Below, in pieces: positions 1 through 64,000 of a stretch of DNA of 64,000 nt. The position numbers and the translations under genes were made by a program. The DNA is taken from positions 1,364,001 through 1,428,000 of the forward strand of contig NZ_LT635455.1 of the NCBI RefSeq assembly GCF_900119915.1. Reading direction: 5' to 3'. The first letter of the stretch is position 1. Each line of letters starts with the position of its first letter. The stretch is from Olsenella timonensis. GTDB lineage: Bacteria > Actinomycetota > Coriobacteriia > Coriobacteriales > Atopobiaceae. The notes under the pieces are model-generated. The model saw only the letters and a program-made list of their open reading frames with translations, did no database searches and had not been told where the DNA came from.

Positions 1-1
1 G

Positions 2-94
2 CGCGTCCGCAAGCTCGAGGCGCAGGTGGCGTACCTAAAAAAATCGATAGCCCTGAAGGCGGAGCTGCGCTCCCGAGGCGGGAGAAGGCCCTAG
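2..94 (+). CDS. IS3 OrfA, C-terminal 30 codons (partial)
   Basis: Reading frame 2 gives a lysine/leucine-rich helical tail (RVRKLEAQVAYLKKS...) ending at a TAG at 92-94. This matches the coiled C-terminus of the small helix-turn-helix OrfA protein that precedes the integrase in IS3 elements. The DNA-binding part lies upstream of the window. Within it, seven A residues at 37-43 (AAA AAA in the OrfA frame) form a slippery run. A -1 slip there enters the OrfB frame without meeting a stop, so OrfA and OrfAB would both be made from one message. The family assignment is secure; use of the slip is inferred. Confidence 0.75.
   Translation, partial: RVRKLEAQVAYLKKSIALKAELRSRGGRRP
37..43 (+). promoter_or_regulatory. 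Probable programmed -1 frameshift site (A7) between OrfA and OrfB
   Basis: Seven consecutive A residues follow CCT. In the OrfA frame they are read as two AAA codons after CTA; a slip back by one base gives AAA AAA ATC in the OrfB frame, which is then open to 954. OrfA would otherwise stop at 92-94. A-rich slippery runs at the OrfA/OrfB overlap are the known mechanism in IS3 elements. A stimulatory hairpin was not verified. Confidence 0.65.
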
Positions 95-954
95 CGGTCG
101 CCGAGCTTTCAGGGCTGGGGCACGACCTGGCCGACCTGCTGGAGGCCGCCGGCCTCGCCAGGTCCACGTACTATTACGCGCTCGCGCACCCCAAGGCCCC
201 GACCAGGCCGGAGCTCCGGGACAGGGTCGCCGAGATCTTCGGGAGGCTCCCGAACGGCGTCGGCCACCGCCAGGTCGCGATGGAGCTGCGGGCCGTGGAC
301 GGCGCCCGCGTAGCCGACAAGACCGTCCTCAAGATGATGCGCGAGATGGGCCTGCGCTGCGGCATCCGCCGCGAGACCGACTACCACAGGTACAACTCGT
401 ACAGGGGCGTCGTCGGCGAGACCTTCGAGAACGTGCTCGGGCGCGACTTCTCCGCGGACGGCCCGTGGCAGAAGATGGGCACCGACGTCACCGAGTTCAG
501 GCTCTCCTTCGGCAAGGCCTACCTCGCGCCGGTGTACGACTTCGGGAGCAAGGAGATCGTGGCGCACTCGATCTCGGAGCACCCCGACCTCGAGCAGCAG
601 CGCGAGATGCTCTCCATGCTCGCGGAGGCCAAGCCCGGGTGGGCCAGCCCGGTCATGCAGACGGACATGGGCTGGCAGTACCAGCACGCCGAGTTCGTCG
701 CCGCGCTCGAGGGGATGGGGATCGCCCAGAGCATGTCGCGCAAGGGCAACTGCATCGACAACGGCGCCACCGAGCAGGTGTTCGGGCACATCAAGGACGA
801 GTTCCTCCGCGGGCGCGACTGGGACACGTTCGAGGAGTTCAAGGCGGACCTCGAGGCCTACATCCACCACTGGAACCACGTGAGGCGCCAGGTCAGGCTG
901 AAGGGCCTGACCCCGGTGGAGTTCCGGGAGCAGGCCCTTCGGGAGGCCGCCTAG
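43..954 (+). CDS. IS3-family transposase OrfB (DDE integrase), made as OrfAB fusion
   Basis: This frame is open from the start of the window to the TAG at 952-954. After the A7 slip at 37-43 it reads through a short helical region with ARSTYYY (the HTH_21 start typical of IS3/IS150 OrfB), then the rve integrase core. The DDE triad is visible: D in GTDVTEF, D in MQTDMGWQY, and E in DNGATEQVFGHIKDE. The C-terminal HWNHVRRQVRLKGLTPVEFR is typical of the family. The first ATG in frame (280) is inside the integrase, so it is unlikely to be the real start. The protein appears intact and probably active. Confidence 0.9.
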   Translation: MDSPEGGAALPRREKALAVAELSGLGHDLADLLEAAGLARSTYYYALAHPKAPTRPELRDRVAEIFGRLPNGVGHRQVAMELRAVDGARVADKTVLKMMREMGLRCGIRRETDYHRYNSYRGVVGETFENVLGRDFSADGPWQKMGTDVTEFRLSFGKAYLAPVYDFGSKEIVAHSISEHPDLEQQREMLSMLAEAKPGWASPVMQTDMGWQYQHAEFVAALEGMGIAQSMSRKGNCIDNGATEQVFGHIKDEFLRGRDWDTFEEFKADLEAYIHHWNHVRRQVRLKGLTPVEFREQALREAA

Positions 955-1068
955 CGGTTATGATTTATCGCGTCCAAGTTTTGGGGCGCAGTTCAAAGCC
1001 GAGCCGGGGCCAGTGTAGCGCACCGTATCGTCGCCCGAGCGGGCTCGGAGAAGACGCCACCTCACCGT

Positions 1069-1309
1069 GGCATGCAAAACGCGCACCGGTGTGATGATTA
1101 TCCGTTTCTGCGCGCAAAACCTCCGCTCGTGCGACACACATTTCGTCCCTATCGTAGATTTGCTTTATATTTCTATGTCCTTTCCTGCGGAAACGCTGAA
1201 TATAAATTCCGGACATCTTCCCCAGAGCCCAAACAGCATCACACGAACGCTCGATTTGCGCCGCGAAACCTCGGAACATCACACGAGCAAGCATTTTGCG
1301 TGCCGCGAA
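1069..1309. repeat. Four ~28-bp repeats in mirror-symmetric array (two inverted, two direct, 40-bp spacing)
   Basis: Two copies in direct orientation begin CATCACACGA at 1237 and 1277. Two copies on the opposite strand begin (reading minus) at 1096 and 1136. Both pairs are spaced exactly 40 bp and all four are symmetric about 1186.5. The shared pattern is roughly CATCACACGAGC, a variable few bases, TTTTGCG and GCC. By hand alignment the two 68-bp arms match at about two thirds of positions. The centre is AT-rich and holds TTTATATT (1164-1171) and its complement AATATAAA (1199-1206). It lies in the 415-base non-coding stretch between the IS and the surface-protein remnant. Function unknown. 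Confidence 0.65.
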
Positions 1310-1353
1310 GGTCGACGACAACGAGCGCGCCCCGAAACAGGGCACCCAGACGC

Positions 1354-1389
1354 GTGGCGGGCCGCCGGGATAACCCGGCGGCCCGCCAC
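1354..1389 (-). terminator. Strong hairpin, 16-bp perfect stem, ATAA loop
   Basis: GTGGCGGGCCGCCGGG (1354-1369) pairs with 1374-1389 around an ATAA loop. It sits just beyond the stop of the minus-strand LPXTG remnant (1411) and most likely was its terminator. No T-tract follows on either strand, so it may act as a rho-independent-like stabiliser rather than a canonical terminator. Confidence 0.7.
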
Positions 1390-1410
1390 GGGAAGGAACA
1401 AACTCACGCG

Positions 1411-1836
1411 TTAGCGCGTCTGACGCAGCCGCACGGCGCCGACAACGGCGGCGACGCCGGCAACGCATGCCACGATGGGCACCACGTAGTTGGATGTGTC
1501 ACCAGTCGCGGGGATGCCGCCGTCTGCGGGCATGTCGGTCGAGGGAGCGGTTGAACCGGCGGGATGCTTGGCACCGCAGTTCCTGCAGACGCCGTCAACA
1601 AAGTCGTGGCCCGTGGCGGGGATGGCTGCCTCGGACGTGGCGGTGTACTCGGTGCCGTCGAGCTCCACCGTCCCGGTGTAGAGCATGACGCCCGGCTCGG
1701 TGCAGGTGGGCTTCACCTTGACGGTGGCGGTGGGCACTGTCTCGCGCTCCTCGACGTGGGAGGCGTTGCGCTCGCAGGTGAACGTGGCAACGAAGCGCTC
1801 GCCGTCGGCGGACCAGCCCCACTCGGGCTCGGCGCA
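1411..1836 (-). pseudogene. C-terminal remnant of LPXTG cell-wall surface protein
   Basis: Reading minus from about 1836, the frame gives a repeat-type domain (CAEPEWGWSADGERFVA, CERNASHVEERETV, VKVKPTCTEPG, AIPATGHDFVDGVCRNCG) common in large coriobacterial surface proteins. A sortase signal (IPATGD), one membrane span and a positive tail (RLRQTR) follow, ending at TAA 1411-1413. No start codon, ribosome site or signal peptide is present upstream. At about 1836 the domain runs into the oppositely oriented VWA protein gene. It is therefore the tail of a longer gene that has been cut off. The GTG at 1735-1737 could be called as a start but is internal to the domain. Confidence 0.75.
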
Positions 1837-4586
1837 TGGCAGAGGAGGGCTATCTCGCGACGTATCTGGAGGGGCTAGACCTCTCCCAGGGCGGCTCCGT
1901 GCGCATCGGGCTCGTCCTGTTCGGGACGACCGAGGAGGGCGCGCACACCATTCTGCCCCTCACGCCGTATGACGAGGATCACCTCGACGCCATTACTGAC
2001 GCATTCGAAAAGGCAGAGGCCGCACATGCAAACGAGGGGAGCGCCAACCTCGAGGCGGCCATCGCCCGCGCCGACCAAATGCTCGACGACGCGCTCGCTG
2101 AGACGGGAGGAAGCAGCGACTACCAGACCCTGGCCATCGTCTCCGATGGCATGGCAACGAGCTGGGGAATCGGCGAGCAGCAGACCTTCAACTATGACTA
2201 TGCGGGCGGCACGAACGAGCCGACAGATGACTTCCTCCGAGGCCACGTGCAGCGCATCTTGGACCTCCTCAGCCACTGCTACATCGACACCGACAGAGAT
2301 GGCACCAAAGAGAAGTTCGACGGGGATTCCACCGACGAACCCGGTGCCTATGACCCCTTACAGTGGATGAATGATAACGCCACGAAAATCGAGCAGGACA
2401 TCAAGGGCTATGCTAACAAGACGATAAGCACCGACGAAGCCAGCAACGTCACCACAAGCCTCGAAGCGGGCGGGTATCGCGCGGCCCGTCTCTTGCGGTC
2501 GCTCCTCACCAGCGACGGAACCGACGGGCAACGGAAATACCTCGTTGTGTTTGACCAGCAAGCCGAGGCATATTCCTATGACGAGGAAGACATCCTCTTT
2601 GGCGTCAGATGTGGACTGATGAACTGCCTCGTCTACGGGGGAGGCATAGATACTGCATGGATCTCATATGTGACGCCGTCTAAGGAGGAGAGAGATCTAA
2701 GTATATCAGTCGACGCAGTGCTTACTCTCGCAACGGAATCTGGAACGCAGGACGGCGTAGTCGTCGACGTCATCGGCAAGGGGCCGGACGACGGGCATGG
2801 AAACACCTACGACTTCTCCTTCATGAAGGACCCCGACAACCTGAGCCTCACCATCGGTGACACGACCTACGAGGTCGATTCCTGCACTCAGGGAGGCGAG
2901 TTTGGGCAGTCGGGTTCCGCCCTGCCGTCGGACGTCACCGTCTATACGTTCGGAGAGGACCCGACGGATGCCACAAAGCACGTCGCCCAGCTTTATTACT
3001 GTCCAGACGGCCTGGAAATGCTCAAGGACATCGGCCTGACCGACGCTCTTGCCCCGCTGTTGGACGGGAGCCCGCAGGACGAGTGCTTCGTCCTCAAATG
3101 GACGTATCCGATGGCGCCCCACGGGACGCTCGTACAGCCCACCGTCGAGCTCTCCTATCGCGTACGCCTGGAGGACCCGCAGGTCGCGCCCGGCACTTAC
3201 GGAACCTACGACGAGGACGGCAGCGAGGAACAGGAACACGAGACCCTGCTGACCAACAAGTCCGCACGCTTTGCCTTCGCGGACGAGCTCCCGGCTGGCA
3301 AGGTCTACGATTTCCCCAAGCCGACGGTCTCCTATGAGGTCCAGCCCGCCGTCGTGAGGCCGGCAGACATCACGGTCTACATGGGCGGCAGCGACGGCTA
3401 CGACAGCGTCCTCACCGGCGAGGCCGGCTCGGGCGACGTGGTCACGGAGGAATCCGGGTCGCTGCCTGAGCCCGGCTTCTACGTGACGCTGCCCGACGAG
3501 GCCAACGAGGCGCTCGAGGCTGCCGGCGAGCGCGTTGACGGCGAGGCGGCCGACCTCTCCAGCTACGTAACGGTGCGCACGCAGGACGGGTCCAAGACCT
3601 GGACGCTCGAGGCCTACGGCGACACGCACTCCGGCGCCTACGACCGCTTCGTCTACCGCATCGTGGCGGCCGACGGGCAGAATCCGGTGCGCCTGCAGTT
3701 CACCGACGACGAGGGCACCCGCTACGTGAGCGACGACTTTGATCCCGCGGCGCTCGGCTCCCTCAGCCGCGACCTCTCCATGAGCATCTACCCGGGCGAC
3801 GTGGACCTTGACAACATCCTCATGGACGTGAAGGTGGGCAGCGAGACGCTCACCTACGTGGTGCGCACGGAGCCCGCGACCCTGCACGTCCGCGTCGTGA
3901 ACGACGAGCAGGGAGACGCGGTAACCGACGTGCTGACCGGCGAGGACGCACAGGTCCCCTCCGACGGTCGGGCGTACGCCAGTGTCCCGCAGGGAACTCG
4001 CTTCCTCATCAACGGCAGCGAGATCGACGTGACCGACGAGGCGGCTCCCTCGCTGCTCTTTGACTCTGTGGTGAGCGACGACAACACCGAGGGCGCGCGC
4101 GACTACGAGACCGCCCTGATGGGGCGCGCCACCAACGAGCTGGGGAGCTTCGGTGCGCTCTCGGACCCGAGCTACGAGGCGCGCTACCTCGACCTCGTGG
4201 ACGCCAACAACGGCAACGCCTGGCTGCGGGCGACCAACCCGGTGACCGTGTACTGGCCCTACCCAGAGGGGACCGACGAGTCCACGGAGTTCTGCCTGGC
4301 GCACTTCGCCGGCCTCGACCGTGAGATTGCCCTCGACGACCTCGACGCCGCGGTCGCAGCCGCCCCGATCGAGGAGATAGAGGTCGAGAACACGCCCTAC
4401 GGCATCCGCTTCACGACGGACGGCTTCTCCCCCTTCGTGCTCGCATGGGACGCCGAGGGGGGCGCCGCGCTGCCCGACACCGCCCTTCCCGCCACCGGGG
4501 ACCCGACGACAACGATCTGGGCCGCCCTCCTGGCCGGAGGGGCACTCCTGGGCGTGCGCCTCGTCACCCGCAGGCACCAGGCGTAG
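1836..4586 (+). pseudogene. VWA-domain LPXTG surface adhesin lacking its N-terminus
   Basis: The frame from the ATG at 1836 encodes 916 residues. It opens in the middle of a von Willebrand A domain (SVRIGLVLFG, then LAIVSDGMATSW). The first beta strand with the metal-binding DxSxS motif and any signal peptide are missing, and there is no Shine-Dalgarno before the ATG. Long beta-rich regions follow, then DTALPATGDPTT, a membrane span and the tail RRHQA, a typical sortase anchor. The first ~1.2 kb is visibly less GC-rich than neighbouring genes, suggesting transfer or a mosaic gene. It faces the other surface-protein remnant head to head at 1836. It could be expressed only if recombination restores a 5' end; as it stands it is probably a fragment. 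Confidence 0.75.
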
Positions 4587-4589
4587 CCC

Positions 4590-4625
4590 CTCGCGGCGTG
4601 CGCGAGGCTACGCGCACGCCGCGAG
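4590..4625. terminator. Bidirectional hairpin between VWA gene and hisA
   Basis: A perfect 15-bp stem (4590-4604 with 4611-4625, CTCGCGGCGTGCGCG) closes a six-base loop. The loop contains the hisA stop codon (CTA on plus). It starts 4 bases after the plus-strand stop at 4586, so it can serve both convergent transcripts. Confidence 0.8.
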
Positions 4626-5342
4626 AGCCTCCTCGAGCGAGAACTCCCCCTCGTAGAGGGCACGGCCGGTGATGGCGCCCTCTATGACGCCCTCCCCGAG
4701 CGCCGCGAGGGCGCGCAGGTCGTCGAGACTCGCGATGCCGCCCGAGGCGACGACCGGAAAGCCCGCCACCTCGGCCACGTGACGGTAGGCATCGGCGTCG
4801 ACGCCGCAGCGCATGCCGTCGCGCGAGACGTCGGTGAAGACGAGGTGGCGATATCCCAGGTCGGCGAGACGGGCGACCAGCTCGTCGGCAGAGAGCGCCG
4901 CGCCCTCGCGCCAGCCGTTCACGCGGACCTCACCGCCGCGCGCCGCCACGTCGGCGACGACGAGCTCGCCGAACTCGCGAGCGGCGTCGCGGGCGAAGGC
5001 CGCGTCGCGCACGAGCGCCGTGCCAATCGCGACGCGCCGGACGCCGAGGCCGGCAAGGCGCTCCACGGACGCCATCGAGCGCACGCCGCCCCCCACGTCG
5101 ACCGAGATGCCACCCACGGCGCAAATCTCCCGGATGGCGGCATCGTTGGCGGAGCGAGCCGCCTCGTCCTCCTCGAGCGCCGCGGAGAGGTCCACGACGT
5201 GGACCCAGCGCGCCCCTGCGTCGCGGAAGGACTCGGCCACCGCCGCCGGGTCGTCGGAGTAGACGTCCATGCGGGAGCGCTCACCGTTCGCGAGCCGCAC
5301 CACGCGCCCGCCCACCAGGTCGATCGCGGGAAAGAGGATCAC
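4608..5342 (-). CDS. hisA: HisA, ProFAR isomerase
   Basis: HisA opens the sugar ring of ProFAR (an Amadori rearrangement) in histidine synthesis. The 244-residue product has the usual length and the (beta/alpha)8 layout: N-terminal FPAIDLVGGRVVRL with the catalytic Asp, phosphate-binding VDVGGGVRS, second catalytic Asp in FTDVSRDGM, and C-terminal VVASGGIAS and GAITGRALYEG loops. Start is GTG at 5342, overlapping the end of hisH by 4 bp, so translation is coupled. It is the last gene of the operon: the stop lies within the loop of the bidirectional hairpin. hisF, its usual partner, is not in this window. Confidence 0.97.
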   Translation of the reverse strand: MILFPAIDLVGGRVVRLANGERSRMDVYSDDPAAVAESFRDAGARWVHVVDLSAALEEDEAARSANDAAIREICAVGGISVDVGGGVRSMASVERLAGLGVRRVAIGTALVRDAAFARDAAREFGELVVADVAARGGEVRVNGWREGAALSADELVARLADLGYRHLVFTDVSRDGMRCGVDADAYRHVAEVAGFPVVASGGIASLDDLRALAALGEGVIEGAITGRALYEGEFSLEEALAACA

Positions 5343-5992
5343 GCCGCCCCCTCTGTCAGGCGCACGAAGCTGCGCAGGATCTGAAGGCCCACCGCGGAGC
5401 TCTTCTCGGGATGGAACTGAACGCCGTAGACGTTCTTCTCGTCCCAGACCGCCGAGGCGAAGCTGCGCGCGTAGTGGGTGCGCGCGGTCACGATGGCGTC
5501 GGGCACGTCGTCGGCGAGGGCGAAGGAATGCGTGAAGTAGACGTGGGCGCCCTCCGCCACGCCCGCGAAGAGCGGGCAGGAGCGGCCGAGCCGGGTGAGG
5601 TCGAGCTGGTCCCAGCCCACGTGCGGAACCTTGAGGCGGCTCGACTCGAGGCGCGTCGCCGACCCCGGCAGCACGCCGAGGCCCGGCGCCGCGGACCCGT
5701 CGGCGGTCTCCGTCCCGCGCTCGAAGAGCAGCTGCAGGCCGAGGCAGATGCCCAGGAACGGAGCACCCCTGCCCACGGCGGAGAGGATCGCCTCGTCCTG
5801 GCCGCTCTCGCGCAGGTAGGCCATCGCGTCGCCGAAGCTGCCCACGCCGGGCAGGACGAGCGCCCCGGCGCGCGCGATCGCCGCCGGGTCGTCAGTCACG
5901 AGAGCCGTGCCCCCCGCCTCCGCGAGCCCGCGCTCGACGGAGCTCAGGTTGCCCTTGTGGTAGTCGACGACGACGATGGGGCGCGCCATCAC
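5339..5992 (-). CDS. hisH: HisH, glutaminase subunit of imidazole-glycerol-phosphate synthase
   Basis: HisH is a class I glutamine amidotransferase that supplies ammonia to HisF. The 217-residue protein has DYHKGNL near the start, the nucleophile Cys in FLGICLGLQLLFE, and the His/Glu pair in VQFHPEKSSA. It overlaps hisB and hisA by 4 bp each (ATGA-type). The first two codons are both Met, so the start could be residue 1 or 2. HisF must be encoded elsewhere, because nothing HisF-like is found between 4608 and 10715. Confidence 0.97.
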   Translation of the reverse strand: MMARPIVVVDYHKGNLSSVERGLAEAGGTALVTDDPAAIARAGALVLPGVGSFGDAMAYLRESGQDEAILSAVGRGAPFLGICLGLQLLFERGTETADGSAAPGLGVLPGSATRLESSRLKVPHVGWDQLDLTRLGRSCPLFAGVAEGAHVYFTHSFALADDVPDAIVTARTHYARSFASAVWDEKNVYGVQFHPEKSSAVGLQILRSFVRLTEGAA

Positions 5993-6576
5993 AGCGACCC
6001 CTTCGTGGAGGGGACGCCGTCGACGCGCGGGTCGCGCTCGACGGCCTCGCGCAGGGCGCGGGCGGCGGCCTTGAACGTGGCCTCGATGATGTGGTGCGCG
6101 TTCTCGCCGGTCACGAGGCGCAGGTGCAGGGTGATGCCGGCCTCGCGCGCGAGCCCGACGAAGAACTCCTGGGCGAGCTCGGTGTCGAAGGAGCCCACCT
6201 TGTCGGGGCCGATGGGGACGTCCCAGTAGAGCCCCCCGCGGCCGGAGAGGTCGCAGGCGGCCATGACGAGCGCCTCGTCGAGCGGGATCGTCGCCGAGCC
6301 GAAGCGCCGCACGCCGCGCCTGTCGCCGAGCGCCTCGCGCAGGGCCTGGCCGAGCACGATGCCCGTGTCCTCGACGGTGTGATGGTCGTCGACCTCGGTG
6401 TCGCCCTTGGCGCGCACCGTGAGGTCGACGAGCGAGTGGCGCGCGAGCGCGCAGAGCATGTGGTCGAAGAAGCCGACGCCGGTCTCGACGTCGGCGGCGC
6501 CGGTGCCGTCCAGGTCGACGGAGAGCCCGATGTCGGTCTCGGCGGTGGCGCGGACGGCCTTTGCGGTCCTGGTCAT
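5989..6576 (-). CDS. hisB: HisB, imidazoleglycerol-phosphate dehydratase
   Basis: The product is a 195-residue monofunctional IGP dehydratase without the HisB phosphatase domain. Metal-binding motifs are clear: GVGFFDHMLCALARHS, VDDHHTVEDTGI and GENAHHIIEATFKAAARALR. The ATG at 6574-6576 overlaps the hisC stop (ATGA), giving coupled translation. A longer frame continues upstream to 7332, but that is an antisense-like shadow of hisC in another frame. A separate histidinol-phosphate phosphatase is therefore needed; none is obvious in the operon. Confidence 0.97.
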   Translation of the reverse strand: MTRTAKAVRATAETDIGLSVDLDGTGAADVETGVGFFDHMLCALARHSLVDLTVRAKGDTEVDDHHTVEDTGIVLGQALREALGDRRGVRRFGSATIPLDEALVMAACDLSGRGGLYWDVPIGPDKVGSFDTELAQEFFVGLAREAGITLHLRLVTGENAHHIIEATFKAAARALREAVERDPRVDGVPSTKGSL

Positions 6577-7664
6577 GCTTCCTCCCTCGTGAGCACCGCG
6601 AGCGCGTCGAGAAGTGCGTCGTTCTCCTCGCGCGTGCCCACGGTGAGCCTCAGACAGTCGTCGAGCCCGGGCACGGAGCTGAAGTCGCGCACCAGGATCG
6701 AGTGCTCGTCGCGCAGGCGCTCCCACATGCGTCGGGCGTTCGGCACGCGCGCCAGCACGAAGTTGGCGTCGGACGGCCAGACGCGCACGCCGGGGAGCCC
6801 GGCGAGCCCCGCGGCCAGGCGAGCCCGCTCGGCCACGATGTCGGCGACGACGGGGGCGACGAGGTCGCGTCGGCGCACGACGGCGAGCGCGGCCGCCTGC
6901 GCGAGCACGTCTACCGAGTATATCTGGCGCACGGCCCCCAGGGCGCCCACGATCGCAGGGTCCGCCACGAGATAGCCCACGCGCAGGCCCGCGAGGGCGA
7001 ACGCCTTGGAGAGCGTCCGCAGCACGACGAGGCGGGGGTTGCCTGCGACGAGGTCGACGACGCTCGCGTCCTCGCCGGCGAACTCGACATACGCCTCGTC
7101 CACGAGCACGAGCGCCTCGGTCTCGACGAGCAGGCGCCCCACGAGCGCGCGGTCGACGAGGCCCCCCGTGGGGTTGTTGGGCGACGTGAGGATGACGAGG
7201 GCCGCGTCCCGGGCGGCAGAGAGCAGCGCGTCGGCGTCGAGAGAGAAGTCCTCCGGGTCGCGCGGGACGGACACGAGCGGCGTCTCGCACATCGCGGCGA
7301 AGTTTGCGTACTCGGCGAAGTCCGGAGGGCACGTGACCACGGCGCGACCGGGCCCGCCAAAGGCGAAGAGCAGGTTGAACAGCAGCTCGTCGCCGCCGTT
7401 TCCCACGATGACGCGGGAGCGGTCCGTGCCGTGGCGCTCGGCGATGGCGTCGCGCAGGGCGTTTGCCATCGGGTCGGGGTAGCGGTTGAGCGGCGTGGCG
7501 AGAAGCGCGGCGCAGGTCGCGTCGCGCAGCTCCGCCGGCATCTCGTGCGTGTTCTCGTTCGCCGAGAGGTTCACACGAACGGGCGAGAAGCGCGGGTCGT
7601 ACGGCTCGAAGCCGCGCAGCGCCGGTCGCAGGCGGGCCGCGACGTCGAGGTTCTTCTCGGCCAT
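6573..7664 (-). CDS. hisC: HisC, histidinol-phosphate aminotransferase
   Basis: This is a PLP-dependent fold-type I aminotransferase that converts imidazole acetol phosphate plus glutamate to histidinol phosphate. The 363-residue protein shows VNLSANENTHEMP at the substrate-binding N-terminus, SPNNPTGG, the aspartate in LVDEAYVEFAG, and the Schiff-base Lys in LRTLSKAFALAGLRVGY. The start ATG lies one base after the hisD stop. The hisD-C-B order is conserved in actinobacteria. Confidence 0.97.
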   Translation of the reverse strand: MAEKNLDVAARLRPALRGFEPYDPRFSPVRVNLSANENTHEMPAELRDATCAALLATPLNRYPDPMANALRDAIAERHGTDRSRVIVGNGGDELLFNLLFAFGGPGRAVVTCPPDFAEYANFAAMCETPLVSVPRDPEDFSLDADALLSAARDAALVILTSPNNPTGGLVDRALVGRLLVETEALVLVDEAYVEFAGEDASVVDLVAGNPRLVVLRTLSKAFALAGLRVGYLVADPAIVGALGAVRQIYSVDVLAQAAALAVVRRRDLVAPVVADIVAERARLAAGLAGLPGVRVWPSDANFVLARVPNARRMWERLRDEHSILVRDFSSVPGLDDCLRLTVGTREENDALLDALAVLTREEA

Positions 7665-7665
7665 G

Positions 7666-9051
7666 CTACGCCCTCCGCTCGAAGCCGGGCAGCGGGACGC
7701 CGGCGGGCTCGGGAAGCGCCTCGGGCCACGCGAGGGAGCCGGCAGCAGAGACGTCTGGGTCGGAGCCCTCGGCGAGCCTGCGGCGGATCCCCACCGACAG
7801 CGCGTGCGCCCACAGGCCCTCTGCCTGGGCGAGCGTCTGGGTGGCGGCGGCGTCGGCGAGGAGGCCCTCGGGCGTGTAGCAGATCACGCTCGAGCGCTTC
7901 TGGAAGTCGTAGACGCCGAGCGGGTTGGCCCAGCGCGCGGTGCCGCCGGTGGGGAGCGTGTGGTTGGGGCCGGCGACGTAGTCGCCGAGGGGCTCGGAGC
8001 TCCAGGGGCCGACGAAGATCGCGCCTGCGTTGCGGACGCGGCCGAGAAGGGCGAGCGCGTTGTCGCAGTGGAGCTCGAGGTGCTCGGGCGCGATCACGTT
8101 GACGGCGTCGACGGCGGCGTCGAGGTCGTCGCAGAGCACGACGACGCCGCGCTCGTCGAGGCTCGCGCGGGTAATCTGCTCGCGCGGGCTCTGGGAGACG
8201 AGGGTCTCGACGGCCTCCCCCACGAGCGCGGCGAGCCCCGCGTCGCAGGTCACGAGGTAGCAGCTCGCCATCGGGTCGTGCTCTGCCTGCGCCATGAGGT
8301 CGGCCGCCACGACGTCCGGCCTCGCGGAGGCGTCCGCGAGCACGCAGACCTCGGAGGGGCCGGCGACCATGTCGATGCCCACGTCGCCGGAGACGTAGCG
8401 CTTCGCCGCGGCGACGTAGGCGTTGCCGGGCCCCACGATCTTCTCGACCGCCGGGATGGTCTCGGTGCCGTAGGCGACCGCGGCGACGGCCTGGGCGCCG
8501 CCCACGGCGTAGACCTCGTCCACGCCCGCGAGCGCCGCGGCGGCGAGCGTGTAGGCGCTGAGCGTGCCGTCGGACTGGGGAGGCGTGACCATGACCACGC
8601 GCCCGACCCCGGCGACCTTGGCGGGGATCGTGTCCATCAGCACCGTGGAGGGGTACTGCGCCCGACCGCCCGGGACGTACACGGCGGCTGACGCCACGGG
8701 CGCAACCCTCACGCCGAGCAGCGTGCCGTCCGCGCGCGTGGTGAACCAGGACTGCTCGCGCTCGCGCTCGTGGAAGTCGCGGATCTGGTCGCGGGCGCGG
8801 GAGAGCGCGGAGAGGAACTCGGGCGGGACGAGCTCGAGCGCGCCCGCGACCAGGTCGTCGGGCACGCGGAAATCCCGCGGGCAGGCGCCGTCGAAGCGCA
8901 GGCAGTAGTCGCGCACGGCGGCGTCCCCGCGCTCGCGCACGTCGTCCACGATCTTCTCGGCCGCCTCCATGACCTCGGCGGGAAGCACCCCCGAGCGGTT
9001 GAGGTCCGCCTGCGCGAGGCGCCGGGCGCCCCCGAGCTCCACCGTCCTCAT
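7666..9051 (-). CDS. hisD: HisD, histidinol dehydrogenase
   Basis: HisD carries out the last two oxidations from histidinol to histidine using NAD and zinc. The 461-residue protein is slightly longer than the usual ~430. It shows YVPGGRAQYPSTVLM, VYAVGGAQAVAAVAYGT, the catalytic region VAPEHLELH, and GPNHTLPTGGTARWANPLGVYDF near the C-terminus, where the catalytic His pair lies. ATG at 9049-9051 overlaps the hisZG stop by 4 bp. The C-terminal extension (about 30 residues, ending EPAGVPLPGFERRA) is proline-rich and not part of the catalytic core. Confidence 0.97.
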   Translation of the reverse strand: MRTVELGGARRLAQADLNRSGVLPAEVMEAAEKIVDDVRERGDAAVRDYCLRFDGACPRDFRVPDDLVAGALELVPPEFLSALSRARDQIRDFHEREREQSWFTTRADGTLLGVRVAPVASAAVYVPGGRAQYPSTVLMDTIPAKVAGVGRVVMVTPPQSDGTLSAYTLAAAALAGVDEVYAVGGAQAVAAVAYGTETIPAVEKIVGPGNAYVAAAKRYVSGDVGIDMVAGPSEVCVLADASARPDVVAADLMAQAEHDPMASCYLVTCDAGLAALVGEAVETLVSQSPREQITRASLDERGVVVLCDDLDAAVDAVNVIAPEHLELHCDNALALLGRVRNAGAIFVGPWSSEPLGDYVAGPNHTLPTGGTARWANPLGVYDFQKRSSVICYTPEGLLADAAATQTLAQAEGLWAHALSVGIRRRLAEGSDPDVSAAGSLAWPEALPEPAGVPLPGFERRA

Positions 9052-10715
9052 TGCTCTCCCCTCTCTGCCACCTCGGCGAGACGCCTCGCGAGGTCGCGAA
9101 TCCTCCGGTCGCAGCGATAGGCCGCGGGCCCGGCGAAGAAGCGCGCCGAGCACGCCATGACCTCGTCGACGATCACGAGGTCGTTCTCGGCGAGCGTGGT
9201 GCCGGTGGCGGTGATGTCCACGATGCGGTCCGTCATGCCCACGATCGGGCCCAGCTCTATGTTGCCGTGAAGCGTCACGATGTCGACCTGCTGACCGATC
9301 TCGTCGTAGTAGCGCTGCGTGATGCGCGGGTACTTGGTGGCGACGCGCATCGCGCCGCGCCAGGCGTAGTTGCGCTCGGCCTCCCCGGCGCGCGAGGCGG
9401 GCTCCGCCACGACGAAGCGGCACGCCCCGTAGCCCATGTCGACGAGCTGCAGCAGGTCGAGGTCGGCCTCCACGAGCGAGTCGGTGCCGCAGAAGCCGCA
9501 GTCGGCGCCGCCGTGCCCCACAAAGGCCGGGGCGTCCTGCGCGCGCACGATCACGTACTCGACGTCCCCCTCGCGCACCACGAGGCGCCTGCCCGGGTCG
9601 CGGAGCTCCGCGACGGGCAGCCCGGCCGCCTCGAGGGCTGCAACGGTGTCGGGGAATAGCGACCCCTTCGGCACGGCGATGCGCAGCGGCCGCTCCGCCA
9701 GGCGCACGCCCGGCGTCACCACGCCCGACTCCCCCGGCTCGCCAAGGACCTCCTGGACGCGCTCGAGCGAGAGGGCGAAGCCGCAGGCGACGAGCCCCGG
9801 CCGCCCCAGGTTGGAGAGGACGGCGTCGTAGCGCCCGCCCGAGGCGAGGCTCGCGGCGATGCCCTCGGCGTATCCCTTGAAGATGATCCCGGTGTAGTAG
9901 TCGAAGGAGTTGATGATCGAGAAGTCAAAGGAGAGCCTCCCCGACTCAAAGAGGTCGGAGAGCTCCTCGGCAAGCGTCGCGAGCTCGGCGGTCCCGCGGC
10001 TTCCCTCGGGCACGCCCGCCTCGGCGAGAAGGGCGTCCAGCCGGGCGATCACCTCGGTCCCCCCGCCCATGCGGCACACCTCCGAGAGAGCGCGCCCCGC
10101 CGCCGCGTCGAGGCCCTTCTCGGCGGCTATGGCCTCGTCGAGCGTCACGAGGTCGGAGTCGTGGACGAGGGCGCGGACGCGCTCCGAGAACGCGTGGCTC
10201 GGCGAGCAGGCGTCGAGCAGGGCGGTCACGGGCACGGGCGACCCGAAGACGATGCGCCACGCGGGGACGCCCAGCCTGGAGAGCGTCTCGGCGAGCAGGC
10301 GGACAACCTCGGCCTCCGAGGCGCCGCCCTCCTCGGCCACGAGCTCGACGCCGAGCTGCGTGAACTGGCGGGGCTGGCCGCGCAGGCTCGGCTCCTCGCG
10401 CACGACCGGCGCGCTGTAGCGCAGGCGGGCCGGGAGCTCCCCCGCCGCCACCCGCCCGGCGACGAGGCGCGCCACGGGCAGCGTGAGGTCGGGACGGAGC
10501 ATGAGCAGGGTCTGGTCGTCGTCGAAGAGCTGGAAGGCGGAGTCCTTGATGCGGCCGCCGCGCTCGAGGACGGAGCGGACCTCGAGAAGCGGCGTCTCCA
10601 CGGGGAGGTAGCCGTGGGCCGAGAAGCACTCCCGCACCACGTCGGAGATGCGCTCGCGGGCGAGCGCCTCCCGGGGGAGGATGTCGCGGAATCCACGGGG
10701 GGTCTTTGCGATCAC
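9048..10715 (-). CDS. hisZG: HisZ-HisG fusion: ATP phosphoribosyltransferase with built-in regulatory domain
   Basis: This 555-residue protein joins two normally separate subunits. Residues 1-~335 are HisZ, a histidyl-tRNA-synthetase-like regulatory domain: TPRGFRDILPREA, LRPDLTLPVARLVA and SFDYYTGIIFKGYAE. Residues ~343-555 are the short-form HisG catalytic domain: LRIAVPKGSLFPDT, CGFCGTDSLVEA and the PRPP loop DITATGTTLAEN. Short HisG is normally active only in complex with HisZ, so the fusion fixes their ratio. It catalyses the first, committed step of the pathway. Start is GTG at 10713-10715 with GAAAGGAA upstream. It is the first gene of the operon, behind the palindrome at 10759-10776. 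Confidence 0.93.
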   Translation of the reverse strand: MIAKTPRGFRDILPREALARERISDVVRECFSAHGYLPVETPLLEVRSVLERGGRIKDSAFQLFDDDQTLLMLRPDLTLPVARLVAGRVAAGELPARLRYSAPVVREEPSLRGQPRQFTQLGVELVAEEGGASEAEVVRLLAETLSRLGVPAWRIVFGSPVPVTALLDACSPSHAFSERVRALVHDSDLVTLDEAIAAEKGLDAAAGRALSEVCRMGGGTEVIARLDALLAEAGVPEGSRGTAELATLAEELSDLFESGRLSFDFSIINSFDYYTGIIFKGYAEGIAASLASGGRYDAVLSNLGRPGLVACGFALSLERVQEVLGEPGESGVVTPGVRLAERPLRIAVPKGSLFPDTVAALEAAGLPVAELRDPGRRLVVREGDVEYVIVRAQDAPAFVGHGGADCGFCGTDSLVEADLDLLQLVDMGYGACRFVVAEPASRAGEAERNYAWRGAMRVATKYPRITQRYYDEIGQQVDIVTLHGNIELGPIVGMTDRIVDITATGTTLAENDLVIVDEVMACSARFFAGPAAYRCDRRIRDLARRLAEVAERGEQ

Positions 10716-10758
10716 GTGCGTTCCTTTCGAGTGACGGTCGGTCCGTCGGGACCCGTAT

Positions 10759-10776
10759 ACTTTAGCATACTAAAGT
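10759..10776. promoter_or_regulatory. Operator-like perfect palindrome upstream of his operon
   Basis: ACTTTAG-CATA-CTAAAGT is a perfect 7-bp inverted repeat with a 4-bp spacer, 44 bp upstream of the hisZG start. It is the only AT-rich patch in a very GC-rich stretch, so it probably overlaps the promoter. It resembles the kind of site bound by TrpR-family HisR/YerC repressors of histidine genes in Gram-positive bacteria; that link is inference. The 237 bases from here to 11013 show nothing else recognisable apart from the GGAGAGG site for the next plus-strand gene. Confidence 0.7.
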
Positions 10777-11013
10777 GCTCGCGCAAGGCCGGGACAGCGC
10801 GCGCCACGACGGAGGGGGCGTGGCGAGCGGCGCGACCCCGGCGCCGCCGCCCGCGGGCGAGAGGGGGCGTCCCACCGATATCCCCCTGGGGCTCGTCGCG
10901 GGGACGGCGCGTCCCAGCAGCGGCGTCAGCCATGCGTCAGGCATCCGCAAGGCAGGGCGACGGCCCTCCCTGATACGCTCGGCACCCCATCGGTCAAGGG
11001 AGAGGAGCGTCAC

Positions 11014-11469
11014 ATGGCACTGCACTGGGAAGAGGCGCGGGTGGTCGTCACGTTCGGGGACATGCGGGAGATGGGCGAGGCGACGGACGACGCCATCGTC
11101 GTGGCCCTCAGGCCGGACGAGGCGAGCGACCCCGAGACGGTCGAGGCCGTGCGCAACCTCGTGCTCGACCGCACCATCGAGCGCCGGCGCCGGGTCATCA
11201 GCGACGCCTACGAGCTCGGGACCACCCTGCCCGACCCCACCGTCGAGCCGGAGCGGGGCGAGGGGGCCGACGAGCGCGCCGAGGCGGAGCGGAGGCTGCT
11301 CGAGGTGCTCGGGGAGCATGACGGGGAGGCCGACGCGAGCGACCTCGACGACGACTGGGTCGGCGGACGGGCGCCCCTCTCCGAGGCGGGACTGTGGCTC
11401 GGGGGCGAGCCCGGCCGCGGCGTGAGGATCTTCATCAGCCACGTCGAGGAGCTCGTGGTCCACAACTGA
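11014..11469 (+). CDS. Hypothetical acidic protein, 151 residues
   Basis: ATG at 11014 is preceded by GGGAGAGGAG at good spacing. The product is soluble and acidic, with a low-complexity glutamate/aspartate-rich middle (residues ~75-115, EPERGEGADERAEAERR) and no signal peptide, membrane span or cysteine motif. The ends are more ordered (ARVVVTFGDMREMGE; VRIFISHVEELVVHN). I do not recognise a family. Codon use matches neighbouring genes. It stands alone between the his operon (divergent) and ybaK (convergent), with a hairpin terminator just downstream. Confidence 0.75.
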   Translation: MALHWEEARVVVTFGDMREMGEATDDAIVVALRPDEASDPETVEAVRNLVLDRTIERRRRVISDAYELGTTLPDPTVEPERGEGADERAEAERRLLEVLGEHDGEADASDLDDDWVGGRAPLSEAGLWLGGEPGRGVRIFISHVEELVVHN

Positions 11470-11476
11470 GCGCGGC

Positions 11477-11504
11477 GGCGGGCGGCGGCGACTCGCCGCC
11501 CGCC
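11477..11504. terminator. Hairpin between convergent hypothetical gene and ybaK
   Basis: GGCGGGCGGCG (11477-11487) pairs perfectly with 11494-11504 around GCGACT. It lies 8 bases after the plus-strand stop and 60 bases before the ybaK stop, so it can end both transcripts. No T-tract is present. Confidence 0.7.
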
Positions 11505-11564
11505 CTCCCCGACGCCTGGACCGACGGGCGACGCCGCCCCACAGGGCGCAGCTCGGGAAGCCCC

Positions 11565-12065
11565 CTAGTCCCGCACGATGTCGGCGAGACGGGCGCCGCA
11601 GAAGCGCGCGAGGTCGTCCGGGGCGAGCGAGAGGCTGAGGCCCCGTCGCCCGCCCGAGACGTGGATCTCGTCGAAGAGCTGCGCCGTCTCGTCGATGAGC
11701 GTGGGAAAGCGCCTCCTCATCCCCACCGGGGAGCAGCCGCCGCGCACGTAGCCCGTGACCGGCTCGAGGTCCCGGACGTGCATCAGCGAGAGGCTCTTCT
11801 CGCCCGCCGCCGCCGCGGCCTTCTTGAGGTCGAGCTCGTCGGCCACCGGGAGGCAGCAGACCACGTGATCGCCCGACGGCGTCACGCAGACGAGGGTCTT
11901 GAAGCTCGCCGCGGGGTCCTCGCCGAGGCGCTGGGCTATGTGGAGCCCGAGCTCGCTCGACGTGTCCGCCTCGTCCACCTCGTAGGTCTCGTAGGCGAAG
12001 GGGACCCCGGCCGCCTCGAGCTCGCGCATGGCGTTGGTCTTCTGGAGCCTCTCCCGACGCGCCAT
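11565..12065 (-). CDS. ybaK: YbaK/EbsC-type Cys-tRNA(Pro) deacylase
   Basis: The product is a small editing protein that hydrolyses cysteine mischarged on tRNA-Pro. The 166 residues match the YbaK fold: KTNAMRELEAAGVPF, the conserved lysine in ASFKTLVCV, DELDLKKAAAAAGEKSLSLM, and TGYVRGGCSPVGMRRRFPT, which holds the GGxSP-like substrate loop. It starts 6 bp after the uvrA stop on the same strand and is probably co-transcribed with it. Confidence 0.93.
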   Translation of the reverse strand: MARRERLQKTNAMRELEAAGVPFAYETYEVDEADTSSELGLHIAQRLGEDPAASFKTLVCVTPSGDHVVCCLPVADELDLKKAAAAAGEKSLSLMHVRDLEPVTGYVRGGCSPVGMRRRFPTLIDETAQLFDEIHVSGGRRGLSLSLAPDDLARFCGARLADIVRD

Positions 12066-12071
12066 GGCCGC

Positions 12072-14945
12072 CTACGCCCCCGCCTGGCGGGCGCGGTCGC
12101 GCGCGAGGATGTCGCGCAGGAACTGGCCGGTGTAGCTCCCGGGGACCTCTGCCACCTGCTCGGGCGTGCCGTAGGCCACCACGGTGCCGCCGCCGTCGCC
12201 GCCCTCGGGCCCCATGTCCAGCACGCGGTCCGCCATCTTGATGACATCGAGGTTGTGCTCGATCACGAGCACCGTGTTGCCGGCGTCCACGAGCTGCTCC
12301 AGCACGTCAACGAGCTGGCGCACGTCCTCGAAGTGCAGCCCCGTGGTGGGCTCGTCGAGGATGTAGAACGTCTTGCCGGTCTGCTGGCGGTGGAGCTCCT
12401 TGGCGAGCTTGACGCGCTGGGCCTCGCCGCCGGAGAGCGTGGTGGCGGGCTGGCCGAGATGGATGTAGCCCAGACCCACGTCATAGAGGGTCTGGAGCTT
12501 GTTCTTGATGCGCGGGATGTTGGCGAAGAACGCCAGCGCCTCGTGGACCGTCATGTCCAGCACGTCGGAGATGGACCTGCCGTGGTAGAGCACCTCGAGG
12601 GTCTCGCGGTTGTAGCGCTTGCCGTGGCAGACCTCGCAGGGCACGTAGACGTCGGGCAGGAAGTTCATCTCGATCTTGATCTGGCCGTCGCCCTTGCAGG
12701 CCTCGCAGCGCCCGCCCGGCACGTTGAACGAGAAGCGCCCCGGGCTGTAGCCGCGGGCGCGGCTCTCGGGCAGCGACGCGAAGAGCGCGCGCAGGTCGTC
12801 CCAGAGCCCGATGTAGGTCGCGGGGTTGGAGCGCGGGGTGCGGCCGATCGGCGACTGGTCGATGTCGATGACCTTGTCGATCCGATCCACCCCCTCGAGC
12901 CGCCTGTAGGGGCCGACAGGGCGCTTGGAGCGGTGGACGGCGTTGGTGAGCGCCGGCGCGAGGGTGTCGGTGACGAGCGAGCTCTTGCCCGACCCCGACA
13001 CGCCCGTGACCACCGTGAGCGTCCCGAGCTCCACCTTGGCGGAGACGTTCTTGAGGTTGTTGGCGCTGGCGCCGACGATCTTGATCGCGCCCTTGCGCGG
13101 GTTGCGACGGCGCTCGGGCAGGCGGATCTGGCGCGCGCCGGTGAGGTAGGCGCCGGTGATCGACTCGGGGCAGGCGGCGACCTCCTCGGGGGTGCCGGCG
13201 GCCACCACGCGCCCGCCCAGCTCGCCGGCGCCGGGGCCCATGTCGATCACGTAGTCCGCGGCGCGGATCGTGTCCTCGTCGTGCTCGACCACGATCACGG
13301 TGTTGCCCTGGTCGCGCAGGCGCTTCAGGGTCTCGATCAGGCGGTTGTTGTCACGCTGGTGCAGCCCGATCGAGGGCTCGTCGAGGATGTAGAGCACGCC
13401 CATGAGGCCGGCGCCGATCTGGGTCGCCAGGCGGATGCGCTGCGCCTCGCCCCCGGAGAGGGTGGCCGCGGCGCGGCTGAGCGTGAGGTAGTCGAGGCCG
13501 ACGTTCACGAGGAAGCGCAGGCGCGCGACGATCTCCTTCACGACCGCCCCGGCGATGAAGCGCTGCCGGTCGGTGAGCTCGAGGGCGTCGAAGAACGCGA
13601 GCGCCTCGCGGCAGGAGAGCTCGCAGACCTCCCAGATGTTCTTCTCGCCCACCGTGACGGCGAGGATCTCCGGCTTGAGGCGCGCGCCGTGGCACGTGGA
13701 GCAGGGGACCTCGCGGATGTAGCGCTCGTACTTGGCGCGCATGGCGTCGGAGGTGGTCTCCTGGTAGCGATCGAAGAGGATCGTGCGCACGCCGGAGAAC
13801 GTCGTGAACCAGTGGGTGTCGCGACCGTCGCGCGTGTGGTAGTCCACGCGGACCTTTGTTGCGCCGAGGCCGTCGAGCAGGGCGTCCTGGACCTTCTTGG
13901 GCAGGTCGCGCCAGGGGGTCTCGTCCGAGACGCCGAGGTGGCGGCAGACCGCGGCGAGGACCTGCGGGTAGTAGTTGGAGTGGCCGAAGAGCCCACCGAA
14001 GACGCCGCCCGCCACGGAGAGCGCGGGGTCCTCGATCAGCGCCTCGGCGTCCACGACCTTGCGGAAGCCCAGGCCGTCGCAGTCGGGGCAGGCGCCGTAG
14101 GGGGCGTTGAACGAGAAGTCGCGCGGCTGGAGGTCGTCCATCGAGTGGCCGTGCTCGGGGCAGGCGAGCGCGAGCGAGTAGCTCAGCAGCTCGCCGGGCA
14201 TGCGCTCGGGGTCGTCGCGGTCGGGCAGCAGATAGAAGCCCACCCGGCCGGCCGCAAGCTTGGTCGCCTGCTCCACCGCCTCGGCGATGCGCCCGAGGGA
14301 GCTCTCGCGCACCACGATGCGGTCGACCACCACCTCGACGTTGTGGCGGTTCTTCTTCTCCAGGCGAATCTGCTCGTCGCCGAGCTCGCGCACCTCGCCG
14401 TCGACGCGCACGCGGGAGAAGCCCTCGCGGCGCAGGTCCTCAAAGAGCTTGGTGTACTCGCCCTTGCGGTCGAGGACCACGGGGGCCAGCACCAGCGCGC
14501 GTCGGCCCTGCGCGCGCTCGAGGACCTTGTCGGCCACCTGGTCGGTGGTCTGGCGCTCGATCACGCGCCCGCACTCAGGGCAGTGCGGCGTGCCCACGCG
14601 CGCGAAGAGCAGGCGCAGGTAGTCGTAGATCTCTGTCACGGTTCCCACCGTGGAGCGGGGGTTGCGGCTCGTGGTCTTCTGGTCGATGGAGACCGCCGGG
14701 GAGAGGCCGTCGATCGAGTCGAGGTCGGGCTTGTCCATCTGCCCCAGGAACTGGCGGGCGTAGCTGGAGAGGGACTCGACGTAGCGGCGCTGCCCCTCGG
14801 CGTAGATCGTGTCGAAGGCGAGGCTCGACTTGCCCGACCCGGAGAGGCCGGTGATCACGACGAGCTGGTCGCGCGGTATGTCGACGTCGACGTCGGCGAG
14901 GTTGTGCTCGCGCGCGCCGCGGATGACGATGGAGTCGTGGGCCAT
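12072..14945 (-). CDS. uvrA: UvrA, excinuclease ABC subunit A
   Basis: UvrA is the ATP-dependent DNA damage sensor of nucleotide excision repair. The 957-residue protein has two ABC modules: Walker [13 protein letters not shown] near the N-terminus and [11 protein letters not shown] in the second half. Zinc fingers ([17 protein letters not shown] with CEVCHGKRY) and paired LSGGEAQR signatures are present. ATG at 14943-14945 is chosen because CGAGGAGGG sits 4 bases before it; an upstream ATG at 14969 lacks such a site. The upstream region contains the 12-bp palindrome GTACAATTGTAC (14980-14991), which may be promoter or a diverged LexA site. Confidence 0.97.
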
Positions 14946-14979
14946 GGGACCCTCCTCGAATGTGCTCATTGGGCCAACC

Positions 14980-14991
14980 GTACAATTGTAC
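14980..14991. promoter_or_regulatory. 12-bp palindrome upstream of uvrA, candidate operator/-10
   Basis: GTACAATTGTAC is perfectly self-complementary and lies 35 bp before the uvrA start. Read on the minus strand it contains TACAAT, a good -10 hexamer. It resembles a LexA box (GAAC-N4-GTTC) with A/T swaps, but does not match the canonical box seen upstream of uvrB. Its role is inferred from position only. Confidence 0.4.
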
Positions 14992-15005
14992 CGGTGTGGT
15001 GCGGC

Positions 15006-15053
15006 GGTGTTCTTCCGAGAAGTGCGCTGCGCGAAACTTCTCTACAGAACACC
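15006..15053 (-). other. Two-part hairpin containing CGAGAAG between MBL gene and uvrA
   Basis: Outer stem GGTGTTCT/AGAACACC (8 bp), a 3x3 internal loop, inner stem GAGAAGT/ACTTCTC (7 bp) and a 12-base GC-rich loop. It lies 58 bp past the MBL hydrolase stop and upstream of uvrA on the same strand. It could terminate the first transcript or structure the uvrA leader. Short tandem repeats (CCGGACCA twice, ATCA twice) follow on the plus strand. Confidence 0.6.
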
Positions 15054-15111
15054 CCGGACCACCGGACCAATCAATCAATACCGAGCAGCACCGAGGGAGC
15101 GCCCCCACGCC

Positions 15112-16185
15112 CTACCGCTCGGCGGCAAAGTAGCGGCTCACGCCGGCTCCGTCGCGCTCGCGGCGGGCGGCGCCCGTCGCCACGAGATGGTCGAGGTGCG
15201 CCACGCTCTCGGAGGCGAGGAACCACCGCGTGAGCGCCGGGGTCTCGGACCAGCGGTCGAACGGGGCGCGCCATCCCATCTCCGGGACCAGCTCGAAGCC
15301 CGTCCGCCCGGGCGCCGCCCCGATGGCCGCCAGGGCGCGGGCGCTGCGGCGCTCGTGATGGGCGGCGTTGGCGAGGCAGCGCTTGGCGAACTCGCCGCCC
15401 TGCAGGCCGTGGCCCATGAAGGCGTGCTCCACGCCGCGCGCGGCGAGCGCCCTCAGCGTGGAGACCTGCTCCGCGATGGGGTCGTCGCCCTCCCCCCAGA
15501 AGCCGATGGTGGTCGAGCACAGGAAGAGGACCGCGTCGCCGAGAAACGCCGCGCGGCTGCGCGGCTCCCAGAGCGCGCACTGGCCGGGGGTGTGACCCGG
15601 CGTGGGCACGACCTCGAGGGAGAGGCCGCCGCAGGCGAGCGTCCCTCCCGCGGGGACCGTCTCGAAGGGGATCAGCTCCGCCTCGAAGTTGCGCGAGTGG
15701 TCCCAGATGACGTCGGCGAGCTCGTCGGACTCCGCGGCGCCGAAGCCCTCGGCACGCAGGCGCGCCGCCATCGCCTCGCGCCAGGCGGGCACGGCGAAGC
15801 GCCGCATGTCCGCCAGCACGCCCTCGGGCACGACCAGGCGCGCGCCCGCCTCGGAGAGCTCGCGCGCGAGGCCCGTGTGGTCGATGTGGGCGTGCGTGAA
15901 GAAGACCGTGGCCCCCTCCGGGTCCACGCCCAGGCCGAGCAGGGCGCGCATGAGGCGCGTGTCGTTGAAGTCGTCCGGGGTGCCGGAGTCCACGACGAGC
16001 GTCTCGCCCCCGTCGCGGACCACGAAGGCGTTCACCGACGGAAGGAAGGTGTCGTGCATGAGCAGCTCGACGCGCCAGACCTCGGGGGCGTCGAGCACGC
16101 GATGGCAGATGAAGCCGTCGCCGTCGAGCGTGAAGCAGTTCTCGCCGCAGCCCTGGCCCCAGTCCACGTCTCCGGCTCCGTCCAT
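15112..16185 (-). CDS. MBL-fold metallo-hydrolase
   Basis: This 357-residue protein belongs to the metallo-beta-lactamase fold superfamily. The dinuclear metal motif HxHxDH appears as FFTHAHIDHTGL, with later ligands in PTPGHTPGQC and FLGDAV, and the last His in MGHGLQGG. The C-terminal ~80 residues form a winged-helix-like tail (LTRWFLASESVAHLDHLVATG), as in MBL proteins with a MarR-like extension. ATG at 16183-16185 is preferred because GAGGGGGG precedes it at 6 bases; an in-frame ATG at 16239 lacks a site. The substrate is unknown. It is divergent from the Mrp ATPase gene. Confidence 0.85.
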   Translation of the reverse strand: MDGAGDVDWGQGCGENCFTLDGDGFICHRVLDAPEVWRVELLMHDTFLPSVNAFVVRDGGETLVVDSGTPDDFNDTRLMRALLGLGVDPEGATVFFTHAHIDHTGLARELSEAGARLVVPEGVLADMRRFAVPAWREAMAARLRAEGFGAAESDELADVIWDHSRNFEAELIPFETVPAGGTLACGGLSLEVVPTPGHTPGQCALWEPRSRAAFLGDAVLFLCSTTIGFWGEGDDPIAEQVSTLRALAARGVEHAFMGHGLQGGEFAKRCLANAAHHERRSARALAAIGAAPGRTGFELVPEMGWRAPFDRWSETPALTRWFLASESVAHLDHLVATGAARRERDGAGVSRYFAAER

Positions 16186-16293
16186 GTGCGTCCCCCCTCG
16201 AAGCGGCCCGTTCTTCTCGCCAGTATGAACCATCCGCACGCGCCTTGGTTAGAATTGACTCCGAGCGAACATGAGCCGCGAGAGAGGAAGGGC

Positions 16294-17169
16294 ATGGACA
16301 GCAACGAGCAGGAGAGGCTCCGCCAGGAGGTCGACGAGGTGCTGCACGGCCAGAGGCAGCCCCAGGAGCCCACGGGCTTTGCGCAGAACGACTACTCCAA
16401 CATCCACCACGTCATCGGCGTGATGTCGGGCAAGGGCGGCGTGGGCAAGTCGCTCGTGTGCGGCATTCTTGCCGTTGAGCTGGCACGTCGCGGCGCGCGC
16501 GTGGGCATCCTCGACGCCGACATCACCGGCCCCTCGATCCCCCGCATGATGGGCCTCGCCGGGGCGCGCGCCCGCGGCGTGGACGACCTCATCGTCCCCG
16601 TGCTCACGCACGGCGGCATCGAGGTCATGAGCGCCAACCTCGTGCTCGAGAACGAGACCGACCCCGTCCTGTGGCGCGGTCCGGTCATCGCCGGCGCGAT
16701 CAAGCAGTTCTGGGAGGACTGCGCCTGGGGCGAGCTGGACTACCTGCTCGTTGACATGCCTCCGGGAACGAGCGACGTCGCGCTCACCGTGTTCCAGTCG
16801 CTGCCGGTCGACGGCGTGGTGATCGTGAGCTCGCCGCAGGACCTCGTCCAGATGGTCGTCGGCAAGGCCGTGAACATGGCCAACATGATGAGTGTGCCGG
16901 TGCTCGGCCTCGTGGAGAACATGGCCTACGTCGAGTGCCCGCACTGTGGCGAGAGAATCTACCCGTACGGGCCGAGCCGCCTGGATGAGACCGCCAAGGC
17001 CTTCGACGTGGAGGCGCTCGGCCAGCTGCCGATGGACGCCGCCCTGGCCACCGCATGCGACGAGGGCACCTTCGAGGGCAAGCTCCCCGAGGGCCTGCTG
17101 CCGGACGCCGTCGAGACCGTCGTGCGCACGGCGGAGCTCACGGACGCGCTGCGCGGTCAGGGCGAGTAG
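16294..17169 (+). CDS. mrp: Mrp/NBP35-family P-loop ATPase (ApbC-like iron-sulfur carrier)
   Basis: The 291-residue cytosolic ATPase is predicted to carry or transfer iron-sulfur clusters. The deviant Walker A is GVMSGKGGVGKSLVCG, followed by LDADITGPSIPRMMG, LLVDMPPGTSD and the CxxC pair in VECPHCGERIYPYG that holds the cluster at a dimer interface. It lacks the N-terminal DUF59 domain of longer Mrp proteins; a short polar N-terminus is present instead. ATG at 16294 has GAGAGGAAGG upstream. TAGAAT at 16250-16255 is a possible -10. The next gene starts one base after the stop, so the two are co-translated. Confidence 0.92.
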   Translation: MDSNEQERLRQEVDEVLHGQRQPQEPTGFAQNDYSNIHHVIGVMSGKGGVGKSLVCGILAVELARRGARVGILDADITGPSIPRMMGLAGARARGVDDLIVPVLTHGGIEVMSANLVLENETDPVLWRGPVIAGAIKQFWEDCAWGELDYLLVDMPPGTSDVALTVFQSLPVDGVVIVSSPQDLVQMVVGKAVNMANMMSVPVLGLVENMAYVECPHCGERIYPYGPSRLDETAKAFDVEALGQLPMDAALATACDEGTFEGKLPEGLLPDAVETVVRTAELTDALRGQGE

Positions 17170-17170
17170 C

Positions 17171-18346
17171 TTGGCGCGCAAGCCAAGAAGGACCTCGAGG
17201 CTGCGGGAGCGCGAGGAGGCGCTCGCCGCAGCCGAGGCCGTGCGCGTCCCCGAGCGCTGCGACGTCTGCGTGATCGGCGGCGGCGCCTCCGGCCTCGCGG
17301 CCGCGATCGCCGCCGGCGAGTCGGGGGCGGCCGTGGTGGTGCTCGAGCGCTCGCCCGAGTGCGGGCGGACGATTCTCGCCACCGGAAACGGGCGCTGCAA
17401 CTTCTCGAACGCGCGGCTCGCGTGGGAGCGCTACAACGACCCGGACTTCGTCGAGGCGGTCTGCGGGTCGGGCTTTGGCGATGACGTGCTCCGCCTCTTC
17501 GAGGGGTGCGGCCTCGCCTGGGTCGAGGAGGAGGGCGGGAGGCTCTACCCCCTCTCCCGGCAGGCGGCTTCGGTGCGCGAGGTCCTTCTCGCTCGCACGC
17601 GGCGGGTGGACGCCACGATGGCGACGGCCCGCGAGGTCACGCGCATCGAGCGCGGGGGCGACGGATGGCGCGTCTCGTACGAGGGCGTGAGCTCGGGTTG
17701 CGTCGTCGCACACTCCGTGGTGCTCTCGGTGGGCGGCGGCGAGGGGCTCGCCTGCTCGCCGGGGCTCGCGTCCCGGCCGTTCGAGCCGGTGCTCTGCTCG
17801 CTCGCCTGCGAGGCATTGGCGGACGTCTCCCTGCCCGCGATCGACGGGCGACGCGCCCACGTGGTGGCACGACTCCTGCGTGACGGCGCAGAGGTCGCCC
17901 GCGAGGCGGGAGAGGTGCTCTTCCGCGACTACGGGCTCTCGGGCATCGCGGTCTTCGACCTCTCCCGGCACGCTCGCCCCGGCGACGTTATCGCGCTCGA
18001 CCTGACGTGCGGGCTCGGCGAGGCTCGCGCGGCGCGGCTCGTCGAGGCGGCGGGCGGGTGCTCGGGACTGCTCGACCCCGTGATCGCCGCCGAGCTCAAG
18101 GGCTCGCTCGATGCTGCGCGTGACCTGCGCTTTGTCGTCTCCGGCCCCGCCGAGCCGCAACGCGCCCAGGTCACGCGCGGCGGCCTGCTCACGGCGCAGT
18201 TCGACCCCGCCACGCTGGAGGCGCGGGGGCTGCCCGGCCTCTTCGCCTGCGGCGAGGCGCTCGACGTGGACGGCGCCTGCGGCGGCTTCAACCTCGCCTG
18301 GGCCTGGAAGAGCGGGCTCGTGGCGGGCGCGGCGGCAGCACAATGA
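17171..18346 (+). CDS. BaiN/HI0933-like flavoprotein (NAD(P)/FAD oxidoreductase)
   Basis: The FAD-binding N-terminus is CDVCVIGGGASGLAAAIAAG, then GRTILATGNGRCNFSN typical of the HI0933 group, a central insertion domain, and the C-terminal FAD signature LFACGEALDVDGACGGFNLAWAW. The length of 391 residues is typical. Start is TTG at 17171, one base after the mrp stop and after GGGCGAG; GTG at 17239 is an alternative. Family members act as flavin-dependent reductases (BaiN in bile-acid dehydroxylation) but most have unknown substrates. A hairpin overlaps the stop codon. Confidence 0.85.
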   Translation: MARKPRRTSRLREREEALAAAEAVRVPERCDVCVIGGGASGLAAAIAAGESGAAVVVLERSPECGRTILATGNGRCNFSNARLAWERYNDPDFVEAVCGSGFGDDVLRLFEGCGLAWVEEEGGRLYPLSRQAASVREVLLARTRRVDATMATAREVTRIERGGDGWRVSYEGVSSGCVVAHSVVLSVGGGEGLACSPGLASRPFEPVLCSLACEALADVSLPAIDGRRAHVVARLLRDGAEVAREAGEVLFRDYGLSGIAVFDLSRHARPGDVIALDLTCGLGEARAARLVEAAGGCSGLLDPVIAAELKGSLDAARDLRFVVSGPAEPQRAQVTRGGLLTAQFDPATLEARGLPGLFACGEALDVDGACGGFNLAWAWKSGLVAGAAAAQ

Positions 18347-18373
18347 ACCCAAACCGTATTCTGGTTTGGGTTC
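18345..18373 (+). terminator. Hairpin overlapping stop of flavoprotein gene
   Basis: GAACCCAAACC (18345-18355) pairs perfectly with 18363-18373 around GTATTCT. It begins inside the TGA stop codon and ends 22 bases before the next start. There is no T-tract, so it may only partly terminate or may protect mRNA ends. Confidence 0.6.
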
Positions 18374-18395
18374 GGTCGGCAACGAAGGAAGGGCA

Positions 18396-20042
18396 ATGAT
18401 CGAGGTTTCTGGCATACGGGTCCCCCTCAAGGCGCTGGACGGCACGGACGAGCGGGAGCTGGCAGCATGCCGGCGCGCGCTCGCGCGGAGGCTCGGCGTG
18501 CGCGAGCGGGACCTCGCGCTCGTGGAGCGCAGGCGCCGCTCGATCGACGCGCGCAGGCGCGGCAACGTGCAGCTCACGTTCACGCTGCGCGCCGAGCTCG
18601 CCCCGGGGGCGAGCGCGAGGGACGACAGGGGCGTCAGGGCGGTGGACGAGCGGCGCTACGACTTCCCCGCGCCCGTCGGGCGGGCGTCGGAGCGCCCCGT
18701 CGTCGTGGGCGCGGGGTGCGCGGGGCTCTTCTGCGCGCTCGCGCTCGCGCGCGCCGGACTCGAGCCCCTGCTCGTGGAGCGCGGCGACGACGCCGCGCGG
18801 CGCTCCGAGGCGGTGCGGCGCCACGACGAGACCGGCGAGCTCGACCCCGAGAGCAACATCCAGTTCGGCGTGGGCGGCGCGGGCACGTTCTCCGACGGGA
18901 AGCTCCAGACCGGGACCAAGAGCCCCGCGCACCGCCTCATCCTCGAGACCTTCGTGGCCGCCGGCGCCCAGCCCCAGATCCTCTGGGACGCCAAGCCCCA
19001 CATCGGAAGCGACGTGCTTCCCCGCGTGGTCACCGACATCGTCCGTCAGATCGAGGAGGCGGGGGGCGAGGTCCGCACCCGCTGCCGCATGAGCGACCTC
19101 GACGTCTCCGGCGGGCGCGTGCGCTCCGTCACGCTCGTGAGGGCCGATGACGCCGGCGTCGAGCACGAGGAGCGCGTCGAGACGGGCTGCGTGGTCCTCG
19201 CCTGCGGTCACTCCGCGCGCGACGTCCTCGAGCTGCTGCGCGGGCGCGGTGTGACCATGGAGCGCAAGACCTTCGCGATGGGCGTGCGCATCGAGCATCT
19301 CCAGGCGGACATCGACCGGGCGCTCTACGGCGGCGCGGCGGGGCACCCCGCCCTCGGCGCCGCCCCCTACAGCCTCTCGTGCCACCTTCCCTCCGGGCGC
19401 AGCGCCTTCTCGTTCTGCATGTGCCCCGGCGGCTACGTGGTCTCCGCCGCGAGCGAGCCGGGCGGCGTGTGCACCAACGGCATGAGCCTCTCGGACCGGG
19501 CGGGCTCCAACGCCAACTCGGGCCTGCTCGCCAACGTCTTCCCAGACGACCTCCCCGGCGACGACGTGCTCGCCGGCGTGGAGCTGCAGCGCTCCTGCGA
19601 GCGCGCGGCGTTTGCCTCGGGGGGCGGCGCGTTCGTCGCCCCGGCGCAGCTCGTGGGAGACTTCTTGCAGGAGGCGCCGAGCTCGGACGGCGGGCGCGTG
19701 CACCCGACCTACCCGCGGGGCGTGAGCTGGGGGGACGTGACCCCCTGCCTGCCCGCCTATGTGGCGGAGACGCTGCGCGCCGCCCTACCCGAGCTCGGCC
19801 GCAGACTGCGCGGCTTCGACGCGGCCGACGCCGTGCTCACGGGCGTGGAGACGCGCTCGAGCTCGCCGGTCCGCGTGACGCGCGGCGACGACGGCCAGAG
19901 CGTCTCGACCCGCGGGCTCTGGCCCGTGGGCGAGGGGGCGGGCTACGCGGGCGGGATCATGAGCGCCGCCACCGACGGCATCCTCGCCGCCGAGAAGATC
20001 GTCTCGAGCCTCAGCGCGGGGACGGGTCGTCCGCGCCCGTGA
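18396..20042 (+). CDS. FAD-dependent dehydrogenase of COG2509 type
   Basis: This 548-residue protein has an N-terminal alpha/beta domain (residues 1-~90), then an FAD domain with PVVVGAGCAGLFCALALARAG, SNIQFGVGGAGTFSDGKLQTG (hallmark of the group), FSFCMCPGGYVV, and the C-terminal FAD motif LWPVGEGAGYAGGIMSAATDG. Family members are common in anaerobes and are uncharacterised. ATG at 18396 has GAAGGAAGGG upstream. The 3' end overlaps the convergent lipase-like gene by 32 bp, leaving no room for a dedicated terminator. Confidence 0.85.
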   Translation: MIEVSGIRVPLKALDGTDERELAACRRALARRLGVRERDLALVERRRRSIDARRRGNVQLTFTLRAELAPGASARDDRGVRAVDERRYDFPAPVGRASERPVVVGAGCAGLFCALALARAGLEPLLVERGDDAARRSEAVRRHDETGELDPESNIQFGVGGAGTFSDGKLQTGTKSPAHRLILETFVAAGAQPQILWDAKPHIGSDVLPRVVTDIVRQIEEAGGEVRTRCRMSDLDVSGGRVRSVTLVRADDAGVEHEERVETGCVVLACGHSARDVLELLRGRGVTMERKTFAMGVRIEHLQADIDRALYGGAAGHPALGAAPYSLSCHLPSGRSAFSFCMCPGGYVVSAASEPGGVCTNGMSLSDRAGSNANSGLLANVFPDDLPGDDVLAGVELQRSCERAAFASGGGAFVAPAQLVGDFLQEAPSSDGGRVHPTYPRGVSWGDVTPCLPAYVAETLRAALPELGRRLRGFDAADAVLTGVETRSSSPVRVTRGDDGQSVSTRGLWPVGEGAGYAGGIMSAATDGILAAEKIVSSLSAGTGRPRP

Positions 20043-21237
20043 GCCTCGCCATCCGCTCCCCGAGCAGGACCATCCTCTCCTGCTCGAGCGCGGCAAAGTC
20101 GGGCAGCTCGAGCTGCGGCATCTCGAGCTCGGGCATCTGCGGAAGCTCGAAGTCCGGCATGACCGAGCGGGCAAGCAGGGCGAGGGCGCGCGTGATCTTG
20201 GCCCGCTGACCGGGCTCGAGGGCGCCCAGCTCGCGCAGCATCGCGGGGACCGTGGTCTGCCAGTCGTCCCCCAGCTCCCCGAACGTGTCCCTCCCGCCGG
20301 CGCTGATCACCGAGAAGAGCGTGTCCACGAAGCCAGCGCGCTCCTCGCGCGTCATGCTCGCGATCCACTCGTTGAGGGTCTTGTCCACGAAGCTCGCCCC
20401 GCGCCCGATCCCCGTCTCGTAGGCGAAGTCGGTTCCCTCGACGACCCAGGAGAAGGGGTCGTGCTGCATGAGGCCGCTCGTCGACGACGCGACGACGGCG
20501 TAGTCCTCCTGGCGCTCGAAGAGCATGCCAATCACCGACGAGCGCGGGACCGTCTTGGACACCAGGTGCGAGCGGTCGAGCCAGCCGTCGTCCGCGAGCA
20601 CCTCCTCCGTGAACCCCGGGCCGTCATGCGAGAACGAACGCCCGATGCGCGCCGCCACCGCCTCCGGGCAGCGCGCCGTGGCATAGACGGCGAGGTTTCC
20701 GCCCTTGGAGTGGCCGCCGAGGTAGAGCGGCCCCTCCACCATGGGCGACACGCGCTCGAGATAGGCGAGCGCCGCGCGCTGGGACGGCACGCCCGTCTCG
20801 AACGCCATGTTGAAGTCCTCCTTCCAGCCCACGACCGTATTGTCGGTGCCGCGGAAGGACAGGTACGCTCCCCCGGCGGGGAGTCGCAGCGTGCACGCGG
20901 AGAACTGCTTCTCGGCGGACTCGTCGAAGTCGTCGACGTACTCGCAGACGCGAACGTCGCGGAAGCGGGGGCTCGCCGCGACGGCGGCGAGCAGCCTCAC
21001 GAGCCCCTCGGGGTCCCACAGGCCCTGCGTCATCTCATGAAAGCACTCCGCCCGGAAGAGGTCACGCACGGCCATCCCCTCATGGCCGCGCACCTCGTCC
21101 CCCGGCCAGCGGAAGTACGACAGGCATGCCAGCACCAGGCTGTCCACCTCGCCGATCGGGCGCTGCGCCAGCGTCTCGAACTCGCGTGCGAGGTACCCGA
21201 AGAGGTTCTTCTCGTCCCGAGCGACACCCGTCCCCAT
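20011..21237 (-). CDS. Mbeg1/DUF2974-like alpha/beta hydrolase
   Basis: The 408-residue protein matches the DUF2974 hydrolase family: FGYLAREFETLAQRP with LSYFRWP at the N-terminus, LSFRGTDNTVVGWKEDFNM, and the nucleophile elbow LYLGGHSKGGNLAVYA. No signal peptide is present, so it is probably cytosolic. After the hydrolase domain comes a helical region and an unusual tail with a repeated methionine/proline/leucine pattern (ELPQMPELEMPQLELPDF). The activity (lipase or esterase) is inferred from the fold. It lies downstream of uvrB with a 6-bp gap and may be co-transcribed, and it overlaps the convergent flavoprotein gene. Confidence 0.82.
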   Translation of the reverse strand: MGTGVARDEKNLFGYLAREFETLAQRPIGEVDSLVLACLSYFRWPGDEVRGHEGMAVRDLFRAECFHEMTQGLWDPEGLVRLLAAVAASPRFRDVRVCEYVDDFDESAEKQFSACTLRLPAGGAYLSFRGTDNTVVGWKEDFNMAFETGVPSQRAALAYLERVSPMVEGPLYLGGHSKGGNLAVYATARCPEAVAARIGRSFSHDGPGFTEEVLADDGWLDRSHLVSKTVPRSSVIGMLFERQEDYAVVASSTSGLMQHDPFSWVVEGTDFAYETGIGRGASFVDKTLNEWIASMTREERAGFVDTLFSVISAGGRDTFGELGDDWQTTVPAMLRELGALEPGQRAKITRALALLARSVMPDFELPQMPELEMPQLELPDFAALEQERMVLLGERMARLTGADDPSPR

Positions 21238-21243
21238 GGCGAC

Positions 21244-23475
21244 CTACTTTCTCCTCGGACGGTAGCGACGTCGCGTGGCGTGGGCCGAGCCCTTGCGGGC
21301 CCCCGCCCTGAGGCGCTCGATCACCTCGTCGGCGCTGCCCCCCTCCACGCGGGTGCGAATCTCCACGATCTGGTCGCGGATGCGCGCCGCGGCCTCGAAG
21401 TCCATCGCCTCGGAGGCGGCGGCCATCTCCTCCTCGAGCGCGTCGACCACGTCGGCCAGCTCGGCCTTGGAGAGGCCCGCCAGCTCGGCGGCCACCGAGC
21501 GGGCCGTCTCCTCGCTCTCGGCCGGCGCCGAGAGGCTCTCGAAGGCGCCGTGGCTGCCCGTGCCGTGACGATCACGCGTCTTGCCCTCGAGCGTGGCCTC
21601 CGCCTCGGAGATGAACGACGAGACGTCCGTGATGGACTTCTTGACCGTGCGCGGCACGATGCCGTGCTCCTCGTTGAAGGCCTCCTGCAGGGCGCGCCGA
21701 CGGTTGGTCTCGCCGATCGCTGCCCGCATGGAGTCCGTGATCGTGTCCGCGTACATGATGACCTCGCCCTGGGCGTTTCTCGCCGCACGGCCCATGGTCT
21801 GGATCAGCGAGCGTCGGTTGCGCAGGAACCCCTCCTTGTCAGCGTCAAGGATCGCCACGAGCGAGACCTCGGGGATGTCCAGGCCCTCGCGCAGCAGGTT
21901 GATGCCCACGAGCACGTCGATCTTGCCCACGCGCAGGTCGCGAATGATGTCCACGCGGTCAAGCGTGGCGGTGTCGGAGTGCATGTAGTTCACGCGGACG
22001 CCCTCGTCGAGCAGGTGGTCGGTGAGGTCCTCGGCCATGCGCTTGGTGAGCGTGGTCACGAGCACGCGCTCCTTCCTGGCCACGCGCTCCTTGATCTCTG
22101 CGATGAGGTCGTCGATCTGGCCGTTGACGGGTCGGACGTCGACCTTGGGGTCGAGAAGACCGGTGGGGCGGATGATCTGCTCCACCTGCTGCTGGGTGAC
22201 CGACTCCTCGTAGTCGCCGGGCGTGGCGGAGACGTAGATGAACTGCGGCACGCGCGCCTCGAACTCGTCGAAGCGCAGCGGGCGGTTGTCGAGGGCGGAG
22301 GGCAGGCGGAAGCCATGGTCCACGAGCGTGACCTTGCGCGAGCGGTCGCCCTCGTACATGCCGCGGATTTGGGGCACCGTCACGTGTGACTCGTCGATGA
22401 TGCAGACCATGTCGCTGGGGAAGTAGTCGATCAGCGTGTACGGCGGCTCGCCCGCCTTGCGCCCGTCGAGGTGGCGCGAGTAGTTCTCGATGCCGTTGCA
22501 ATAGCCCATCGTCTCGAGCATCTCGAGGTCGTAGCTCGTGCGCTGCGCGAGGCGCTGGGCCTCGAGCAGGAGGTCGTTGGCCTTGAGCTCCGCCACGCGC
22601 TGCTCGAGCTCCTCGCCTATGGTCTCGAGGGCGTGCGTCACCTTGGGGCGCTCGGTCACGTAGTGCGAGGCGGGCCAGATGGGGACGGCGTCGAACTCGC
22701 GCACCAGCTCGCCGGTGACGCCGTCCACCTCAGCGATGAGCTCGACCTCGTCGCCGAAGAAGGAGATGCGCAGCGGGTTCTCGGCATAGGGCGGGAACAC
22801 GTCCACGGTGTCTCCGCGCACGCGGAACGTGCCGCGCGAGAGGTCGTAGTCGTTGCGGTCATACTGGATGTCTATCAGGCTCTTGATGAGGTCGTCGCGC
22901 TCGAGCGGCTCGTCCTTGCTCACGTTGGGCGCGAGCCCGGCGTAGTCCTGCGGGCTTCCGATGCCGTAGATGCACGAGACGGAGGCGACCACGATGACGT
23001 CGCGCCGCGAGAGCAGGCTCGAGGTCGCCTGGTGGCGGAGCTTCTCGACCTCCTCGTTGATCGAGGCGTCCTTCTCTATGTAGGTGTCCGTCTGGGGAAC
23101 GTATGCCTCGGGCTGGTAGTAGTCGTAGTAGCTCACGAAGTAGACGACCGAGTTGTTGGGGAAGAGCTCCCGCATCTCGCTCGCCACCTGGGCGGCGAGC
23201 GTCTTGTTGGGCTCCATGATCAGCGTGGGGCGGCCCAGTCGCTCGATGGTCTTGGCCATGGTGTAGGTCTTGCCCGAGCCGGTGACGCCCATGAGCGTCT
23301 GGTAGCGGAGTCCCCGCTCGACGCCGTCCGCCAGCCTCTCTATGGCTTGGGGCTGGTCGCCGGCAGGCTCGTAGGGCGAGACCACGCGAAGCGGCTCGCC
23401 CGCGCCCTCGCGCCCAAAGCGCACCAGTTCGCCGCCCACCCGCTCCGGATCCCGGGCCGCACCCTCGTCTGCCAT
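21244..23475 (-). CDS. uvrB: UvrB, excinuclease ABC subunit B
   Basis: UvrB is the helicase-like damage verification subunit of nucleotide excision repair. The 743-residue product has Walker [15 protein letters not shown], the beta-hairpin region [33 protein letters not shown] and [12 protein letters not shown]. The C-terminal UVR motif ([19 protein letters not shown]) binds UvrA/UvrC. It is longer than the usual ~670 residues because of a linker before the UVR motif and a basic tail ending [10 protein letters not shown] canonical LexA box 53 bp upstream indicates SOS control. Confidence 0.97.
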
Positions 23476-23527
23476 CGCTCCCCCCTTCGCCGCCTCTGCT
23501 GCAAGTGTACCTCATTTCTCAGAAATC

Positions 23528-23539
23528 GAACACGTGTTC
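23528..23539. promoter_or_regulatory. LexA (SOS) box upstream of uvrB
   Basis: GAACACGTGTTC, flanked as CGAACACGTGTTCT, is a perfect match to the Gram-positive LexA/DinR box (CGAAC-N4-GTTCG type). It lies between divergent uvrB (start 23475) and the TPR gene (start 23593), so LexA could repress one or both. Confidence 0.85.
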
Positions 23540-23562
23540 TTTTATTCGTCCGGGCGCTCGGC

Positions 23563-23568
23563 TACAAT
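23563..23568 (+). promoter_or_regulatory. Probable -10 box for TPR membrane protein gene
   Basis: TACAAT in the context GGCTACAATC lies 24 bases before the GTG start and 23 bases after the LexA box. The same GCTACAATC-like context recurs before polA. The -35 is weak (AT-rich TTCTTTTAT around 23537-23545), overlapping the right half of the LexA box. Confidence 0.5.
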
Positions 23569-23592
23569 CTGAGCAGAGCCAAGGGAGGTCAC

Positions 23593-25866
23593 GTGGCACG
23601 GCAGAGAAGATCATTGGGCGTAAAAATCCTTGTGGGCGTCTTCGCTCTTGTTGTCTGCCTGCTCATACTCTGCTTGATACAGCTTGTTTCCGTGTCTGTC
23701 ACCGGCGAGGGCATCGAGGCCCAGACCGTCCGGCAGGTATGCATCGCCGCCGTGGCCGCCATCATCTTTGGCGTGGCGGCCTTCTCCCCCGAGCCGGAGC
23801 CCGTCGCACAGGCCTCGCAGCCTGACCCCGCCCGGGCCCCGGGCGCCCGCGCCTCGCTCGAGGGCATGCTCGCGCACAGCGAGGACGTCCTCGCGACCCT
23901 GCGCGACATAGCCGCCCACGGCGGGAGCGACTTCGGGGACCTCCCGGAGCTGCTGCGCCGCACGGGCCTCATGGACTGGCAGGACCCGCCGGCCGTTCGC
24001 GCCCACCGACTCCGCCGCAACGGCCGCTGGTGGCTCCTCGAGCCCACGAGTGACGACGCGACCGCGCACGACCGCGTCATCGCGGTCGAGGCTGCGCTCA
24101 ACCTGAGCGAGGACCTCGCTGCCCGGCCCGCGGCGCCCCGGGGCATGCTCGAGGAGCGCGCCCGGTCCGTCCTCGCCGGGTCCCACCGCCTGCGTCCCGT
24201 GGCACACGGAGGGGACGACCACGTCGGGAGGCTCCAGGAGTTCCTGACCGAGGGGACCGACGAGCGGGGCGAGTGGGCCTGCCGGGCGCGCTTCGCGGAC
24301 GCGGTCGAGAACCTTCCGCTTCCGGTGCGCATGGAGGTGGCCTTCTGGGCGAACGTCGCCTCGGGCCTCCTCTGCGCGCACGTGATCGTCCCGCGACCCA
24401 CATGCCTGGCGTCGGTGTGCTCGGACGAGGCGTCTCGCGAGAGAATCGTCACGGGCTATGCGGCGCGCGTCGCGCTCGCAATCGCCCGGGAGGCCTTCGC
24501 GTCCTCCCCGGCGCTCACGCGCGTCGTGGTGACCTGCGCCCACGACTCCGAGGAGACGCTCGTCTCGCTCGACGCCCCCGTCGAGGCCCTCGGGCGGCTC
24601 GAGCGGCTCATGGACGGGGACGTGGAGACCCTGCCCTCGGACCCGACCCTGAGGGTCCGCACGGGAGCCGAGGGGGAGCCCGAGCCCCTGGACCTCCGAC
24701 ACGCCATCGACGACGAGCAGCTCTTCCCCTCAAAGCGCTATCGGGAGGTCGACCTCGACGACGCGCCCGCCGGAAAGGAGCTCGCCGGGGCGTGCGGCGC
24801 TCGGCGCCTGAGCGACCTCGGCATCATGGAGAGGACCGGGCGGGCCCAGGCCTGGTGGGAGCTTGCCCCGCAACTCGGCGACACGACGCAGGGAGCGGTC
24901 TCCCTTCTCGTGGGGCTGCGTGACCGGACGGGCGACGTCACGGTCGCCGAAGCATGCGACCGCGTGAGCAAGGCGCTCGTCGACGGCACGATCGACGTCT
25001 CCGCGACAGACGAGCTCGAGCGGCTCTTCGTCGATGGGAGCAGCCTGGCCACGGTGACGGGACGGGTGCGCGCCGCGCTTGCCGAGGAGTGCTCCCCCAC
25101 GCGGCTCGAGGAGCTCCTCGCCGAGCTTGACGAGGTGCTCTCCCCCATCACGAGCATGGGCATCTACCTCGACGACTCCTCGTCGGTGTATCGATACTTC
25201 AACTCGTATCCCGAGCGTGTCCGCTACAACCTGACGTTTTGTGACGACGAGCGCTCCGTGCGGCTCGTCCCCGACGAGTACTACAACGCGCACATGCTCT
25301 CGGCGCGCATCCTCAACCTGCTCGAGAGGCATGGGGAGGCGACGGGCCACGCCGACGAGCTCATGCGCATCGCGCCCGTCACCCCAGACGCGTCGCTCAT
25401 GAAGGTCAGGGTCCTGGAGGGGCAGTCTCGCATCTTCGAGGCCGCCGACCTCCTCGTGGAGACCATCGGCTACGCATCGACCCCGCGCGACCTTGCCGTC
25501 TGCTTCTACCGGCTCGCCTTTATGGAATGGAAGCTCGGGCGCGGAGATCTCACGGTCGCCTGCTACCAGCGATCCATCGACCTGCACCCGGAGATCGCCG
25601 AGATGGCCCGGGAGGAGCTGGGCTACCTCCTCAGGGAGAACGACGACCTGAGGCCGCTCCCCGTCGACGGCGTCACGGACGCCCTCGCCCAGGGCGGCCT
25701 GCCCACGGGAGACGTTGCCAGGATGCGCCAGGAGACGCGCGACGCCCTCGTCGCCACCACCGACGCCGGGGTCTTCACCGTCGCCCGCGCGCTCTCCGGG
25801 AACCTCTGCGAGCTCGCAGACGATGACGCCCTGCTCGACGTCCGCAGGTCGCTCACGCTCCCGTGA
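23593..25866 (+). CDS. Membrane-anchored TPR-containing protein, unknown function
   Basis: Start is GTG at 23593 behind AAGGGAGG. The 757-residue protein begins with a positive segment and two membrane spans (about residues 9-31 and 46-63). A large soluble domain (~70-500) follows, then TPR-like helices near the C-terminus (YYNAHMLSARILNLLERHGEA, FYRLAFMEWKLGRGDLTVACYQRSIDLHP). The membrane topology would place the large domain on one face. I do not recognise the central domain. It contains no CGAGAAG heptamer across 2.3 kb, in contrast to most housekeeping genes here. Its 3' end overlaps the convergent transglycosylase gene by 14 bp. Confidence 0.75.
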   Translation: MARQRRSLGVKILVGVFALVVCLLILCLIQLVSVSVTGEGIEAQTVRQVCIAAVAAIIFGVAAFSPEPEPVAQASQPDPARAPGARASLEGMLAHSEDVLATLRDIAAHGGSDFGDLPELLRRTGLMDWQDPPAVRAHRLRRNGRWWLLEPTSDDATAHDRVIAVEAALNLSEDLAARPAAPRGMLEERARSVLAGSHRLRPVAHGGDDHVGRLQEFLTEGTDERGEWACRARFADAVENLPLPVRMEVAFWANVASGLLCAHVIVPRPTCLASVCSDEASRERIVTGYAARVALAIAREAFASSPALTRVVVTCAHDSEETLVSLDAPVEALGRLERLMDGDVETLPSDPTLRVRTGAEGEPEPLDLRHAIDDEQLFPSKRYREVDLDDAPAGKELAGACGARRLSDLGIMERTGRAQAWWELAPQLGDTTQGAVSLLVGLRDRTGDVTVAEACDRVSKALVDGTIDVSATDELERLFVDGSSLATVTGRVRAALAEECSPTRLEELLAELDEVLSPITSMGIYLDDSSSVYRYFNSYPERVRYNLTFCDDERSVRLVPDEYYNAHMLSARILNLLERHGEATGHADELMRIAPVTPDASLMKVRVLEGQSRIFEAADLLVETIGYASTPRDLAVCFYRLAFMEWKLGRGDLTVACYQRSIDLHPEIAEMAREELGYLLRENDDLRPLPVDGVTDALAQGGLPTGDVARMRQETRDALVATTDAGVFTVARALSGNLCELADDDALLDVRRSLTLP

Positions 25867-26422
25867 CGCCCTCGGGATAGCCCCGTCGATAGCCCTCGTA
25901 GGCGTCGCGCACGCGCTCGACGTAGGCGCGCGTCTCGGCATACGCCGCGTCCTCGGGGATGTCCCGACCCTCCGCCAGCCACCCCTGGACCGCCCCGATG
26001 CCTGCGTTGTAGGCGGCGATCGCCTCGTCGAGCCCGGGGAGCTGCCCCTGCAGGTACGCCAGGCACGCGACGCCGTACTCGATGTTGACCTCGGGGTCGG
26101 TGAGCTCGCCCGGATCCCAGCGATCCGCGTCGACGAGCCCCAGGGCGGCCAGGCTCTCTGCGGTCTGCGGCATGACCTGCATGAGCCCAAGGGCCCCCGC
26201 GCTCGAGCGGGCCCCCTCGTCCCAGCCCGACTCGCACTTGATGATCGCGCACGCGAGCAGCGGGTCGACGCCGTGGCGCTCGCACGCGGCCTCGATTGCC
26301 CCGGCGTGGTGGATGGGGTAGAAGAGCCGCCGCCCGAGACCCGTCTGGTCCGCGGCCATCGCGGCGAGGCAGGCGAGCGCAAGGGCGAGAAGGGCCACGG
26401 GCAGCGCAACGAGCCACCGCAT
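25853..26422 (-). CDS. Lytic transglycosylase (SLT domain), secreted or membrane-anchored
   Basis: The 189-residue protein starts with MRWLVALPVALLALALACLA, a signal peptide or anchor, followed by an SLT domain: catalytic Glu in AIIKCESGWDEGARS, GALGLMQVMPQTAESL, and NIEYGVACLAYLQ with AYNAGIG. It cleaves peptidoglycan glycan strands non-hydrolytically. ATG at 26422 is chosen because GGGGGAGG precedes it and it leaves a 10-bp gap after coaE; an ATG at 26452 would overlap coaE by 20 bp. Confidence 0.88.
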   Translation of the reverse strand: MRWLVALPVALLALALACLAAMAADQTGLGRRLFYPIHHAGAIEAACERHGVDPLLACAIIKCESGWDEGARSSAGALGLMQVMPQTAESLAALGLVDADRWDPGELTDPEVNIEYGVACLAYLQGQLPGLDEAIAAYNAGIGAVQGWLAEGRDIPEDAAYAETRAYVERVRDAYEGYRRGYPEGVTGA

Positions 26423-26432
26423 GTGCCTCCCC

Positions 26433-27038
26433 CTACGCCCAGCCATGCGCATCCCACCAGCGACGGACGGCCGAGAGCAGGTCCTTCTCGCCCGCCGTGT
26501 TCTCGATCACGGTGGTGGCGTGCGAGCGCAGGTACGCGTCGGAGGGCTGGCGCGCCACCCGTCGGTCAAAGTCGGCGGGGTCCATGCCGCGCCCCTCCGC
26601 CCGTGCCCTCCTGACCTCGAGCGGGCACGTCACCACGACCACCTCGTCGGCGAGGTCGACCATGCCCTCCACGCGGTCGAGCAGCGGCACCTCGACCACG
26701 CAGCACGCCGGCTCCCGCTGGCCGCAGATGCCCGAGGTCAGCATCCGAACGAGCATCGCTCGGATGTGGGGGAGCTCGATGCGCTCGAGCAGCTCCGCGG
26801 ACTCCGCGTCCGCAAAGGCTCGCCGTGCGAGAAGGGCGCGGTCGAGCACGCCGGTCCCCGCGTCGACCACGTCGTCGCCAAAGGCGTCGCAGACCTCGGA
26901 CAGGCACTCCGAGCCCGGCGCGAGCACGGCACGGGACAGCTCGTCGAGGTCAATGCGCCACGCCCCGAGCCGCTCCAGCTCGCGCGCAGCCGTCGACTTC
27001 CCCGACGCCGTCCCCCCGGCGAGAAACACCGTGTGCAT
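26433..27038 (-). CDS. coaE: Dephospho-CoA kinase
   Basis: This is the last enzyme of coenzyme A synthesis, phosphorylating the ribose 3'-OH of dephospho-CoA. The 201-residue product begins HTVFLAGGTASGKSTAARELERLG (P-loop) and continues with IDLDELSRAVLAPG, VVEVPLLDRVEGM and RRARAEGRGM. It is somewhat divergent (GGTASGKS instead of GxIGSGKS), but domain order and length fit CoaE. ATG at 27038 follows GGAGGGATGAGC; the ATG at 27044 lies directly on the ribosome site and is less likely. It sits 29 bp after the ABC transporter ATPase, probably in the same operon. Confidence 0.85.
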   Translation of the reverse strand: MHTVFLAGGTASGKSTAARELERLGAWRIDLDELSRAVLAPGSECLSEVCDAFGDDVVDAGTGVLDRALLARRAFADAESAELLERIELPHIRAMLVRMLTSGICGQREPACCVVEVPLLDRVEGMVDLADEVVVVTCPLEVRRARAEGRGMDPADFDRRVARQPSDAYLRSHATTVIENTAGEKDLLSAVRRWWDAHGWA

Positions 27039-27067
27039 GCTCATCCCTCCCTCGGCAGCGGGCCCCA

Positions 27068-27715
27068 TCATCGCACATGCGGACAGCGGTGCGCCGTGCG
27101 GCGCTCGACACGCCCGCCCTCGACGCACCAGCACACCGGGTCCGAGAAGAACGCCAGCTCGCGGTCGTCATGGGTGACCCAGAGGACGGTCCGTCCGTCG
27201 AGGCGGGGCATGACGTAGCGCATGACGTCTCCCACGGTCCCCTCATCCATGCCCCTGAGCGGCTCGTCGAAGAGGAGCAGGTCGGCGTCGGCGAGGACGC
27301 ACCGCAGGATGGCGACGCGGCGACGCTGCCCGCCGGAGAGCGCGCGGACCGGGCGCTCGTCACAGGGAAGTCCCACCATCGCACACGCCTCGCGCTCGAG
27401 GGCGAGGAACGCCGCGCGCTCGGCCCCGCGCAGGCGCCCGTGCGGGAGGCGGATGTTGGCCGTGACCGTGAGGTTGTCGCAGAGCCGGTCCTCCTGGAAC
27501 GTCATGGCGACGCGGGCCCCGCCCATGCGCCCGACCTCGCCCGCATCGGGCTCCTCGAGTCCCGCCAGCAGCCGCAGCAGCGTGGTCTTGCCCGCGCCGG
27601 ACGGGCCCATCAGCACGTGCGTGCGCCCCGGGGCGAACGAAGCCGACGCGCCGTCGAGCACGACGACCTGCCCGTAGTGCTTCTCGACGTCTTTGAGGAA
27701 CGGCCGGTCGCTCAT
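27068..27715 (-). CDS. ABC importer ATPase (SsuB/TauB-like)
   Basis: The 215-residue ATPase has Walker A VLMGPSGAGKTTLLRLLAG, Q-loop TFQEDRLCDNLTV, signature ALSGGQRRRVAILR, Walker B DLLLFDEPLRGMD and switch His in VTHDDRE. The EDRLCDNLTV after the Q-loop is typical of the nitrate/sulfonate/taurine (COG1116) group. It overlaps the permease gene by 4 bp. The short C-terminus lacks a regulatory domain. The transported substrate cannot be told from the sequence. Confidence 0.92.
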   Translation of the reverse strand: MSDRPFLKDVEKHYGQVVVLDGASASFAPGRTHVLMGPSGAGKTTLLRLLAGLEEPDAGEVGRMGGARVAMTFQEDRLCDNLTVTANIRLPHGRLRGAERAAFLALEREACAMVGLPCDERPVRALSGGQRRRVAILRCVLADADLLLFDEPLRGMDEGTVGDVMRYVMPRLDGRTVLWVTHDDRELAFFSDPVCWCVEGGRVERRTAHRCPHVR

Positions 27716-28503
27716 GGCCTCGCCTCCCAGCGGGCGGCGGCCCGGTCGAGCAGGAGGCGCACGAGCGACTCGAGCGCGACGGAGATCGCGACGATGGCAA
27801 CGGTCCAGGCGAAGAGGGAGGGGGTGTCGAGGTAGACCTTGGCGTCGTAGAGGTGCTCGCCGATCGTGAAGTCAGGCAGCCCGATGACCTCTGCCGCGAT
27901 CCCCGCCTTCCACGACAGCCCGAGCGCGAGCGTCACGGCGGCGCGGAAGTACGGGAGCACCTGCGACGCGTAGACCAAGCGCACCCGGTCCCAGCCGCGC
28001 ACCGAAAAGACGTCGCACATCTCGAGCAGGCGCGGGTCGGTCTGGCCGATGCCCTCGAGCACGTTGGTGTAGACGACGGGAAGCGCCATGACGAGGGCGA
28101 TGACCACCGAGAGGTCGCGCGAGGAGACCCACAGCAGGACGAGGATCACGAAGGAGGCGACCGGCACCGCCTTCATCGCGCCCATAAGCGGGGCGAGCAG
28201 CTCGCGGACCGCGACGGAGCGGCTCGCGAGCGCAGCGAGCGCGGTGCCCGCCACGACCGCCGAGACGAACCCGACCCCGATGCGCCCGAGCGAGACGGCG
28301 ACGGAGGCCCAGAACTCGCCGGTCGCGAGGAGCGAGACGAGCCGCGCGGCAACCTCGAGCGGGCCCACGAGGATGATGCGCGCGTCGACCGCCCAAGCGG
28401 CGAGCTGCCACACCGCGAGCCAGAACGCCACGCAGGCGAGACGGACGGCCCACGTCCGGAGCCGCCCGCCCGACCCCGCGTCCTTGTCGCCCGGTCGGCC
28501 CAA
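27712..28503 (-). CDS. ABC importer permease (COG0600 type)
   Basis: The 263-residue inner-membrane permease has about six spans. The coupling-helix motif ALPVVYTNVLEGIGQTDPRLLEM lies before the last spans, followed by QVLPYFRAAVTLALGLSWKAGIAAEVIGLP, which fits SsuC/TauC-type permeases. Start appears to be TTG at 28503, three bases after the substrate-binding protein stop. It pairs with the ATPase (4-bp overlap) and the lipoprotein upstream. Confidence 0.9.
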   Translation of the reverse strand: MGRPGDKDAGSGGRLRTWAVRLACVAFWLAVWQLAAWAVDARIILVGPLEVAARLVSLLATGEFWASVAVSLGRIGVGFVSAVVAGTALAALASRSVAVRELLAPLMGAMKAVPVASFVILVLLWVSSRDLSVVIALVMALPVVYTNVLEGIGQTDPRLLEMCDVFSVRGWDRVRLVYASQVLPYFRAAVTLALGLSWKAGIAAEVIGLPDFTIGEHLYDAKVYLDTPSLFAWTVAIVAISVALESLVRLLLDRAAARWEARP

Positions 28504-28506
28504 CGC

Positions 28507-29550
28507 CTAGGCGCCGTAGTAGAAGTCGTCGCCCGGCAGCGCGCCGCCCACGGCCTCGGGGTTCTGGTCGGCGAGGACGGCGAGGTAGCCGGAGAGGCGC
28601 TCCTTCATGTCGGCCCCGGTGACGCAGACGATGTTGCACTCGGGGATGGCCTTCTGGGCCACCGCCGCCGCCACGATGTCGTAGTCGCCCACGAGCTCGG
28701 CCGCGGCCTCGACGTCGCCGTTCACGAAGTCGACGGACTCGGCGTAGTGGCCGAGGAAGGCGTCGACGGCGGCGGGGTTCTCGTCGGCGAACTCGGAGCG
28801 CACGATCGCCACGCCGGTGACCATCGAGCTCCTCTCGTCGCCGGTCTGGACGCGGTCCCACTCCTCGGTCAGGTCGAGCGCCACGCGGATCTGGTCGTTC
28901 TGCGCCTGCGCCGTGGTCACGAAGGGCTGCGGGAGCATCGCGACGGCGGGGCCGGAGGCCGTGGCGAGCGCCTGGACGCACTCGGCGTGCTCGCTCTTCC
29001 ACTCGATCTGCACGTCGGTGCCCACGACGAGACCGTTCTTCTCGAGGACGTACTGGAGCCCGTACTCGGGCGTGGACCCCTTGCCGGAGGCGTAGATGGT
29101 CCTGCCCTTGAGGTCGGCGACGCTCTGGATGGTGTCGCCCAGCTCGCAGATGTAGAGGACGCCGAGGGTGTTGATCGCGATGGCGCGCACGCCGGCGTCG
29201 TTCTTGTTGTAGAGGACGGAGGCAAGGTTCGCGGGGACGGCGGCGACGTCGACCTCGCCCTTGGCGACGAGCGGGGTGACCTCGTCGGGCGAGGCAACGA
29301 TCTGGAACGTGTAGTCGTTGTCGGCGAGCTCACCGGCGTCTGCGTCGCTCATGAACTTCACGAGGCCCATGGCGGTGGGGCCCTTGAGCGCCACGGTGCG
29401 CACGGCAACTGGGTCGGCCGTCGCCTCCTGCTCGGTCTGCTCATCCCCGGCGTCAGGCTCCTGGGCGGTCGTGCCGCCGCAGGCGGCGAGCGAGAGCGCC
29501 GCGGAGCCGGCGACGGCGGCCTTTAGAAACGTCCTTCTGTCAACACGCAT
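28507..29550 (-). CDS. Tat-type lipoprotein, ABC importer substrate-binding protein (COG0715 type)
   Basis: The 347-residue protein begins MRVDRRTFLKAAVAGSAALS and has a lipobox LAAC just after. The twin arginines in DRRTFLK indicate Tat export, and the Cys indicates lipid anchoring. The mature part has LKGPTAMGLVKFM, DVAAVPANLASVLYNKN, GRTIYASGKGSTPEYGLQYVLEKNG and a C-terminal DFYYGA. The GPTAMG motif is seen in a subgroup of NMT1/SsuA-like binding proteins of uncertain substrate. Operon order is binding protein, permease, ATPase, then coaE and the transglycosylase. The palindrome at 29562-29591 lies directly before its ribosome site. Confidence 0.88.
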   Translation of the reverse strand: MRVDRRTFLKAAVAGSAALSLAACGGTTAQEPDAGDEQTEQEATADPVAVRTVALKGPTAMGLVKFMSDADAGELADNDYTFQIVASPDEVTPLVAKGEVDVAAVPANLASVLYNKNDAGVRAIAINTLGVLYICELGDTIQSVADLKGRTIYASGKGSTPEYGLQYVLEKNGLVVGTDVQIEWKSEHAECVQALATASGPAVAMLPQPFVTTAQAQNDQIRVALDLTEEWDRVQTGDERSSMVTGVAIVRSEFADENPAAVDAFLGHYAESVDFVNGDVEAAAELVGDYDIVAAAVAQKAIPECNIVCVTGADMKERLSGYLAVLADQNPEAVGGALPGDDFYYGA

Positions 29551-29561
29551 GGCGAACCTCC

Positions 29562-29591
29562 CTATCGTCACATATGCGATATGAACGATAG
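29562..29591. promoter_or_regulatory. 30-bp imperfect palindrome upstream of ABC importer operon
   Basis: CTATCGT (29562-29568) and its complement ACGATAG (29585-29591) flank an inner CATAT..ATATG pair. The block ends at the GGGAGG ribosome site of the binding-protein gene. It is the AT-richest part of the region and could be an operator or a leader hairpin controlling access to the ribosome site. The regulator is unknown. Confidence 0.6.
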
Positions 29592-29633
29592 CACGCCGAG
29601 GCCCCTCTCGCCCAGCGGGCGCGACCCGCGCCC

Positions 29634-30044
29634 CTACGAGCGCACCTCGAACTTGGTCTTGCAGCGCGGGCACGTCACGCGCAGCCTCCCCTTTCCGCGC
29701 GGCACGCGGACCCGCTGCCGACACGAGCTGCAGCGCACGTGCTTGTAGGCGCGCAGCTCGGCCCATGCGGCGCGCGGGTTCTGGACCCAGGGGCGCGCAG
29801 GGCCCAGCGCCCTCAGGAACGCCTCGTTCTCTCGCGCGCGGGCGCCGAGGTTGCGCGACTGGATCCTGAACATCGCATAGGCGACCAGGGCGAGGCCCAC
29901 CCAGCCGAGCCAGCCCGTGCGCGCGAACACGTTGACGAGCACGATCACGATGGCGAGGTTCACCGAGAAGACCGCAAGGTCGTCGGGTCCCTGTCGGCCC
30001 CTGAGCCACTCCATGAGCCTGCGCTGCCAGTCTCCTGATGCCAT
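29634..30044 (-). CDS. Small membrane protein with C-terminal zinc ribbon
   Basis: ATG at 30044 is preceded by GGGGGAG. The 136-residue product has a polar start (ASGDWQRRLMEWLRGRQGPDD) and two close membrane spans (about residues 23-58, AVFSVNLAIVIVLVNVF and WLGWVGLALVAYAMF). A soluble tail ends with two Cys pairs (VRCSSCRQRVRVPRG and RVTCPRCKTKFEVRS) that form a zinc ribbon. Similar proteins occur widely in Coriobacteriia without known function. It is monocistronic, between the ABC operon and rpsA. Confidence 0.8.
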   Translation of the reverse strand: MASGDWQRRLMEWLRGRQGPDDLAVFSVNLAIVIVLVNVFARTGWLGWVGLALVAYAMFRIQSRNLGARARENEAFLRALGPARPWVQNPRAAWAELRAYKHVRCSSCRQRVRVPRGKGRLRVTCPRCKTKFEVRS

Positions 30045-30108
30045 GTCACTCCCCCTCGTCGGCCAACGTCTCTCTGATACCCGTTTTCCGCGCCGGCCGC
30101 ACGGTCGC

Positions 30109-30139
30109 AAAAAAAGCGGGGCCGCCTGGGCGGCCCCGC
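30109..30139 (-). terminator. Rho-independent terminator of rpsA
   Basis: On the minus strand a GC stem (GCGGGGCCGCC pairing with GGCGGCCCCGC, 30139-30116) is followed by seven T residues (30115-30109). It is located 26 bp past the rpsA stop. This is the clearest canonical terminator in the window. Confidence 0.92.
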
Positions 30140-30164
30140 ATGCAGGACGTGCTGGCGAGAAGGA

Positions 30165-31349
30165 CTACTCCTCGACGGTCTCCTCGGCCTCGGGCTCCTC
30201 GGCGGGCCTGTCGCTCTCGGGGAGCGGCTTGACCTCAACCTCGATGCCGAGCGTCTCGGCGGCGGCCTTCATGGACAGGGAGATGCGACGACGGTCGAGG
30301 TCGATCTCCATGACCTTCACCTGGACGGTGTCGCCCACGGAGCAGACCTGGGACGGCTGGTCGACGTGGGTCTTGGCCATCTCGGAGATGTGCACGAGGC
30401 CCTCCACGCCCTCGCCGAGGTCGACGAACGCGCCAAAGGTGACGAGCTTGGTGACGGTGCCCTCGACGATGGCGTCGATCGGGTACTTCTTGACGAGCGA
30501 GCGCCAGGGGTCCTCGGTGGTCTGCTTGAGGCCGAGGGAGATGCGCTCGCGGTTGAGGTCGACGTCGAGCACCTGGACCTCGACCTCCTGGCCGACCTTG
30601 ACGACCTCGGAGGGGTGGTTGACGTGGTTCCAGGAGAGCTCGGAGATGTGCACGAGGCCGTCGATGCCGCCGAGGTCGACGAAGGCGCCGAAGTCGACGA
30701 TCGAGGAGACGGTGCCCTTGAGGCGCATGCCGACCTGGAGCTTGGAGAGGATCTCCTGGCGCTCGGCCTTGCGGGCCTCCTCGAGGACGACGCGGCGGGA
30801 GAGGACGACGTTGTTGCGGTTGCGGTCCATCTCGATGACGCGGGCCTCGATGCGGGTGCCGAGGTAGGCGTTGAGGTCCTTGACGCGACGCAGGTCGACG
30901 AGGGAGGCGGGCAGGAAGCCGCGCAGGCCGATGTCGAGGATCAGGCCGCCCTTGACGACCTCGATGACCTCGCCCTCGACGGTCTCGCCGGAGTTGAACT
31001 TCTCCTCGACGGCGTTCCAGGCGCGCTCGTACTCGGCGCGCTTCTTGGACAGGACCAGGCGGCCCTCCTTGTCCTCCTTCTGGAGGACAAGCGCCTCGAT
31101 CTCCTCGCCCATGGAGACGACCTCGGCGGGGTTGACGTCCTTGCGGATGGACAGCTCGCGGGACGGGATGACGCCCTCGGACTTGTAGCCGATGTCAAGC
31201 AGAACCTCGTCGCGCTCGATCTTCACGACGGTGCCGGTAACCAGACCACCCTCGTCGAAGTCGGTCACGGTGCCGTCGATGAGGTTGCTCATCTCCTCGT
31301 CGGAGATGTCGTCCAGCGCGAAGATGGACGAGTTCTGAATCTCACTCAA
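30165..31349 (-). CDS. rpsA: 30S ribosomal protein S1
   Basis: The 394-residue protein carries four S1 RNA-binding domains (roughly residues 28-100, 115-182, 200-270 and 285-356), with repeated signatures such as KGTVSSIVDFGAFVDLGG, DGLVHISELSW and EGTVTKLVTFGAFVDLGEG. The acidic tail ends PEAEETVEE. Four domains is usual for actinobacterial S1 (six in E. coli). The start appears to be TTG at 31349, after AAAGGGG with 7-base spacing. A sigma-70-type promoter lies 146 bp upstream and a strong terminator follows. Confidence 0.96.
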   Translation of the reverse strand: MSEIQNSSIFALDDISDEEMSNLIDGTVTDFDEGGLVTGTVVKIERDEVLLDIGYKSEGVIPSRELSIRKDVNPAEVVSMGEEIEALVLQKEDKEGRLVLSKKRAEYERAWNAVEEKFNSGETVEGEVIEVVKGGLILDIGLRGFLPASLVDLRRVKDLNAYLGTRIEARVIEMDRNRNNVVLSRRVVLEEARKAERQEILSKLQVGMRLKGTVSSIVDFGAFVDLGGIDGLVHISELSWNHVNHPSEVVKVGQEVEVQVLDVDLNRERISLGLKQTTEDPWRSLVKKYPIDAIVEGTVTKLVTFGAFVDLGEGVEGLVHISEMAKTHVDQPSQVCSVGDTVQVKVMEIDLDRRRISLSMKAAAETLGIEVEVKPLPESDRPAEEPEAEETVEE

Positions 31350-31494
31350 AGGTGGACCCCTTTCGAACTTTCGGGGCCCCGGTCGTCATGGTCGCTGCCT
31401 GCAGTGCCTGAAATCGTGGCGTCTACGTGGAAACTTACATGCTCTCGGGGGCCGACAGATACGGTTGTGCGGGCCCTCTGCCCACACGCGCATT

Positions 31495-31524
31495 AGAATA
31501 GCGTTTGTCTCACCGGTTTTTCAA
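31495..31524 (-). promoter_or_regulatory. Probable rpsA promoter (-35 TTGAAA, 18 bp, -10 TATTCT)
   Basis: Read on the minus strand, TTGAAA (31524-31519) and TATTCT (31500-31495) are separated by 18 bp. This gives an untranslated leader of about 140 bases before the TTG start at 31349. Ribosomal protein leaders are often regulatory, but no specific fold was identified. The rest of 31350-31590 holds only this promoter and the leader of the divergent HAD gene. Confidence 0.65.
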
Positions 31525-31590
31525 GCGCCAGAAACGGGTATTCTCTATTTTTCGCACGAGGCCGACGGAGGCGACGAGGGAGGTGCGCGC

Positions 31591-32328
31591 GTGATCAGGG
31601 CGGTGCTCTTCGATCTTGACGACACGCTGCTGAGGCTCAACCTCACGGCGTTCATCGCGCGCTACGTCGCCGGCGCCACGCGTCTGCTCGCGAGCGCGGC
31701 CCGCATGAGCCCCGCCGCGCTCGGCATCCCCTACGTGCGCGCGTTTCTCGCCATGGACGCCCAGGACCGAGAGGACTCCCTCACCAACGAGCGGCTCTTC
31801 AACAAGACCATCCTCGAGTCCACGGGCATCCCGCTCGACGACCCCGTCATCGCCGATCTCATGACCTACTACGAGACCGACATCGTCCCCTCCTTCTCGG
31901 GCGGCATCGTCTCGGCCCGCCCCGTCGACGGGGCCCGCGCCGCCGTCGAGGCGGTGCATGACGCCGGGCTCGTCTGCGCGCTCGCGACCAACCCGACCTT
32001 CTCGCTCGCCTGCGACCGGGCGCGCATGGGCTGGGCGGGGGTGAGCGAGGACGACTTTGCGCTCGTCTCGACCTACTCCAACTCCACGCGCTGCAAGCCG
32101 AGCCTTCGCTACTACCAGGAGTTTGCCAACCTCCTCGGCGTGCGCCTCGAGGAGTGCCTCATGGTTGGCAACGACGCGGCGCGCGACATCGTCCGCCCGG
32201 ACTGCGGGCTGCGCACCGCCTACGTCGGCCACGCCCGGCCCAAGGACGCCGTCTGGCGCGGGCCCATGGAGCGCCTCGCCCGCGAGCTGCCCGACCTCGT
32301 CGAGCGCCTGAACGAGAGCGACGCGTAG
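31591..32328 (+). CDS. HAD-family hydrolase
   Basis: The 245-residue soluble phosphatase-like protein has HAD motif I (AVLFDLDDTLLRLN), motif II (CALATNPTFS), motif III lysine in TRCKPSLRYYQEF and motif IV LMVGNDAARDIV. A helical cap (residues ~20-110) makes it a type I cap member. Start is GTG at 31591 behind GAGGGAGG. A histidinol-phosphate phosphatase role is conceivable since none is in the his operon, but nothing in the sequence shows this. It is followed by the repeat element in the convergent gap before glnA. Confidence 0.85.
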   Translation: MIRAVLFDLDDTLLRLNLTAFIARYVAGATRLLASAARMSPAALGIPYVRAFLAMDAQDREDSLTNERLFNKTILESTGIPLDDPVIADLMTYYETDIVPSFSGGIVSARPVDGARAAVEAVHDAGLVCALATNPTFSLACDRARMGWAGVSEDDFALVSTYSNSTRCKPSLRYYQEFANLLGVRLEECLMVGNDAARDIVRPDCGLRTAYVGHARPKDAVWRGPMERLARELPDLVERLNESDA

Positions 32329-32408
32329 CCACCCGACGCCCTTCTCGCCCTTCTCGCCCTTCGTGCGCTTCGTGCGCTTCCTCGCGTGCCCCTTTCGCGC
32401 GCTTCCTC

Positions 32409-32697
32409 GCCGAGTGTACGAAACTGTCCCTCAATTCTCGCGTAAATAAATCTTTTAGATTAATTAATACAACTTCAGCTATCGCGCGGATGGCGACTTT
32501 CGTACACTCGGCGCAGCGCGGCGTCGTCGGGCGAGAAGGGCGGCGCAACGCGGCGTCGTCGGGCGAGAAGGGCGGCGCAGCGCCGTCGGGCGAGAAGGGC
32601 GGCGCGGCGCCGTCGGGCGAGAAGGGCGGCGCAGCGCGGCGTCGTCGGGCGAGAAGGGCGGCGCAACGCAGCGCCGTCGGGCGAGAAGAGCGGGCGC
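32409..32697. repeat. Inverted-repeat plus tandem-array element, copy 1
   Basis: GCCGAGTGTACGAAA (32409-32423) and its exact complement (32498-32512) enclose 74 bp of AT-rich DNA containing AAATCTTTTAGATTAATTAA. Immediately after comes a tandem array (32519-32697) of six units, period 26-34 bp, with core CGTCGGGCGAGAAGGGCGGC. It fills the 423-bp convergent gap between the HAD gene and glnA. No start codon and ribosome site suggest a protein. The same design recurs at 50856-51058. Upstream (32340-32400), short repeats of CCTTCTCG and TTCGTGCGC lead into the element. Confidence 0.85.
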
Positions 32698-32751
32698 CCC
32701 GCACGCCGGACAGACGTGCGGGGCGCCCCGGGGAAAGGCGTGGACGGTGAC

Positions 32752-34842
32752 CTACACCCAGAAGAGCATGTTGTTGTAGGTGGGCACGGGCCAGTAGTCG
32801 GCGCCGCAGATGCGCTCCATCGCATCGACCGGGGCGCGCAGCGCGTCCATCGCGGGCAGCACCTGGTCGCGATAGGCGTCGCAGCGCTCCTGCGGATCCT
32901 CGACCGCCCGCGCGGCGGCGTTTGCCTCCTCGAGCTCGCGTGCCGCGACGTCAATCTGCGCGATCCCCTCGGTGAGCGAGCGCACGAGGTCCTTCTCGAC
33001 CGCGGCCTCGATCCCGATCTCCGCCTTGGTCGCCACGCTCGTGGCCAGGTCGCCCGAGTAGTCGGAGAGCGCGGGCGTGTAGAGGTGGCGCGCCATGTAG
33101 ACCATCGTGTTGGCCTCGATGTTGAGCAGCTTGGCGTACTGCTCGGCCTTGGAGACGTAGCGGGCGTGGATCTCTGCCTCGTCAAGGACGTGGTAGCGCT
33201 CGTAGAAGGCCACGTTCTCGGGCTTGACCATGCAGGGGAGCGCGTCCGGCGTGGTCTTGAGGTTGGGCAGCCCGCGCCTCTCGGCCTCGGCCTCCCACTC
33301 CTCGGAGTAGCCGTTGCCCTCGAAGAGCACGCGCTGGTGGTCGCGCAGGGTGTGGCGCACCCACCTCAGCGCCAGGTTGGTGAACTCGTCTCCCGTCTTG
33401 CCCTCGAGCTTGGTGGCGAAGCGGTCGCACTGCTCGGCAACCGCGGTGTTGAGGACCACATTGGGGTCGGCCAGGTTCTGCTGGCTGCCGCACATGCGGA
33501 ACTCGAACTTGTTGCCCGTGAAGGCGAAGGGCGAGGTGCGGTTGCGGTCGGTGGAGTCGCGCAGGAGGTCCGGCAGGGCGGGCACGCCCAGGTCCATGCG
33601 CTCGAGCTCGTGGACCTCCGGCTCCTCCTTGTTGATCAGGGCCTCCACGATCGCGTGGAGCTGGTCGCCCAGGAAGACGGAGATGATGGCCGGGGGCGCC
33701 TCGTTCGCGCCCAGGCGGTGGTCGTTGCCCGCGGAGGCCACGGAGGCGCGCAGCAGGTCTGCGTGCTCGTCGACGGCCGCCACGAGCGCGGCGAGAAACA
33801 CCAGGAACTGGAGGTTCTCGCTCGGCACCGCGCCGGGCTCCAGGAGGTTGCGGCCGTCGGCGCAGATCGACCAGTTGTTGTGCTTGCCGGAGCCGTTCAC
33901 GTACTCGAAGGGCTTCTCGTGCTCGAGGCAGGCGAGGCCGTGCCGCGTGGCCATGAGCTTGAGCTTCTCCATGGTGAGGAGGTTGTCATCGATGGCGAGC
34001 GAGCCCTGCTCGAAGATCGGAGCCAGCTCGTGCTGGGACGGCGCGACCTCGTTGTGCTTGGTCTTGACCGGCACGCCGAGCTTCCAGAGCTCGTCGTCGA
34101 CCTCCTTCATGAAGTCGTTCACCGTGGGGCGGATGGCGCCGAAGTAGTGCTCCTCGAGCTCCTGGCCCTTGACCGGCTCGCAGCCGAAGAGCGTGCGCCC
34201 GCAGTAGACCAGGTCGGGGCGCGCCTCGTAGTCCTCCTCCTTCACGAGGAAGTACTCCTGCTCGGGGCCGATGGTGGTGAAGACGCGCTTGGGCTCGCGC
34301 CCGAAGAGGGCGAGGACGCGCTTGGCCTGCGTCTCGAGGGCGACCTGGGAGCGCAAAAGCGGCGTCTTCTTGTCCAGCGCCTCGCCGGTGTAGGAGACGA
34401 ACGCCGTGGGGATGCAGAGGACCTCGTCCTTGATGAACGCCGGACTCGTGGGGTCCCAGGCGGTGTAGCCGCGGGCCTCGAAGGTGGCGCGCAGGCCGCC
34501 GCTCGGGAAGGAGGAGGCGTCCGGCTCTCCCTGGACGAGCTCCTTGCCCGAGAAGGACATGAGGATCGTGCCGTCGTTGATCGGGGTGAGGAAGCTGTCG
34601 TGCTTCTCGGACGTGATGCCCGTGAGCGGCTGGAACCAGTGGGCGAAGTGCGTGGCGCCCTTCTCGAGCGCCCACTCCTTCATCGCGTGCGCGACCTCGT
34701 TGGCGATGTCCAGGTCGAGCGGCTTGCCGTCGTCGATGACCTGGCGAAGCTCCCGGTACGTCGGCTTGGGGAGCCGCTCCTGCATCACGGCGTCCGTGAA
34801 CAGCAGGCTACCGAACTCCTGAGAGACCTTGTCCTTGCCCAT
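32752..34842 (-). CDS. glnN: Glutamine synthetase type III (GlnN)
   Basis: The 696-residue GSIII makes glutamine from glutamate and ammonia. Motifs of this type include [69 protein letters not shown] and [12 protein letters not shown] (ATP/glutamate site). Length near 700 and the long C-terminal helical domain distinguish it from GSI/GSII. ATG at 34842 has GGGAGAAAGG upstream. It lies with the nitrilase and the GOGAT subunits on the same strand, forming a nitrogen-assimilation block, but 190 bp and a separate leader isolate it from the nitrilase. No glnR or riboswitch signal was recognised. Confidence 0.96.
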
Positions 34843-34958
34843 GTGCGCCCTTTCTCCCGGCGTTGTGGCTTACGGTCGACTACTCTACGGGCCCATTGTT
34901 TCACAGCCGTTGCCCCCACGTGAAGCTCGCGGGGCGCGCGCGTTGCGGGTGCGCGGCG

Positions 34959-34980
34959 GGCAGGTTGCGCGCATGCGGCG
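34959..34980 (+). repeat. 22-bp direct repeat, copy downstream of nitrilase
   Basis: GGCAGGTTGCGCGCATGCGG (then CG) at 34959-34980 recurs with one mismatch at 36154-36175. The two copies flank the frameshifted nitrilase gene, 1.2 kb apart, on the same strand. This could mark a cassette that came in or can be lost by recombination. Confidence 0.7.
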
Positions 34981-35033
34981 AGCCCGGGCCCCGAAGGCGC
35001 CGATGCGGGGTCGAGGGGCGCCCGCGCCCGGAG

Positions 35034-36027
35034 CTACTCCTCCTGGAGCTCCTCGAACGTCACGACCCGCTGCGGGCGCGCCCCGTCGAGGTGCACCGAG
35101 CGGTGCTCCGACTGGTCGACGTAGAGCTGCATCATACCGGGCGTGGAGTAGTGGCCGGCGGTGTCGATGAAGAACTTGACGGGGATCGTGTCGGCGATGT
35201 CGACGTCGGCATAGCAGATGCCCTCCTCGTCGCCGGGCAGCTCGGACAGCACGCAGCCGTTGGGCCCGAGGATGCGCGTGAAGCCGCAGCCGAGCCCCAT
35301 CATCGCACGGCGCTCGGGCGTGTCGCAGATGCGGTCGGCCTGCCCCTCGGTCCAGATCTGCGAGGCCTGGATCACGAAGCAGCCGTTGGAGAGCGCATAG
35401 TAGTCCGCCGCGTTCTTGCACTGCTGCACGGCGAACGGGTGCGTCGGGTCGGGCAGGCCGATGGGCCAGGAGGAGACGTGGACCTGCTCGTTCATCGCGC
35501 CCATCGTCGCCACGTTGAGCGGGATGTAGTGCTCCCAGCACTGCAGGCCGCCGAGCCGCCCGAACTCGGTGTCGAGCACCGGCATGAGCGCGGCGTCACC
35601 GTCTCCCCAGACGGTCATCTCCGCGTTGGTCGCCTTGAGCTTGCGGTGCCTGCCCACGAGGTCGCCCGCGGGGTCAAACCACAGCTGCGTGAGGTAGAGC
35701 GACCCGCCGTCCTTCTCGGTGACGGACACGCACGCGTAGGCCGCCGCGTCGGAGCGCCGCCTCGGAGAGGGCGCGCACCTGCGGGCTCGGGATCTCAACG
35801 GAGTTCTTGAAAAGCTCGACGTAGTACTGCATGCCCCAGCCCGGGTCGCCCATCCAGATCCACCACGGGTAGCCGGGGATCATCGCCTCGGGAAAGCCGA
35901 TGACGTTCGCGCCCGCCGCGCCCGCCTCCCGGATCCTCTCGCACACCTTGTCGGTCGTCGCGTCGAGGTCGAGCATGACGGGCGCCATCTGAACGGCAGC
36001 CAGCCTGACCCTTGGATACGTTGCCAT
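35034..36027 (-). pseudogene. Nitrilase, interrupted by frameshift near 35757-35760
   Basis: A nitrilase would hydrolyse nitriles to acids and ammonia. The first 89 codons from ATG 36027 (ATYPRVRLAAVQMAPVMLDL, catalytic Glu in IGFPEAMIPGYPWW) run to EIPSPQVRALSEAA. The rest (AYACVSVTEKDGGSLYLTQL, catalytic Lys in GRHRKLKATN, catalytic Cys in GLQCWEHYIPLN, C-terminal TFEELQEE) lies in another frame. A one-base insertion or two-base deletion in a GC run explains it. All three catalytic residues survive, so the break is recent or a sequencing error. Flanking 22-bp direct repeats suggest a mobile history. It sits beside glutamine and glutamate synthases, where released ammonia would be used. Confidence 0.85.
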
Positions 36028-36153
36028 GTGAGCCTCCCGCTTTCGTTGCCTGCCCGGTACGGGAGAAGCGTAGGCCCCGGGCGCTTCCGGGAGGTTTCCT
36101 GGCCGCGGCGCGAGCGTTGCCGACGTGGCACGATCTGGTTGAGAAGCATGAAC

Positions 36154-36175
36154 GGCAGGTTGCGCGCGTGCGGCG
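36154..36175 (+). repeat. 22-bp direct repeat, copy upstream of nitrilase
   Basis: This is the second copy (GGCAGGTTGCGCGCGTGCGG then CG), one mismatch from 34959-34980. It lies 127 bp upstream of the nitrilase start and just past a GC-rich palindrome (36197-36219) that follows the small ORF at 36221. Confidence 0.7.
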
Positions 36176-36220
36176 GGACGGCGGGCCGGTCGCGTGCGGC
36201 GGCCGGGCCCGGGCCGCCGG

Positions 36221-36406
36221 CTACAGCCAGACGAGCTCGGGCGGCTCGGGGTCGTCGCCCGGGCTGGGCTCGCGGCCGTCGGAGCCCCAGGTCGCGGACT
36301 CCTCGAGCCAGGGACGCCGCCTGTCGCCCAGCGTCTCGAAGGGCCGCTCCTCGCCGTCGACCATCCAGACGATGTCGTGACGGGTCGTGTCGTCGCCGGC
36401 GCACAT
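36221..36406 (-). CDS. Small hypothetical protein (61 residues) coupled to gltD
   Basis: ATG at 36404-36406 lies two bases after the gltD stop (TAG CG ATG), so it would be translated by coupling. The sequence CAGDDTTRHDIVWMVDGEER, then PFETLGDRRRPWLEESATWG and an acidic proline-rich end (PGDDPEPPELVWL), looks protein-like with paired tryptophans and no membrane span. I do not recognise a family. A GC-rich palindrome right after the stop (36197-36219) fits the end of the gltBD transcript. Confidence 0.6.
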   Translation of the reverse strand: MCAGDDTTRHDIVWMVDGEERPFETLGDRRRPWLEESATWGSDGREPSPGDDPEPPELVWL

Positions 36407-36408
36407 CG

Positions 36409-37878
36409 CTAGATTCCCAGCTCGGACGCGACCTCCCGGGCGCAGGCCATCGCGTCCGCGATCGCGCTCACCACGAGCGAGGACCCCGTGCGCACGTCGC
36501 CGGCGAGGAAGACGGGCGTCTCCGTGGCCCCGGCCGCGCGGTGTGACCCCGCCGCGGAGACGGGGAGCCCCCGCGCGTCCGTGCCCACACCGAGCGCCCC
36601 GAGCACGCCCTGCTCCGGTCCCGTGAAGCCGCAGGCGATGAGCACGAGCTGCGCGGGGAGCTCCCGCTCGGACCCCGCCACGCGCTCGGGCCGACCGCCC
36701 GACCAGTCGACGTCGGCAACCACCAGGCCGCGCACGGCCCCCGCCTCGTCGAGAAGGACCTCGACGGTGTCCGCCGCCCAGGAGCGCATCTCGCCGCCCA
36801 TGAGCTCGATGGCCTCCTCCTGGCCGTAGTCGGTCTTGAGCGTGGAGGGCCACTCGGGCCAGCGCACGGCGCTCGGGCCCGGGTCGGCGGGGCGCGGCAG
36901 GAACTCGAGCTGCCGCACCGAGCGGGCGCCCTGGCGCACGGCCGTGCCCAGGCAGTCGTTGCCCGTGTCGCCGCCGCCGACGACCACCACGTCACGGCCC
37001 TCGGCGCTCACGGCCGGCGCGCCGCCGTCGAGCAGCGCGCGCGTGGCCGCCGCGAGGTAGTCCACGGCCCAGGCCACGCCGCCCGCGGCCAGGCCCGCCT
37101 CGAAGCCCTCCGCGGCGAGGCCGCGCGGCCGGCGGGCGCCCGCCGCGACCACCACGGCGTCGAAGTCGGCGAGCAGGCCCACCGCGACGTCGGCGCGGGC
37201 GGCGTCGCAGCCCAGGCGAAACTCCACGCCCAGCTCCTCCATCAGCGCCACGCGCCGCGACACCACGTCCTTCTCGAGCTTCATGTTGGGGATGCCGTAC
37301 ATGAGGAGCCCCCCGGCGCGGTCGTCGCGCTCCGCCACGCAGACGCGGGCGCCGCGGCGCGCGAGCTCCCACGCGGCGGCCAGCCCCGCCGGCCCCGACC
37401 CCACCACGGCCACGCGCGGCGCGTCGGCGGCGGCGCGCGGGAAGCGCCGGGGGCCGCCGTGCGCCCACTCCCAGTCGGAGATCGCGCGCTCGTTGTCGTG
37501 GATCGTCTCGGGCTCGTCGTCGCGACCGAGGTTGCAGGCAGCCTCGCACAGGGCCGGGCACACGCGGCTCGTGAACTCCGGCAGCGGCGAGGTGAGCGCC
37601 AGCCGCTCGGAGGCCTCGCGCCAGAGGCCCCGGTAGACGAGGTCGTTCCACTCCGGGATCAGGTTGTGCAGCGGGCAGCCGCTCGGGCGCGCGCCGCCGA
37701 AGGAGGAGCCCGCCTGGCAGAAGGCGACGCCGCACATCATGCAGCGGCTCGCCTGCTCTCGCTGGGCCTCCGGGGGGAGCTGGCGGTAGAGCTCGCGGTA
37801 GTCGCGCGTGCGCTCGCCCACCGCTCGCAGCTCGTGGGCCACGCGGCCCACCGTGAGAAACGCTCCTGGCCTGCCCAT
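36409..37878 (-). CDS. gltD: Glutamate synthase small subunit
   Basis: GltD passes electrons from NAD(P)H through FAD and iron-sulfur clusters to GltB. The 489-residue protein has N-terminal cluster Cys residues (SRCMMCGVAFCQAG, SGCPLHNLIPEWN, RVCPALCEAACN). An FAD fold follows (VAVVGSGPAGLAAAWELARRG, GGLLMYGIPNMKLEK), then the NAD(P) fold (DVVVVGGGDTGNDCLGTA) and a C-terminal FLAGDVRTGSSLVVSAIADA. The length is typical. ATG lies two bases after the gltB stop. It is encoded after gltB and before the 61-residue ORF. Confidence 0.96.
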   Translation of the reverse strand: MGRPGAFLTVGRVAHELRAVGERTRDYRELYRQLPPEAQREQASRCMMCGVAFCQAGSSFGGARPSGCPLHNLIPEWNDLVYRGLWREASERLALTSPLPEFTSRVCPALCEAACNLGRDDEPETIHDNERAISDWEWAHGGPRRFPRAAADAPRVAVVGSGPAGLAAAWELARRGARVCVAERDDRAGGLLMYGIPNMKLEKDVVSRRVALMEELGVEFRLGCDAARADVAVGLLADFDAVVVAAGARRPRGLAAEGFEAGLAAGGVAWAVDYLAAATRALLDGGAPAVSAEGRDVVVVGGGDTGNDCLGTAVRQGARSVRQLEFLPRPADPGPSAVRWPEWPSTLKTDYGQEEAIELMGGEMRSWAADTVEVLLDEAGAVRGLVVADVDWSGGRPERVAGSERELPAQLVLIACGFTGPEQGVLGALGVGTDARGLPVSAAGSHRAAGATETPVFLAGDVRTGSSLVVSAIADAMACAREVASELGI

Positions 37879-37880
37879 CC

Positions 37881-42488
<4,608 letters not shown>

Positions 42489-42492
42489 GGGG

Positions 42493-42520
42493 CTCCCCTC
42501 GTTCGCGGTTTCAAGGGGAG
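42493..42520 (-). promoter_or_regulatory. Hairpin that sequesters the gltB ribosome-binding site
   Basis: On the minus strand CTCCCCT (42520-42514) is the exact complement of AGGGGAG (42499-42493), the Shine-Dalgarno located 4 bases before the gltB ATG. The 14-base loop is TGAAACCGCGAACG. When folded, ribosome access would be blocked, which may allow control by nitrogen status or an RNA/protein factor. This is a structural inference only. Confidence 0.5.
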
Positions 42521-42679
42521 TCTACGGCGCCGCGTACGCCGCGCGGGAATCCGAGACGAACTCGCTACGCGCTCGCCATCCGCGCGTTGCGCGCCCGCCA
42601 TCCGCGCGACGTGAGACGGAAACGGCCACGAAACGTGGAGAGGCAGGCGCCCCGGCCCACCCCGCGCGTTCTTCTCGCC

Positions 42680-42685
42680 TACAAT
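42680..42685 (+). promoter_or_regulatory. Probable polA -10 box
   Basis: TACAAT in the context TTCTTCTCGCCTACAATC lies 27 bases before the polA ATG, which has a perfect AAGGAGGT at 42700-42707. No convincing -35 was found; the CGAGAAG-complement heptamer CTTCTCG directly precedes it. Confidence 0.5.
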
Positions 42686-42711
42686 CGATGGTCGAACACA
42701 AGGAGGTCCCC

Positions 42712-45393
42712 ATGCCAGAAGCCACCCGCACCATCGCCGTCATCGACGGGAACTCGCTCATGCACCGCGCCTTCCACGCGATCCGCCAGCCCATGACCGC
42801 GCCGGACGGGCGCTCGACGGGGGCGCTCTTCGGCTTCTTCAACATGTTCATCAAGATGGTGGACACCTTCCACCCGGACGGCGTGATCTGCGCCTTTGAC
42901 AAGGGCAAGCCGCGCGTGCGCATGGAGATGCTCCCGCAGTACAAGGCCCAGCGGCCGCCGATGGACCCGTCGCTGCACGAGCAGTTCCCGATGGTGAAGG
43001 AGCTCCTTCGCACGCTCGACGTGCCCGTGGCAGAGCTCGAGGGCTGGGAGGGCGACGACATCCTCGGCACGCTGGCCCGCCGCGGCGAGGCCGCCGGCTA
43101 CGACATGCTGCTCTTCACCGGCGACCGCGACATGTACCAGCTCTCCACCGAGCACGTGAAAATCGTCTCCACCCAGAAGGGCGTGAGCGAGGTCAAGATC
43201 ATGGACCCGGAGAGCGTGGAGGACCTCTACCACGGCATCACCCCCGAGCTGGTCCCGGACTTCTACGGCCTCAAGGGCGACTCCTCGGACAACATCCCCG
43301 GCGTGCCCGGCATAGGGCCCAAGAAGGCGGCGGCGCTGATCGTGCGCTACGGCAGCCTCGACGAGGTCATCGCGCACGCGGACGAGGTCCCCGGCAAGAT
43401 GGGCGAGAGCCTCCGCGCGCACGTGGACGACGCGCTCGTCAGCCGACGCGTGGCCACGATCCGCACCGACGCCCCCATCGACCTGGACCTCTCCGACGCG
43501 CGCTTCCCCACCTTCGACCCCGCCGAGGTGGCCCGCGCCTTCTCCGCGCTCGGCTTCACCGGCATGACCACGCGCCTCGTGCGCCTCGCCGGCGAGGGTG
43601 CCGTCGCCGCCGCGCGCGCGGCGCTCGACGACGGCGAGGGGGCGACCGAGCCCGCCGCCCTGCCCGACCCGCTCTCCGGCGACGACGCCCGCGCGGCGCT
43701 CGACGGGGCTCTCGCGGGCGGCGCGTGGGTCGGGTGCGCCCTGGACGACGACCGCGCCGCGGACGCGCTCTTCGGCACCGCGCACACCCTCTGGGCGGCG
43801 ACGGGCGAGGCGATCTGCCGCTTCGACGACGCCGAGGCGGACGACGCGCTCGAGCGCATCCTGCGCGAGGGCCGCCTCGCCGCCGGGAACGTCAAGGCGC
43901 TGCTGCACGAGCTCTCCCCCGTCGACTCCAGCGAGCCGGAGCGCCTGGCTCCGCGCGAGGTGGACCCGGCGCGCATCTTCGACGTGGCGGTAGCCGCCTA
44001 CCTGCTCGACTCCGAGCGCACGTCCTTCTCGCCGGCGGAGCTGGCCGAGGCCTACCTCAGCCGCATGCTGCCCGCCGCCACCGACGCCCTCCCCGAGGCG
44101 GCACTCGACGCCGTGCGCTGCCTCGACCTGGTGCGTCCCCTGCGCGAGCGGCTCGAGCAGGACGGCTCGGAGCGTCTCTTCGACGACATGGAGATGCCGC
44201 TCCTGCCCGTGCTCGCCGAGATGGAGCGCGCGGGCCTTGCCGTGGACACGCGCGTGCTTGCCGCCCAGTCGGCCGAGCTCGGCGCCGAGGTCTCCGGGAT
44301 GATCGAGAAGATCCACGCGGCGGCCGGCGAGCCCTTCAACATCGACTCCCCCATGCAGCTCTCCCACGTGCTCTTCGACGTGCTGGGGCTCCCCACCTTT
44401 GGCCTCAAGCGCACCAAGCGCGGCTACTACTCCACGAACGCCAAGGTCCTCGCCGACCTCGCCGCCGAGCACGAGATCGTCGCGGACGTGCTGGAGTACC
44501 GCGAGCGCTCCAAGATCAAGAGCACCTACCTCGACGCCCTGCCCGCCCTCGTGCGCGGCGACCGCCGCGTCCACACCACGCTCAACCAGACGGTCACGGC
44601 CACCGGGCGCCTCTCGAGCTCCGACCCCAACCTGCAGAACATCCCCACGCGCTCGGAGCTCGGGCACCGCGTGCGCCAGGCGTTCACAGTGCCGGAGGGG
44701 TCTGTGTTTCTCGCCTGCGACTACTCGCAGATCGAGCTGCGCCTGCTCGCCCACCTCTCCGGGGACGAGCACCTGATCGCCGCCTTCTGCGAGGGGCGCG
44801 ACTTCCACGCCGCCACGGCGGCGCGCGTCTTTGGCGTGTCGCTCGACGAGGTCACGCCGCAGCTGCGCAGCCGCGCCAAGGCCGTGAACTTTGGCATCGT
44901 CTACGGGCAGCAGGCCTTTGGCCTGGCGAGCTCGCTCAAGATCCCGCGCGCCGAGGCGCAGGAGATGATCGACCGATACTTCGCCGCCTATCCCGGGGTT
45001 CGCGCCTTCCTCGACGAGGCGGTGCGCGTGGCCCACGAGCGCGGCTACGCCGAGACCATGTACGGCCGCAAGCGCCACATCCGCGAGTTCCAGCAGCGCA
45101 ACCGCCAGCTCGTCGCCTTTGGCGAGCGCACGGCGATGAACCACCCCATGCAGGGCACCGCCGCCGACATCATCAAGATCGCGATGGTGCGCGTGGAGCG
45201 GCGCCTGCACGAGGAGGGGCTGTCGTCCAAGCTCGTCCTGCAGATCCACGACGAGCTGGACCTGGAGGTTCCCGAGGCGGAGCTCGAGCGCGTGAGCGCC
45301 CTCGTGCGCGAGACGATGGAGGGCGTCGTCGAGCTCTCCGTGCCGCTCGTGGCCGAGGTCTCCTACGGCGCCAACTGGGCGGAGGCCAAGTAG
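42712..45393 (+). CDS. polA: DNA polymerase I
   Basis: PolA fills gaps and removes RNA primers. The 893-residue protein has an N-terminal 5' nuclease ([54 protein letters not shown]), a middle domain (~300-480), and a C-terminal polymerase with motif [18 protein letters not shown], motif [19 protein letters not shown] and motif [11 protein letters not shown]. The middle domain lacks the DxE and other acidic residues of a 3'-5' exonuclease, so proofreading is probably lost, as in many Gram-positives. ATG 42712 has a perfect AAGGAGGT. Its stop overlaps the rnhA GTG start. Confidence 0.96.
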
Positions 45394-45932
45394 TGGCGAG
45401 CTGGGAGGAGTTCTCGCGCACGGCGGGCGAGAGGATCGAGGGGCCGGGGGCGCCCCTGCGCGTGGAGGCGTTCTCGGACGGCTCGTCACGCGGCAACCCG
45501 GGTCCGGGCGGATACGGCGCGCTGCTGCGCTACACCGCGCCCGACGGGCGCACGCACGAGCGCGAGCTCTCGCGCGGCTACCGCCGCACCACCAACAACC
45601 GCATGGAGCTCATGGGCGCGATCGCGGCGCTCGAGGCGCTACGCCGGCCCTGCGAGGTCACGATGACGACCGACTCGCAGTACGTGGTCAACGCCTTCGA
45701 GAAGGGCTGGATCTCCGGCTGGCTGCGGCGCGGCTGGAAGACCGCGGGCAGGCAGCCCGTGAAGAACGTCGACCTCTGGAAGCGCCTGATCGCCGCATGC
45801 GAGCCGCACGAGGTGACATGGGTCTGGGTCAGGGGCCACGCGGGCCACCCCGAGAACGAGCGCTGCGACGAGCTGGCGTGTTCGGCGGCGGACGGCGCCG
45901 ACCTGGCGGACGACGCAGGCTTCGACGGGTAG
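45393..45932 (+). CDS. rnhA: Ribonuclease HI
   Basis: RNase HI cleaves RNA in RNA-DNA hybrids. After a ~20-residue extension ([20 protein letters not shown]) the fold begins [20 protein letters not shown] with the first catalytic Asp. Next come Glu in [16 protein letters not shown], Asp in [12 protein letters not shown], and the His/Asp end in [15 protein letters not shown]. The product is 179 residues. GTG at 45393 shares its G with the polA stop (TAGTG), so it is translationally coupled to polA; the pairing makes sense because both remove primers. Confidence 0.95.
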
Positions 45933-45997
45933 CCGCCCGCGGCGGCGTTGCGCTACCCTAGTGGTATGCTCGAGAAGAACCATCGGACGGAGGGGAC

Positions 45998-46954
45998 ATG
46001 CCCGCGCTCATAACGCACCACATCTTTGGCGAGGACATCCTCTCCGAGCTGCCCGCCGGCCTGGTGGAGGGCGAGGAGGAGCTGCTCGCGTTCCTGCTCG
46101 GCAACCAGGGGCCCGATCCGCTCATGGCGCGCTTCCGGACGACGCCCGCGCGCGCCGCGCTCTGCCGCTCCCTCGCGCGCGCGATCCAGTCCGGCCGTGT
46201 CACGCGGGCGCTCCTCGCGCTGCGCGACGGCGTCGGCCGCCTGCCCCGCGCCGACGAGCGCGTCGGGCGCGCGTTTGCCCTGGGGCTCCTCGGGCACTAC
46301 GCGCTCGACCGGGCCGTCCACCCGTTCGTCATCTCCCAGCAGCGGGCCCTCTGCGACTTTGACGCCGAGCTGGCCGGCCTCGGCCGCGAGGTCCACGCCG
46401 TCATCGAGGCGGAGCTCGACGACTGGATCCTCTGGGAGAAGCGCCGCGCCACCATCGAGGAGCGCCCCTCGGCGACCAACCTCATGCGCACCGCGCGCAC
46501 GGAGCGCGTGGCGGGCGCACTGCTCTCGCAGGTCGCGCTCTCCGTCTACGGCATCGCCGTCGGCGCCCGCGAGTACGCCGCCGCCGTCCGCGACTACGAG
46601 GTCGTCTACCGCCTGGTCGAGCCGTCCGGCACGCTGCGGGCCCGCGGCGCCGCCGTGCTCGAACGGGCCCTGCTCGGGACCGGGCTCGCCGCGGCCTGCG
46701 CCCACTCCGTGCACCGCAGCGACGAGTGCCCCGCCGCCAACCTCGGTCGCCGCGCGTGGGCCCACCCCTTCACGGGCGAGGCGCGCGCCGACAGCGCCGC
46801 CGACCTCTTCGACGAGGCGCGCCTGGCCTACCCCGCGCTCGCCGAGGCCTTCGTCCGCGGCGACGAGGACCGCCTGCGCGCGCTCGTCGCCGGGCTCGAC
46901 TACGCCGGCCGGCCGGGATCGGACGACGACCGCGGCCCGTGCGGGGGCGTCTAG
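45998..46954 (+). CDS. Zinc-dependent phospholipase C-like protein
   Basis: The 318-residue protein starts PALITHHIFGEDILSELP and has scattered His/Asp typical of zinc-dependent PLC/nuclease-type helical folds: LLGNQGPDPLMARFR, FALGLLGHYALDRAVHPFVISQQ and EAELDDWILWEK. These (HH, GxxxPD, GHxxHD-like) match the zinc phospholipase C family found in many anaerobic Gram-positives as cytosolic proteins. No signal peptide is present. ATG 45998 follows GGAGGGGAC. CGAGAAGAAC lies in its leader. Catalytic activity is inferred from the fold only. Confidence 0.75.
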   Translation: MPALITHHIFGEDILSELPAGLVEGEEELLAFLLGNQGPDPLMARFRTTPARAALCRSLARAIQSGRVTRALLALRDGVGRLPRADERVGRAFALGLLGHYALDRAVHPFVISQQRALCDFDAELAGLGREVHAVIEAELDDWILWEKRRATIEERPSATNLMRTARTERVAGALLSQVALSVYGIAVGAREYAAAVRDYEVVYRLVEPSGTLRARGAAVLERALLGTGLAAACAHSVHRSDECPAANLGRRAWAHPFTGEARADSAADLFDEARLAYPALAEAFVRGDEDRLRALVAGLDYAGRPGSDDDRGPCGGV

Positions 46955-47004
46955 GAAACACCGCCCTTGCCGGCGATTCCCGGAGGGCGTCACGGAGACA
47001 GGGC

Positions 47005-47022
47005 GTGAGGGGCGTCCCTCAC
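47005..47022. terminator. Small hairpin at convergent gene ends
   Basis: GTGAGGG (47005-47011) pairs with CCCTCAC (47016-47022) around GCGT. It overlaps the last codon and stop of the CPBP gene and lies 50 bp after the PLC-like gene stop. It is weak and lacks a T-tract. Confidence 0.4.
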
Positions 47023-47963
47023 AGGCCGGCGGGCGGCACCGGGCGCCCGTCGTCGCGGGAGGGCTCGAGGGCGGGGTCGTCGTCGAGACGCGCCTCCCAG
47101 CCCTCCGCGAACGGCCCGCAGGCCGGCAGCGGCGTCGTCTCGAGCAGCTTCCACGCGTGCACGGCGGCGGGCGCGTAGAGCGCGACGAGCACGAGATAGA
47201 CCGCCACGAGCGCAAGGCCCGCGACCACCGCGGCCGCGCCCTCTCCCCCGCTCACGTAGCTCCCGAGGGAGCCCTCGAGGCCGCCGACCACGGCGAGCAG
47301 GGACAGGGGGACGAAGTCTGCCAGCGCGTGCAGCGCCGCCACGCCGACAAAGCTGCGCGTGCGCACGTAGACGGCCCCGAGCACCAGGCCGATGCAGGTC
47401 GTCTGCGCGGTCTTGAGCAGCATCTGGACGAGCGTCAGCGGGCCGGGGTCGCCCACCAGCGCGACGTGCGCCACGCCAAAGGCCACCGACGACACGAGCA
47501 CCGCCGTGGTCACGCCGTTGCGCGTGGCGCCGCGCCCGGAGAGCAGCCCCCCGAGCAGGAGCACCCTGAAGAGCACCTCCTCGTAGAGGCCCACGCCCAC
47601 GCAGAGCAGGGCGACGGAGGCGAGGTCGCCCGCCCAGCTCGGCGAGACGGGGACGGCCTCGCCCGCGGCGACGAGCTGCAGCAGCCCGACCACCTCGACC
47701 GCACAGAGCCCCAGGGCGAGAAGAACCGGGTAGCGCCCCTCGCGCAGCGCGCGGCGCAGCCCGACGGTCGTCGGGGCGAGCGCCCGGCGACCCCCGAGCA
47801 GCGCGACGAACACGGCGACGAGCGCGAACAGGACGAGGCGCGCCACCGCCTCGCCGACGAGGTAGGGCAGCGCCCCCGAGCCGGGGACCACCGCAAGGGC
47901 GAGGTAGCCCGCCACCGTCAGGGCGATCGCCCAGCCACGCACGTGCCTCCTGATGAGCGCCAT
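47019..47963 (-). CDS. CPBP-family intramembrane metalloprotease
   Basis: The 314-residue polytopic membrane protein has about eight spans and the CPBP (Abi/Rce1-like) motifs: EExxxR in GVGLYEEVLFRVLLLGG, the FxxxH motif in VAFGVAHVALVGD and the second His in VAALHALADFVPLS. Family members cleave CAAX or peptide substrates, and several modify bacteriocins or immunity; the substrate here is unknown. A C-terminal cytosolic tail of about 45 residues is acidic. It is divergent from the BMP-domain gene with a 244-bp gap containing a long hairpin. Confidence 0.9.
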   Translation of the reverse strand: MALIRRHVRGWAIALTVAGYLALAVVPGSGALPYLVGEAVARLVLFALVAVFVALLGGRRALAPTTVGLRRALREGRYPVLLALGLCAVEVVGLLQLVAAGEAVPVSPSWAGDLASVALLCVGVGLYEEVLFRVLLLGGLLSGRGATRNGVTTAVLVSSVAFGVAHVALVGDPGPLTLVQMLLKTAQTTCIGLVLGAVYVRTRSFVGVAALHALADFVPLSLLAVVGGLEGSLGSYVSGGEGAAAVVAGLALVAVYLVLVALYAPAAVHAWKLLETTPLPACGPFAEGWEARLDDDPALEPSRDDGRPVPPAGL

Positions 47964-48061
47964 ATGGACCTCCCGGACCTCCCGTCATGCACCAAGGATA
48001 CCCGCTTCTCGCCCCGGCACGCCCCTGTGCCGTCGTCGTTCTTCTCGCCTGCGCGCCAACC

Positions 48062-48140
48062 CGCTCGCCGAGACGGAGCGTCTGCGGAAAACAGGCCCTC
48101 CGGAGGCCGTTTTTCCGCAGACGCTCCGTTTCGGCGAGCG
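48062..48140. other. 79-bp near-perfect long hairpin between divergent genes
   Basis: CGCTCGCCGA (48062-48071) pairs with TCGGCGAGCG (48131-48140). The stem continues through ACGGAGCGT/ACGCTCCGT, CTGCGGAAAA/TTTTCCGCAG and GGCC/GGCC to an apical loop of about 7 bases. There are only a G-U pair and one bulged A and T, making a stem of about 33 bp. It lies in the 244-bp gap between the divergent CPBP and BMP-domain genes, so it is not a terminator of either. It could be a small RNA, a leader structure or a miniature transposon-like remnant. Confidence 0.8.
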
Positions 48141-48207
48141 TGCGGATTCCGTCCGGACGATTGGCTACCATAGGATGGGAACGGTCCCGCCCGGGAAGGG
48201 AGCCCCC

Positions 48208-50169
48208 ATGCTCGAGGACTACGCCAAGGCTCGCAAGCTCGGCCTCAAGCAGGTGGAGCGCGACGTCGCAGCCGGCCGCTACCCCTATCCCCCCGCCCTC
48301 GACGACATCCTCAAGAACCAGGGCTACCAGGGAGAGGTGCCCGTCGGCCTCGCCGAGGTCGACCTCTCCCTCATCGCCGGCACCAAGACCCGCGGGCGCC
48401 AGAACATGTTCTCCAGCGGCTTTCTGCCCATCGCCGAGCCCACCTCGGAGTTTGCCGCCAAGTGGAGCGACCTGATCGACTCCCAGCGCGCCGAGGGCCT
48501 GCGCGACCCGATCATCGTCTACGAGTACCTGCAGCGCTTCTACGTGCAGGAGGGCAACAAGCGCGTCTCGGTCTCGCGCTTCCTGGGCATGCCAACGATC
48601 CTGGCGTCCATCACGCGCGTGACGCCCATGCCCTCTGACGAGAAGGCCCTGCGCCTCTACCACGAGTTCACGCGCTTCTACCGCGTGTGCCCCATCTACG
48701 GCATCATCTCCGACGAGGAGGGCTTCTACACGCGCCTGGCCGCGCTGCTGGGCCAGGGGCTGGACGAGCCCTGGCCCGAGGACGTGGTCCGCGACCTGCG
48801 CTCGCTCTTCGACAGCTTCTCGCTCTCGTGGCGCGCCCGCGGCGGTGACGCGCTCGACCTGCAGATCGGCAACGCGCTGGCGACCTACGTCACGATCTAC
48901 GGCTTCGAGCACGCGCGCGGGCTCACCCCCTCGCAGGTCGACGCCGAGGTCGGCAAGATCTGGGGCGAGTTCGTGGTCACGCAGGGCGAGGGCGCGCGCG
49001 CCTACCTCGAGGACCCCAACACCGAGCGCACCGCGCCGCTGCCCAAGCTCAAGAACCTCGCCAAGAAGGCCGTGCTCGCCAAGCCCTTCCGCGTGGCCTT
49101 CGTCTACGACCGCAACCCGCTCTCGTCGGGCTGGATCATGCTCCACGAGCGCGGCAGGAAGAAGCTCGAGGAGGCGCTCGGCAGCAGCGTGGAGACCCGC
49201 GCCTTCACGGACCGCAGCTCAGACGCGGCCTTCGACCAGGCAGTCGAGGAGGTCGTGGAGCACAGGGCGGACCTCGTGATCACCTGCTCGCCCTCGCAGA
49301 TGCGTCAGGTCACGCGGGCGGCGGCGGAGCATCCGGGTCCGGCCTACCTCAACTGCTCGGTGAGCCTCTCGCACAGCGCCGTGCGCGGCTTCTACGGTCG
49401 CATGTACGAGGCAAAGTTCCTGCTCGGCGCGCTGGCGGCGAGCCTGGCGGGCCACCACAAGGTGGGCTACGTCGCCGAGTCCCCGGTCTTCTCCACCGTG
49501 GCCGAGATCAACGCCTTCGCCATCGGGGCCCAGATGGTGGACCCCTACGCCACGGTCTACCTCAAGTGGTTCTCCGCCAAGGACTTCGACTGGCGGCGCG
49601 AGCTGCGCGAGGAGGGCGTCCACATCATCTCCGGGCGCGACTACCCCAACCCGCTCGCGCCCAAGGAGTCCTGGGGGCTCTACCGCGTGGACGACGACGG
49701 CACCGAGACGCATCTCGCCGAGCCAATCTGGAAGTGGGGCCGCTACTACGAGATGCTGGTTCGCTCCATCCGCAACGACACCTGGAGGCGGGAGGGCGAG
49801 AAGATCCAGGGGCAGTCGCTCAACTACTGGTGGGGCATGTCGGCGGGCGTGCTGGACGTGCGGCTCAGGGACGACCTCCCGCGCGGCCAGCGCATGCTCG
49901 TGGACGTGCTGCGCCAGTCCGTGCTCTCCGGGCGCGTGCACCCGTTCGTCGGCGAGCTGCGCGCGCAGGGCGGCGACGTGGTCCAGGGCCCGGGGGCGGA
50001 CCGCCTCACGAGCGAGCAGATCGTCCGCATGCGCTGGCTCAACGAGAACGTGGTGGGACGCCTGCCCGAGCAGCGCGAGCTCGACCGCGACGGCCTCGTC
50101 GAGGTGGAGGTCGCCGGCGTGATCCCGGTGGACCCGGCGACGGTCCTGCTCAAGGACACGAGTCGCTAG
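48208..50169 (+). CDS. Cytosolic BMP-domain protein with ParB-like N-terminal region
   Basis: This 653-residue protein has no signal peptide or lipobox, although residues ~310-570 resemble the BMP/PnrA (nucleoside-binding) lipoprotein domain (RVAFVYDRNPLSSGWIMLHE, HRADLVITCSPSQMRQVT, LGALAASLAGHHKVGYVAE). Ahead of it lies a ParB/Srx-like region (~residues 80-140: DPIIVYEYLQRFYVQEGNKR, VSVSRFLGMPTI) and a helical segment. A soluble BMP domain suggests an intracellular nucleoside sensor rather than a transporter part. ATG 48208 has GGGAAGGGAG upstream. It is followed 8 bp later by a metallophosphoesterase gene, so the two are likely an operon. I cannot name its function. Confidence 0.75.
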   Translation: MLEDYAKARKLGLKQVERDVAAGRYPYPPALDDILKNQGYQGEVPVGLAEVDLSLIAGTKTRGRQNMFSSGFLPIAEPTSEFAAKWSDLIDSQRAEGLRDPIIVYEYLQRFYVQEGNKRVSVSRFLGMPTILASITRVTPMPSDEKALRLYHEFTRFYRVCPIYGIISDEEGFYTRLAALLGQGLDEPWPEDVVRDLRSLFDSFSLSWRARGGDALDLQIGNALATYVTIYGFEHARGLTPSQVDAEVGKIWGEFVVTQGEGARAYLEDPNTERTAPLPKLKNLAKKAVLAKPFRVAFVYDRNPLSSGWIMLHERGRKKLEEALGSSVETRAFTDRSSDAAFDQAVEEVVEHRADLVITCSPSQMRQVTRAAAEHPGPAYLNCSVSLSHSAVRGFYGRMYEAKFLLGALAASLAGHHKVGYVAESPVFSTVAEINAFAIGAQMVDPYATVYLKWFSAKDFDWRRELREEGVHIISGRDYPNPLAPKESWGLYRVDDDGTETHLAEPIWKWGRYYEMLVRSIRNDTWRREGEKIQGQSLNYWWGMSAGVLDVRLRDDLPRGQRMLVDVLRQSVLSGRVHPFVGELRAQGGDVVQGPGADRLTSEQIVRMRWLNENVVGRLPEQRELDRDGLVEVEVAGVIPVDPATVLLKDTSR

Positions 50170-50177
50170 GGGGCAGC

Positions 50178-50819
50178 GTGCGAATCCTCTGCATATCGGA
50201 CGTCGAGGAGGGCTGGCTCTACGACCACTGGGACGCGGGGCGCGTCGCCGGCGTCGACCTGATCGTGTCCTGCGGCGACCTGCCCGCCCGCTACCTCGAG
50301 CACATCGTGACGCTCGCCAACGTGCCGCTCGTCTACGTCTGGGGCAACCACGACACCGCCTACGAGCGCCACGCCCCCGAGGGCTGCGTCGACATAGACG
50401 GCCACCTGCGCGAGTTCCACGGCCTTCGCCTCATGGGGCTCGGCGGCTCCATCCGCTACAACGACCAGGTCCACGGCTTCACCGAGGCGGAGATGGCGAG
50501 AAGGGCGGCGCGGATGGCTCTGCTCGCCCAGGCGAGCGGCGGGGTCGACCTCATCGTGACGCACGCTCCGGCGCGCGGCTACGGAGACCTCGACGACCTC
50601 CCCCACCGCGGGTTCCAGGCCACGAACCGCCTGCTCGAGCGCACGCGTCCGCGCTACCTCCTGCACGGCCACGTCCACATGGCCTACGGCCGCATCGAGC
50701 GCGTGCGCGAGCACCCCTGCGGCACCACGATCATCAACACCTGCGGGTCGTACGTGCTGGACCTCCCCGACGAGGCGATCGGGGAGAGGCACGGGCTCTT
50801 CCGCCCGGAGAGCGTCTAG
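50178..50819 (+). CDS. Metallophosphoesterase
   Basis: The 213-residue calcineurin-like phosphoesterase has metal ligands in ILCISDVEEGWL, SCGDLPARYLEH, VWGNHDTAY, THAPARGYGD and LLHGHVHMAYG. In the first motif the usual D-x-H is replaced by D-V-E (SDVEEG), a feature of a distinct subgroup. Start is GTG at 50178 after GGGGGCAGC. It is encoded directly after the BMP-domain gene, suggesting a nucleotide or cyclic nucleotide substrate (inference). Downstream is copy 2 of the inverted-repeat element. Confidence 0.85.
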   Translation: MRILCISDVEEGWLYDHWDAGRVAGVDLIVSCGDLPARYLEHIVTLANVPLVYVWGNHDTAYERHAPEGCVDIDGHLREFHGLRLMGLGGSIRYNDQVHGFTEAEMARRAARMALLAQASGGVDLIVTHAPARGYGDLDDLPHRGFQATNRLLERTRPRYLLHGHVHMAYGRIERVREHPCGTTIINTCGSYVLDLPDEAIGERHGLFRPESV

Positions 50820-50855
50820 GGGCGCGCCAGTCGAGCGCATGTCCTTCTCGTCAAT

Positions 50856-51058
50856 CGTCGAGTGTACGAAACTCTCGGTACCCGACTCCGTCTCAGAGTT
50901 CCTCAACTGGGAAAATGCTGGCGAGAAGAGCCGGTTTGGCGCATTTTTGCACCTGGTTTCGTACACTCGACGAGAAGAAGGGGGCTGCCGGAGAGCAGGG
51001 CGGCCACCGGAGAGCAGGACGGCTGCCGGAGAGCAGGACGGCCACCGGAGAGAAGGAC
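50856..51058. repeat. Inverted-repeat plus tandem-array element, copy 2
   Basis: CGTCGAGTGTACGAAAC (50856-50872) and its exact complement (50956-50972) enclose 83 bp. A tandem array of four 19-bp units (50983, 51002, 51021, 51040) follows, alternating GGCTGCCGGAGAGCAGG and GGCCACCGGAGAGCAGG forms. The arm core CGAGTGTACGAAACT is identical to copy 1 (32409). The unit core GAGCAGGGCGGC parallels GAGAAGGGCGGC of copy 1. It fills the 310-bp convergent gap between the phosphoesterase gene and galK. No protein-coding signal was seen. Confidence 0.85.
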
Positions 51059-51129
51059 GGCGGCACAAGGGAGCGGCGACGCAGCCGAGGCCGCGCCGCC
51101 GCCCGAGCGGGCACATCTGAGGGGAGGGG

Positions 51130-52377
51130 CTACGCCTTGCCGAGGCAGGCCGCGCCCGTCTGGCGGATGTTGGTGAGGTAGACGTTCTCACGGCCAAAGT
51201 AGCCGGCCATGTAGTCGACGTAGCCCGCGGTCTCCGCCTTGGGAATCACGCACATGATGACGCCCGCGAAGCCGCCGCCGTGCAGGCGGAAGGCCCCGCC
51301 GCCGATCCTGCGCAGGTAGAGCTCCGTAAGGGCGAGCGCCATCGGGATGGGCTCCTCCTCGGGCATGCCCGGCACGACGGCGTTCTGCAACCACTCCCAC
51401 GAGCTGCGGCCGGAGGCCGTGATGATGTCGAGCACCTTGGCCTTGTCGCCGGCGTTGATGGCGGCCTCGGCCGCCTCGACGCGCTTGACCTCCTCAAAGT
51501 AGTGCAGGGCGCGCAGCACCGCGCGGTCGCCGCACTTCTCGCGCAGGGCGGCGAGGTCGGCGAGGACCGCCTCCTCGCTGGAGTCGCAGAGGTTCTTGAC
51601 GCCGAGCGCGGCGGCGACGTCGTGCATCTCGTTGGGCACGGAGGAATACTCGGCCGAGAGGTCCGCGTGACCCTTGCCGGTGTTCACGATCACGAGGTCG
51701 TGCCCCAGCTCGTCAAAGCCGAAGTCGACCTTCTCGTACTTCACGCCGTCCGAGAAGTCCAGGAGGATCGTGCCGCCGACGGCGCATGCCATCTGGTCCA
51801 TGAGGCCGGACGCCTTGTCCCACCAGACGTTCTCCGCGTACTGGCCGATGCGGGCGTAGTCGGCGCGCTCGATGGCGTCGTCGTTGTAGAGGTGGTTCAC
51901 GATCTCGCAGACGAGCATCTCGAAGGAGGCCGAGGAGCTCACGCCCGCGGACGGGATGACCTCGGAGGAGGCGACGGCGTTGAAGCCGCCGACCTTGAAG
52001 CCGCGCTTGACCGCGGCCTCGAGCATGCCCGCGACGAGCGTGGTGGAGCCGCCGCCGTGCGCGATCTTGTCGATGTTGTTGGTGTCGACGACGATGGCCT
52101 CGGGATAGCCCTCGCTCCAGATGGTGACGACGCCGTCGTCGGTGCGCTGCGCCGCCGCGACGCTGTCCATGGTGATGGAGGCGCAGAGAATCTTGCCGCC
52201 GTTGTGGTCGGTGTGGTTGCCGATGATCTCGGTGCGGCCGGAGGCCGTGAAGAACTCCGGGTCGCCGGCGCCGAAGGCCTCGTCGTAGCGCGCGGCCAGC
52301 GCGGAGAGCCGCTCGGCGGCGCGCGGCGCGTCGTCTCCGTACACCTTGCTCAGAACGTCCTGGCTGGGAATGCCCAT
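51130..52377 (-). CDS. galK: Galactokinase
   Basis: GalK phosphorylates galactose to galactose-1-phosphate. The 415-residue GHMP kinase shows the galactokinase signature GRTEIIGNHTDHNGGKILCA near the N-terminus, the ATP loop VIPSAGVSSSASFEML, the catalytic-Asp region in GLMDQMACAVGG, and GGGFAGVIMCVI near the C-terminus. It starts 15 bp after the galT stop on the same strand and is co-transcribed with it (galTK). It ends just beyond repeat element copy 2. Confidence 0.96.
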   Translation of the reverse strand: MGIPSQDVLSKVYGDDAPRAAERLSALAARYDEAFGAGDPEFFTASGRTEIIGNHTDHNGGKILCASITMDSVAAAQRTDDGVVTIWSEGYPEAIVVDTNNIDKIAHGGGSTTLVAGMLEAAVKRGFKVGGFNAVASSEVIPSAGVSSSASFEMLVCEIVNHLYNDDAIERADYARIGQYAENVWWDKASGLMDQMACAVGGTILLDFSDGVKYEKVDFGFDELGHDLVIVNTGKGHADLSAEYSSVPNEMHDVAAALGVKNLCDSSEEAVLADLAALREKCGDRAVLRALHYFEEVKRVEAAEAAINAGDKAKVLDIITASGRSSWEWLQNAVVPGMPEEEPIPMALALTELYLRRIGGGAFRLHGGGFAGVIMCVIPKAETAGYVDYMAGYFGRENVYLTNIRQTGAACLGKA

Positions 52378-52392
52378 CGTGTGTCTCCTCTC

Positions 52393-53970
52393 TTAGCAGA
52401 CGCTCGCGACGAAGCGCGCGAACGCCGCCCTACCCTCCTCGTCGTCGGCAAAGACCGCGCAGTGCTCGAGCACCTGCGTAAAGACCTGGCCGATCTCGTC
52501 CTCGATCACGGCGTGCAGCGCCGCCGGGTCCGCCCCGGCGACGTTTTCCGGTGCGAACTCCGGATGACGCGCCAGGACGTCGGCCGCCCACGGCGCGTGG
52601 CTCGCGACCTCGGGCACCGACGCCGGGTCCTCGCCGGCGAGAATGACCTGCTCGAGGCGGTCCATCTCGCCGAGCAGGCGCGCCGGCAGCACCGCGAGGC
52701 CCATGACCTCGATGAGGCCGATGTTCTCCTTCTTGATGTGGTGCAGCTCCTGGTGCGGGTGGAAGATTCCGAGCGGGTACTCGTCGGTGGTGCGGTTGTT
52801 GCGCAGGACGAGGTCGAGCTCGAAGTCCTCGCCGCGACGGCGCGCGATCGGGGTGATGGTGTTGTGCGGCGTGCCGTCGGTCTCGGCGAGCACACCCACG
52901 GAGGCGTCCGAGTAGCCGCGCCAGGCCGTGAGGATCCTGTCCGCCAGCTCCACGATGCGCGCCGGGTCGGCGCCGTCGAGGCGGATCACCGACATCGGCC
53001 AGTCCACGATGGCCGCGCGCACGTCGTCGTAGCCGGCAAATCCCACGCGCTCGCGCTCGCCGGCGCGCGCCATGGCAAACTCGTACCGGCCGCCCTGGTA
53101 GTGCTCGTGCGTGAGGATGGAGCCGCCCACGATCGGCAGATCGGCGTTGGAGCCCACGGTGTAGTGCGGGAACCGCTCCACGAACTCGAAGAGCCGCTGG
53201 AACGTGGCGCGGCTGATCTGCATGGGGACGTGCCTCTCCGACAGCACGATGCAGTGCTCGTTGTAGTAGACGTACGGGCTGTACTGCAGGTACCACGGCT
53301 CGCCTGCCAGCGTGAGCGGGATGAGGCGGATGGTCTCGCGCGCAGGATGGTCGAGGCGCCCGGCGTAGCCCAGGTTCTCGGGGCAGAGCTGGCAGCGCGG
53401 GTAGGGCTCGCTGGCGCCCGCCTTCTGCTTCTCCAGCGCGGCCGCGATGGCCTTGGGGTCCTTCTCGGGCTTGGAGAGGTTGATCGTGATGTCGAGGTCG
53501 CCGTAGCGGGTGGAGCTCACCCACTTGCGGTCGCGCGCGATGCGGTAGCGACGGATGTAGTCGGTGTCCTGCGCGAGCGCGTAGAAGTAGTCCGTGGCAG
53601 CCTCCGGGGACTCGTCGTAGCGCTCCCAGAAGGTGCGGACGACCTCGCTCGGGCGCGGCGTGACGCAGCCCATGAGGCGGGTGTCCAGAAGGTCGCGGCT
53701 CGCGATGCCCGGGTCGCACACGCCCCGCTCGACGGCGTCGTCGAGCAGGCCGGCGAGAATCGCCTCGAGCTCGGGGCGCGCCTCGGCCGCGCGCGCGGCG
53801 GCGACGGCCTCGCGGGGCACGAACGAGCCGTCTGGCTCGTAGGCGAGCGCGTCGAGCATGAGGTTGGCGGCGTAGGTCACGTCCTCGTCGCCGACGAGCC
53901 CCCGGTCGAGCGCGTAGGCGACGAGCTCGGCGATACCCCTCTCCGCCGCTGACGGGCAGTCCTGTGCCAT
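52393..53970 (-). CDS. galT: Class II galactose-1-phosphate uridylyltransferase
   Basis: GalT exchanges UMP between UDP-glucose and galactose-1-phosphate. The 525-residue protein is of the large GalT2 class found in Gram-positives: YAANLMLDALAYEPDGSF at the N-terminus, FYALAQDTDYIRRYRIARDR, CQLCPENLGYAG and GGSILTHEHYQGGRYEFAMA. galE is not in this window. It is divergent from the LacI gene across a 338-bp gap. Confidence 0.95.
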   Translation of the reverse strand: MAQDCPSAAERGIAELVAYALDRGLVGDEDVTYAANLMLDALAYEPDGSFVPREAVAAARAAEARPELEAILAGLLDDAVERGVCDPGIASRDLLDTRLMGCVTPRPSEVVRTFWERYDESPEAATDYFYALAQDTDYIRRYRIARDRKWVSSTRYGDLDITINLSKPEKDPKAIAAALEKQKAGASEPYPRCQLCPENLGYAGRLDHPARETIRLIPLTLAGEPWYLQYSPYVYYNEHCIVLSERHVPMQISRATFQRLFEFVERFPHYTVGSNADLPIVGGSILTHEHYQGGRYEFAMARAGERERVGFAGYDDVRAAIVDWPMSVIRLDGADPARIVELADRILTAWRGYSDASVGVLAETDGTPHNTITPIARRRGEDFELDLVLRNNRTTDEYPLGIFHPHQELHHIKKENIGLIEVMGLAVLPARLLGEMDRLEQVILAGEDPASVPEVASHAPWAADVLARHPEFAPENVAGADPAALHAVIEDEIGQVFTQVLEHCAVFADDEEGRAAFARFVASVC

Positions 53971-54308
53971 AACGCGCTCCCTCCCCGGGCCACGCCCGAT
54001 GAAACCGGCTCACTTGCCTGAAAACGATAGCGCATCCGCATCGGGTCATACGGGAGGATGCGGCCAGCGGCGGCGCGCCCGTCGTGCGCGGGTCGGTCCG
54101 GCAGGACGTGGCAGCGAGGGGACAACCCGCGGATGAGCCCAGCCGCCGGGCGCGACGCCCTGACCGCTCCGGCGGGCGGTAGCATTTTGCCCGCCAGCGG
54201 AATCTTTACAACGTCGAGGTTCTTCTCGCCCGGTCGTGGTATATCTGTTCCAGCGATTGGAAACGTTTCCATTCTGAGGCGACCAGTCACGGGGACGAGG
54301 AGGCGCCC
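53971..54308. other. Divergent control region of galTK and lacI-type gene
   Basis: This 338-bp non-coding stretch must hold both promoters. It contains a perfect GGCGGGC/GCCCGCC hairpin (54171-54195), a TATATC -10-like hexamer near 54240 for the regulator gene, and the palindromic operator at 54258-54271. On the galT side an AT-richer patch (AAAACGATAGC, around 54022) is the likeliest promoter area, but no clean -35/-10 pair was found. GGAATCTTTACA here (54199-54210) also occurs at 63468-63479. Confidence 0.5.
54258..54271. promoter_or_regulatory. LacI-family operator (TGGAAACGTTTCCA)
   Basis: A perfect 14-bp palindrome with the central CG typical of LacI/GalR and CcpA-type sites. It lies 37 bp upstream of the LacI-family gene and 287 bp from galT. 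It is probably the autoregulatory site of that regulator. Confidence 0.8.
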
Positions 54309-55313
54309 ATGGACATCCGGGACATCGCGGCACGGTCGGGCTACGGCGTGGGCACCGTCTCGCGCGTCATCAACGACCAGCCCAACGTAAGCGACCGCGC
54401 CCGGGAGCGCATACTCGCGGTCATGGCCGAGTGCGGCTACGAGCCCAACTCCAACGCCCGCTACCTCAAGATGCGCGCCCAGACCTCGGTCGCCGCGTTC
54501 GTGATGGGCGTGGGCAACCGCCTCTTTGACGACATCCTCGGCCCCCTCCAGGCGAGCCTCGCCGCTGCGGGGGAGGAGGTGGTCGTCACCTACCTGGACG
54601 ACGACGCCCGCGAGGTCCGCGCCGCGGTCGACTACCAGCAGGCGCGCAACCCCAAGGCGATGGTCTTCCTCGGCGGGGAGCCGCGCTACTTTGCCGAGGC
54701 GTTCCACGAGATCGAGGTCCCCAGCGTCCTCGTCACCAACTCCGCCGCCGACCTCGGCTTTGCCAACCTCTCCAGCGTCACCATAGACAACGAGGCAGCG
54801 GCGGAGCGCGCCGTCGCCCACCTCTGGGAGCGCGGGCACCGACGCATAGGCGTCCTTGGCGGCAGCCATGTCGAGAACAGCGTCAGCGCCCAGCGCCTGC
54901 GCGGCGTGGAGCGCGCGCTCGCCGAGCGCGGCTCGCGCCTCGACCTCGAGCGCGACTACGAGCCCTGCGCCTTCACGGAGGGGGCGGGCTACGACGCCGC
55001 GCGGCGCCTGCTCGAGCGGGCGGAGGGCCTCACCGCCGTCTTCGCGCTCGGCGACGCCATCGCCTTCGGGGCGCGCCGCGCCGCCGCGGACGCAGGGCTC
55101 GCCGTCCCCGACGACCTCTCCCTCGTGGGCTTTGACGACATCTCCTTCTCGCAGTTCTGCGTCCCGCGCATCACCACCATCCGCCAGGACAGCGCCCTGC
55201 TCGCCGAGCGGAGCGTGCGCCTCCTCCTGGCGGCCCTGCGCGACGGCGCCCCCGCGGCGCACGAGGTGGTCCCCTTTGAGCTGGTGGAGCGAGAGAGCGT
55301 CCGGACGGTCTAG
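54309..55313 (+). CDS. LacI-family transcriptional regulator
   Basis: The 334-residue repressor begins with the HTH MDIRDIAARSGYGVGTVSRV and hinge helix (NSNARYLK), then a periplasmic-binding-like sugar domain (VAAFVMGVGNRLFDDILGPL, VTIDNEAAAERAVAHLWERG, PDDLSLVGFDDISFSQF). Its operator lies 37 bp upstream. It is followed by malQ, glgP and a GH13 enzyme on the same strand, and is divergent from galTK, so maltodextrin, galactose or both could be controlled. The ligand is unknown. Confidence 0.92.
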   Translation: MDIRDIAARSGYGVGTVSRVINDQPNVSDRARERILAVMAECGYEPNSNARYLKMRAQTSVAAFVMGVGNRLFDDILGPLQASLAAAGEEVVVTYLDDDAREVRAAVDYQQARNPKAMVFLGGEPRYFAEAFHEIEVPSVLVTNSAADLGFANLSSVTIDNEAAAERAVAHLWERGHRRIGVLGGSHVENSVSAQRLRGVERALAERGSRLDLERDYEPCAFTEGAGYDAARRLLERAEGLTAVFALGDAIAFGARRAAADAGLAVPDDLSLVGFDDISFSQFCVPRITTIRQDSALLAERSVRLLLAALRDGAPAAHEVVPFELVERESVRTV

Positions 55314-55365
55314 CGCCGGAGAAGGACGCCAGAGAGCGAAGGCCGAGACGAGAAAGGATCCAAGC

Positions 55366-56895
55366 GTGAGAAGTGGCGGCATCCTCATGCCCATAACGTC
55401 GCTCCCCTCCCCCTGGGGGGTGGGGACCCTGGGGGCGGAGGCGCGTGCGTTCGTGGACTTCCTCGTGCGGGCGGGAGTCTCCGTCTGGCAGGTCCTCCCC
55501 ATCGTCCCCACGAGCTACGGGGACTCCCCCTACCAGTCCTTCTCCACCTACGCCGGCAACCCCTACCTGATAGACCTCGACGACCTGGCCGAGGAGGGGC
55601 TGCTTCGTCGCGAGGAGTACGCCGGGCGAGCATGGGGGTCCGACCCGGCGCGCGTGGACTACGGCGCGCTCTGGCGCAGCCGCTTTGACGTGCTCGCCTG
55701 CGCGACGCGTCGCCTGGGACGCGAGCACGCGGAAGAGCTCGCCTCCTTCTGCGAGCGCGAGCGGGCGTGGCTCGATGACTACGCCCTGTTCATGGCCCTG
55801 AAGGACGCCCACGGGGGCGCCTCCTGGACCACGTGGGAGGAGCCGCTGCGGCACCGCGAGGAGGCGGCGCTCGAGGCCGCCCGGGCGGGCCTCGCCGACC
55901 AGGTGCGCTTCTGGAAGGCGGTCCAGTGCCTGTTCTTCCGCCAGTGGCGGCGCCTCCACGACCACGCCCGGTCCGCCGGCGTGCGCATCATGGGGGACGT
56001 GCCCTTCTACGTCGCGCTCGACAGCGCGGACGTGTGGTCGCGCCCCGAGCAGTTCCAGCTGGGAGAGGACCTCATGCCGCGCGAGATCGCCGGCGTGCCG
56101 CCCGACGGCTTCTCCGCCATCGGCCAGCTCTGGGGCAACCCGCTGTTCGCCTGGGACCGCATGAAGGCGGACGGGTACGAGTGGTGGTGCGACCGCATCG
56201 CCTTCCAGCTGAGCCTCTACGACGTCCTGCGCATCGACCACTTCCGCGGCTTCGACTCCTACTTCGCCATCCCCGCCGACGCCGTCACCGCCGCCGACGG
56301 CCACTGGCGCAAGGGCCCGGGGATCGAGCTCTTCCGCGTGCTCGAACAGCGCCTCGGTCGCTGCTCGATCGTGGCCGAGGACCTGGGCTACCTCACGGAC
56401 TCCGTGCGCCGGATGCTCGCGGACTCGGGCTTCCCGGGCATGAAGGTGCTCGAGTTCGCCTTTGACACGCGTGACTCCGAGGCCGGCGACGAGACCTACC
56501 TCCCCTATGCCTACCCGCCCAACAGCGTGGCGTACGTGGGCACCCACGACAACGACACCGCCCTCGGCTGGCTCGCCACCGCGCCCGAGAAGGACGTTGA
56601 GGTCGCCCGCGAGTACCTGCACCTGGACGCCTCCGAGGGGGAGGGCTGGGGGATGATGCGCGGCATCTGGGCGAGTGCCTCCGAGCTCGCCGTCGTCCAG
56701 ATGCAGGACCTCCTGGGCCTCGGCAGCGAGGCGCGCATCAACACGCCCTCCACGCTCGGGTCCAACTGGTGCTGGCGCGCCGAGCCGGGCTTTGCGAGCG
56801 CGCGCCTCGCCGCCCGCGTCCGCCACGAGATGAGTCTCTACCACCGCCTGCCGGCGCAGGCGGTCCCAAACGACGCCAACGACAAGGAGGCATGA
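55366..56895 (+). CDS. malQ: 4-alpha-glucanotransferase (amylomaltase)
   Basis: MalQ transfers maltodextrin units between chains, releasing glucose and longer chains for phosphorylase. The 509-residue GH77 protein shows SGGILMPITSLPSPWGVGTL, PTSYGDSPYQSFSTYAGNP, the nucleophile Asp in LRIDHFRGFDSYF, acid/base Glu in IVAEDLGYLT, and VGTHDNDTALGW. The length is typical. Start is GTG at 55366 behind AAAGGATC. Its TGA overlaps an ATG at 56892 and its 3' end carries the glgP ribosome site AAGGAGG. Confidence 0.95.
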   Translation: MRSGGILMPITSLPSPWGVGTLGAEARAFVDFLVRAGVSVWQVLPIVPTSYGDSPYQSFSTYAGNPYLIDLDDLAEEGLLRREEYAGRAWGSDPARVDYGALWRSRFDVLACATRRLGREHAEELASFCERERAWLDDYALFMALKDAHGGASWTTWEEPLRHREEAALEAARAGLADQVRFWKAVQCLFFRQWRRLHDHARSAGVRIMGDVPFYVALDSADVWSRPEQFQLGEDLMPREIAGVPPDGFSAIGQLWGNPLFAWDRMKADGYEWWCDRIAFQLSLYDVLRIDHFRGFDSYFAIPADAVTAADGHWRKGPGIELFRVLEQRLGRCSIVAEDLGYLTDSVRRMLADSGFPGMKVLEFAFDTRDSEAGDETYLPYAYPPNSVAYVGTHDNDTALGWLATAPEKDVEVAREYLHLDASEGEGWGMMRGIWASASELAVVQMQDLLGLGSEARINTPSTLGSNWCWRAEPGFASARLAARVRHEMSLYHRLPAQAVPNDANDKEA

Positions 56896-56897
56896 GG

Positions 56898-59162
56898 ATG
56901 GACCTCGACAAGAACCTCAACGCGGCGCTCGCCGAGATGGGCGCCACGCTCGACGACGCCAGCGACCGGCAGCTCTTCTGCGCGCTGCTGCGCGTCACGC
57001 GCGACCTCGAGGGCGGGATGCGCCCCGCCCCCGGCGACCGCAGGCTCTACTACTTCTCCGCCGAGTTCCTGGTGGGGCGCCTCCTGCGCGCGAACCTCGT
57101 GAACCTCGGGCTCGTCGACGAGGTCGAGGCGCTGCTCGCCGCGCACGGGACCTCGCTCGCCGCCGTGGAGGACTGCGAGCCGGAGCCCTCCCTCGGCAAC
57201 GGCGGCCTGGGCAGGCTCGCCGCGTGCTTCCTCGACTCCATCGCCTCGCTCGGCCTGCCGGGCGACGGCGTGGGCCTCAACTACCACTACGGCCTCTTCC
57301 GCCAGGACCTCTCCGAGGGCGTCCAGCGCGAGGAGCCCAACCCCTGGATCGAGCCCGAGTCCTGGCTCATCGACACCGGCAGGTCCTTCTCGGTGCCCTT
57401 TGGCTTTGGGCCCCTCACCGCGCGCATGTACGACATCGAGGTCCCCGGCTACGAGAACGGCGTGGCCAACCGGCTGCACCTCTTCGACGTGGAGGACCCG
57501 GCGGGCGCGCCCGAGGGCGGCATCGGCTTCGACAAGCACGACGTGGCCCACACCCTCACGAGCTTCCTCTACCCCGACGACTCCGACGAGGCCGGGCGGC
57601 TCCTGCGCGTCTACCAGCAGTACTTCATGGTGTCCGCCGGCGCGCAGCTCATCCTGGCCGAGCTCGAGGAGCGGGGACTGGCGCCGGAGGAGCTGGACCG
57701 CCACGTGGCCGTCCACATCAACGACACCCATCCCTCGATGGTGATTCCGGAGCTCGTGCGCCTGCTCATGGAGCGCGGCGTCCCCTTCGAGGACGCGGCC
57801 GGCATCGTGGAGCGCACCTGCGCCTACACCAACCACACGATCCTCGCCGAGGCGCTCGAGACCTGGCCGATGCGCTACCTCGAGCAGGTTGCCCCCGGCA
57901 TCGTGCCCGTGATCCGACGGCTGGACGCGCTCGCGCGCACCCGCACGGACGACGACCGCCTGGCCGTGGTCGACGGCGGCGACGTCGTGCACATGGCCAA
58001 CCTCGACGTGCATTTCTCGCACGCGGTGAACGGCGTGGCGGCGCTGCACACCCAGATCCTCGTGGAGTCCGAGATGCGCCCCTTCGCCGAGCTCTACCCA
58101 GACAAGTTCTCCAACAAGACCAACGGCATCACCTTCCGACGCTGGCTCATGGGCTGCAACCCCGCGCTCGCCGAGCTGGTGACGAGCGCCATCGGCGACG
58201 GCTGGGTCCGCGACGCCGCCAGGCTCGAGGACCTTCTCGCCCTGCGCGACGACGCCGCCTTCGTGCGGAGCCTCCTCGACGTGAAGGTTGCCAACAAGAA
58301 GCGTCTCGCGGCGTGGCTGCGCGCCGAGCAGGGCATCGAGGTCGACCCGCACTCCGTCCTCGACATCCAGGTCAAGCGCATGCACCAGTACAAGCGGCAG
58401 CAGATGAACGCCCTCTACGCCATCTGGAAGTACCTGCAGATCAAGCGTGGAAACGTTCCCAGCCGCCCGGTCACGATGGTCTTCGGTGCCAAGGCGGCGC
58501 CGGCCTACGCCCTGGCCAAGGACACGATCGCGCTCCTTCTGGCCCTCTCGCGCCTCATCGCCGAGGACCCGCAGGTCTCGCCGTGGCTGCGCCTGGTCTT
58601 CGTGGAGAACTACAACGTCACGGCCGCCGAGCACCTCATCCCCGCGGCGGACGTCTCCGAGCAGATCTCGCTCGCGTCCAAGGAGGCGAGCGGCACCTCC
58701 AACATGAAGTTCATGGCCAACGGCGCGGTCACGCTGGGCACGCTCGACGGCGCCAACGTGGAGATCGCGGACCTCGTGGGCGAGAGCAACATCTACCTCT
58801 TCGGCCGCTCGTCCGCCGACGTCATCGGGCTCTACGCGCGCGGGGACTACCGGCCCTGGGACTACTGGCAGGCGGACGGCGAGCTCGCCGAGGTGATCGA
58901 CTTCATCTGCTCGCCGGAGCTGCTCGCGCGCGGCGACGCCGGCTGCCTCACCCGCGTCTACCGCGACTTCGTCGCCAAGGACTACTTCATGGCCCTGCTC
59001 GACGCGCGCGACTACGTGAGCGTGAAGGAGCGCTGCCTCGCCGACTACGAGGACCGAGCCTCCTGGGGCGAGAAGGCCCTCGTGAACGTCGCGAGATCCG
59101 GGTTCTTCTCGTCCGACCGAACCATCCGCGAGTACGACCGCGACATCTGGCACCTCTCGTGA
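56898..59162 (+). CDS. glgP: Glycogen/maltodextrin phosphorylase
   Basis: GlgP releases glucose-1-phosphate from alpha-1,4-glucans using PLP. The 754-residue protein has YYFSAEFLVGRLLRANLVNL, PSLGNGGLGRLAACFLDS, HINDTHPSMVIPELVRLLM, IQVKRMHQYKRQQMNALY and the PLP-lysine region EASGTSNMKFMANGAVTLG. ATG 56898 is preferred because AAGGAGG ends 7 bases upstream; the overlapping ATG at 56892 lies too close. It is co-transcribed with malQ. A hairpin (59167-59195) follows the stop. Confidence 0.95.
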   Translation: MDLDKNLNAALAEMGATLDDASDRQLFCALLRVTRDLEGGMRPAPGDRRLYYFSAEFLVGRLLRANLVNLGLVDEVEALLAAHGTSLAAVEDCEPEPSLGNGGLGRLAACFLDSIASLGLPGDGVGLNYHYGLFRQDLSEGVQREEPNPWIEPESWLIDTGRSFSVPFGFGPLTARMYDIEVPGYENGVANRLHLFDVEDPAGAPEGGIGFDKHDVAHTLTSFLYPDDSDEAGRLLRVYQQYFMVSAGAQLILAELEERGLAPEELDRHVAVHINDTHPSMVIPELVRLLMERGVPFEDAAGIVERTCAYTNHTILAEALETWPMRYLEQVAPGIVPVIRRLDALARTRTDDDRLAVVDGGDVVHMANLDVHFSHAVNGVAALHTQILVESEMRPFAELYPDKFSNKTNGITFRRWLMGCNPALAELVTSAIGDGWVRDAARLEDLLALRDDAAFVRSLLDVKVANKKRLAAWLRAEQGIEVDPHSVLDIQVKRMHQYKRQQMNALYAIWKYLQIKRGNVPSRPVTMVFGAKAAPAYALAKDTIALLLALSRLIAEDPQVSPWLRLVFVENYNVTAAEHLIPAADVSEQISLASKEASGTSNMKFMANGAVTLGTLDGANVEIADLVGESNIYLFGRSSADVIGLYARGDYRPWDYWQADGELAEVIDFICSPELLARGDAGCLTRVYRDFVAKDYFMALLDARDYVSVKERCLADYEDRASWGEKALVNVARSGFFSSDRTIREYDRDIWHLS

Positions 59163-59166
59163 GGCA

Positions 59167-59195
59167 GGTCAAAAGGGGACAGTCCCCTTTTGACC
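59167..59195 (+). other. Hairpin between glgP and GH13 gene (GGTCAAAAGGGG stem)
   Basis: A perfect 12-bp stem 59167-59178/59184-59195 around ACAGT. The AAAAGGGGACAGTCCCCTTTT palindrome resembles dispersed repeats found near transposases in many Gram-positives. It ends 18 bp before the GH13 start and could be a partial terminator. Confidence 0.7.
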
Positions 59196-59213
59196 CATTG
59201 GAAAGGAGCAGCG

Positions 59214-60920
59214 ATGACCGTTAACAACGCGAACGCGGACTGGTGGAAGCAGGCCGTGGTCTACCAGGTCTACCCGAGGAGCTTCCGCGACACCAACGCC
59301 GACGGCCTGGGTGACATCCGCGGCGTCACCGAGCGCATGGGGTACCTGAGCGAGCTGGGGGTGGACGCGATCTGGCTCTCCCCCTTCTACCCCTCCCCGC
59401 TCGTGGACGGCGGCTATGACGTGGCTGACTATCGCGACGTCGACCCGCGCCTGGGCACCCTGGCCGACTTTGACGAGATGGTGGCCGCCGCGCACGCGGC
59501 GGGCATCAAGGTGATCGTGGACATCGTGCCCAACCACACCTCCACCGAGCACGCATGGTTCCGCGAGGCGCTGGCCTCCCCGCGCGGCTCGGCGGCGCGC
59601 GACCGCTACATCTTCCGCCCCGGCCGCGGCGAGGGGGGCGAGCTGCCCCCCAACGGCTGGCGCTCCACCTTTGGCGGCCCGGCGTGGGAGCCGGTGGGCG
59701 ACGGAGACTGGTACCTGCATCTCTTTGCCGTCGAGCAGGCCGACCTCAACTGGAAGAACCCCGAGGTCCACGAGGACTTCAAGCGCACGCTGCGCTTCTG
59801 GAGCGACCGCGGCGTGGACGGCTTCCGGATCGACGTGGCGCACTCGCTGGCCAAGGACCTGGACAGCCGCCCGCTGGAGGAGTGGCCGGACGACCCTGAC
59901 CAGGCGAGCCTGTCCCAGGACGGAACCGGCGGCGACAACCCGCTCTGGGACCGTCCCGAGGTGCACGACATCTACCGCGAGTGGCGCCAGGTCTTCAACG
60001 AGTACGACCCGCCGCGCTTTGCCGTGGCCGAGGCATGGGTGGCGCCCGAGCACCAGTGGATGTACGCCTCGCCCGAGGAGCTGGGACAGGTGTTCAACTT
60101 CGAGTTTGCCAAGACGGACTGGTTCGCGGACGACTTCCGCCGCGCCATCGAGGAGGGGCTCGCCGCCGCCGAGCGCTCCCGCTCGACGACGACCTGGGTC
60201 CTCTCCAACCACGACATGCCGCGGCACGCCACGCGCTTCGCCCTGCCGCAGGTGCGCTCGCGCGTACACCACCAGCTGGTGAACGACTGGCTGCTCCGCG
60301 ACGGCAGGACCTACGTGGAGGACCGAGAGCTGGGGACGCGCCGCGCCCGCGCCGCGCTGCTCATGGAGCTGGGGCTCCCCGGCTCCGTCTACCTCTACCA
60401 GGGCGAGGAGCTGGGCCTCTTTGAGGTGGCGGACATCCCCTGGGAGGCGCTCGAGGACCCCGAGGCCCGCATGAGCGCGCACGGCGACGCCATCAAGGGC
60501 CGCGACGGCTGCCGCGTGCCGCTCCCCTGGACGGCGGACGACCCCACCGACGCCTTCGGCTTCTCGCTGGGCGAGAAGCACGCGGCCCCGCACCTGCCGC
60601 AGCCGGCGTGGTTCGGCGCGTTCGCGGCAGACGTCGAGGAGGCGGACGAGGACTCGATGCTGTGGTTCTACCGCCGCGCCCTCGCGCTGCGCGCGCGACT
60701 GCTCACCGCGAGCGGGGACACGTCGATCGCCTGGTCGGCGGCTGACGGCGGAGACGTCGTCGCCTACGAGCGCCCCTGCGCGGACGGCCGCACGCTCACG
60801 TGCGTGACCAACTTCGGGGCGCGGCCGACCGAGCTGCCCGAGGGCGAGGTCCTTCTCGCCAGCGCCGAGGTCGCGGACGGCAGACTGCCGGGCGACGCCA
60901 GCGCCTGGGTCGTGCGATAG
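59214..60920 (+). CDS. GH13 alpha-glucosidase (oligo-1,6-glucosidase-like)
   Basis: The 568-residue (beta/alpha)8 enzyme starts WWKQAVVYQVYPRSFRDTNA and has DIVPNHTSTEHAWF, the nucleophile Asp in GVDGFRIDVAHSLAKD, the acid/base Glu in FAVAEAWVAPEHQ and the third Asp in WVLSNHDMPRHATRF. The domain order fits cytosolic alpha-glucosidases or isomaltases that process maltodextrin side products. No signal peptide is present. ATG 59214 has GAAAGGAGC upstream. It ends the malQ-glgP series and is followed by a strong two-part hairpin. Confidence 0.92.
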   Translation: MTVNNANADWWKQAVVYQVYPRSFRDTNADGLGDIRGVTERMGYLSELGVDAIWLSPFYPSPLVDGGYDVADYRDVDPRLGTLADFDEMVAAAHAAGIKVIVDIVPNHTSTEHAWFREALASPRGSAARDRYIFRPGRGEGGELPPNGWRSTFGGPAWEPVGDGDWYLHLFAVEQADLNWKNPEVHEDFKRTLRFWSDRGVDGFRIDVAHSLAKDLDSRPLEEWPDDPDQASLSQDGTGGDNPLWDRPEVHDIYREWRQVFNEYDPPRFAVAEAWVAPEHQWMYASPEELGQVFNFEFAKTDWFADDFRRAIEEGLAAAERSRSTTTWVLSNHDMPRHATRFALPQVRSRVHHQLVNDWLLRDGRTYVEDRELGTRRARAALLMELGLPGSVYLYQGEELGLFEVADIPWEALEDPEARMSAHGDAIKGRDGCRVPLPWTADDPTDAFGFSLGEKHAAPHLPQPAWFGAFAADVEEADEDSMLWFYRRALALRARLLTASGDTSIAWSAADGGDVVAYERPCADGRTLTCVTNFGARPTELPEGEVLLASAEVADGRLPGDASAWVVR

Positions 60921-60931
60921 CCCCTTCCGCA

Positions 60932-60989
60932 GCGACGGGCCGCTCGTGGACGTTTTTCTCGTCTGAAACGTCCATCGGCGGCCCGTCGC
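60932..60989. terminator. Two-part hairpin downstream of GH13 gene
   Basis: Outer stem GCGACGGGCCGC/GCGGCCCGTCGC (12 bp), a symmetric TCG/TCG internal loop, inner stem TGGACGTTT/AAACGTCCA (9 bp) and loop TTCTCGTCTG. It starts 12 bp past the stop and should stop or stabilise the transcript. The 3x3 internal loop design also appears at 15006-15053. Confidence 0.8.
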
Positions 60990-61054
60990 CGCTGTCCCTC
61001 GGGTGGGCCCGCGCTTCTCGCCGCCGCGACGCCGGGGTCGCGACCGCCCGCATC

Positions 61055-61125
61055 AACACGCAAAATCCGAGAAGTGCGTAATTCTCAACTGCGAATATGT
61101 ATAGTGAAACCGGATTCTGCGTGTT
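61055..61125. repeat. Diverged inverted repeat, possible third member of the element family
   Basis: AACACGCAAAATCCG (61055-61069) and CGGATTCTGCGTGTT (61111-61125) are complements with one mismatch and enclose 41 bp. That interior has GAGAA..TTCTC and TCTCAACTGCGAA, which resembles CCTCAACTGGGAA inside element copy 2. It lies in the convergent gap between the GH13 and alpha-galactosidase genes. CCGAGAAGTGC flanks it at 61067 and 61139. There is no tandem array beyond it. Confidence 0.6.
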
Positions 61126-61173
61126 AATGCACACGCAGCCGAGAAGTGCAACGTGGCGCCCCGGCGCAGGCGG

Positions 61174-63366
61174 CTACCCCACCCGCTCGAAGCGGTACAT
61201 GAAGCTCTCGTAGGGCGTGGCCGGCACGGAGACGGGCAGGCCCATGTCCATGAGGGCGTCGGCGGAGTAGACGCTGCCGTTGCTCACCATGCGGTAGCTC
61301 GCGCCGGGCGTGAGGCCGCGCGGGACCACGTAGTTGGCCAGGCCGTAGCCGTCGACGCGCGTGACCACGGCGCACACGAGCGCCTCGGAGCCGTCCTCAG
61401 AGACGAACTCCCACGCAGCGAGCGTGGCGTCCTTGGGGTCGGTCAGACGGTAGAAGAGGCCCTCGCGCACGAGGTGCTCGATCGTGCGGTAAGTCTTGAC
61501 CTGGCTCTTGATGAGCTCGCAGGCACGGTCGTTCAGCTCCATGAGATCGAGCTCGTAGCCAAAGGCGCCGCCGCCCATGGCCACGGTCCCGCGGGCGCCG
61601 AGAGGAACGGTGCGGCCGGTGATCTCGTTGGGGCAGGCGGAGACATGCGCGCCCATCGCCGAGCACGGGTAGCCAAAGGAGGTGCCGTACTGAATCTCCA
61701 GGCGGTTGCGGGCGTCGGTGTTGTCGGACGTCCAGATCTGGGGCGTGTAGTAGAGCATGCCCGCGTCAAAGCGGCCGCCGCCCGCAGAGCAGCCCTCGAT
61801 GAGGAGCTCCGGGTAGCGGGAGCGCACGCGCTCAAGAAGGTCGTAGAGGCCGAGCATGTAGTCGTAGAGGACCTTGCCCTGGTCGCTCGCAGTGCGGGAG
61901 TAGACGTCCACGATCGAGCGGTTGTAGTCCCACTTGACGTAGTCGATGCCGCCCTGGTCGAGCACGGCGCAGAGCTGCTCGAAGAGGTTGTCGCGCACCT
62001 CAGGCCGCGAGAGGTCCAGCACCAGCTGGTCGCGACCGAGCACGGGCTCCTTGCCAGGAACGGTGAGCGCCCAGTCGGGGTGCGCGCGGAAGAGGTCAGA
62101 GTCCTCGTTCACCATCTCGGGCTCCACCCAGATGCCAAAGCCCAGGCCCACCTCGTTCACGCGGCGGGCGAGGTCGGCAACCGTGCCGCCGAGCTTGGCC
62201 ATGTTGGGCTGCCAGTCACCGAGGCCACGGTGGTCGTCGTTGCGCGCGCCAAACCAGCCGTCGTCCATGACGAGCATGTCCAGTCCCAGCTCCGCGGCCT
62301 TCTTCGCGAGCTCCACGAGCTTGTCGCCCGTGAAGTCGAAGTAGCAGGCCTCCCAGCTGTTGATGAGGATGGGGCGCGGGGCGTCGCGCCAGGGGCCGCG
62401 GCAGACGTTGCGGCGGATGCAGCGGTGCAGGTTGTGGGAGATCCTCTCCAGGCCCGCGTCAGAGTACGTCATGATGACCTCGGGCGCCACGATCTTCTCG
62501 CCCGGCTCGAGCGGATAGGAGAAGAGGTCGGAGTCCAGGCCCATCTGCATGCGGGCCTGCTCGTACTGGTCGCGCTCGGCCTCGGCGAGAAACCCGCCGC
62601 TGTAGACGAAGCTCATGGACCAGCAGCGGCCGGCCGTCTCGGTGGCTTCGCGGTCACAGAGGATCATGACGGGGTTGTACTGGTTGGAGGACATGCCGCG
62701 GCGGCTTCCCACCGAGAGCGCGCCGTTCTTGAGCTGGCGGCGCGTGGGGCGGCGCTCCATGGCGTGACGCCCGTCGAAGGTGATGACGTCGAAGTCCCCG
62801 GTCACGAAGTCGAGACAGGCGGTCTGCGCCTTCTCCACCGTCACGCGGGCCTCGCCGCCGTTGCGGATGACGGCGGCGCGGGTGATGACGTCCAGGTGCG
62901 GCAGGACGCCGTAAAGCAGCTCGACCTCGAGGCCGAGGCGCTCGTCGGCGAGCGTCACCGAGAGGGTCTCGGCGTCGTCGTCGGCCCCCTCGTCGTAGGC
63001 GGCGGGCAGCCCCGGCAGGCCGTACTTGCCCGGACGGATCTCGTGGCACTTGTAGCGCAGGTCGCAACCAAAGGTGCCCTCGGCGTCGCGCACGATGAGC
63101 AGTGGGCTTCTCATGTCCCCGGAGCCCTGGAACGGGAACTCCTGCGGCAGGACGTCGAGCGAATAGGTGCGGTCCGCAACATCGTGCGGGCAGCCGCACA
63201 TGCCGCTGCGGTCGCAGTACGTGAGGAGGTAGGACAGATCCCCCTCCGCGCGTGCGCCATAGTAGAGATGGAGCAGGTAGCCGTACTCGTCAACCTTCAT
63301 CTGATAGGTGGAGTTATCCGTTGAGATGGTGAGGAGGCGCGCGGGGGCGTCGTACGACAGGGGCAT
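61174..63366 (-). CDS. GH36 alpha-galactosidase
   Basis: The 730-residue enzyme releases galactose from raffinose-type sugars. It has an N-terminal beta-sandwich, then the catalytic barrel with LVMDDGWFGARNDDHRGLGDW, the nucleophile Asp in IDYVKWDYNRSIVDV, and the acid/base Asp in EGCSAGGGRFDAGMLYY. The C-terminal beta domain ends TPYESFMYRFERVG. It has no signal peptide, so substrates are imported first, likely by the ABC system whose permease gene lies upstream (63503). ATG at 63366; a hairpin at 63425-63462 separates it from the permease gene. Confidence 0.95.
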   Translation of the reverse strand: MPLSYDAPARLLTISTDNSTYQMKVDEYGYLLHLYYGARAEGDLSYLLTYCDRSGMCGCPHDVADRTYSLDVLPQEFPFQGSGDMRSPLLIVRDAEGTFGCDLRYKCHEIRPGKYGLPGLPAAYDEGADDDAETLSVTLADERLGLEVELLYGVLPHLDVITRAAVIRNGGEARVTVEKAQTACLDFVTGDFDVITFDGRHAMERRPTRRQLKNGALSVGSRRGMSSNQYNPVMILCDREATETAGRCWSMSFVYSGGFLAEAERDQYEQARMQMGLDSDLFSYPLEPGEKIVAPEVIMTYSDAGLERISHNLHRCIRRNVCRGPWRDAPRPILINSWEACYFDFTGDKLVELAKKAAELGLDMLVMDDGWFGARNDDHRGLGDWQPNMAKLGGTVADLARRVNEVGLGFGIWVEPEMVNEDSDLFRAHPDWALTVPGKEPVLGRDQLVLDLSRPEVRDNLFEQLCAVLDQGGIDYVKWDYNRSIVDVYSRTASDQGKVLYDYMLGLYDLLERVRSRYPELLIEGCSAGGGRFDAGMLYYTPQIWTSDNTDARNRLEIQYGTSFGYPCSAMGAHVSACPNEITGRTVPLGARGTVAMGGGAFGYELDLMELNDRACELIKSQVKTYRTIEHLVREGLFYRLTDPKDATLAAWEFVSEDGSEALVCAVVTRVDGYGLANYVVPRGLTPGASYRMVSNGSVYSADALMDMGLPVSVPATPYESFMYRFERVG

Positions 63367-63424
63367 GGTTCCTCGGTTTCTCTCGTATGCCTGAAGGTGC
63401 AGAGGCGAATGTAGCGCATTTGGG

Positions 63425-63462
63425 GGCGCCCGGAACCCGTCAGGGAACGGATTCCGGGCGCC
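63425..63462 (-). terminator. Hairpin after sugar permease gene
   Basis: GGCGCCCGGAA (63425-63435) pairs perfectly with 63452-63462 around a 16-base loop. It lies 41 bp past the permease stop and 59 bp before the alpha-galactosidase start. It may limit read-through from the transporter into the alpha-galactosidase gene. GGAATCTTTACA lies just beyond, also seen upstream of the LacI gene. Confidence 0.65.
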
Positions 63463-63502
63463 AGGGGGAATCTTTACAGATACCCTACGTTCTCGGCCGC
63501 GC

Positions 63503-64000
63503 CTACTTCACGGCACCGTTGGTGACGCCGCCGATGATCTGCTTCTGCGCCACGATGTAGAAGATGATCATCGGGAGCATGGCAAGCAGGTAGGAGGCAA
63601 ACGCCAGGTTGTAGTTCGTGCCGAACTGCGTCTGGAAGCTCATCTGCGCGAGCGGCAGGGTGTTGACGCCGGAGCCGCCCATGATGACGAGCGGGGTCAT
63701 GACGTCGTTCCACACGGCCAGGCCGGTGATGACGGCAACGGTGGCGTGCATGGGCTTCATGAGCGGGAAGATGACCTTCCAGTAGGTAGTCCAGGTGGAC
63801 GCGCCGTCTACGCGGGCCGCCTCCTCGAGGGCGGTGGGGATGTTCCTCAGGTAGCCTGTGTAGAGCATCATGTTCATGGGCATGTAGAACACGACGTAGA
63901 GGATCATGACGCCGAACATGTTGTCAAGGTGCATCATGGCCGTCTGCTTGACGAGCGGCATCATCAGGATCGCGAAGGGCACGTACATGCCGGCGACGAT
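63503..64000 (-). CDS. Carbohydrate ABC transporter permease (MalG/MsmG-like), partial
   Basis: The C-terminal 166 codons are present and the 5' end lies beyond the window. Visible are three to four membrane spans and the EAA coupling loop IPTALEEAARVDGASTWTTYWKVIFPLMKP. The end MLPMIIFYIVAQKQIIGGVTNGAVK is characteristic of the sugar-uptake (CUT1) MalG family. The frame stays open to 64000. With the alpha-galactosidase downstream, an alpha-galactoside or raffinose-type substrate is likely but not shown. Confidence 0.92.
   Translation of the reverse strand: MVAGMYVPFAILMMPLVKQTAMMHLDNMFGVMILYVVFYMPMNMMLYTGYLRNIPTALEEAARVDGASTWTTYWKVIFPLMKPMHATVAVITGLAVWNDVMTPLVIMGGSGVNTLPLAQMSFQTQFGTNYNLAFASYLLAMLPMIIFYIVAQKQIIGGVTNGAVK

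Follow-up and report, generated by a model that had tools for sequence, protein, structure and literature searches.

A dispersed family of two-armed intergenic DNA elements and a candidate partner protein

Introduction

What kind of sequence is a perfect inverted repeat that encloses AT-rich DNA, runs directly into a tandem array and lies between two genes facing one another? The question is raised by a locus in the 64,000-nucleotide stretch analysed here (the window), for which a first-pass annotation proposed an undescribed two-part element of repeat and array. The reading favoured below, judged from sequence and held at odds of about two to one (a probability of roughly 0.66), is that the repeat belongs to a family of dispersed sites of a nuclease-like partner protein, in an arrangement that would work in the manner of REPIN/RAYT.

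Sequences and searches

The window comprises bases 1,364,001–1,428,000 of its own genome (G000), a single 2.18-Mb contig, and the comparison set consisted of 31 genomes of the genus (given G-numbers) and 109 other genomes of the family; several genomes are fragmented or contaminated assemblies. A covariance model was built from 21 copies with paired arms and favours symmetric finds, so that the elements it matched are no unbiased sample. The 92 elements fetched (15 from G000, 12 from the first searches and 65 among the model matches listed, more being in existence) omit reverse-strand duplicates and retain orthologues, so that the rows lack independence; a script refined the arm ends, a few of which are off by 1–3 bp. 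The 15 pairs analysed in G000 do not include an outward-facing pair that occurs at two mirrored loci, nor a single case of an arm duplicated in tandem (40 bp). Gene calling around dispersed copies was crude, while both window copies are clearly intergenic. As a separate observation, loci of the G000 contig mirror each other over about G000:C1 2,080,620–2,176,737 (2,081,164 with 2,176,193, and 2,113,296 with 2,144,061; two arm loci and a paralogue), which suggests that about 48 kb are duplicated in inverted orientation at the end of the contig, perhaps through a fold-back in the assembly.

Two copies in the window

Copy 1 is built on two perfectly inverted 13-bp cores (32411–32423 and 32498–32510), and the perfect repeat extends to 16 bp (CGCCGAGTGTACGAAA; Table 1), so that the annotated perfection and 74-bp AT-rich interior hold and the annotated length of 15 bp does not. 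The gap was correctly described as convergent, since a HAD hydrolase gene ending at 32328 faces a gene for type III glutamine synthetase, encoded on the opposite strand with its 3' end at 32752, and the six tandem units said to follow the repeat directly are recovered by TRF (score 265). A shorter array on the left has a 9-bp unit absent from the first-pass annotation. The core matches the window four times against 0.57 expected, a number reached by none of 100 shuffles, and copy 2 (50859–50969) also occupies a convergent gap, between a metallophosphoesterase gene and galK.

Table 1. Features of the two element copies, in window coordinates
Feature	Position	Strand	Description
Copy 1, short array to the left	32337..32362		CGCCCTTCT x 2.9, complementary to main-array core
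Copy 1, left arm	32408..32423	+	CGC + 13-bp core CGAGTGTACGAAA
Copy 1, interior	32424..32497		74 bp, AT-rich, without central motif (class II)
Copy 1, right arm	32498..32513	-	inverted
Copy 1, tandem array	32509..32693		6.1 units of 32 bp, core GGGCGAGAAGGGCGGC; secondary, outside element
Copy 2, left arm	50855..50872	+	TCGT + CGAGTGTACGAAA + C
Copy 2, central motif	50903..50918	+	TCAACTGGGAAAATGC (class I)
Copy 2, right arm	50956..50973	-	inverted
Copy 2, array beside it	50976..51061		19- or 38-bp unit, secondary

The array was considered as a part of the element and rejected, since only 13 of the 92 copies have one and the units differ; it is accordingly judged secondary, and the two-part description lacks support. 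By the same TRF criterion (at least 2.8 units within 150 bp) arrays are present at 4 of the 15 copies in G000. They also occur beside 1 of 92 control stretches, which are largely coding, so that the association is a soft one.

The heptamer CTTCTCG, seen for instance at 32341 and 50844, is abundant in the window in its own right (91 occurrences against 13.7 expected, 78 of them as GNNCTTCTCG); 24 matches fall at least partly outside genes as crudely called, a density of 1.98 per kb compared with 1.04, and eight of the 24 are the repeats next to copy 1. The heptamer was at first considered as an uptake or Chi-like sequence, a reading since set aside: to judge by the C-GAG-AAG-NNC codon phase, the excess may come in part from GAG-AAG codons.

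A dispersed family with genome-specific arms

G000 contains 27 exact and five single-mismatch occurrences of the 13-base core, nearly all as inward pairs, and the copies are distributed round the chromosome. The prediction of many further copies in the genome and its relatives was thereby borne out, with 15 pairs analysed in G000 and covariance model matches (E<=0.1) in 29 of the 31 genus genomes, many of them weak, the best falling below 1e-8 in 15. Pairs with the exact arms are confined to five of the 31 genus genomes, none being found in the 109 other genomes of the family or in viral contigs; such pairs appear in records named Candidatus Olsenella pullicola, Olsenella uli An820, Thermophilibacter provencensis and an Atopobium MAG. 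Lone short-core matches in two other genera (G079, G136) were discarded as near chance by estimate.

The arm type tracks the genome, being CGAGTGTACGAAA in G000, CGAGTGTACGAGTT in G014, TGAGTGTACGAGTTA in G028, CGAGTGCGCGATATTC in G002, CGAGTGTTTGAAAGTC in G026 and CGAATGGACGAAATTC in G020; most genomes have one main type, and G005, G010 and G026 have two or three. The arms change symmetrically, with 185 changed positions mirrored in both arms, 34 altered in one arm alone and two differing. The centre, usually AACTGGGNAAACG or ACCTGCGNAAACG, does not track arm type and is absent at the threshold used from 11 of the 92 copies, window copy 1 included; the middle G+C is 0.20–0.44 in nine examined of these 11 and averages 0.56 in the other 83. 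Interiors mostly differ among copies within G000 or G014 and are alike within G002 and G011.

The candidate partner gene

In four genomes (G000, G011, G020, G026) two copies 1.3–1.5 kb apart flank the same gene of about 390 residues. The G000 gene (392 aa), at G000:C1:726423-727598 and so not in the window, has an element copy on either side, and the protein is encoded neither in the window nor in the searched DNA loci (best E 0.097). Relatives occur in all 31 genus genomes and, across the order, in 239 of the 297 genomes sampled, representing 80 of 107 genera. Nine of the ten close homologues have DJ-1 and/or ArgC neighbours (six lie between both, three have one at a contig end) and the tenth, in G005, has neither, so the gene appears to be vertically inherited, largely at a single locus. 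At this locus G009 has DJ-1, one element and ArgC with the gene absent, as if it had been lost through recombination between two flanking elements. In G023 (L151) and G026 (L156) element pairs 1.3–1.5 kb apart flank, in place of the nuclease-like gene, one whose sequence looks by eye like that of an aldo/keto reductase.

Profile searches place the protein loosely. The four close members (G000, G011, G020, G026) matched nothing in Pfam or NCBIfam at E<=1, and among 12 diverse relatives the MTES_1575 REase profile was matched by two (best E 0.005) and DUF559 and DUF2726 at 0.23, most members being matchless; a strong Vsr/DUF559-type PD-(D/E)xK match was obtained for none of these. SPxE, D, E and H are invariant in both protein alignments (22 of 22 and 12 of 12 rows) and are, we assume, active-site-like residues; their E-x-[DQH]-like motif shows no lysine. 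The C-terminal half is thus possibly nuclease-like, of Vsr/REase type, going by these weak matches. No solved structure matched at E<=1, no HUH/Y1 or other transposase match appeared for the four close members or, at E<=1, for the 12 diverse ones, PADLOC and PHROGs gave chance-level matches only, and the protein was found neither in phage or plasmid records nor, by a peptide-pattern scan, in viral contigs.

The gene and the elements go together beyond the four genomes in which the elements led to the gene. A close homologue (E<1e-98) adjoins an element in ten of ten genomes, nine by an arm-blind scan and G010 by the model. The scan, which accepts an inverted pair with arms of at least 12, lying 75–125 apart and within 260 bp of the gene, was run on 41 family genes (the 10 close ones, all 21 further at E<1e-65 and 10 of many weaker paralogues) and found 32 flanked, or 28 of 37 without the four discovered through their elements, against 2.9% of pseudo-genes placed at random in the window after removal of its two known copies. 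Of the 17 genes beyond the genus at the loci returned by the order-wide search, 13 have flanking elements of 122–137 bp (five of them on both sides), in a looser scan that allowed 350 bp, lacked a null of its own and counted as a miss L320, in which no reading frame was found; parallel families of gene and element thus occur elsewhere in the order. Family genes with no flanking pair number nine of the 41 and four of the 17, and the eight distinct paralogues of G000 divide equally into four flanked, by the looser scan, and four not.

The flanking arms differ by gene lineage, and in all eight genomes compared they differ less from the genome's own dispersed arms (mean mismatch 0–1.75 of 13) than, on average, from those of the other genomes (1.94–3.64). 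In four of the eight (G000, G010, G014, G023) another genome of the same arm type is nearer still, so that the matching is not one-to-one. A G000 paralogue at 1,690,298 has arms TTTTAGGCAGTTT; dispersed exact pairs with these arms, 117–120 bp long, number six each in G000 and G028 and two in G003, and CTACCTGC or CTAGCTGC are examples of their centres in the displayed stretches. The median number of model matches, counting both strands and weak matches, is 17.5 in genomes with a close gene and four in the other 21; elements with no close homologue are seen in G002 (at least seven elements), G003, G009, G013, G027 and G030, and G027 has two less close relatives of the partner gene.

Two further styles of element were noted beside the family genes. 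One paralogue (L330, G000:C1:17868-18857) is flanked on both sides by palindromes of 109–111 bp with internal repeats (TGTCCTGAAAA...). Beyond the genus the arms of elements from other families, at L311, L312 and L314 among others, frequently enclose another inverted motif, GAGTAG...CTACTC.

Arms that change in place

Orthologous loci indicate which parts of an element last. At the copy-1 locus G014 and G028 have elements of exactly 100 bp, as in G000, each with the arms of its own host type, and little of the interior is shared: G000 and G014 are 0.59 identical, where the best of 300 shuffles gives 0.55; G014 and G028 are 0.55 identical against a best of 0.56; and the 0.43 of G000 and G028 does not exceed the shuffled level. 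Arms and length therefore persisted here as the interior was largely randomised, and common descent of the G028 element would be read from locus and design, not from its interior. At another orthologous site, occupied in four genomes (L047, L050, L149, L155), the G023 and G026 copies (L149, L155) have a left arm of host type and a right arm of ancestral type. Standing copies thus seem to be kept matched to the host's arm type, and the updating of arms and not of interiors points to selection on recognition or to an arm-correcting process, not to debris.

The same loci are empty or differently filled in other genomes. The copy-1 gap measures just 79–123 bp in G030, G016, G025 and G013, and G008 and G011 have different palindromes there, by eye. 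The orthologue of copy 2 adjoins galK in G030 (interior identity 0.73), and in G001, G003, G008, G025 and G029 only 18–132 bp separate the matches to the genes neighbouring copy 2, against 303 in G000. In G004, G016, G020, G024 and G027 (L252, L254, L255, L257, L258) the galK locus has, by eye, a different palindromic element with arms like GATTAACGGGCAAAATTC or GATTAACACGCACAGTTTG and centre TTTCCTGCGGATAT, to be taken on this visual comparison as another family whose arms change together.

Persistence of arms and length around a randomised interior is also what operator pairs of a looping transcription regulator would display, the copies flanking the gene then serving autoregulation, and phased inverted sites suit looping. 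This explanation is nevertheless unlikely, as copies also lie downstream of the gene and in convergent gaps, among them both window copies, they multiply as units, and no regulator family was found for the partner protein.

Spacing and a probable reading of the double helix

The outer lengths of the 92 elements fall into narrow groups, five at 100–101 bp, 36 at 110–114, 46 at 119–123 and five others. Where the centre was found (81 elements) it lies 45–47 or 53–57 bp from the left end in 79 and 51–54 from the right in 72. The resultant at 10.5 bp is 0.78, and 0.70 after collapse to 43 genome-by-length classes, a value reached by none of 5000 uniform draws with lengths even over 99–124; the period is loosely fixed, 9.5–11 bp fitting about equally. 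On either side the centre takes two or three positions some 10 bp from one another, and steps to the left and right combine freely (44+50, 54+50, 44+61, 54+40). Steps of about 10 bp suggest duplex DNA read on one face, and their free combination argues against a fully paired hairpin.

The latter point bears on the proposal that an RNA or single-stranded DNA hairpin (a true REPIN, a terminator or a structured RNA) is the working form, with arms acting by pairing in a folded strand, as when the first-pass annotation offered a transcript with a lid hairpin. The arms do pair and their changes are mostly mirrored, L048, L148 and some others read as long near-perfect hairpins, and interiors fold unusually well in G010, G011, G023 and G026 (mean z -2.7 to -3.7). 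Pairing alone, however, would leave the arms free to differ, yet most copies in a genome share one or a few types, and the ~10-bp steps, measured on each side of the centre by itself, fit a double helix better than a hairpin. Interior folding is moreover ordinary in G000, G002, G014, G020 and G028 (mean z -0.3 to -1.0), and with a z averaging -0.49 over 15 copies in G000 and no Rfam match in the window the transcript lacks support in this genome. A hairpin as the working form is consequently held to be quite improbable.

Apparent copying of the unit

New copies seem to arise by copying of the unit within its arms, for pairs of copies in G002 have interiors 0.78–0.91 identical amid unrelated flanks (0.44–0.54), and copies in G011 have interiors 0.78–0.94 alike and flanks of 0.54–0.65. 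Identical interiors in G010 (L167) and G023 (L152) are a separate case, behind which fragmented or contaminated assemblies may lie.

Copying of this kind brings the elements close to ordinary MITEs, that is, transposon remnants whose arms would be terminal inverted repeats, and the elements are small, intergenic where examined, inverted at their ends and present in several copies, with similar copies amid unrelated flanks in G002 and element-free loci in related species. MITE copies normally share their interior. Here the interiors differ within G000 and G014 as arms and spacing stay, arms change in place at old sites, no target-site duplication was seen by eye beside the displayed copies, and the linked gene stays at one locus in nine of ten genomes and has no transposase match. 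The earlier suggestion of a miniature mobile element comes near the present reading, but its ordinary MITE form is a decidedly poor candidate.

A short invertible segment, a phase-variation switch with the arms as crossover sites, would likewise have inverted repeats about 100 bp apart, but interior orientation is kept between L123 and L161, L160 and L179, and L047 and L149, whose flanks are conserved, and both window copies sit in convergent gaps, which makes this reading very improbable. The replication or segregation site that the first-pass annotation thought the locus could be is a less probable reading, the copies being spread round the chromosome.

A proposed partnership of protein and sites

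The reading preferred here, dispersed sites of a nuclease-like partner protein, would work as follows. The protein, as a dimer or tetramer, would recognise from one face of the DNA both inverted arms, together with the central AACTGGGNAAACG-like site that most copies have, and so fold the element, about 100–120 bp, into a loop. Nicking or cutting there would fall to its nuclease-like half, and the unit enclosed by the arms would occasionally be copied into a new intergenic place. As the protein's specificity drifts, the arms of standing copies would follow and the interior would drift freely. Binding, looping, cutting and copying by the protein, and any benefit to the host, are extrapolated from the sequence patterns above.

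A broader claim, towards which we lean somewhat, is that a new class of protein–DNA partnership extends across the order, in which a vertically inherited nuclease-like protein has private families of two-arm, centre-marked duplex sites, specificity co-changes in place, and old copies are kept readable by host selection or an arm-correcting process. Protein and scattered sites look like an undescribed partnership; no description of such a system was found among titles and abstract openings of the open-licence literature, and one may be in print elsewhere. With more than one gene and site pair in a single genome and repeated arm switches between species, specificity co-change is directly testable, and the elements would offer a functional handle on a protein family so widely present in one order.

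Comparison with known systems

The families whose profiles are weakly matched by some of the partner protein's relatives are MTES_1575, called a Vsr-type REase in the available part of PMC3710099, DUF559 and DUF2726, and the accessible portions of the literature on these families mention no dispersed DNA partner. MITEs resemble the present elements in size, inverted ends and non-coding content; unlike them, the elements have differing interiors within G000 and G014, and no parent transposon was found.

The standard case of a bacterial enzyme, encoded once, that is maintained along with a scattered population of tiny DNA elements is that of REPINs and their transposases. According to the accessible portions of PMC3116915 and PMC8266576, REPINs are extragenic inverted-repeat doublets accompanied by a single-copy, largely vertical enzyme gene, separate families in one genome have each their own enzyme, and the ends are conserved with the spacer less so. 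To the extent covered by those portions, the present elements are alike in being small, dispersed, extragenic doublets with conserved ends and a less conserved spacer, in lying beside the linked, largely vertical enzyme gene, and in forming separate families within one genome, each with a gene of its own. The differences concern both partners. The partner protein has no HUH/Y1 transposase match, and the arms are not palindromes and share no GTAG/CGTC tag. Tag-like strings are seen in two arm types: one of the G005 types contains GTAG and, read on the complementary strand, the G020 type contains CGTC; an inner GAGTAG is often present in other families of the order. The enzyme class and the tagged palindromic ends that mark REPIN/RAYT systems are thus lacking, and the family is not a member of that group. 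It is further set apart by its conserved central site, its ~10-bp phasing, its in-place arm change and ordinary interior folding in G000. If the reading proposed here is right, a nuclease-like protein family appears to have reached a REPIN-like arrangement with a different DNA design.
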